DNA from: an uncultured Altererythrobacter sp.
GTDB taxonomy: Bacteria; Pseudomonadota; Alphaproteobacteria; Sphingomonadales; Sphingomonadaceae
DNA length: 26,193 nt
Reading direction: 5' to 3'
Assembly: GCA_946886175.1 (NCBI GenBank)
Contig: CAMPIA010000003.1
Span: 1 to 26,193 of the forward strand
Below the pieces are notes generated by a model that was given only the letters and a program-made list of their open reading frames with translations, did no database searches and was not told the DNA's origin. This document shows, one piece after another, positions 1-26,193 of the stretch. Position 1 is the stretch's first letter, and each line of letters starts with the position of its first letter. Made by a program: the position numbers and the translations under genes.

Positions 1-1281
1 CCGTTCATCTTCCGCGGCGCGCTCGACGTGCAGGCGACCGCGATCAACGAGGAGATGAAGATCGCCGCCGCGCGCGCCATCGCCGAGCTCGCCCGCGAAC
101 GCGTGCCGGACGAGGTCGCCGCCGCCTACGGCAAGAACCACGCCTTCGGGACCGACTACATCATCCCCGCGCCGTTCGATCCCAGGCTGATGGAGGTCGT
201 CTCCTCCGCGGTCGCGCAGGCGGCGATGGACACCGGCGTGGCGCTTGCCCCGATCGCGGATATGCACGCCTACCGCCTGTCGCTGAAGGCGCGGCTCAAC
301 CCGACGACCGCGGTGCTGACCAACACCTACGAACTCGCGCGGACCAACCCGCGGCGGGTGGTCTTCGCCGAGGCCGAGGAGGACGTGGTGCTGCGCGCCG
401 CGATCCAGTTCCGCGATTTCGGCTACGGCGTCCCGGTGCTGGTCGGGCGGACGGAGAAGGTCAGGGACGCGCTCACCGCGCTCGGAATCGACGATCCCGA
501 TGGCTTCGAAATCCAGAACTCGGCCGATTCGGACCTCGTGCCGCAGATGGTCGAGTTCCTCTATGAGCGGCTCCAGCGGCGCGGGCGGACCGAGCGCGAC
601 GTGCGCCGCATGGTCAACCAGGAGCGCAACGTCTTCGCCGCGCTGCTGGTCGCGCTGGGCCATGGCGATGCGATGATCTCGGGCCTCACGCGCACCTTCT
701 CGCAGACCGCGCGCGAGGTGAACCTGGTGCTCGATCCAAAGCCGGGGCAGGTGCCGTTCGGCGTGCACATGATGATCGGCAAGAACCACACCACGTTCCT
801 CGCCGACACTACGATCAACGAACGGCCGAGCGCCGAGCAGCTCGCGCATATCGCGCGCGAAACCGCGGCAGTGGCCAAGCGCATGGGGCACGAGCCGCGG
901 GTGGCCTTCCTGTCCTACTCCACCTTCGGCAACCCGCCGGGTCAGTGGCTCGGCAATATCCGCGAGGCGGTCGCGATCCTCGACGCGGAGCAGCCCGACT
1001 TCGAGTACGAAGGCGAGATGGCGCCCGACGCCGCGCTCAACCCCAAGGTCATGGCGCTCTATCCGTTCAGCCGCCTGTCGGGGCCCGCCAACGTGCTGAT
1101 CATGCCGGGGCTGCAATCGGCCAACCTTTCGGCCAAGCTGCTGCGCGAACTGGCGGGCGACGCCACGATCGGCCCGATGCTGATCGGCATGGAGAAACCG
1201 GTCCAGATCGCCCCGATGACCGCGAGCGCGCCCGACGTGCTGACGCTGGCCGTGCTGGCGGCGGCAGGGGTGGTGGGGTGA
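1..1281 (+). CDS. maeB: NADP-dependent malic enzyme, C-terminal part (5' truncated by window edge)
   Basis: Oxidative decarboxylation of malate to pyruvate with NADP, a cytosolic anaplerotic enzyme. The reading frame is open from base 1, so 426 codons of the 3' part are present and the gene starts outside the window. The first residues ([13 protein letters not shown], then [17 protein letters not shown]) match the end of the malic enzyme NAD-binding domain. From about residue 110 of the visible part ([19 protein letters not shown]) the protein is a phosphotransacetylase-like domain, as in the long MaeB type of proteobacteria. In that class the PTA-like domain is not thought to be catalytic and mediates oligomerisation and acetyl-CoA regulation (family knowledge). 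The frame ends with TGA and is followed by a hairpin at 1359-1382. No frameshift or odd codon use is seen. A free phosphotransacetylase is excluded by the malic enzyme residues at the start. Confidence 0.93.
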
Positions 1282-1358
1282 TCGTCGCGCGCTTGTTGAT
1301 GAAACACATTCGCGGCGGCTGTTCGTAAACGCGCCAAAGAGGGGGCGCAGAAATGCGA

Positions 1359-1382
1359 AAGCCCCGCAGGCTGGCGGGGCTT
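1359..1382 (+). terminator. Hairpin after maeB, possible terminator
   Basis: A perfect 9-bp stem (AAGCCCCGC / GCGGGGCTT) with a 6-base loop lies 78 bases after the maeB stop. There is no clear T-tract on the plus strand, so termination strength is uncertain. Confidence 0.5.
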
Positions 1383-1470
1383 GGCGAAGCGGTTCACGGC
1401 GTCAAAGAGCGAGTCGGACGATATGCTCGTCGCTCGCGTGTAGGAAAGCGATTTCGGCGAGCGCCCTTGC

Positions 1471-1497
1471 AAGAACGGCCGCCCCGGGGGACGGCCG
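1471..1497 (-). terminator. Hairpin after the 48-residue gene, possible terminator
   Basis: On the minus strand, 22 bases past the stop of the small gene, CGGCCG arms flank a C/G core and can form a strong GC stem with a 2-base bulge, followed by TTCTT. It fits a short Rho-independent terminator for the small gene. Confidence 0.4.
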
Positions 1498-1518
1498 CCT
1501 TGTGCCGACACGGAAATA

Positions 1519-1665
1519 TCAGTCTTTCTGACGCTGCCGGTCGGTATCGCCCTTTTCGCCGGGCTGACGCGAACCACCTTGCTGTTGCTCGCGCTGCTGA
1601 TTGCCGGCCTGCTTGCCCTGATCGGGCTGACGCTGCTGGCTGCGGTCGTCCTGGTTCTTGTTCAT
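1519..1665 (-). CDS. Small hydrophilic Gln-rich protein, 48 aa, possible stress protein
   Basis: An uncharacterised 48-residue protein starting MNKNQDDRSQQRQPDQ. It is made almost only of Q, R, D, G, K, N and S, with no hydrophobic core, signal peptide or cysteine, so it is expected to be disordered and soluble. The frame is open further upstream, but the ATG at 1665 is chosen because AGAGG (1671-1675) sits 5 bases before it. An EcfG-like promoter lies about 80 bases upstream and a hairpin follows the stop, so it looks like a complete one-gene transcription unit. The composition recalls small glycine/glutamine-rich general stress proteins, but no domain can be named. Function unknown; that it is expressed is an inference from the ribosome binding site, promoter and terminator. 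Confidence 0.6.
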   Translation of the reverse strand: MNKNQDDRSQQRQPDQGKQAGNQQREQQQGGSRQPGEKGDTDRQRQKD

Positions 1666-1743
1666 GACATCCTCTTCTTGTCTGCCGTTTGAGGCGCCGG
1701 AGAAACCGCCCGCGACCTTGCAATGTTTCGCCGTGAGCGCCCA

Positions 1744-1769
1744 AACGGCACGAAATTGCGACAAATTCC
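1744..1769 (-). promoter_or_regulatory. EcfG-type general stress promoter candidate
   Basis: Read on the minus strand, GGAAT (1769-1765), 17 bases, then CGTT (1747-1744). The alphaproteobacterial EcfG consensus is GGAAC-N16/17-CGTT, so this differs in one -35 base. It would give a 5' leader of roughly 70 bases for the 48-residue gene. Confidence 0.4.
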
Positions 1770-2418
1770 CGAGGATTCACAAATGTATAAGTATTTCCGA
1801 CTCGAATATTACCGACGCCGGTAACGAAAATACCAGATGTTAGCTTACCTGTGCTCATAGGAAATTGATATGTAACATGAATAGCGGATCTCTATCAGTC
1901 GAACGTGCACGTTAGCAATTACCGGGTAATCACTAACAACCGAATTCCCGAAACATATTGGAATTTCGACCAAGCGCCGTTGCCCTTTCACCACGCATGC
2001 ACAATTCTGCTGCTATCAAGTCCTTTCAGCTTGTTTCAGCTACTTGGCGCAGCCAAGTTCCCATCAGCGCAACCGCTTGAACTCCCAAGTGCGTATAGAC
2101 CTGTGCTAGCTCGGTCTTGTCCGGCGCGAACCGAGCGCGCTGGAGCTTTCCGACAGAGCGTAGGCAGAAATTTAGACCATCCCGAACGAGCAGTAGTGGG
2201 TCAGTCGCCTACGCGCGAAGCCGCGCCAGCGCCGTAGCGCAAGCCCGTGCCTCTCAGCGCTTTTGCGGCACAAGTAAATCCGATTTATCAGAAGCAAGTA
2301 CCCTTCAGATCGAAGACTGTGTTACGACCTATATAGCGCCTTCTGCCGAACATTCCAGGCGCTTTGAAATGGAATCATATTGAGGGCTACGCGCGGGTGG
2401 CAAGCTTGTTGGCCGGAA
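1770..2418. other. Gene-free, AT-richer intergenic stretch
   Basis: About 650 bases without a convincing gene. Bases 1770-2000 and 2260-2390 are clearly richer in A and T than the rest of the window. Open frames here lack start signals and family resemblance. The only structure seen is the nested dyad pair at 1902-1937. Confidence 0.5.
1902..1937. promoter_or_regulatory. Two adjoining palindromes, possible operator
   Basis: AACGTGCACGTT (1902-1913) is a perfect 12-bp palindrome. It overlaps a 27-bp dyad at 1911-1937: GTTAG, CA, ATTACC, G, GGTAAT, CA, CTAAC. Arms of 5 and 6 bp are perfect and only the CA dinucleotides fail to pair. There is no T-tract, so a protein-binding site is more likely than a terminator. 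No regulated gene is obvious: the nearest start codon is that of the small gene at 1665, read away from here. Confidence 0.35.
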
Positions 2419-2997
2419 TTACAGCCCTGCTTCGATCGCCACGCGTATGGCTTCCGCGCCTGTGCGACAGCCGAGAACCTTGAGCATTGCGGCGCGATGC
2501 ATTTTGACTGTCCGTTCGGTAATGCCGAGATCGTGGGCGATCTGTTTGTTGAGACGCCCCCCAGACATGCCGATCAGTACCGACCTTTGTCGATCGGTAA
2601 GCGCATCCAGGCGTTCGCTTCTGCCCGCAAGCGCGTGCGCCTTCTTAGCCCGAACCTCTACTTGTGAGCCGAGAAAATACCGCAGATCACCTGCGTCGTC
2701 GAAAATGGGCGCGATCATCACGGCGTTGCGAAAGGGGGTGCCATTTTTCTTGTAGTTGAGAATTTCGACGAGCGCCGTGCGCTGCTCCCGCACGGCCGCG
2801 CGAATTTCCTCGGTCAACTCGGGCTCGGTTCGTGGGCCAGCGAGAAAGCGGCAATTGCGCCCGATGATCTCTTCACGGGAGTAACCCGTGAGCGCGACAA
2901 AAGCCTCGTTGCATTCGATGATAGGTGTATCGGCTCTGCGAGGGTCGCTGATCACGGCTGCGACTGCACTTTCAGCGATCATTTCTGAGGGCGACAT
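2419..2997 (-). CDS. Blue-light LOV-HTH transcription regulator, EL222-like
   Basis: A one-component photoreceptor: a flavin-binding LOV domain followed by a LuxR-type helix-turn-helix. Numbering from the ATG at 2997 (192 aa), the LOV core contains GRNCRFLAGP with the photoactive cysteine at residue 49, then NYKKNGTPFRN and YFLGSQVEV. The HTH covers about 130-192 (LTDRQ, IAHDLGITERTVKMHR). In EL222 of Erythrobacter litoralis, light forms a cysteinyl-flavin adduct, releases the HTH and allows dimeric DNA binding; the resemblance here is strong along the whole length. The open frame runs 70 codons further upstream, but that part is Arg-rich and unlike the family. A GTG at 3006 preceded by GGTGG is an alternative start giving three more residues. 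It is a monocistronic unit behind the fasciclin genes on the same strand. Targets cannot be read from the sequence. Confidence 0.9.
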   Translation of the reverse strand: MSPSEMIAESAVAAVISDPRRADTPIIECNEAFVALTGYSREEIIGRNCRFLAGPRTEPELTEEIRAAVREQRTALVEILNYKKNGTPFRNAVMIAPIFDDAGDLRYFLGSQVEVRAKKAHALAGRSERLDALTDRQRSVLIGMSGGRLNKQIAHDLGITERTVKMHRAAMLKVLGCRTGAEAIRVAIEAGL

Positions 2998-3247
2998 GGT
3001 GCGCACAATGCCACCACGGTTGCGACCACGCAAACATAGCCGCGAGACAGGCCAAAGCCCGTTCCCGCGCGGGCCCGCGGCCGCACTGCGGTTTTTCGCG
3101 CTCTTCCGAAAAAGCTGGCGAACAGTGCTCACAGCTGATCGCCCCGCCTCCAAGGCGAGTGAAGGTCCGGCTGCGCGTCGGAGGAGCCTGGGCTCCAAGC
3201 TCCTCATATTCGAGTCGAGGACTGGTTCTATCGATACGCAGAGGGAG

Positions 3248-3285
3248 CTACGCAGGTGGGAAGCGCATCGTTCCTACCTGCGTAG
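3248..3285 (-). terminator. Strong hairpin after the fasciclin genes
   Basis: CTACGCAGGT (3248-3257) and ACCTGCGTAG (3276-3285) form a perfect 10-bp stem, extended inward by GGAA/TTCC after one mismatch, with an 8-base loop. It lies 15 bases past the stop of the distal fasciclin gene on the minus strand. There is no clear T-tract, so it may act as a 3'-end stabiliser as well as a terminator. Confidence 0.55.
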
Positions 3286-3299
3286 CGCATGGTCTTGAA

Positions 3300-3887
3300 T
3301 TACCGGGGCATCAAGACACCGTCGATGACGTGCACAATACCGTTCGCCGCATCGACATCGGTCTGCACGACGGTTGCCGTATTCCCGGCAGCATCGCGCA
3401 GCACGACGTTTTCACCTTCGAGCATCGCAGTCAGAGTGCCTCCGTTGACCGTCTCGAGCACGTACCCGCTCTCACCCGCACCCTCGATGGCCGCAAGAAG
3501 AGCCTGCGCCGTCGTCTCGCCTTGCGCGACATGGTAGGTCAGAATGCTTGCCAGCTGTTCCTGTCCGGCAGGGCTCATCAACTGGTCCCGTGTCTCCTGC
3601 GGAACTTTTTCGAAGGCGGCGTTGGTCGGAGCGAACACGGTGTAGGGTCCTGGTCCCGACAGCGTCTCGCCCAGGTTTGCCGCCTGGACGGCAGAAACAA
3701 GCGTCGAAAGTTCAGGGGTCGCCTGCGCGACCTCGACGATGGAGCCAGCGTCGGTGGCAGTATCGTTCGCCATCTGATCGGCCGTTGCCGAGTCGTAAGC
3801 GGCAGTGTCGGTTGCTTCATCGGCCGAGCCGCAGGAAGCCAGCGCCAGCGACGCGGTGGAGGCAAGCAAAAGTAGAATGTTTTTCAT
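3300..3887 (-). CDS. Fasciclin-domain lipoprotein
   Basis: An exported 195-residue protein with one fasciclin (FAS1) domain, a fold used in cell adhesion and surface interactions. Residues 1-18 are a signal peptide ending in a lipobox (LASC), predicting lipidation at Cys19. Residues 20-48 are an acidic, Ala/Asp/Thr-rich linker. The FAS1 domain covers about 49-195 and shows both conserved boxes: TVFAPTNAAFEKVP and, near the end, GIVHVIDGVLMP. It is the second gene of a pair: the upstream gene ends 71 bases before it and encodes another FAS1 protein, so a local duplication followed by divergence of the export signal (lipoprotein here, soluble upstream) is likely. The ribosome binding site is weak (GAGAA). 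Binding partner unknown. Confidence 0.88.
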   Translation of the reverse strand: MKNILLLLASTASLALASCGSADEATDTAAYDSATADQMANDTATDAGSIVEVAQATPELSTLVSAVQAANLGETLSGPGPYTVFAPTNAAFEKVPQETRDQLMSPAGQEQLASILTYHVAQGETTAQALLAAIEGAGESGYVLETVNGGTLTAMLEGENVVLRDAAGNTATVVQTDVDAANGIVHVIDGVLMPR

Positions 3888-3913
3888 GGCTTATTCTCTT
3901 TCTGGATCAGCGA

Positions 3914-3929
3914 ACTGCCCATGGGCAGT
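3914..3929. promoter_or_regulatory. 16-bp perfect palindrome between the fasciclin genes
   Basis: ACTGCCCATGGGCAGT lies in the 71-base gap between the two fasciclin genes. As RNA it can form a 6-bp stem with loop CATG. It may tune the ratio of the two proteins by partial termination or RNA processing, or may be a protein site; neither can be decided here. Confidence 0.35.
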
Positions 3930-3958
3930 CTCGGTTTAAGCGGACGGAATGGTTCGCT

Positions 3959-4480
3959 TTAGGTGGGAAGCGAGACGGCATCGGTCGCATGAACGATCCC
4001 ATTGGACGCCTTGATATCCGCCATCAGCACTGTTGCTGTTCCGCCATTTTCATCGGTGATAGTGACATTGTCGCCCGACAGTCGGGCTAGCAACGTCCCG
4101 CCCTCCAGCGTCGTCAGCGTGGCAGTACCGCCGCCGTTATCGATCATCCGCAAGATGTCGGCTGCAGAAAGACGTCCAGCCACCACATGGTATTTGAGCA
4201 CCGACTGCAATTGAGCTTTGTTCTCGGCCTGAAGAAGCTTGTCCACGGTGCCTTCGGGCAGGTTTTCGAAGGCCGGGTCGGTGGGAGCAAACACCGTTAG
4301 CGGGCCGGACCCACCAAGAACTCCGGCGAGGTCGGCCGCCTTCACCGCGGCAACCAGTGTCTCATGCTCAGGTGACGCCATCGCGACCTGTGCGATCGTT
4401 TGGGAGCCATGGTGATCGGCCAGGGCGGGCTGCGAAATGCCAAGCGCGACGATAACGGCAAGTTGGGGCATCATTTTCAT
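3959..4480 (-). CDS. Secreted fasciclin-domain protein
   Basis: A 173-residue exported protein with a single fasciclin (FAS1) domain. The open frame begins at an ATG at 4495, but the ATG at 4480 is the start: AAGGAG (4487-4492) lies 6 bases before it and overlaps the upstream codons. The resulting N-terminus (MKMMPQLAVIVALGISQPALA) is a standard Sec signal peptide with an Ala-Leu-Ala cleavage site before DHHG; no lipobox is present. The FAS1 domain has TVFAPTDPAFENLP and a C-terminal GIVHATDAVSLPT. It is the first gene of the fasciclin pair and probably carries the promoter. Bacterial FAS1 proteins of this size are often controlled by ECF sigma factors; a SigK/RskA-like pair lies 4 kb away at 8557-9859. 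Confidence 0.88.
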   Translation of the reverse strand: MKMMPQLAVIVALGISQPALADHHGSQTIAQVAMASPEHETLVAAVKAADLAGVLGGSGPLTVFAPTDPAFENLPEGTVDKLLQAENKAQLQSVLKYHVVAGRLSAADILRMIDNGGGTATLTTLEGGTLLARLSGDNVTITDENGGTATVLMADIKASNGIVHATDAVSLPT

Positions 4481-4492
4481 AAAAAGCTCCTT

Positions 4493-4969
4493 CATTGTTT
4501 ATGCGCTGCTGCGGAGCGCCTGCTGTAATGAAGGTAGTTTCACGCAAAGCGCGCTCAATATGACCTTTCGGGCAGGTACCATTTGAACCGCCGGGTCTGG
4601 CCTTTAGGAAACCTTTGTCGGACCTGACCCGCTGATTTTCCTCTAGCCTCGATTAGAGTCCGGTCCTCATGGAAGGACGGACGAGATGAAGAGAGCGAGG
4701 TTGGGTCCTTGCGCATCGTCGGCCTCGGTCGAGGCGAAGGCTGCCCCGCCGGTAGCGCCTGCGATCGCTGTGTTACCGAGCAGCAAGGCTGCGATGGCCG
4801 GGCGAAGGGACAAGTTGCGGCTGGTATGGGCAAGACCTGTTGTTGCGAAGGGGTGTAGGACGACCTGTGTACCGGCCCAGTCCCAAGCTGGCCTGAGGCG
4901 GACATTAAATGCAGTTCATCCTGCCTGCCTGTCCCGAGACGCCGCGAGACGACCCGGCCCGCGGAACAG
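4493..4969. other. Intergenic region before the fasciclin operon
   Basis: About 475 bases with no gene I can support. The minus-strand promoter of the fasciclin pair should lie at its left end, but I see no convincing -35/-10 pair. A minus-strand frame open from about 4914 to the TGA at 4668 has protein-like composition but no ATG and no ribosome binding site; it is reported under findings. The remaining open frames are overlapping shadows. Confidence 0.4.
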
Positions 4970-6220
4970 CTAATGATCGTTTGATGCGAGGCGGAAACAG
5001 GTGGCGAAGCGCTTGCGATCGGCCTGGCTCAGGCCGGCGTCCGAATATAGCGGTTCCCACCGGGCTTCGACGATCTGTCTCATTTCCTCGACGACGGTCG
5101 ATGCGTCTTCGTGACCGAAATCGAAGACTGCCGCGCCCGCCAGTGCGTTATCGAGCGTCGCGTTGCGGCCTTGCGGACCGACCCCCAGAGCCAGTTTCCT
5201 TTCGAGTCCGAGTTGAGGCTTGGGAACGACATCGTAGAGAGGCGACAGGCGCCAACCGGTTCCATCGAACAAGAAGCCATGGTTGCGCAGGTGATCGTCG
5301 TCGTTGGTGACGAGTATGTTCAGCACCATGCGACGGAACAATTCGTGGAGATCCTTGCGAACCTGGGTGCCGTATTGCCGGATCACCCCCGCGAGATCTG
5401 CGTAGCTGTAGCTGCTGACCTCGCTTTCGTGGGCTCCAAGCATGGTAAGCCCGGATGCGAAGGGTTTGCGCTCGAGCCAATTTCCGTGGGGAATGCGGTC
5501 GAACCGCTCGATCAAGTAGACATCGCGATCGAACACGTTGCGGAAAGCGAGAGAAGGAACGTCGAGCCCACATTCGGTGGCCAGACGCATCGTCGCCAGT
5601 TCCACCCGACACTCCGGGAAGCTGTCTCCGCGCTTCTGGAACTTCGCGATCCATGGCTGCTCGGCGATGGTCGTCGCCGCCTTGGGGCGTGCACCGCCGA
5701 GCGATGAGCCCGCGGTCAGAAGCGCGCGCAGATTCTCATCCAACTCGTCGACATGTTGTGCCCGCTCGGCCGCTTCGGTCAGTTCTTCCAGAGTGAACTC
5801 TTCTCCTGGAACCGCGTCGTCGCCCCATGGTGTGATCCGCTGGGGCTGGATCGGTGTCGGACCGAAAGAAAGGGCGCCCACCCGGTGCTCGCCAGAGGCG
5901 AGGATAAGATCTATCTCGCTCGGCAACCGGTCGCCCATGGCCTTGTACATCAGGTACTGGCCCCAGCCGTCGGGTGCCGCGTCCCGGATGCCGCCGAAGA
6001 CCGCGAAGCCTTCCTCTGTGCGGAAGGTCCGGCTGGTTCCGGCATCATGCAGAGGCAGAGCGACCGGGTCGACGGGGATCCGGTCGGTGCGCTCCAGATA
6101 GCGTCGACCGTATGCGAAGGTCGCGAACTGGTTGCGAGGCTCGTCGGTCATCGTGAGAAGCCCGGCAGGAACGGGACCCTCGGCAAGATGCACGAACACG
6201 TAGGTGCGGCGGGTTGTCAT
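4970..6220 (-). CDS. hipA: HipA-family toxin, Ser/Thr kinase fold
   Basis: Toxin of a type II toxin-antitoxin pair. E. coli HipA phosphorylates glutamyl-tRNA synthetase, halting translation and producing dormant cells; the target here is unknown. The 416-residue length fits full HipA. The N-terminal subdomain is followed by the Gly-rich phosphate loop SSLGGARPK (172-180), which in E. coli HipA carries the autophosphorylated Ser150. The catalytic loop is NDDDHLRNH (306-314), and the metal-binding Asp is in LSPLYDVVP (330). All key residues are present, so it should be active. The start ATG at 6220 follows the antitoxin stop by only 6 bases, so the genes are cotranscribed antitoxin first, which is normal for hipBA. 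Nothing suggests decay. Confidence 0.92.
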   Translation of the reverse strand: MTTRRTYVFVHLAEGPVPAGLLTMTDEPRNQFATFAYGRRYLERTDRIPVDPVALPLHDAGTSRTFRTEEGFAVFGGIRDAAPDGWGQYLMYKAMGDRLPSEIDLILASGEHRVGALSFGPTPIQPQRITPWGDDAVPGEEFTLEELTEAAERAQHVDELDENLRALLTAGSSLGGARPKAATTIAEQPWIAKFQKRGDSFPECRVELATMRLATECGLDVPSLAFRNVFDRDVYLIERFDRIPHGNWLERKPFASGLTMLGAHESEVSSYSYADLAGVIRQYGTQVRKDLHELFRRMVLNILVTNDDDHLRNHGFLFDGTGWRLSPLYDVVPKPQLGLERKLALGVGPQGRNATLDNALAGAAVFDFGHEDASTVVEEMRQIVEARWEPLYSDAGLSQADRKRFATCFRLASNDH

Positions 6221-6226
6221 CGCAGG

Positions 6227-6580
6227 CTAGAAATCCAACTCGTCGTCGCTGGCGGAGTGGGTCGTTTTCGGGAGGCGGGACAGATCCTCGCTGATCCCGG
6301 CCCGGTCACTGTCAGGAGCTACGAGGTCGGCAAGGCGCTGGGTCATGCCGAGAACGTGGAGTGCGCTGGCGAGGACGGCGAGCCCGACAGTGGGATCGCC
6401 GGACTCGAGGCGCTGGAGGGTCTGGACCGAGACGAGCATGCGCTCGGCCATCAAGCGCTGAGGCAATTTCCGGCGGCGGCGTGCCAGCGCGACATCTTTG
6501 CCCAGTCGCGCAATAGCACGCTGGCTCTGGGGCGGCAGTCCGCTGGCGGCTCGTGAAGCGCGAGGCATGCCATAATACAT
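6227..6580 (-). CDS. hipB: HipB-like antitoxin, XRE-type DNA-binding protein
   Basis: Antitoxin that neutralises HipA and represses its own operon. A lambda-repressor-type helix-turn-helix occupies about residues 26-80 (LGKDVALARRRRKLPQ, then SVQTLQRLESGDPTVGLAVL). The acidic tail ends DDELDF. Two in-frame starts are possible: the ATG at 6580, which lies inside the operator repeat, and the ATG at 6568 (MPRASRAA). Neither has a Shine-Dalgarno sequence, so a leaderless or very short-leader transcript is possible; the HTH needs residues from about 20 on, so both starts give a complete protein. It directly precedes hipA on the same transcript. Autoregulation is inferred from the inverted repeat at 6577-6624. 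Confidence 0.87.
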   Translation of the reverse strand: MYYGMPRASRAASGLPPQSQRAIARLGKDVALARRRRKLPQRLMAERMLVSVQTLQRLESGDPTVGLAVLASALHVLGMTQRLADLVAPDSDRAGISEDLSRLPKTTHSASDDELDF

Positions 6581-6624
6581 GACATATCATGTGAGAACAT
6601 GCAAATCGGCATGATATGTCATGT
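6577..6624. promoter_or_regulatory. hipBA operator: two mirrored palindromic sites
   Basis: A perfect 15-bp inverted repeat, ACATGACATATCATG (6577-6591) and its reverse complement (6610-6624), separated by 18 bases. Each arm is itself a CATGA-N4-TCATG palindrome, so two dimer sites sit 33 bp apart, about three helical turns, on the same face of the DNA. The right-hand site lies upstream of hipB and the left one covers its first possible start codon, a layout expected for autorepression by HipB. Confidence 0.75.
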
Positions 6625-6830
6625 GAGCACAACAGAGAGACCGCTGGCTATCGTGCTAGGTAAGCTGTGTGGCGGATCCGAAAACCGTAGAAAGACTTCG
6701 GACATGTCAGACTCGGCGGAGTTCGACGTGCACGCATCCAGACAAAGTAGTACCGCGATGATGGGGGCCAGCCTTCGCGGCGCGTGATAGCCGTGCAGAT
6801 GTTTCGAGGTGCGGTGGACCGCTGCGGGCC
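6625..6830. other. Intergenic region, nothing recognised
   Basis: About 200 bases between the divergently placed hipB promoter and the 3' end of the CDF gene. Only short open frames without start signals are seen. Confidence 0.4.
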
Positions 6831-7796
6831 TTACGCCGCGCGCAGGTGAGGATGACTGTCTTCGCAGCGATGAACGGCTATGGTCACATGAACATACTCG
6901 GCATGCACCGCGAGCCGCGACGCATAGTCTTCCGGACGAAGCGCGTTTCCGGCGATGAGTGAGGCAATTACCGCATACTTGCCCGGCCCGATCCGCCAGA
7001 TATGAAGGTCGCCGACCGCTGCGTCGCCATCCTCTAGCGCCTCGCGAACTTCGTCATACCGCTCCGAGCCTGCCTCTGCATCGACCAGAACGGAGGCCGT
7101 GTCCCGCATCAGCGTCCATGACCAGCGCGCAATCACGATCGCACCCACGAGGCCCATCGCCGCATCCATCCAGGCCCAGCCGAGATATCGGCCGGCCAGC
7201 AAGGCGGCGATGGCCAGCACCGAAGTCAGGGCGTCGGCGAGAACGTGGAAATAGGCGGAGCGCAGGTTATTGTCCGCATGGGCGTGGTCATGATGCTCGT
7301 TGCCGTGATGGCCATGATCATGGGTATGGCCGTGGTGATGATCGGCTCCCAGCAGCCAGGCGCTCACGAGATTGACCGCGAGTCCGAGCACCGCGATCCA
7401 GATCGCTTCGGTGTAAGCGATCGCAAGCGGACTCACGAACCGCTGGACGGATTCGGCTGCGATGCCGACGGCGAAGATCGCCAGCACCAGCGCGCTCGCG
7501 AAGCCCGCGAGGTCGCCCACTTTGCCCGTGCCGAAAGTGAACCGCGGATTGCCGGCGTGGCGCCTGGCGAACCAGTAGGCGAATGCCGCAACGCCCAGGG
7601 CACCGGCATGGGTCGCCATGTGGATCCCGTCTGCCAGCAACGCCATCGACCCGGTCCAGATGCCGGCCATGATCTCAACGACCATCATGACTGCGGTCAA
7701 AGCGACGACATAGCGTGTGCGTCGCTCGTTCTGATCGTGAGAAGCGCTCAGGAAGTTGTGGTCGTGAGACAGCGGGTTGGTGTCGGAATGGTGCAT
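6831..7796 (-). CDS. dmeF: CDF-family divalent metal exporter, DmeF-like
   Basis: Inner-membrane cation diffusion facilitator that exports Co/Zn/Ni-type ions by proton antiport. The 321-residue protein begins MHHSDTNPLSHDHNF, the His-rich N-terminus typical of DmeF-type CDFs, followed by six hydrophobic segments. TM2 carries LLADGIHMATHAGALG and TM5 carries HVLADALTSVL, which provide the His/Asp metal site. A long His-rich loop (HHHGHTHDHGHHGNEHHDHAHAD region, broken here by N and E) lies between TM4 and TM5. A cytosolic ferredoxin-like tail follows. The open frame extends 147 codons further upstream, but that part is unlike the family. ATG 7796 is chosen by homology; ATG 7808 with GGGA upstream would add four residues. 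Substrate is inferred from family; no RcnR/FrmR-type repressor gene is adjacent. Confidence 0.87.
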   Translation of the reverse strand: MHHSDTNPLSHDHNFLSASHDQNERRTRYVVALTAVMMVVEIMAGIWTGSMALLADGIHMATHAGALGVAAFAYWFARRHAGNPRFTFGTGKVGDLAGFASALVLAIFAVGIAAESVQRFVSPLAIAYTEAIWIAVLGLAVNLVSAWLLGADHHHGHTHDHGHHGNEHHDHAHADNNLRSAYFHVLADALTSVLAIAALLAGRYLGWAWMDAAMGLVGAIVIARWSWTLMRDTASVLVDAEAGSERYDEVREALEDGDAAVGDLHIWRIGPGKYAVIASLIAGNALRPEDYASRLAVHAEYVHVTIAVHRCEDSHPHLRAA

Positions 7797-8059
7797 GGCG
7801 CAGAGCATAGTCCCGACCGGCCGTTTGGCCAATGCAACATGCGCCTGGCGACAGACCGGGCATCTGAAGCCGATGCGGATCGTGTCGCCTGACCAGGTGC
7901 CATGAGCCCATGCCGCTATCAGCACTGGGAGCAGTCGTTCTGCAGCTCGGCGATCGGCGCGCTGCCCTGTGCTCGCATGGGCGGGACGCCGACGCTGTCC
8001 GAAGAATGTGGCAGGATCTCGGACAGCTTGAGGTGGAAACATCCGACTAGGCTGATAGG

Positions 8060-8217
8060 GGAAGGGGAAAGCCTTCCACTGAGCCGGAGCCGCGTTGCCG
8101 TCTCCGGCTATCCCTTCTGCGGGGATAGCCCGCAACGCCGCGGGGAAATGGAGCGGATCTGATGACGCGCTCTGTCTCGCGCATCTGTCGATGCGCTCAT
8201 GAGGGCGCGGCATTTTT
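8060..8217 (+). ncRNA. Candidate structured RNA with pseudoknot and terminator
   Basis: Within the gene-free 7797-8514 stretch, three consecutive perfect hairpins occur: 8060-8065 with 8072-8077 (6 bp, loop GGAAAG), 8083-8089 with 8102-8108 (7 bp, 12-base loop), and 8108-8114 with 8122-8128 (7 bp, loop TTCTGCG). The 12-base loop of the second contains GCGTTGC (8092-8098), fully complementary to GCAACGC at 8132-8138 just after the third hairpin, which would make a 7-bp pseudoknot. A stem followed by five T (8213-8217) fits a plus-strand 3' end. Because perfect stems are symmetric, a minus-strand leader of the CDF gene cannot be excluded; the T-tract favours plus. It matches no riboswitch class I know. 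Confidence 0.35.
8193..8217 (+). terminator. Intrinsic terminator candidate with overlapping alternative stem
   Basis: GCGCTC (8193-8198), loop ATGA, GGGCGC (8203-8208), then GGCA and TTTTT (8213-8217). An upstream stem GCGCAT/ATGCGC (8179-8184 with 8191-8196) uses the same bases, so the two are mutually exclusive. Confidence 0.4.
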
Positions 8218-8514
8218 GTTCTGGGCCCCGCGCGCACACTGAATCAGCGTTCATGGCAGCAGGGCAGACGCCCACCAGACAGCACCCGGTCGCGCGTCTG
8301 TCCGGTCACAGCGGCGATGACCGCTTCCTTTCAGGGTGCGATCCCTTGTCTTTCCGATCTCGCTGGTCGCTCGGGCGGGTGGACGGAAGTTGCTAGCCCA
8401 CCCATGCTCGCGGGATCTGCCAATCGAGCGATCACGATGTTGGCGCATGACAAGATGCGATCGGGGCGGGGAGGTTTGGCGACTCATTAGCTCAACTCAC
8501 GAAATGCTTCCCTT

Positions 8515-8530
8515 TGTGATCTCAATCACA
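8515..8530. promoter_or_regulatory. CRP/FNR-family-like palindrome before the sigma factor gene
   Basis: TGTGATCTCAATCACA is an exact TGTGA-N6-TCACA, the E. coli CRP consensus. It ends 15 bases before the GGGAGG ribosome binding site of the sigma factor gene, so it would overlap the core promoter and could act as a repressor site. A CRP-like regulator is not encoded in the window. Confidence 0.5.
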
Positions 8531-8556
8531 TAGCTTGATGGAAACGGGAGGGATTC

Positions 8557-9114
8557 ATCGCGCCCAATGCTCTTCGCGCGGAACTGGCCGCGGCTGTCTC
8601 CCGTGTGGCGGATGGTGATCGGGCGGCATTGTCGCGGATATACGATCTCGCCGCGCCCAAGCTGTTCAGCGTCATCCTGCCGATTGTACGCGACCGCGAA
8701 CATGCCGAGGACGTGCTGCACGATGTTTTCTTGAAGGTCTGGCATCGGGCGGGCCGCTACACGGCGGACCGCGCGAGCCCGATCACCTGGCTCTGCGCGG
8801 TTGCGCGCAATTCCGCCATCGACTGGGTGCGCAAGCATGGACGCGGCCAGGAAGTCGGGGTCGACATTTTGCCCGAGATCGAGGACGGGGCTCCCGATGC
8901 CGAGGAAATCCTCTGCAGCGAGGAAGACCGCGACCGCCTCCGCCGCTGTCTGGACGCGCTGCAGGACGACCATCGGCGCTCCATCCGCCTCGCCTTTTTT
9001 CGCGGCTTGACCTACTCCGAACTGGCGCGGCAGGTGGGCGTGCCGCTGGGAACGATGAAGAGCTGGATTCGGCGGGGGCTAGCGAGCTTGAAGGGATGCC
9101 TGACCGGTGCCTGA
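8557..9114 (+). CDS. ECF RNA polymerase sigma factor, SigK-like
   Basis: Alternative sigma factor directing RNA polymerase to a small regulon when released from its anti-sigma partner. Region sigma-2 includes REHAEDVLHDVFLKVW and ITWLCAVARNSAIDWVR. Region sigma-4 is a C-terminal HTH with LTYSELARQVGVPLGTMKSWIRRG. The first canonical start in frame is GTG 8605 (169 aa), but it has no ribosome binding site and cuts off family-like residues (AELAAAVSRVADGD). The frame is open to 8539, and GGGAGGG at 8546-8552 lies 4 bases before an ATC at 8557 in frame. I therefore propose a rare ATC start giving 185 residues; GTG 8605 is the conservative alternative. The stop overlaps the anti-sigma gene by 8 bases, indicating translational coupling. 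Confidence 0.85.
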   Translation: MAPNALRAELAAAVSRVADGDRAALSRIYDLAAPKLFSVILPIVRDREHAEDVLHDVFLKVWHRAGRYTADRASPITWLCAVARNSAIDWVRKHGRGQEVGVDILPEIEDGAPDAEEILCSEEDRDRLRRCLDALQDDHRRSIRLAFFRGLTYSELARQVGVPLGTMKSWIRRGLASLKGCLTGA

Positions 9115-9859
9115 CGCTGATGAGGAACGCGATGTCCTGGCCGGCGAATATGCGCTGGGCGTGCTGGAAGGCGAGGAGCGCTCGGTCGCGCAACGCCTGA
9201 TGCTCACCAGTCACGACTTCGCCGACGAGGTGGAGTGGTGGCACCTGAGACTTGGCTCCATGGCCGAGGAGGCGAGGCTACTCGTTCCGCGCGACGGCTT
9301 GTGGCCGGCGATCGAGCGGCGCCTTGCCACAGCGAGCGCCGCGACCGATCGGCAGGCCGCGCCCGCCGAATCGCCTGCATCGGGCTATTCTGGCTGGAAC
9401 CTTGGCGCCGCGATGGCCGGTGCGGCAGCCATTGCCGCGAGCGTCACGCTCTTGCTGATCGAGCCCGCTCCATCGCCCGATCCGATCTCGCCGCCTCCAT
9501 CCGTCGCCGGAGCAGGACCGGGAGAACGCCTGGTTGCGCAGACGCAGAGCGAGGAAGGCGCCATCAGGCTCGCCAGCATTGTCGACCACGACGCAGGCAG
9601 CCTGACGCTCAACGTCTCGGGCCTGCAACCGGGCGAAGGCGAGATTTCCGAGCTGTGGGTTGTGCCCGAAGGAGGCGTGCCGAGATCCCTGGGTCCGATT
9701 CCGCAGGATGGTGAGTTCGTCCGCGAATTCGATGCCGAGGAACGAACGCTGCTGCGCGAGGGATCGGCGCTCGCTATTACCTACGAGCAGGCCGTCGGAG
9801 CGCCTCATGCCGCGCCGACCAGCGACATCCTGATAGTGGCCCCGCTCGGCCGGGTTTGA
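9107..9859 (+). CDS. Membrane anti-sigma factor, RskA-like
   Basis: Single-pass inner-membrane regulator that holds the preceding sigma factor inactive. It starts with GTG at 9107, inside the end of the sigma gene. The cytosolic N-terminal part (1-96) has the anti-sigma pattern ERDVLAGEYALGVLEGEE and WWHLRLGSMAEE with WPAIERRL. A transmembrane helix lies at about 97-118 (LGAAMAGAAAIAASVTLLLI). The periplasmic part (120-250) matches the RskA C-terminal domain, including SELWVVPEGGVPRSLGPIP. No CxxC/HxxxC zinc motif is visible, so it is not a ZAS-type redox sensor. In this family, release is by regulated proteolysis of the periplasmic and membrane parts. The signal is unknown. Confidence 0.88.
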   Translation: MPDADEERDVLAGEYALGVLEGEERSVAQRLMLTSHDFADEVEWWHLRLGSMAEEARLLVPRDGLWPAIERRLATASAATDRQAAPAESPASGYSGWNLGAAMAGAAAIAASVTLLLIEPAPSPDPISPPPSVAGAGPGERLVAQTQSEEGAIRLASIVDHDAGSLTLNVSGLQPGEGEISELWVVPEGGVPRSLGPIPQDGEFVREFDAEERTLLREGSALAITYEQAVGAPHAAPTSDILIVAPLGRV

Positions 9860-9933
9860 ACCCGCCCATCCGCGGTGCCGGTATTTTTTCTTGCCAGTGC
9901 ATCCGCCGCACGCGCGGCGCCGTAGCTTACCTG

Positions 9934-9950
9934 CCGGCCCGACGGGCCGG
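9934..9950 (+). terminator. GC hairpin between the anti-sigma and adhesin genes
   Basis: CCGGCCC / GGGCCGG, a perfect 7-bp stem with 3-base loop and no T-tract. It may weaken read-through from the sigma/anti-sigma operon into the adhesin gene 96 bases on. Confidence 0.35.
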
Positions 9951-10045
9951 TGCCGTGAACGCGCGGGCTCAGCGGGCAGGCACCACGTTACCGCTTCTCC
10001 TGTTCCTTCGCCTCATGGCGTCCTGGTCCGGAAGAGGTATGTCCA

Positions 10046-12715
10046 ATGTCCACTCTCTACACCAAGCACTTCGCCGCAATCCTGCTGGCGGGCACCGCAA
10101 CGCTCGGGCTTGCAAGCCCCGCGCTCGCCGACGGCACTGCGCCGTGCAATGACGGTGCAGGCACCAACACCACCGAATGCGGGACCGACTCGGAAGCCGG
10201 AGCGGATGGCGCGACTGCGGTAGGCGCGGGCGCCAGCGCGACTGGCACGGATGCCGTCGCGATCGGCGGCGACGACGCCGGTGCCGAGCCGGCCACCGCG
10301 AGCGCAGCCTCCACTGTCGCCGTAGGCGGCGAGAGCGATGCGACGACACCCGGTGCAACCGCGGTCGGCTGGCAGGCACAGGCCACCGGCGCGATGGGTA
10401 CGGCGCTGGGCCATCAAACGACCGCCTCGGGCGACCAAAGCGTTGCAGTGGGTGAAGACGCGGTGGCTTCCGATAGCAATGCGATCGCCATCGGCAACAC
10501 CGCACAGGCCGCGGGGGGCGACGCGATCGCCATCGGCGGCAACCGCGATGGCGCGGAAGGCGCACCGACGATCGCCAGCGGCGCATCCACCACAGTGGTC
10601 GGCGGACAGGCGACGGCAGTGGGCGCGGGCGCAACCGCCTACGGCTGGCGCTCCGGAGCGACCGCAGAACGCGCAACGGCCATCGGGCACCTCGCCCAGG
10701 CGAGCGGCGAGCGTTCGGTTTCCCTTGGCGAAGCGGCCAATGCGCAAAGCTCCGGATCGGTGGTGATCGGCAACGAGGCCGACGGCGGGTTCTTTGCGGG
10801 GAACAGTGTCGCAGTCGGCAATGGTGCCAGTGTCGGATTTGGAGGAAGCGGCAGCATCGCGGTCGGCAACAATTCGAGCGCAGAGGGTCAGAAATCTACC
10901 GCCATCGGCGAGAACGCCAGTGTCACGGCCGGAAGCTCGGTCGCCATCGGCGCCGATTCGAGCGCGACCAACATCTTCTCGATCGCTGCGGGCGTGAACT
11001 CGCAGGCGACCCAGGCCTTCGCTGCGGCCTACGGTGCGCGATCCGAGGCTTCGGGGCTGGGCTCCGCGGCATTCGGCGATTCGGCGGCTGCGCAAGGCGA
11101 CAGTTCGACCGCTGTGGGCAGCGCTGCGGTCGCGAGCGGGGACAATTCTTCCGCAGTGGGTTCGCGTGCGAATGCGACAGGGGATTCGTCATTGGCAGTG
11201 GGCGGCAACGCCACCGCCGCCAGCGATAACTCGACTGCAATCGGCAACTTCGCCTCGGCGGACGGAATCGACGCATTGGCAGTGGGCGACAGTGCCACAG
11301 CCACCGGCAATTCGACCACCGCCGTGGGCGGCGAGAGCATCGCCATGAACCCCGGTTCGAGCGCCTTCGGCTGGCAGTCTTCCGCCACTGGAGAGCGGTC
11401 GACCGCGATCGGTCATCTTGCCACTGCGGACGGCTTTGCCAGCACCTCGATGGGTGAGGCTGCAGCGGCGCAGGGCCGCGGCGGGATCGCGATCGGCGGC
11501 AACGTCGACGGTGGCGCGTTCGGTGCGCTGGCGACCGACGATGCCGGGATCGCGATCGGCGCGGATGCCGAAGCGCGGCAAGCCGGCGCGATCGCCCTAG
11601 GCAGCGATGCCGACGGTGATGGCGACGGCGCGGTAGCCGACGGCGTCGATGCGCTGGCAATGGGCGCCGATGCGATCGCGACGGGCAATTCCACCGTTGC
11701 GGTGGGCGGCGAGAGCGTGGCGACCACGCCCGGCGCCACCGCGCTTGGCTGGCAGGCGCAAGCGACCGGCGCGATGGGCACGGCAGTCGGCCACCAGACG
11801 ACGGCTTCGGGCGACCAGAGCTTCGCTGGCGGCGAAGATGCCGTGGCATCCGGTTCCAACTCGGTGGCGATCGGCAACACCGCGACGGCCAGCGGGGGCG
11901 ATTCGATCGCCATCGGCGGCAATCGCGACGGGGCGGCCGGCTTCTCGACGATCGCGGACGGGGCTTCGACCACCGTGGTCGGCGGCCAGTCCAGCGCGAT
12001 CGGGGCCGGGGCGACAGCTTACGGCTGGCGCGCCAACGCCACCGCCGAACGGGCGACCGCGCTTGGTCACCTGTCGACCGCCAGCGGGGTTCGCTCGGTC
12101 GCCGTGGGTGAAGCGGCCAGCGCGACCGGCGACGGCGCGGTGGCCATGGGCAACGAAGCGGTCGCTTCGGGGGCCAACTCAGTCGCTATCGGCAATGGTG
12201 CGCAAGCTACCAACGACGGCCAGGTGGTGGTCGCTTCGCTCGATCAGAGCACGGCCTCACAGACGGGCCCGATCGCGATCGTGACCGCGGACGGGAACGG
12301 AACACTGGGCGTCAGCAGCTCGCCGGGGCTTAGCAACCTTGCCAGCTTCGACGACGTACAGGCCAACACCGCCGCCATAATGAACAGCAGAATGGCCATC
12401 GCGGCTAACGGCGCGAATATCACCGCGTTGCAGGGGCAGACCTCGCTGCTGTTCGACCTCGCCGAGGTCAACCGCGAGCAAATCCGTCGTGCGAACGAAG
12501 GCGTCGCCATGGCGCTCTCGATGGATGCGCCGGTCATCATGCCGGGCGACAGCTATGGCATGTCGGGCGGCTTCGGGTACTTCAACAACCGCGTCGCGGG
12601 CTCCGCCTCGTTCGCCGCGCGGGTGAGCGAGAGCACCTCGGTGAGCGCCGGCGTGGGCGTCGGCTTCGAGACCGGCGAAGTGGGTGCTCGGGCCGGCTTC
12701 AACGCAAGCTGGTAA
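10046..12715 (+). CDS. YadA-like trimeric autotransporter adhesin
   Basis: A surface adhesin of type Vc secretion, 889 residues. Residues 1-28 are a Sec signal peptide cut after SPALA. From about 45 to 740 the protein consists almost wholly of YadA head repeats of about 14 residues (patterns AxAVGxxAxATG and SxAIGxxAxA), which build a left-handed trimeric beta-roll. Isolated inserts such as GGNRDGA and GWQAQATG recur at regular positions. A short coiled-coil stretch (about 770-815, ANTAAIMNSRMAIAANGANI) leads to the C-terminal four-strand membrane anchor (about 815-889), ending GARAGFNASW. The stalk is very short for such a long head. AGAGG at 10033-10037 precedes the ATG at 10046. Its position after the sigma/anti-sigma pair suggests, but does not prove, shared control. 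A strong terminator follows. Confidence 0.9.
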   Translation: MSTLYTKHFAAILLAGTATLGLASPALADGTAPCNDGAGTNTTECGTDSEAGADGATAVGAGASATGTDAVAIGGDDAGAEPATASAASTVAVGGESDATTPGATAVGWQAQATGAMGTALGHQTTASGDQSVAVGEDAVASDSNAIAIGNTAQAAGGDAIAIGGNRDGAEGAPTIASGASTTVVGGQATAVGAGATAYGWRSGATAERATAIGHLAQASGERSVSLGEAANAQSSGSVVIGNEADGGFFAGNSVAVGNGASVGFGGSGSIAVGNNSSAEGQKSTAIGENASVTAGSSVAIGADSSATNIFSIAAGVNSQATQAFAAAYGARSEASGLGSAAFGDSAAAQGDSSTAVGSAAVASGDNSSAVGSRANATGDSSLAVGGNATAASDNSTAIGNFASADGIDALAVGDSATATGNSTTAVGGESIAMNPGSSAFGWQSSATGERSTAIGHLATADGFASTSMGEAAAAQGRGGIAIGGNVDGGAFGALATDDAGIAIGADAEARQAGAIALGSDADGDGDGAVADGVDALAMGADAIATGNSTVAVGGESVATTPGATALGWQAQATGAMGTAVGHQTTASGDQSFAGGEDAVASGSNSVAIGNTATASGGDSIAIGGNRDGAAGFSTIADGASTTVVGGQSSAIGAGATAYGWRANATAERATALGHLSTASGVRSVAVGEAASATGDGAVAMGNEAVASGANSVAIGNGAQATNDGQVVVASLDQSTASQTGPIAIVTADGNGTLGVSSSPGLSNLASFDDVQANTAAIMNSRMAIAANGANITALQGQTSLLFDLAEVNREQIRRANEGVAMALSMDAPVIMPGDSYGMSGGFGYFNNRVAGSASFAARVSESTSVSAGVGVGFETGEVGARAGFNASW
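10312..10779 (+). repeat. Long tandem-type repeat in adhesin gene, copy 1
   Basis: Encodes a module running from VAVGGESDATTPGATAVGW to the segment VIGNEADGG. It matches copy 2 at 11692-12159 in phase, with a constant offset of 1380 bases (460 codons) and no indel that I can see along about 470 bases. Confidence 0.75.
11692..12159 (+). repeat. Long tandem-type repeat in adhesin gene, copy 2
   Basis: Second copy of the 156-residue module; differences from copy 1 are mostly at third codon positions. A shorter, more diverged third version lies around 11320-11520 (SSAFGWQSSATGERSTAIGH). Confidence 0.75.
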
Positions 12716-12756
12716 GTCGCTCGCGACGGGTTCGCGATCTCCTGCGGACCGGGAGA

Positions 12757-12792
12757 GGGGTCGGCGCTCGCACGAGCGTCGGCCCCGTTTTC
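12757..12792 (+). terminator. Strong intrinsic terminator, probably bidirectional
   Basis: A 13-bp stem with two G-T wobbles (GGGGTCGGCGCTC / GAGCGTCGGCCCC), loop GCAC, then GTTTTC. It lies 42 bases after the adhesin stop and between two convergent genes, so it can also stop the opposite transcript. Confidence 0.8.
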
Positions 12793-12812
12793 TATCCGGC
12801 TGCCACCGGTAG

Positions 12813-15122
12813 TTAGGCCGCGAAACGGGCTTTCAGACTGTGCCGATCTTCGAGCAGGGCCGCCACCTCTCCCGCCGGAACCGGGCGGCTGAACAGGAAG
12901 CCCTGGATGAACCGGCATCCTTCCTGCCGCAGCACGTCGAGCTGGTCCTGTTCCTCGACCCCTTCCGCCAGCGTATCCATGCCCAGCGCATCGGCCAGCG
13001 TGGTGATCGCCCGGATCACCGCGTGGGCGTTGCCGCCCTTGGACAGGTCCTCGACGAAGCTGCGGTCGATCTTGACCTTGTCGAACGGGAACGAGCGCAA
13101 GTAGCTGAGCGAGGAATAACCGGTCCCGAAATCATCGAGCGCAATGCGCACGCCCAAGTTGCGCAGACCGTGGAGCGCCGACAGCGTCTTCTCGACGTTG
13201 GCGATGAAGATGCTCTCCGTAATCTCCAGTTCCAGACGCTGCGGCGGAAGGCCGCTGGCGGCGAGCGCCTGGAGGATGGTCTGCGACAGGCCCGGCGTGG
13301 CGAACTGCTTGGGCGAGACGTTGACCGCGACCGAGAGTTCGTCGGGCCATTGCGCCGCCTGATGGCAGGCCTCGCGGATCACCCAGTCGCCGATCGGCAT
13401 TATCAGCCCGGTTTCCTCGGCCAGCGGGATGAAGTCGAGCGGGCTGATCATGCCCAGTTCGGGATGCGGCCAGCGGATCAGCGCCTCGAAGCCCTGGAGC
13501 CGTTCTTCGGTGAGGCTGTAGAGCGGCTGAAAGTAGAGCTCGAAGCCGCCCTCGCGCAGGGCGAGACGCAGATCGAGCTCCATCTGTCGCCGCCGCCGCG
13601 CCTGTTCGTCGAGCGCGGGTTCGAAGAAGTGATAGGTCGACTTGCCTTCGCCCTTCGCGCGGTAGAGCGCCAGGTCGGCGTTCTTCATCAGGCTGATGCC
13701 ATCGGCCCCGTCTCCGGGCGCCACGGCGATGCCCAGGCTGGCCGAGCAGTCGGCCTGCTGGCCATCGAGTGTGACCGTGCGCTGAAAGCAGGCCTGGACG
13801 CGGTCTGCCAGCGCGGCGAGGTTCTCGCCCTTGTCGATGTCATGAATCAGGATCGCGAATTCGTCGCCGCCCAGGCGGGCGATCGTCGCCTCGGGCAGGG
13901 CCGCGCGCAGATATCCGGCGACGTCGCGCAACAGGTCGTCGCCGGCCGGATGGCCGAGTGTGTCGTTGACGACCTTGAAATCGTCGAGGTCGACGTAGAC
14001 GACCATGAGCCGCTCGTCGCCGGGCAAGCGCGCGAGCGCCTGCTCGAGCTGTTCAACGAACAGCTTGCGGTTGGGCAGGTTGGTCAGTCCGTCATGCAGG
14101 CCGACATGGATGATGCGCCGTTCGCGCTCCTCGATCGCGGCGACCATCGAATTGAAGCTGGTGGCGAGGCGGCCGATCTCGTCGTCGGTGTCGGCGGACA
14201 GCGCGACTTCGCGCCCCTCTCCGATCATCCGCGTGGCCTCGTCCAGTTTCTGCAGCGGGCGCGTGACGGTGCGCGCGACGCGCCAGCTCAGCACCACGAC
14301 CAATGCGATCGCCCCCAGCGCGAGCGCGGCGAGCAGGTACTGCAGCCCGGCATATTCCGCCAGCGATGCGCTGAGCGAGTGACGCAGGATCAGCCGCGGC
14401 TCGAGACCGTCCTCGAGCGCGGGGATCGCGGTCAGCTGGTAGAGAAAACGTTCGTCCGATTCCCGTTCGAACACCTCGCCCTGGCGCGCTTGCTTCATCC
14501 AGATGGGCAGGCGATCGGCCGATGCGACCTTGGCCTGCACGTCGATGGCGGCGAGCTGCGCCAGCCGCTCGAGCTCGGCCCGGTCGAGCGGCTGCGCGAG
14601 CATCAGCCAGCCGATCAGGTCGGGCGCCTCGACCGGCGATGCGGCGGCAAGCGCCAGCCGGTCGCCGACGCGGATGATCCCCTTCTCGCGCCCTTCGTCG
14701 AGCGGATACCATAGCGCCTCGGCCGAAGGGATGCGTGCGTCGCCGGAGGCAAGCAGCGTTCCGTCCAAACCCACGACGAAGGCCGCATCGGTCTTGGATC
14801 GGGACTTGAGACTGGCGAGCGCGCTGTCGATTGTGGCCCCGTCTTGGGTGGCGACCGCTTCGCGAAATCCGAAATCGCGAGCGAGGACATCAGCCGAACC
14901 GCGCATCTGCCGCGCGCGCAAGTCGAGCAATTCGTCGAATACCCGCGCATTGGCCTGGAGGTCGCGTGTGGCGTTCGCTTCTGCGAACCGGTCGAGTTCG
15001 TTGCCCGCAATCACCACGATGACGGCAAGGACTGCCGCGAACAGGCCCGCATAGAGCACGGTGATCCGCACCTTTAACGAACCGAAGCGCAGCTTGTCCA
15101 TGTTCGCGAGCGTGCCGGTCAT
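12813..15122 (-). CDS. Membrane GGDEF-EAL c-di-GMP enzyme with periplasmic sensor and HAMP
   Basis: Bifunctional cyclic-di-GMP protein, 769 residues. TM1 lies at about 20-40, a periplasmic sensor region at 41-258 (double-Cache-like, uncertain), TM2 at 260-280 and HAMP at about 281-335. The diguanylate cyclase domain (about 338-500) has an intact RLGGDEF at 416-422, but the RxxD inhibitory site upstream is absent (LPEA in its place). The phosphodiesterase domain (about 515-765) has FEALIRW (EAL 546-548), NVSPKQF, EITES, DDFGTGYSS (663-671) and LAEGVEE, so hydrolysis should also work. Its ATG overlaps the stop of the upstream cupredoxin gene (ATGA), so the two are translationally coupled; the sensor may read the periplasmic state linked to that protein. 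Which activity dominates cannot be told. Confidence 0.92.
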   Translation of the reverse strand: MTGTLANMDKLRFGSLKVRITVLYAGLFAAVLAVIVVIAGNELDRFAEANATRDLQANARVFDELLDLRARQMRGSADVLARDFGFREAVATQDGATIDSALASLKSRSKTDAAFVVGLDGTLLASGDARIPSAEALWYPLDEGREKGIIRVGDRLALAAASPVEAPDLIGWLMLAQPLDRAELERLAQLAAIDVQAKVASADRLPIWMKQARQGEVFERESDERFLYQLTAIPALEDGLEPRLILRHSLSASLAEYAGLQYLLAALALGAIALVVVLSWRVARTVTRPLQKLDEATRMIGEGREVALSADTDDEIGRLATSFNSMVAAIEERERRIIHVGLHDGLTNLPNRKLFVEQLEQALARLPGDERLMVVYVDLDDFKVVNDTLGHPAGDDLLRDVAGYLRAALPEATIARLGGDEFAILIHDIDKGENLAALADRVQACFQRTVTLDGQQADCSASLGIAVAPGDGADGISLMKNADLALYRAKGEGKSTYHFFEPALDEQARRRRQMELDLRLALREGGFELYFQPLYSLTEERLQGFEALIRWPHPELGMISPLDFIPLAEETGLIMPIGDWVIREACHQAAQWPDELSVAVNVSPKQFATPGLSQTILQALAASGLPPQRLELEITESIFIANVEKTLSALHGLRNLGVRIALDDFGTGYSSLSYLRSFPFDKVKIDRSFVEDLSKGGNAHAVIRAITTLADALGMDTLAEGVEEQDQLDVLRQEGCRFIQGFLFSRPVPAGEVAALLEDRHSLKARFAA

Positions 15123-15736
15123 CGCAACTGCACCGATAGCTTGCGCGACCTGTTGCCGCCGGCCACGGTCACGGCCTGCGTCGTCTCGTTCGCCGGCGCG
15201 CGCAGGCGCGGATGCCAGACGATGAGCTTCGCCGGGCCGGTGGGAAGCGAATTCAGCGTAACGTAACCGTTGTGATCGGTCTTGCCCGCAAACGGCGTCT
15301 CCACGATCCGGATATAGCCGCGCATGCCGTCATGGATATTGCAGCCCAGCGCCACCGTTCCGGCGATGGGAAAGCTCCGGGTGCGTGTCTGATCGCGTCC
15401 GTAGAGATCGATCGTGAAGCGCGCAGGCTTGGAAAAGCTGTAGATGGAATGCCGAATTCGGTCGAGATTGGGGAAGGCGACCGTGCTGCCCTTGGCCACG
15501 ACCAGTGTTCCAGGAACGAATTGCAGATCCTTTTGCGCCACCGCCATCCGCCACGGGAACCTGATGGCACCCGATCCGCCGCCGGCCGCATCAAGTTCGA
15601 CCACCGCATCGCGCACGGGCACTCCGCGCTGGTCGACCACTTGCACCCGCAGCGATGCGCCGGAAGCAGCGTGGACCGCGAAGCCGACGAAGCCCAGCAA
15701 CGCGGCCAGCGCGAAACAGGAATTACGCAAGTGCAT
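15119..15736 (-). CDS. Periplasmic cupredoxin-like protein (annotated in relatives as methylamine utilization protein)
   Basis: An exported 205-residue protein. Residues 1-27 form a Sec signal peptide (ends HAASGA). The domain at about 28-148 has a cupredoxin pattern with type 1 copper ligands in the right order: His96 (RIRHSIYSF), Cys132, His135 and Met138 (GCNIHDGMRGY). Residues 150-205 form an extra beta-rich tail (KTDHNGYVTLNSLPTGPAKL). Relatives are called methylamine utilization protein, but no methylamine dehydrogenase genes are here, so that name should not be taken as function; single-electron transfer or copper sensing is more likely. It is the first gene of a two-gene operon with the GGDEF-EAL protein and is divergent from the DUF3034/haemoglobin operon across an 85-base gap. 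Confidence 0.82.
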   Translation of the reverse strand: MHLRNSCFALAALLGFVGFAVHAASGASLRVQVVDQRGVPVRDAVVELDAAGGGSGAIRFPWRMAVAQKDLQFVPGTLVVAKGSTVAFPNLDRIRHSIYSFSKPARFTIDLYGRDQTRTRSFPIAGTVALGCNIHDGMRGYIRIVETPFAGKTDHNGYVTLNSLPTGPAKLIVWHPRLRAPANETTQAVTVAGGNRSRKLSVQLR

Positions 15737-15821
15737 CGGGGCGCCATAGGGGCGGGGCGTTAAGATTGTTGGCTCGCCGCGTTAGAAGCGATTTAACCAT
15801 AGTCGGCTATTGGGCCTGTCC
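15737..15821. promoter_or_regulatory. Divergent promoter region of the cupredoxin and DUF3034 operons
   Basis: Only 85 bases separate the two divergent start codons, so the promoters must lie close or overlap and could share one regulator. No convincing -35/-10 pair or palindrome is visible. Confidence 0.4.
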
Positions 15822-16697
15822 ATGCGAATGGCGGCGACAATCGGCACCAGCCTCCTTATCATGGCGTCCGCGCAGGATGCGCATGCGAAGGACATCGAAT
15901 GGTTCGCGGGCGACAAGCTCGTGCTTACCAACGGCGTCTCCACGATCGAAGGGGCGAGCGGTGGCGGTATCGCCGCCTGGTCGACGATCGCCGGACGCGC
16001 CACCGAAAGCGGCATCGGCGTGTCGGGTCATGTGACGATTATCGAATTGCCGGATTACGGATGGCAAAGCCATGGCGTCTCTGTCGGCGTGCTGAACCGG
16101 GTCGAGCTGTCCTACGCACGACAGAATTTCGACACCCGCGATGTCGGCGCCGGACTCGGCATCGGGCAGGGCTACACGCTCAACCAGGACGTGTTCGGCG
16201 CGAAAGTGCGGCTGTTCGGCGATCTGGTTTACGGCGATCCGCTGGTGCCGCAAGTGAGCGTCGGCGTGCAGCACAAGCGCTCGCTTGATGGCGCGGTCGC
16301 CCGCGCGGTCGGCGCGGCCGACGAGGAAGGCACGGACTTCACGCTGAGCGCGACCAAGCTGTTGCTCGCGCAGAGCGTGCTGGTGAACGCCACCGCGCGG
16401 CTGACCGAGGCCAACCAGAACGGCTTGCTCGGCTTCGGCAGCGCGGCGGGGCAGGGCTATTCGCTCCAGTTTGAAGGATCGGTCGCTTACCAGTTCTCGC
16501 GCCGCTTCGTCGTCGGCGCGGAATTTCGCACAAAGCCCGACAATCTCGGGCTCGGAGAGGATAACTGGCTCGACGTGTTCGCGGCTTACGCGGTAACCGA
16601 CAACCTGACCTTGACCGCCGCCTATGCTGATCTCGGCTCGATCGCCACGTTCGAAGACCAGCGCGGCGCCTTCCTGTCCGCGCAAGTCGCATTCTGA
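15822..16697 (+). CDS. DUF3034 family outer-membrane beta-barrel protein
   Basis: An uncharacterised exported protein of 291 residues. The start is uncertain between TTG 15810, ATG 15822 and ATG 15828; ATG 15822 gives a signal peptide (MRMAATIGTSLLIMASA) cut after DAHA. The mature part shows the DUF3034 signature: WFAGDKLVLTNGVSTIEGASG near the start, RVELSYARQNFD, DVFGAKVRLFGDLVYG, and LTLTAAYADLGSIATF near the end. Alternating strands and a C-terminal phenylalanine (AQVAF) suggest an outer-membrane barrel. It leads a two-gene operon with the truncated haemoglobin 13 bases on. Its role is unknown; the neighbourhood points to a periplasmic redox or gas-linked process. Confidence 0.8.
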   Translation: MRMAATIGTSLLIMASAQDAHAKDIEWFAGDKLVLTNGVSTIEGASGGGIAAWSTIAGRATESGIGVSGHVTIIELPDYGWQSHGVSVGVLNRVELSYARQNFDTRDVGAGLGIGQGYTLNQDVFGAKVRLFGDLVYGDPLVPQVSVGVQHKRSLDGAVARAVGAADEEGTDFTLSATKLLLAQSVLVNATARLTEANQNGLLGFGSAAGQGYSLQFEGSVAYQFSRRFVVGAEFRTKPDNLGLGEDNWLDVFAAYAVTDNLTLTAAYADLGSIATFEDQRGAFLSAQVAF

Positions 16698-16710
16698 GGG
16701 ACCTGCTGAG

Positions 16711-17241
16711 ATGTTCATTGCCACCGCCACCGCCCTGCTCCTGCTGCAACAGACACCGGCCGAGGACATCGACTGGGACAAGGAATTCGGCGTAGAGGAA
16801 CGCGAGCGCGATCCCGCGACCGGCGAATTTCCGGTCGACCCCTACGAGCAGAGCAATGCCAATGCGGGCGCGAAGCCGTTCGACGGCACGAGCATGGCCG
16901 AAGCCTTCGGCGGCCAGGACGGCATCCGCCGCATCGTCGACCGCACGGTGAACACGAGCGAGGCCGACCCGCGCATCTCCGAAATCTTCGTTGCGCACGA
17001 CATGGTCCGCCTCAAGCGCACCCTGTTCGAACAGTTCTGCTACATCCTCGACGCCGGCTGCGACTATACCGGCCGCGACATGGTCGCGGCGCACAAGGAC
17101 ATGGGCCTGCGCATGTCCGACATGAACGCGCTGGTCGAAAACCTGCAACAGGCCATGCGCGAAGAGAACGTCCCCTTCGCCGCCCAAAACCGCTTCCTAG
17201 CCAAGCTGGCGCCGATGTCGGACAATGTAATCGAACGGTGA
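16711..17241 (+). CDS. Exported group 1 truncated haemoglobin
   Basis: A 176-residue globin with an N-terminal export signal (MFIATATALLLLQQ), so it probably acts in the periplasm, unlike the usual cytosolic truncated haemoglobins. Residues 22-56 are an acidic linker (DKEFGVEERERDPATG). The globin part covers about 60-170: FGGQDGIRRIVDRTV (helix B), FEQFCYILDAGCDYTGRDM, and AAHKDMGL with His128 as likely proximal haem ligand. Family roles are O2 or NO binding and NO dioxygenation. The open frame runs 29 codons further upstream into the DUF3034 gene, but ATG 16711 is chosen because it begins the signal peptide and lies 13 bases after that gene's stop. Two additional cysteines (110, 117) could form a disulfide. 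Confidence 0.85.
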   Translation: MFIATATALLLLQQTPAEDIDWDKEFGVEERERDPATGEFPVDPYEQSNANAGAKPFDGTSMAEAFGGQDGIRRIVDRTVNTSEADPRISEIFVAHDMVRLKRTLFEQFCYILDAGCDYTGRDMVAAHKDMGLRMSDMNALVENLQQAMREENVPFAAQNRFLAKLAPMSDNVIER

Positions 17242-17468
17242 GTACGGACTGGATGTCGGGCAACTCGGCTTAGTTGCTGCTGCGTCAACCCAAAATGTCC
17301 GTTTTCTGATATAGCCGCAGTGAAACCGGAATGGCAGCTACCGGCCCATTCAGACCCGCCTTGCAAGCTTCAAACCGCCCTCACCCGCGAGAATAGCCGG
17401 GCACGAAATGCTCTCGTGCGGTAATCAAAGGACGGCAGTGGATGGCGCAGCTCTTTCAGATACTTGGC
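17242..17468. other. Intergenic region between haemoglobin and restriction relic
   Basis: A GCAACT/AGTTGC hairpin with 6-base loop lies at 17260-17277, 18 bases after the haemoglobin stop, and may be a weak terminator (no T-tract). The rest holds no gene; AAATGTCCGTTTTCTG at 17291-17306 resembles short AATGTCCGCTT-like remnants seen again, inverted, at 25498-25507. Confidence 0.4.
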
Positions 17469-18322
17469 TCAGCCGCCCTCTATATCCCCGGATCCAGAAC
17501 TCAGCGTGATCAGATTATCTGGTTCGGAGGCAAACCAAGCGTAGCTGCCCCAGGCGAGGCTGCTCACGGTCTTCCGAAAGGTAGCGGAGCCGCGATCGAG
17601 GAAGGCGGTCACGAACGCAACATTCTTCGGAGAGAAACCTGCTTGTTCGGCGATCTGGAGCAGTGCCCTCTTGCGCGCTTCATTGACCGGACCGTCGGAG
17701 TGAACAACTTCCACGAACACGAGCAGTGGATGGGCAGGGCCCAAGTCGACTAGAACAATGTTTGGCAAACTCCTGACGGCCGGGTAAGCCCGATTGCTCG
17801 GGCGAGTTCGTCGTCTCCGGCGACAACCTTGTTGCCACTTTCGCTGAGGGTGAACACGCCAGACTTGGCGAGAAATGTCGGAGCGAAGACCTCGATCACT
17901 GCCCTGAAGAGATCTGAACTTGGCCCTGCGGACATCCGCCGCTTCTCTCCGTTCGGGAACGTAACCAACTGGTGATCCCCGCCGGCCGCAGCCCCACGCC
18001 GCACGATTGCGATACGTGCGAGAGCGCCTGCGTTCAAATGGGTTCTCTGCCAAGCGGCTATTCTGGCTTCCAGTGCTTCCGCGCTCAAACCCGGGACAAA
18101 CAGCTCGGCAAAATCGCTCTCGAGCGCATAGCGCCCAGCTGGTGACGTCGTTGCCAATCCCGTTCGTTCGATCACTGAGCCGTTCTGGATCAGGGCGTAG
18201 CGGATCGTGTCGTCGCGAATGGATTCCCGGGTGTTCATCCTGAGCGCCTTTGTGAACCGGAGGTCCTGCCAGATGCGCTGGAAACCTTCAGCAGTTGGAG
18301 AGCAGCATCGAAGCCCTAGCAA
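17469..18322 (-). pseudogene. Frameshifted BsuBI/PstI-family type II restriction endonuclease
   Basis: Two overlapping minus-strand frames together encode one BsuBI/PstI-type enzyme (CTGCAG specificity in the type members). The upstream frame supplies MNTRESIRDDTIRYALI, ALARIAIVRRGAAAGG, TFPNGEKRRMSAGPSS, AVIEVFAP and LSESGNKVV and runs to LARAIGL at 17786. The downstream frame then continues SLPNIVLVDLGPAHPLLVFVEVV, followed by GFSPKNVAFVTAFLDRG and LAWGSYAWFASEPDN, to the stop at 17469. The shift lies in 17772-17785, 14 bases where a multiple of three is expected, i.e. one base lost or two gained. The N-terminal domain is also incomplete: the frame closes at a TAA near 18398. No partner methyltransferase is nearby, so this is a dead relic rather than a working system, unless the frameshift is a sequencing error. 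Confidence 0.82.
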
Positions 18323-18659
18323 GGGAGCGTCAAAATGCGCTCCGGCGCTATCATTCGATCTGTCAGAAGAACGTGCCCCAGCTGATAAGCCGCTCGGTTA
18401 AATAGAATTGCAGGTTATTCTGGATCCTTCGCGCCATCGATCACGGCCTGATGCCGTCAAATGCTTCTCGGCGCATTAAGCGACCAGAACTCACGACCGC
18501 AATCGGGCCGGTAGCGGAAGGTCTGCTTACTCAGGTAACCGATGGAAAGCCGACGATCTGGCCCGTCCTCAGACCGCGTCTCCGAGGCGCTTCGTCGTAA
18601 GGCGAACTTAACCACTCGGGGTTGATGCTACTTCGTCCGCAGGGCAACAGGCGGAGGCA
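18323..18659. other. Intergenic region before the polysaccharide operon
   Basis: Contains the decayed 5' end of the restriction gene up to about 18450 and presumably the promoter of the operon starting at 18660. I see no clear promoter element. GGAGG at 18653-18657 is the ribosome binding site of the receiver gene, unusually close (2 bases) to its ATG. Confidence 0.4.
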
Positions 18660-19031
18660 ATGAAAACAATTCTGGTCGCCGATGACGAGCCGCTCCTGAC
18701 CGAGCTGCTCGAATATCGCCTCGCTGCTCGCAATTATCGCCCGGTGATCGCACGCGATGGCCGCGAAGCTCTAGCTCGTCTGGAAGATTCGGCGCCCGAT
18801 GCCGTGGTGTTGGACGCGATGATGCCGGTTCACGACGGTTTCGAGGTTCTGCGCCGGATACGAGCGTCGGACAGACGTGCGCGCACACCCGTGATCATGC
18901 TCACCGCGCGCAGGGGCGAGAAGGACATCGTAAGCGCGCTCGAGCTCGGCGCGAACGACTACCTCCTAAAGCCGTTCATGCCCGAGGAACTGCTCGCGCG
19001 GCTGGCGCGATTGCTGAAGGATTCCGAATGA
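18660..19031 (+). CDS. Single-domain response regulator (receiver only)
   Basis: A 123-residue CheY-like receiver without output domain. The acidic pocket (Asp8, Asp9), phosphoacceptor Asp52 (VVLDAMMP), Thr82 (IMLTA) and Lys104 (LLKPF) are all present, so it should accept phosphate and signal by protein contact. It is the first gene of the operon and its stop overlaps the YaiO-like gene start (ATGA). Its likely phosphodonor is the HPt protein encoded convergently at 22509-22790, as no other transmitter is close; its likely targets are the membrane proteins made by its own operon. Both are inferences. Confidence 0.9.
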   Translation: MKTILVADDEPLLTELLEYRLAARNYRPVIARDGREALARLEDSAPDAVVLDAMMPVHDGFEVLRRIRASDRRARTPVIMLTARRGEKDIVSALELGANDYLLKPFMPEELLARLARLLKDSE

Positions 19032-20050
19032 AATCACGGGGTGCGCCACTTTTTCTTGCGGTCGCAGTCGTTACTGCCGCGCCGATCGCGGCACAGGAGG
19101 GACGGCCCTACGAGGAAGCCGTGGCCGCCCGCCAATCGGGCAACCCAGCACGGGCTGCGGCACTGCTTGAACCATGGGTCGTCGCTCATCCCGAAGATCT
19201 CGATGCCCGCCTGCAACTCGCTTTTGCCCGGCTCGCGCTCGGCGAGCTTGATGATGCGGAAGCGGACTTTCGCGCGGTGCTGGCCGCAGCGCCAGAGTAT
19301 CGCGACGCGCAGGATGGGCTCGACCGCGTTGCTCAGGCGCGCGTATCGGAAGCGGGTGCGCAGAGCAGCTTCGTGATCCTCGAAGGCGCGCTCGCCGATC
19401 TCTCCGGAAATCGGCAGGGCTGGCGCGAGTTCGCGGTCGCCACAGCGGTTCCGACCGATGCGCAGACCACGATCGATGTCCGCGGCGCCTACTATCGCCG
19501 CTTCGGGCTCGACGACATCGAACTGGCCGCCGGGGCAACCCGCCATGTTTCGCGCGATACCTGGGTGCGCCTGGGTGCTTCCGCGACACCTGGCGCAGAC
19601 TTTCGCCCGAAATGGGGTGTGAGCGGAGGAGTTGACCAACGCTTCGGAAGCGGCGGAAGCGCGACCGTGCTTGGCGTCGACTTGCGTTATGAAGAATTTC
19701 CCTTGCAGGACGTCATCACGATCTCGCCGCAGCTGACCCGCTATTTCGCGGGAGGTCGCATGTCGGGAACCTTGCGAGCTACAGGGACGGTGGTCGATGG
19801 TCGTTCGATCCAGCCAGGCGGCCTCGCCCGACTGGACTACATGCCGAGCGACCGCACACGCATCCACGCCGGGATCGGCTATGGGCCAGACACCGATCTG
19901 GGCGTCGCGACCGACACCACCTCGTTGTTCGGGGGCGTCGAATTCCCGGTTTCGGACCAGATCTCTCTGGTCGGAGGGTTATCGCACGATCGGCGCGAGG
20001 ACGACCTGGACCGGACCGAGGGGCGGCTCGGTATCAAGGTCGGGTTCTAG
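19028..20050 (+). CDS. YaiO-like outer-membrane protein: TPR plus beta-barrel
   Basis: A 340-residue exported protein. A signal peptide (MKSRGAPLFLAVAVVTAAPIAA) is followed by two to three TPR-like helical pairs at about 27-110 (YEEAVAARQSGNPARAAALLEPW; LQLAFARLALGELDDAEADFRAVL). Residues 112-340 are a 12-16-strand barrel with alternating pattern, ending in Phe (GIKVGF), as in the YaiO family of outer-membrane proteins. In E. coli, yaiO lies beside a GT2 gene (yaiP). TPR plus barrel is also the design of polysaccharide exporters PgaA and BcsC, so export or anchoring of the polymer made by the GT2 of this operon is the natural hypothesis. ATGA overlap with the receiver gene shows coupling. Confidence 0.8.
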   Translation: MKSRGAPLFLAVAVVTAAPIAAQEGRPYEEAVAARQSGNPARAAALLEPWVVAHPEDLDARLQLAFARLALGELDDAEADFRAVLAAAPEYRDAQDGLDRVAQARVSEAGAQSSFVILEGALADLSGNRQGWREFAVATAVPTDAQTTIDVRGAYYRRFGLDDIELAAGATRHVSRDTWVRLGASATPGADFRPKWGVSGGVDQRFGSGGSATVLGVDLRYEEFPLQDVITISPQLTRYFAGGRMSGTLRATGTVVDGRSIQPGGLARLDYMPSDRTRIHAGIGYGPDTDLGVATDTTSLFGGVEFPVSDQISLVGGLSHDRREDDLDRTEGRLGIKVGF

Positions 20051-20056
20051 CGGCCC

Positions 20057-21082
20057 TTGGTTGCGCTCGTCACTCTCTGGAATGCGTCGGTCCTGCTCTG
20101 TCTTGCAGGCGCAATCGCGCTGGTCGCGTTAATCGCGGCGCGGGGAATCGCGCAGATCACAGATCGAAGGCGGATCGACGCGCGTCGCAGGCTCGCACCG
20201 CTGCTGATGGGCGGCGCGGCGCCGGCGCAGCGCCTTGGGCGACTGGAAGGGCAGGTCGCTATGGACCTGACGATCGAGCTCGCCGAACTCACGCGCGGTT
20301 CGGATCGCGAAGCGATGCTGCGTGCTAGCGAGAGTCTCGGGATTCCGCGGCTTCTGATACGCCGGTTGCGTGCTCGGGCCGCTCAGGACCGGCTTGCAGC
20401 CGCAGAAACGCTCGCGCATTTCCCGGGCTATGCGCACGAGGCCGTGCGCGCGCTCGACGATCGCAATCCAGATGTGCGTCTTGGCGCCGCACTTGCGCTC
20501 GCGCGTCACGAGGAAGGTCCCGCGCCTGCGGAAATCGTTCGCAAGCTTCGGCCAGGCAGCGAGGAACACTCGCTGTTGCTCGTATCGCTGATGCGCGACC
20601 TCGCCGATCGCGATCCAGCGGCAATCGAAGCGTTGATTTTCGACAGTACAGCTGAAGAAGAGACGAAGCTGGCAGCGATCGATGCACTCGCCTCGCTCGG
20701 CTATGCACATGCTCAACTGCTCGCATATGTCGCTCAGGAAGCTTGGTCGAACCCAACCCGTCACGCGCGCGTACTGCGCGCGCTGGGGCGTACCGCGCAT
20801 CCCGCTGCCAGGATCGCGATCGGCGACGGGCTCGACAGCGAGGACACGATCGTGCGTGCGGCGGCGGCCGAAGCGGCCGCGAATGCGCGCATGGTCGAAA
20901 TGACCGACAAGCTCGGAGCTCTGCTTGACGACTCCGACTGGCGTGTGCGCTTCAACTCGGGGCAGGCGCTTCTGAAGCTCGGACCAGCAGGCATGGAAAT
21001 GATGCAGGCCCGCGCAGAGTCGCGCGATGCGTTGGCGAGTGAGGCGGCACGCATCATGCTGGCCGAAGCGGGTCGTACATGA
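20057..21082 (+). CDS. Membrane-anchored HEAT-repeat protein
   Basis: A 341-residue protein with one N-terminal hydrophobic helix (about 5-29, LWNASVLLCLAGAIALVALIA) followed by a basic stretch, so the rest is probably cytosolic. From about 100 to 335 it is built of HEAT/PBS-lyase-type helical repeats with the usual core (DDRNPDVRLGAALALARH; LLDDSDWRVRFNSGQALLKLG). Such repeats are scaffolds for protein contacts. It starts with TTG at 20057, 6 bases after the YaiO-like gene, and its stop overlaps the GT2 start (ATGA). A role as docking platform between the receiver protein and the synthase is a guess from the operon; no enzymatic motif is seen. Confidence 0.78.
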   Translation: MVALVTLWNASVLLCLAGAIALVALIAARGIAQITDRRRIDARRRLAPLLMGGAAPAQRLGRLEGQVAMDLTIELAELTRGSDREAMLRASESLGIPRLLIRRLRARAAQDRLAAAETLAHFPGYAHEAVRALDDRNPDVRLGAALALARHEEGPAPAEIVRKLRPGSEEHSLLLVSLMRDLADRDPAAIEALIFDSTAEEETKLAAIDALASLGYAHAQLLAYVAQEAWSNPTRHARVLRALGRTAHPAARIAIGDGLDSEDTIVRAAAAEAAANARMVEMTDKLGALLDDSDWRVRFNSGQALLKLGPAGMEMMQARAESRDALASEAARIMLAEAGRT

Positions 21083-22512
21083 GCATGCCATTCCTGCCCG
21101 GTGCCGAGGCGTGGATGGTGCAGGCTGCCGAGACGATCGCTTTGATCGTCATCGCTACCGGACTGCTGCAGACGGGCTTTTACATCGTTCAGCTCGCCTA
21201 CGCCGGATATGCGCTGGCCACGCGCCCGCCGGTGACGCGAAGCGCGACGTTATGGCGTCGCTACTCGGAACAGGCGCCCTCGATCGCGGTGCTCGCGCCG
21301 GCATTCAACGAAGACCTTACGATCGTCGAAAGCGTTCGTTCGCTGCTCGCGCTGCAATACCCGGATTTCGAGGTCATCGTGATCAACGACGGCTCCCGAG
21401 ATGGAACGCTCGAAACCCTGAGAACCGAATTCGGTCTGCGCCGTGTATCACGCTATGTCGACCACGCCGTCGCGCATGCGCCGATACGCGGCTTCTACGC
21501 CTCGCCCGACATTCCGCGCCTGATCGTCATCGACAAGGAAAACGGCGGCAAGGCCGATGCACTCAATGCCGGAATCAACTGCTGCCGGGCGGACCTGTTC
21601 TGCGCGATCGACGCCGACTCCATTCTCGAAGCCGATGCGCTGCTACGCGTGGTTCGCCCGTTCATTGACGAGCCGCACCTCACCGTTGCGGCAGGCGGCA
21701 CGATCCGGATCGCGAACGGCTGCAAGGTCGACGCCGGGCGCATTGTCGAAATCCATCTCCCGACCAATTTCCTCGCGCTGGTGCAAATCATGGAATACTT
21801 GCGCGCCTTCCTCATGGCGCGGCTCGCACTCGGCAAGATGCAGGCATTGACGGTGATCTCGGGCGCTTTCGGGCTCTTCGACCGGCGCAGGGTGGTCGAG
21901 GTCGGCGGCTACAGCCACGGCACCGTCGGCGAGGATATGGAACTGGTGCTCAAGCTCCATCGCCATCTGCGAGACGAGCGGATCGACTACCGCATTGAAT
22001 TCATCGCCGAACCGGTCTGCTGGACTGAATGTCCCGACGACGTGCGGGTGCTTTCGCGCCAGCGCGCCCGTTGGCAGCGCGGAGCGCTCGAATGCTTCGC
22101 CAAGCACAAGGCGATGGCGCTCAACCCGTGCTATGGCCGGATCGGAATGATCGGCTTCGGGCAGATCCTCCTGGTCGACGTCGTCGGCCCGCTCGTAGAG
22201 ATTATCGGGTATCTCCTGGTTCCGTTGCTGTGGGCTCTGGGCCTGCTCGCGCTGTCGTGGCTCCTCGGCTTTCTCGCGGTGACGTTCACACTGGGAGTGT
22301 TCGTGTCGATGGCGACGCTGGTGCTCGAGGAGATTCAGCTGCGGCGATTTACCCGCGCACGCGAAATAGCGGTGCTGGCTTTTATCGCGGTGATCGAGAA
22401 CTTCGGTTATCGGCAGATTTCGAATCTGTGGCGCTTGCAAGGCTGGTGGCAGTTTCTGCGCAAGCACCAGGGCTGGGGCACGATGACCCGCAAGGGGTTC
22501 AAGACGAGCTAG
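21079..22512 (+). CDS. Processive membrane glycosyltransferase family 2, PgaC/cellulose-synthase-like
   Basis: Inner-membrane polysaccharide synthase of 477 residues. N-terminal membrane segment at 14-45, catalytic domain at about 65-340, and three or four C-terminal membrane helices (345-425). All processive GT2 signatures are present: NDGSRDGT (103-110), DADS (178-181), GED (284-286) as the catalytic acid, and QRARW (328-332). The order resembles PgaC, NodC and hyaluronan synthases, which extend beta-linked hexosamine polymers and export them through the same protein. No PilZ domain is fused, so any c-di-GMP control would need a partner. Product unknown; no deacetylase such as PgaB is present. 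It is the last gene of the operon and overlaps the convergent HPt gene stop by 4 bases. Confidence 0.9.
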   Translation: MSMPFLPGAEAWMVQAAETIALIVIATGLLQTGFYIVQLAYAGYALATRPPVTRSATLWRRYSEQAPSIAVLAPAFNEDLTIVESVRSLLALQYPDFEVIVINDGSRDGTLETLRTEFGLRRVSRYVDHAVAHAPIRGFYASPDIPRLIVIDKENGGKADALNAGINCCRADLFCAIDADSILEADALLRVVRPFIDEPHLTVAAGGTIRIANGCKVDAGRIVEIHLPTNFLALVQIMEYLRAFLMARLALGKMQALTVISGAFGLFDRRRVVEVGGYSHGTVGEDMELVLKLHRHLRDERIDYRIEFIAEPVCWTECPDDVRVLSRQRARWQRGALECFAKHKAMALNPCYGRIGMIGFGQILLVDVVGPLVEIIGYLLVPLLWALGLLALSWLLGFLAVTFTLGVFVSMATLVLEEIQLRRFTRAREIAVLAFIAVIENFGYRQISNLWRLQGWWQFLRKHQGWGTMTRKGFKTS

Positions 22513-22790
22513 CTCGGGAACTGCCCGCAGGCTTCCAGCATGCCATCGAGTACGGCGGCCGGGGATTCGAGGTCGCGCCCCTCTTCCGCCGCCATTTCGA
22601 GTGCGAGCGCGGCGTCTGTCACCTCGGGATGCCCGAGCATGCCGGCCAGGCCAGCCAGCTTGTGCGAGATGTCGCGGACGGCAATGAAATCCCCGGCCGC
22701 CAGCGCTTGAGCCAGCGCCGCACGATCCGCTGCCGCGCGTTGCCCGAACCGTGCCGAAAGCGCCGCGAGATGCGCATCGAGCGCAGTCAC
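22509..22790 (-). CDS. Histidine phosphotransfer (HPt) protein
   Basis: A 93-residue four-helix HPt module. The phosphorylated histidine is His43 in ISHKLAGLAGMLGHPE, the typical HPt helix. It passes phosphate between the receiver of the hybrid kinase and stand-alone receivers. Its gene is third in a three-gene operon, each gene overlapping the next by 4 bases, and it overlaps the convergent glycosyltransferase stop (CTAG at 22509-22512). Confidence 0.88.
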   Translation of the reverse strand: MTALDAHLAALSARFGQRAAADRAALAQALAAGDFIAVRDISHKLAGLAGMLGHPEVTDAALALEMAAEEGRDLESPAAVLDGMLEACGQFPS

Positions 22791-23152
22791 GGAAGAAGAG
22801 CCCGCACCTGGCTCGCGAGCGAGACGGGGTCAAAGGGTTTGGCTATCACGCCTTTCGCGTCCAGCGTGGCGAAAGTCTGCAGTTCCGATCGCTGCGCACG
22901 GGCCGTTACGAACGCGACCGGCAGATCGCGCAACGCCGGAATTTCGCGCATGCGTTCGAGCAGAGTCGGCCCGTCCATTTCCGGCATCGTCACGTCGAGC
23001 AACGCGATATCCGCAGGCCATTCGGCCAGCACGGCCAGCGCCTCGCGACCCGACGCAGAAGTCCGGACTTCGAGCTCGGGATCGAGCCCCAGCGCAAGTT
23101 CCACGATCTCGCGGATGTCCGCCTCGTCGTCGACATAGAGAACCCGTATCAT
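22787..23152 (-). CDS. Single-domain response regulator
   Basis: A 121-residue CheY-like receiver with Asp8/Asp9, phosphoacceptor Asp53 (ALLDVTMPEMDG), Thr83 (FVTA) and Lys105 (IAKPF), all intact. It lies between the hybrid kinase and HPt genes with ATGA overlaps on both sides, so the three proteins should be made together. No output domain; it may compete with or pass on phosphate from the HPt protein. It is not closely similar to the receiver at 18660-19031. Confidence 0.9.
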   Translation of the reverse strand: MIRVLYVDDEADIREIVELALGLDPELEVRTSASGREALAVLAEWPADIALLDVTMPEMDGPTLLERMREIPALRDLPVAFVTARAQRSELQTFATLDAKGVIAKPFDPVSLASQVRALLP

Positions 23153-25254
23153 GCCCGGCCTCCTCCTTTTTCATGCAGCAGAGTCCTCAACGTCGCGACC
23201 AGATCCTGAATCGTCGACCGGCTCTTGATGAGCACGGCATCGGCAGACGCATCGGCGTGCTGGTCGTCGATGGCGCTGAAAAGCACTATCGGGATGCTCT
23301 CGTCCTGCGCGCGTAGAAGCGGGATCAGTTCCGTGCCGTCGTCATCACGCAGGCCAACATCGATGATTGCGCCAGCCAGTGGCTGGCTCGCGATGACTTC
23401 GCGCGCTGCCTCGATGCTCGCTACGGATACGATCCTTGCAACTTGGTCGAACGCGCTTCGGGTGACGCTCAGGCAGTCGCGGTCGTCATCGACATGCAGC
23501 ACCAAGGGAAGCCCGCGCCCACCTTTTGATTCCACCTGGTCGGGCGTGAGGATCGGCATCCTCAGGCAGAACACCGTGCCGCCACCGACCCGATCGTGAA
23601 AGTCGATCGATCCGCCGTGCCGTTCGGCGATTTCGCGCGCAATCGATAGACCGAGACCAGTTCCGCCGCGCTGCCGACTGTCCGAGCCGTCGGCCATGGC
23701 GAACTTGCCGAATATCCGTTCCCGGAAGGCAATTGGGACGCCGGCACCGCGATCGCGCACTTCGATTACAACCCATTTGCCTTCGGTGAATGCGGCGACC
23801 TCGACCGTGCTTCCATGGGGGGAGTACTTGATCGCGTTGGAGACCAGGTTGGTCAGCGCCTGTTCGAGCCTGTCCGCGTCGCCGCGCACAAGTATGGTCT
23901 TGTCGCAACCGTCGGTCGCAAGGGCAACGCCGCGCCCATCGGCATACGAAGCGTTGGCAGCGGTCATTCGCACGACGAGGCGGCAGATATCCAGCTCTTC
24001 GTGGGCGAAATACATCTTGCCCGCCTCGATTTTCTCGATGTCGAGGATGTCGTTGATCAGTCGGATCAACCTCTCGCAATTGCTGTGCGCGATCGCGACC
24101 AGGCGATCGGCCTTTTCGTTGAGCTTGCCCACCGCGCCCGATGCGAGCAGTCCCAGCGATCCGCCGATCGAGGTCAACGGCGTACGCAATTCGTGGCTGA
24201 CGGTTGAGACGAACTCATTCTTCATCGCCTCGGCATGTTTGAAGTCGGTGATGTCGCGAACAGCCGCGACGTAGCGCCGTTCGCCCTGGTCCGGAACGAG
24301 GCTGATCGCGACTTCGGTTTCGAACGTGGAACCATCGGCTCGCAGGCCTTTGAATTCCTGCCGCTGACCCGCGCCGTGCTCGCCGGCAGAGCCGACCGTT
24401 TCGAGCCATGCGCGGCTGGTCTTCAGGTCGAAGGGATTGGCCATCAACTCGGTGTTGTGGCGGCCCAGCAGTTCTTCTTCGCGATAGCCGAACATTCGGA
24501 AGATGCTGGGATTTGCGCCGCGAATGTTTCCGGTATCATCGAGCAGCAACATGCCGTCGACTGCGCCGTCAAACATTGCCGCCTGGCGCGCGGCCATCCG
24601 GTTTGCGCGGCCCAGGGCCTGCTGGCGCTCGCGACTGGTCCGTCCGATCAGCGCAGCCGCTCCTGCCAGCAGTAGTGCGATGCCGATCAGCAGCATCGTA
24701 ATCGTGAATTCGAGATTGGCCCGCAGTCCCTGCCCGTGCTGGGTAACCCCCTCGAGACGGGCCGCCTGAACCGCGTCGAGCGCAGCTATTTCTTGCCGAA
24801 CCGTATCCATGACGCGCTTGCCGACACCGGATGCGATCCTTGCTCGCGCTGCCTCCGGCATGTTCGCCTGCATATCCTCGATGCTCTCGCGAGCGAGCGC
24901 AATCTTTCGGTTGGACGTCTCCTTGAGCCGGGTCAGCTCGCGCATCGATTGCTCATCGCCCCGCACCGCCGTGTGCAATCTGTCGAACAGCCCTTCGCGC
25001 TGCTGCATCGCGGTTTCGTACGGCTGGAGAAACTCGTCATTGCCCGTCAGTACGTAGCCGCGCACGCCCGTTTCAGCGTCGAGATGGAGCACAAGCAGGT
25101 CAGCCAGTGCCGCCCGGGTCTCTACCGAGGCCTCGACCGTCGCGCGCAACCTGCGGTTGTCGTCGAACTCGCGATCGATCAGGATCTGAACACCAAGTAG
25201 CGCCAGAGGGATCAGAATAATCCCGACCACGGACCCGGCCCGACGAATGAGCAT
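23149..25254 (-). CDS. CHASE3 hybrid sensor histidine kinase
   Basis: A 701-residue membrane kinase: TM1 at 7-26, CHASE3 extracytoplasmic sensor at about 30-170 (HLDAETGVRGYVLTGNDEFL), TM2 at 183-203, PAS at about 222-340, HisKA with His354 (VSHELRTPL), HATPase with N-box NLVSNAIKYS (Asn473), DRGAG (501-505) and GTGLGLS (531-537), and a C-terminal receiver (585-695) with Asp632. The receiver is somewhat diverged: Ser660 replaces the usual Thr, while Lys677 remains. All kinase motifs are intact. With the receiver and HPt proteins of the same operon it makes a complete phosphorelay. The CHASE3 ligand is unknown. The start ATG 25254 has only a weak ribosome binding site. Confidence 0.92.
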   Translation of the reverse strand: MLIRRAGSVVGIILIPLALLGVQILIDREFDDNRRLRATVEASVETRAALADLLVLHLDAETGVRGYVLTGNDEFLQPYETAMQQREGLFDRLHTAVRGDEQSMRELTRLKETSNRKIALARESIEDMQANMPEAARARIASGVGKRVMDTVRQEIAALDAVQAARLEGVTQHGQGLRANLEFTITMLLIGIALLLAGAAALIGRTSRERQQALGRANRMAARQAAMFDGAVDGMLLLDDTGNIRGANPSIFRMFGYREEELLGRHNTELMANPFDLKTSRAWLETVGSAGEHGAGQRQEFKGLRADGSTFETEVAISLVPDQGERRYVAAVRDITDFKHAEAMKNEFVSTVSHELRTPLTSIGGSLGLLASGAVGKLNEKADRLVAIAHSNCERLIRLINDILDIEKIEAGKMYFAHEELDICRLVVRMTAANASYADGRGVALATDGCDKTILVRGDADRLEQALTNLVSNAIKYSPHGSTVEVAAFTEGKWVVIEVRDRGAGVPIAFRERIFGKFAMADGSDSRQRGGTGLGLSIAREIAERHGGSIDFHDRVGGGTVFCLRMPILTPDQVESKGGRGLPLVLHVDDDRDCLSVTRSAFDQVARIVSVASIEAAREVIASQPLAGAIIDVGLRDDDGTELIPLLRAQDESIPIVLFSAIDDQHADASADAVLIKSRSTIQDLVATLRTLLHEKGGGRA

Positions 25255-25958
25255 TACTTGATGCGACGCCTCTTGCTGTGACCCGCAGGTCCGCTGGTTC
25301 GTTCAATGAAACCCTAGGCGCCTTGATTGCAGACGTCACTAAGAGAGCCACTTAGCCAGGATGTCGCCCGCAGCACATATTGAAAGCGGGCCGACGAAAA
25401 TCAGCGCATAATGCGGGCCGTAAACTTTCGCGACGAGCGACTTGGCTACTTTGGGGCCGGAAGCTGTCCGACTGCTTCATAGCGGCTGAGCCGAAGAAGC
25501 GGACATTGTTACCCGCGTCGCCGTGAACGGCTCGATCTGGCCGACACTGTTGAAGAATTTAGCTTTCGGATAAGCGCGTCGTCGACCCATGCTGGGGGCG
25601 AGCGCGATTGCCCTGCTCAGCAAGCACGACCTGCGCCGGCATCGGGATCTGAGCTTCCGTAGGTTCTGTCCTGCGGCGGCAAAATGGAGTTCCTCACTGG
25701 GGCCTGGGCACTCCTAATCGTCGCCGGTCGCCGAGCGGCACACGCCAATCGCACCTGTCCTAAAGCCTTGTGCTCGACCATGTCTGGCGAAAACGTAAGG
25801 TTGTTCCGGGATTTAGGCGGGGGATTGGCTTCACTATGGTGGGGGCAACAAGTTCGATGCCACGGCGTCGATGGTCGGGTATGGGCGAACAGGCAGGACG
25901 GCCACCGCGTCGAGTGCCCCGCATGCGAAAATCCAGCGCTCGTGCTCGGCGAGCCGAT
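25255..25958. other. Degenerate intergenic region
   Basis: About 700 bases with no gene that I can support. It should contain the minus-strand promoter of the kinase operon at its left end. Bases 25480-25570 include AGCGGACATT (25498-25507), an inverted form of a motif also seen near 17291. A plus-strand frame at 25684-25986 has a CPAC motif but no start signal and lies opposite degenerate sequence. The area looks like eroded accessory DNA. Confidence 0.4.
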
Positions 25959-26158
25959 CGGCGACCCATGTGCGTCGATCGTATAGCGCCGTGCGATTGT
26001 CTCGCGCCCTCCCATCCTGAATTGAAGGACGTAAGAGATACTTCCTGAAGGAGTGATCTTGGCACCAAAACCTTTGAGATCAGTGTCCCAAAGGAACTGG
26101 CTTGAGCTGCCAGCCTCGAGCACATCTATCGATTTTTTGTGATTTTTCCTGTTGCCAT
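25959..26158 (-). pseudogene. N-terminal remnant of a tyrosine integrase (DUF4102-type)
   Basis: The minus strand encodes the arm-type DNA-binding N-terminus of a phage/island integrase: MATGKITK starting at ATG 26158, then, one frame over, KSIDVLEAG, FLWDTDLKGFGAKITPSG, SYVLQFRMGG and RRYTIDAHGSP, ending near 25959. The two pieces join if a run of six A (near 26132-26137) is read as seven, so a single-base deletion in a homopolymer broke the gene early. After HGSP the family resemblance stops and no catalytic domain (R..HxxR..Y) follows, so the gene is also truncated. It marks the edge of a former mobile element; no attachment site or tRNA gene is visible. Confidence 0.75.
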
Positions 26159-26193
26159 CCGGAACCTCGTGTCCCTTTTCTGGCAATCACCGG

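Follow-up and report, generated by a model that had tools for sequence, protein, structure and literature searches.

A receiver-HEAT-glycosyltransferase cassette, predicted to make an exported polysaccharide and faced by a phosphorelay operon

Two operons that meet tail to tail

The window (the whole stretch of DNA analysed here, 26,193 nucleotides from an uncultured Altererythrobacter sp.) contains seven genes in two operons that are arranged tail to tail: receiver-YaiO-HEAT-GT2 on the forward strand and CHASE3 hybrid kinase-receiver-HPt on the reverse strand. The synthase operon begins with RR1 (18660-19031), a stand-alone receiver with phospho-acceptor Asp52 (Pfam Response_reg, 1.5e-28) and no output domain detected by Pfam. 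The next gene (19028-20050) encodes TPRs (TPR_19, 8.7e-6) followed by a YaiO-type outer-membrane beta-barrel (TIGR04390, 1.3e-24), a predicted exporter that scores 87.4 bits against the TIGR04390 cut-off of 32 and misses the Pfam YaiO cut-off by 0.6 bit (23.3 versus 23.9). The HEAT gene (20057-21082, TTG start; HEAT_2, 3.1e-12) encodes a predicted cytoplasmic solenoid with one N-terminal membrane helix, and the GT2 gene (21079-22512; Pfam/NCBIfam, 2.4e-21) a membrane-embedded glycosyltransferase that is predicted to be a processive synthase. The reverse-strand operon consists of the hybrid kinase (23149-25254), with the architecture CHASE3-PAS-HisKA-HATPase-REC (Pfam CHASE3, 2.9e-28) and the residues His354 and REC Asp632, a second stand-alone receiver, RR2 (22787-23152; Asp53; Pfam Response_reg, 2.5e-23), and the phosphotransfer protein HPt (22509-22790; His43; Pfam Hpt, 2.5e-10). 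Overlaps of 4 bases join RR1 to YaiO, HEAT to GT2, the kinase to RR2 and RR2 to HPt, and 6 bases separate YaiO from HEAT. A promoter scan of the locus found none, and terminators scored below the shuffled mean. The open reading frames and the Pfam and NCBIfam matches bear out the gene order and coordinates given in a preliminary description of this DNA, as well as its observation that both operons end in the same four bases (CTAG at 22509-22512, shared by the GT2 and HPt stop codons).

All seven genes are kept in 19/19 close relatives, and the operons are convergent in 18 of these; of the 18, 14 also show the tail-to-tail overlap of 4 bases, and the other four have gaps of 1-9 bases. The phospho-residues (His354, Asp632, HPt His43, RR2 Asp53 and RR1 Asp52) and Lys677 of the kinase REC are intact in all 19. 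The set is still kept where the best segments of HEAT and YaiO are down to 42-51% identity. A fixed unit that includes the flanks of the window was rejected, the flank block being syntenic in 1/19 relatives. The preliminary description had linked the two operons and named unlinked operons in related genomes as the observation that would speak against it. None appeared: linkage held. In the wider Pseudomonadota, a kinase was found within 7 kb in 4/8 loci of the sample from the sphingomonad order and 6/9 other loci, and an HPt gene in 4/8 and 3/9, respectively. The convergent CHASE3 kinase operon is an arrangement of close relatives only, and the constant part of the cassette is HEAT-GT2, usually with a receiver.

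A glycosyltransferase clade with a HEAT partner

The catalytic motifs claimed earlier for GT2 are all present (DGS at residues 104-106, DxD at 178-180, GED at 284-286 and QRxRW at 328-332) and do not vary across an alignment of 14 family members that represent several phyla. In a Foldseek search, the GT2 model matched hyaluronan synthase best, then Chs1 and BcsA (chitin and cellulose synthases), and an archaeal mannosyltransferase (6yv7) stood at rank 11; by sequence, matches to solved structures are weak and partial only. The fold is thus nearest to processive synthases, and a closer kinship with non-processive families, which had been named as grounds for doubt, was not seen. A membrane GT2 with the motifs and fold of processive synthases, together with the YaiO barrel, fits the broad class of synthase-dependent exopolysaccharide systems and supports the earlier reading of the locus as such a machine. 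We infer that GT2 is a processive enzyme whose polymer is exported.

The closest curated profile of GT2 is that of the PgaC/IcaA poly-GlcNAc synthase (TIGR03937, 6.2e-39), but its 134.1 bits lie far under the cut-off of 422.3. PgaABCD and IcaADBC share with the window a membrane GT2 synthase of similar sequence, and PgaA is an outer-membrane exporter like the YaiO-type barrel; the PgaB deacetylase and PgaD, however, are not among the seven genes, and the window has instead a HEAT partner, with signalling proteins in the operon. The cellulose synthase BcsAB(C) has the processive fold in common with GT2, and the exporter of the bacterial cellulose system is likewise a TPR/barrel, but neither BcsB nor a PilZ domain was found in the seven proteins. 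Indeed, Pfam searches of these proteins at E-values up to 0.1 gave no PilZ, PgaB-like, BcsB or deacetylase domain, as had been noted before. E. coli yaiO-yaiX-yaiP-yaiS resembles the window in that a GT2 gene lies near one for a YaiO-type outer-membrane protein, and had been put forward as the nearest pairing. We rejected it as nearest relative: YaiP sits on a very long outgroup branch in our tree and does not match the clade profile at E 1e-20, and neither a HEAT gene nor a receiver is annotated in that locus, in which IS2 disrupts yaiX (K-12) and the product of yaiS is a putative deacetylase.

To judge by its sequence, GT2 belongs to a distinct clade in which a membrane-anchored HEAT protein is a near-constant partner. 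The clade profile, A1, was made from 14 seed rows, taken from loci in which the set, or some of it, had been recognised beforehand; fetched members score 388-772 bits against it, and E. coli PgaC 71 bits. Since full-length matches at 295 and 212 bits (G599 and G809) lie outside the fetched set, the clade is less sharply delimited than that set suggests. Resemblance to the synthase, and not the presence of HEAT, decided which loci were included. The first scan, with six short peptide patterns, recovered part of the family only; the matches taken amounted to 72/78 places (71 loci), 40/53 new, 11/13 new, 14/15 and 16/17, and 11/13 plasmid records, those left out being for the most part weak, truncated or interrupted matches or near-duplicates, along with the weaker full-length G599 and G809. 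Group labels follow the anchor genome of each search, and the anchors, which are known carriers, are also counted among the genomes. Loci L063-L093, retrieved with 1.5 kb of flank, were used for counting HEAT but left out when receivers, kinases and YaiO were counted. The repeats L063, L069 and L070 were excluded from the neighbourhood counts, and L027 also from the trees and gene-spacing counts; because L064 and L066 are identical to L007 and L015, 169/180 became 167/178 and 163/168 became 161/166, and a figure of 169/179 still includes all five repeats.

HEAT lies directly before GT2 in 167/178 distinct clade loci, compared with 0/28 loci of other GT2s. The junction is a 1- or 4-base overlap or a gap of at most 30 bases in 161 of the 166 measured loci (repeats removed), and one locus of the actinobacterial phylum encodes both proteins as one frame of 938 aa. 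All 11 of 11 plasmid-borne loci likewise have a HEAT frame before GT2, among them three from haloarchaea, one from Deinococcus and two from Bacillota. The clade has hosts as distant from one another as Erythrobacteraceae, Arthrobacter, Bacteroidota and haloarchaea.

The model of HEAT (mean pLDDT 92.6) has a helix at residues 2-52 and a solenoid at 62-337, and Foldseek returned generic solenoids only, nearest among them artificial HEAT-like binders (alphaRep) and importins. A hydrophobic helix was detected in 167/169 HEAT frames by a test that scans each frame from stop to stop, its C-terminal part excepted (that the helix is N-terminal is taken from the model of the window's protein only), and basic residues follow it in 155/167, the five repeats being included in both counts. 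Because of these basic residues the solenoid is predicted to lie in the cytoplasm. PgaB and BcsB are periplasmic proteins. The suggestion that HEAT replaces these parts is thus not borne out, and a role as their periplasmic stand-in was rejected on the predicted topology (155/167). Phage carriage of HEAT was also rejected, as a search of a phage collection at 1e-10 gave no match.

Receivers, kinases and exporters around the core

A same-strand receiver lies 0.9-4.2 kb upstream in 117 of the 144 clade loci for which the sequence reaches 2.9 kb or further in that direction, versus 0/28 loci of other GT2s (3 of the 28 had less than 2.9 kb upstream); two of the 28 have a receiver at a distance above 5 kb, on the opposite strand. 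The order receiver-HEAT-GT2 recurs in Bacteroidota, Actinomycetota, Chlamydiota and haloarchaea. Such a receiver is missing from 27/144 loci (11/46 in Bacteroidota, 6/35 in Actinomycetota, 9/16 in Chlamydiota and 1/10 in other Pseudomonadota), and plasmid loci have one upstream in 7/11 cases and none in 4/11, so HEAT-GT2 can exist without a receiver nearby, as it also does in Bacillota and Deinococcota. Outside the Pseudomonadota, the receiver ends within 60 bases of the HEAT start in 65 of the 91 loci with both genes (made up of 36/49, 18/30, 3/4, 2/2 and 6/6); in Pseudomonadota, the YaiO gene sits between the two. No receiver-HEAT fusion was seen among the clade loci surveyed.

The phospho-acceptor Asp is conserved in 127/134 of these core receivers and the Lys in 129/134. 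Frames of up to 200 aa hold 108/134, but 26/134 lie in longer frames, so not all are clearly single-domain. Core receivers cluster in a tree (15 label changes, against 82-101 in the ten shuffles listed), although with 115 columns, 273 rows and many open forks a single origin does not follow from it. The kinases vary among loci, from the CHASE3 hybrid of the window to GAF kinases at L024, L026 and L028 and a multi-REC protein at L030. That kinases differ while the order receiver-HEAT-GT2 recurs is what one would predict for a receiver that is part of the machine rather than of the sensor. For the window itself, the phosphorelay proposed earlier is confirmed in its parts: it encodes a hybrid kinase, an HPt protein and receivers with intact phospho-residues, as in multistep phosphorelays, and no evident c-di-GMP part is among the seven proteins.

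A YaiO-barrel profile match lies within 7 kb in 37/37 loci of Pseudomonadota and 42/47 of Bacteroidota, and in 0/28 of Actinomycetota and 0/15 of Chlamydiota; in the window, a predicted outer-membrane TPR/barrel exporter accompanies the synthase in a diderm host. Actinomycetota and haloarchaea have cells mostly without an outer membrane. Two loci have a GlmS gene downstream of GT2: that of Halosolutus, where it follows a gene for a sugar-nucleotide transferase, and L170 from Bacteroidota. A third match (L137) is weak and on the opposite strand. As GlmS adjoins the synthase in two loci only, GlcNAc is a weak best guess for the sugar.

Proposed control of the synthase

We propose, with a probability of roughly 0.6, that the locus is a synthase-dependent cassette in which a phosphorelay sets RR1 and RR1 acts through HEAT on GT2, replacing c-di-GMP. 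GT2 would polymerise its donor, possibly UDP-GlcNAc or a related sugar nucleotide, and extrude the polymer through the inner membrane, and in diderm bacteria the TPR/YaiO barrel would carry it outward. The CHASE3 hybrid kinase, HPt and RR2 would pass phosphate to or from RR1, which in its phosphorylated (or unphosphorylated) form would bind the cytoplasmic HEAT solenoid, and HEAT with RR1 bound would switch the neighbouring synthase. The two contacts, RR1 with HEAT and HEAT with GT2, and the direction of control are what we infer.

A precedent for part of this scheme exists in Myxococcus, where, according to the available part of PMC12802240, EpsW, a single-domain receiver, acts in its phosphorylated form as a post-translational stimulator of EpsZ, the transferase that initiates EPS synthesis, by a proposed direct contact. 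The window likewise encodes a phosphorylatable single-domain receiver with its enzyme. However, EpsZ is a phosphoglycosyl transferase of a Wzx/Wzy pathway, a different enzyme family from GT2, and that part of the source mentions no HEAT partner. The literature searched, with most subscription papers outside its scope, contained no description of a receiver-HEAT-GT2 cassette, in line with the preliminary description, which knew of no described system with this exact gene set; PMC12419801 and PMC11340318, in the parts available, are unrelated to it.

Alternatively, HEAT could be a structural partner, serving stability, assembly or coupling to YaiO, with RR1 acting directly on the cytoplasmic domain of GT2. 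This we consider unlikely, although HEAT-GT2 pairing (167/178) is tighter than receiver pairing (117/144), a plain scaffold would fit the low identity of distant HEAT proteins to that of the window (14-17% in five far rows and 25-29% in three others), and EpsW was itself proposed to contact EpsZ directly; the closeness of receiver and HEAT genes in 65/91 loci outside Pseudomonadota argues against it, as does the predicted cytoplasmic solenoid, a typical protein-binding surface. It is improbable, in our judgement, that the receivers never touch the synthase, the phosphorelay controlling expression or another process (motility or stress response) and the genes being merely co-transcribed. RR1 could then be a phosphate sink or relay intermediate, as its missing output domain would allow; RR2 and the kinase's own REC offer other routes, and EpsW was first proposed to be an intermediate of a multistep relay (PMC4671073, available part). 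The recurrence of receiver-HEAT-GT2 across phyla and haloarchaea while kinases differ speaks against this.

We similarly give little credence to GT2 making a glycolipid or cell-wall glycan instead of a polymer, as the mannosyltransferase 6yv7 among the Foldseek matches and the presence of the clade in Actinomycetota and haloarchaea, mostly without an outer membrane, might suggest, because all 14 aligned members keep QRxRW and the other synthase motifs, hyaluronan, chitin and cellulose synthases come first among the fold matches, and 37/37 Pseudomonadota loci have a YaiO-barrel match. Least probable of all is that the synthase is under c-di-GMP control, to which the phosphorelay would add another input. 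Such control is frequent at the post-translational level in synthase-dependent systems (PMC12802240, available part), a GGDEF-EAL protein is encoded in the window at 12813-15122, and a PilZ gene lies about 5 kb from GT2 on an Erythrobacter aureus plasmid. But the GGDEF-EAL block is syntenic in one of the 19 relatives (L008), with weaker protein-only matches in five others, and the seven proteins have no PilZ domain. The core also occurs in haloarchaea, in which we know of no wide use of c-di-GMP.

If RR1 acts through HEAT as we propose, docking of a phosphorylated receiver on the membrane-anchored HEAT solenoid may be a further synthase switch beside c-di-GMP in bacteria and haloarchaea, with HEAT as regulatory subunit and interchangeable kinases, such that lineages rewire the sensor and keep the switch; this broader view is tentative, and we hold it at somewhat less than even odds. 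Synthase-dependent polysaccharides are a standard example of c-di-GMP control, and a widespread clade that has, in most loci, its own receiver and, in almost all, a HEAT protein would represent a different, modular synthase switch. The three-gene unit would then offer a small system for reconstituting receiver control of a polymerase.

The two operons and their linkage

The seven genes were checked by ORF listing, Pfam and NCBIfam, which bore out the set given in the preliminary description. On the forward strand, the synthase operon encodes a stand-alone receiver (RR1, 18660-19031), a TPR/YaiO barrel protein (19028-20050), a HEAT protein (20057-21082) and a predicted processive GT2 synthase (21079-22512). 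The convergent operon, on the reverse strand, encodes a CHASE3-PAS-HisKA-HATPase-REC kinase (23149-25254), a second stand-alone receiver (RR2, 22787-23152) and an HPt protein (22509-22790). Most neighbouring genes of both operons overlap by four bases, and the ends of the GT2 and HPt genes share the CTAG at 22509-22512. Because these ends overlap, there is no room for a terminator between the operons, whose transcripts may read into one another.

A GT2 pattern scan of species genomes gave 59 loci. The close relatives (L001-L019; 75-82% identity) are nearly all titled sphingomonad, mostly Erythrobacteraceae, and tblastn found all seven genes in 19/19 of them, the HPt gene of L005 being picked up in a later comparison. 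The operons are convergent in 18, with a tail-to-tail overlap of four bases kept in 14 of these 18; in the sole exception (L006), the kinase operon precedes the synthase operon on the same strand. In the window as in all 19 relatives, the relay phospho-residues tested are intact. The main idea of the preliminary description, a polysaccharide secretion operon faced by its own phosphorelay and putatively controlled by a receiver instead of c-di-GMP, stands after the tests that it had set itself.

Across wider Pseudomonadota, the positions of kinase and HPt vary: they are upstream on the same strand in three loci (L094, L095, L097) and downstream on the same strand in three others (L100, L102, L103), while Mesorhizobium ciceri has the kinase upstream and the HPt convergent, and Devosia, whose GT2 is annotated as two pieces, has receivers upstream and the HPt convergent. 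Among loci with enough flank (named loci and sampled loci, the latter from the profile searches described below, being summed within a phylum), a kinase match lies within 7 kb in 18/20 named alphaproteobacterial, 4/8 order-sample, 6/9 other Pseudomonadota, 20/47 Bacteroidota, 13/28 Actinomycetota and 5/15 Chlamydiota loci. The corresponding HPt counts are 18/20, 4/8, 3/9, 3/47, 5/28 and 2/15. Linkage of kinase and HPt to the cassette is therefore not universal.

The window holds other genes beside the cassette. A BsuBI/PstI-type restriction endonuclease gene (17469-18322, reverse strand) is divided between two reading frames, its pieces at 17750-18322 and 17469-18053 each matching PF06616, and therefore looks broken; the endonuclease has no match in the loci of the 19 close relatives. 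A block at 12813-17241 (a GGDEF-EAL protein, a small protein whose carboxypeptidase-regulatory-like match is weak, a DUF3034 protein and a globin gene) stands beside the cassette in only one of the 19 (L008). Next to the kinase gene, an open frame (25617-26186, reverse strand) lacks a Pfam match, and its start is, by eye, reminiscent of phage-type integrases.

The HEAT-GT2 core and its partners

A GT2 profile (A1), built from 14 sequences and run on whole genomes at an E-value of 1e-60 or better, matched 15/196 genomes of the order, 15/398 of Pseudomonadota, 70/296 of Bacteroidota, 49/296 of Actinomycetota and 13/116 of Chlamydiota. The neighbourhoods scanned with profiles comprise most A1-matched loci and the named loci; two weaker full-length GT2 matches stand outside the fetched set. 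A HEAT frame lies directly 5′ of GT2 in 169/180 loci (167/178 without two order-sample repeats): 69/69 sampled and 5/5 named Bacteroidota, 38/40 sampled and 3/3 named Actinomycetota, 22/22 named alphaproteobacteria, 13/13 of the order sample (both repeats included), 11/11 other Pseudomonadota, 7/16 Chlamydiota and the window itself (1/1). Seven further loci have HEAT elsewhere within the fetched stretch. Before iteration, the HEAT seed profile recovered 163/179 candidate frames. HEAT and GT2 overlap by one or four bases, or lie at most 30 bases apart, in 163/168 loci. In 28 control loci of other GT2s that the same scan had returned, no HEAT frame was found; several of these loci look, judged by eye from their frames, like pga operons.

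Receivers encoded on the same strand, 0.9-4.2 kb upstream, occur in 117/144 loci (35/46 sampled and 4/4 named Bacteroidota, 29/35 sampled and 2/2 named Actinomycetota, 22/22 named alphaproteobacteria, 8/8 of the order sample, 9/10 other Pseudomonadota, 7/16 Chlamydiota, window 1/1) and in 0/28 control loci, two of which have a distant receiver on the opposite strand. Outside Pseudomonadota, no more than 60 bases separate the receiver gene from a HEAT start in 65/91 loci. The core receivers show far fewer label changes than expected by chance (15, versus 82-101 for the ten printed shuffles), though they fall into several branches of a poorly resolved tree.

Among 72,556 plasmid records, tblastn with GT2 (1e-60 or better) matched 13. 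In the 11 examined, a HEAT frame always precedes GT2 (51-220 bits), and a same-strand receiver does so in seven; no receiver match was found in the plasmid loci of Deinococcus radiophilus, Planococcus, Paenibacillus (a record without listed genes) and Bacteroides finegoldii. In the Planococcus locus (L221), genes for a polyphosphate polymerase-domain protein, a DUF4956 protein and a CotH kinase family protein precede HEAT-GT2, which is another partner set, without a receiver. Haloarchaeal plasmid carriers are Salinirubellus, where receiver, HEAT and GT2 genes each overlap by four bases, Haloarcula and Halosolutus. The constant unit across bacteria and haloarchaea is thus HEAT-GT2, usually with a receiver.

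YaiO, by comparison, is an optional predicted exporter of the cassette. Among loci with enough flank, its barrel profile matches within 7 kb in 37/37 Pseudomonadota and 42/47 Bacteroidota, but in 0/28 Actinomycetota and 0/15 Chlamydiota. Most Actinomycetota have no such outer membrane, so the absence there is as predicted for an outer-membrane exporter; Chlamydiota possess one, yet YaiO is, unexpectedly, absent near their GT2. In three sampled Chlamydiota loci (L165-L167), a giant frame of about 1,800-1,860 aa lies just upstream of GT2, with HEAT elsewhere in the stretch. That of L165 encodes, in place of YaiO, a protein of about 1,860 aa with TPR domains; the L166 and L167 frames are of similar length, TPR domains being shown for L165 alone.

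Predicted signalling and product

The GT2 model is a membrane-embedded synthase (pLDDT 85.4), and the HEAT model a single membrane helix with a solenoid (pLDDT 92.6). A hydrophobic stretch is present in 167/169 HEAT frames, and basic residues are commoner after than before it in 155/167 (6 ties, 6 reversed), so the solenoid should be cytoplasmic, on the same side as the receiver and the GT2 catalytic domain. In one sampled Actinomycetota genome (L122:6956-9769, reverse strand), HEAT and GT2 form one 938-aa open frame, although its GT2 could start on its own. Based on HEAT topology, gene spacing and this frame, we propose that the receiver would signal via HEAT to the synthase. Such signalling is plausible by analogy with Myxococcus EpsW, a single-domain receiver that stimulates the exopolysaccharide enzyme EpsZ post-translationally when phosphorylated (PMC12802240). 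Several points run contrary to our reading: 27 of the 144 loci lack a same-strand receiver upstream, only some loci have a kinase or an HPt nearby, no receiver-HEAT fusion was found among the loci scanned, and the core receivers are spread over several branches of their poorly resolved tree.

With regard to the product, the GT2 fold is closest to hyaluronan synthases, followed by chitin and cellulose synthases, and the best curated profile is PgaC/IcaA, with a score far under its cut-off. In Halosolutus, GT2 is followed by a sugar-nucleotide transferase and then GlmS; GlmS is also downstream of GT2 in a Bacteroidota locus (L170), and another locus (L137) has a weak GlmS match on the opposite strand. 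The GlmS neighbours and the PgaC-like match point weakly to UDP-GlcNAc as the donor. LtaS-like (PF00884) matches occur in 26 loci (23 of them sampled Bacteroidota, the others being one named Bacteroidota locus, one Pseudomonadota locus and Emticicia), and in three Bacteroidota loci (L145, L150, L172) a C-terminal domain of this sulfatase/LtaS superfamily is fused to the family GT2, which suggests that some versions of the cassette decorate the polymer. We rate the cassette, with its predicted activity, as a further variant of the known synthase-dependent polysaccharide systems.
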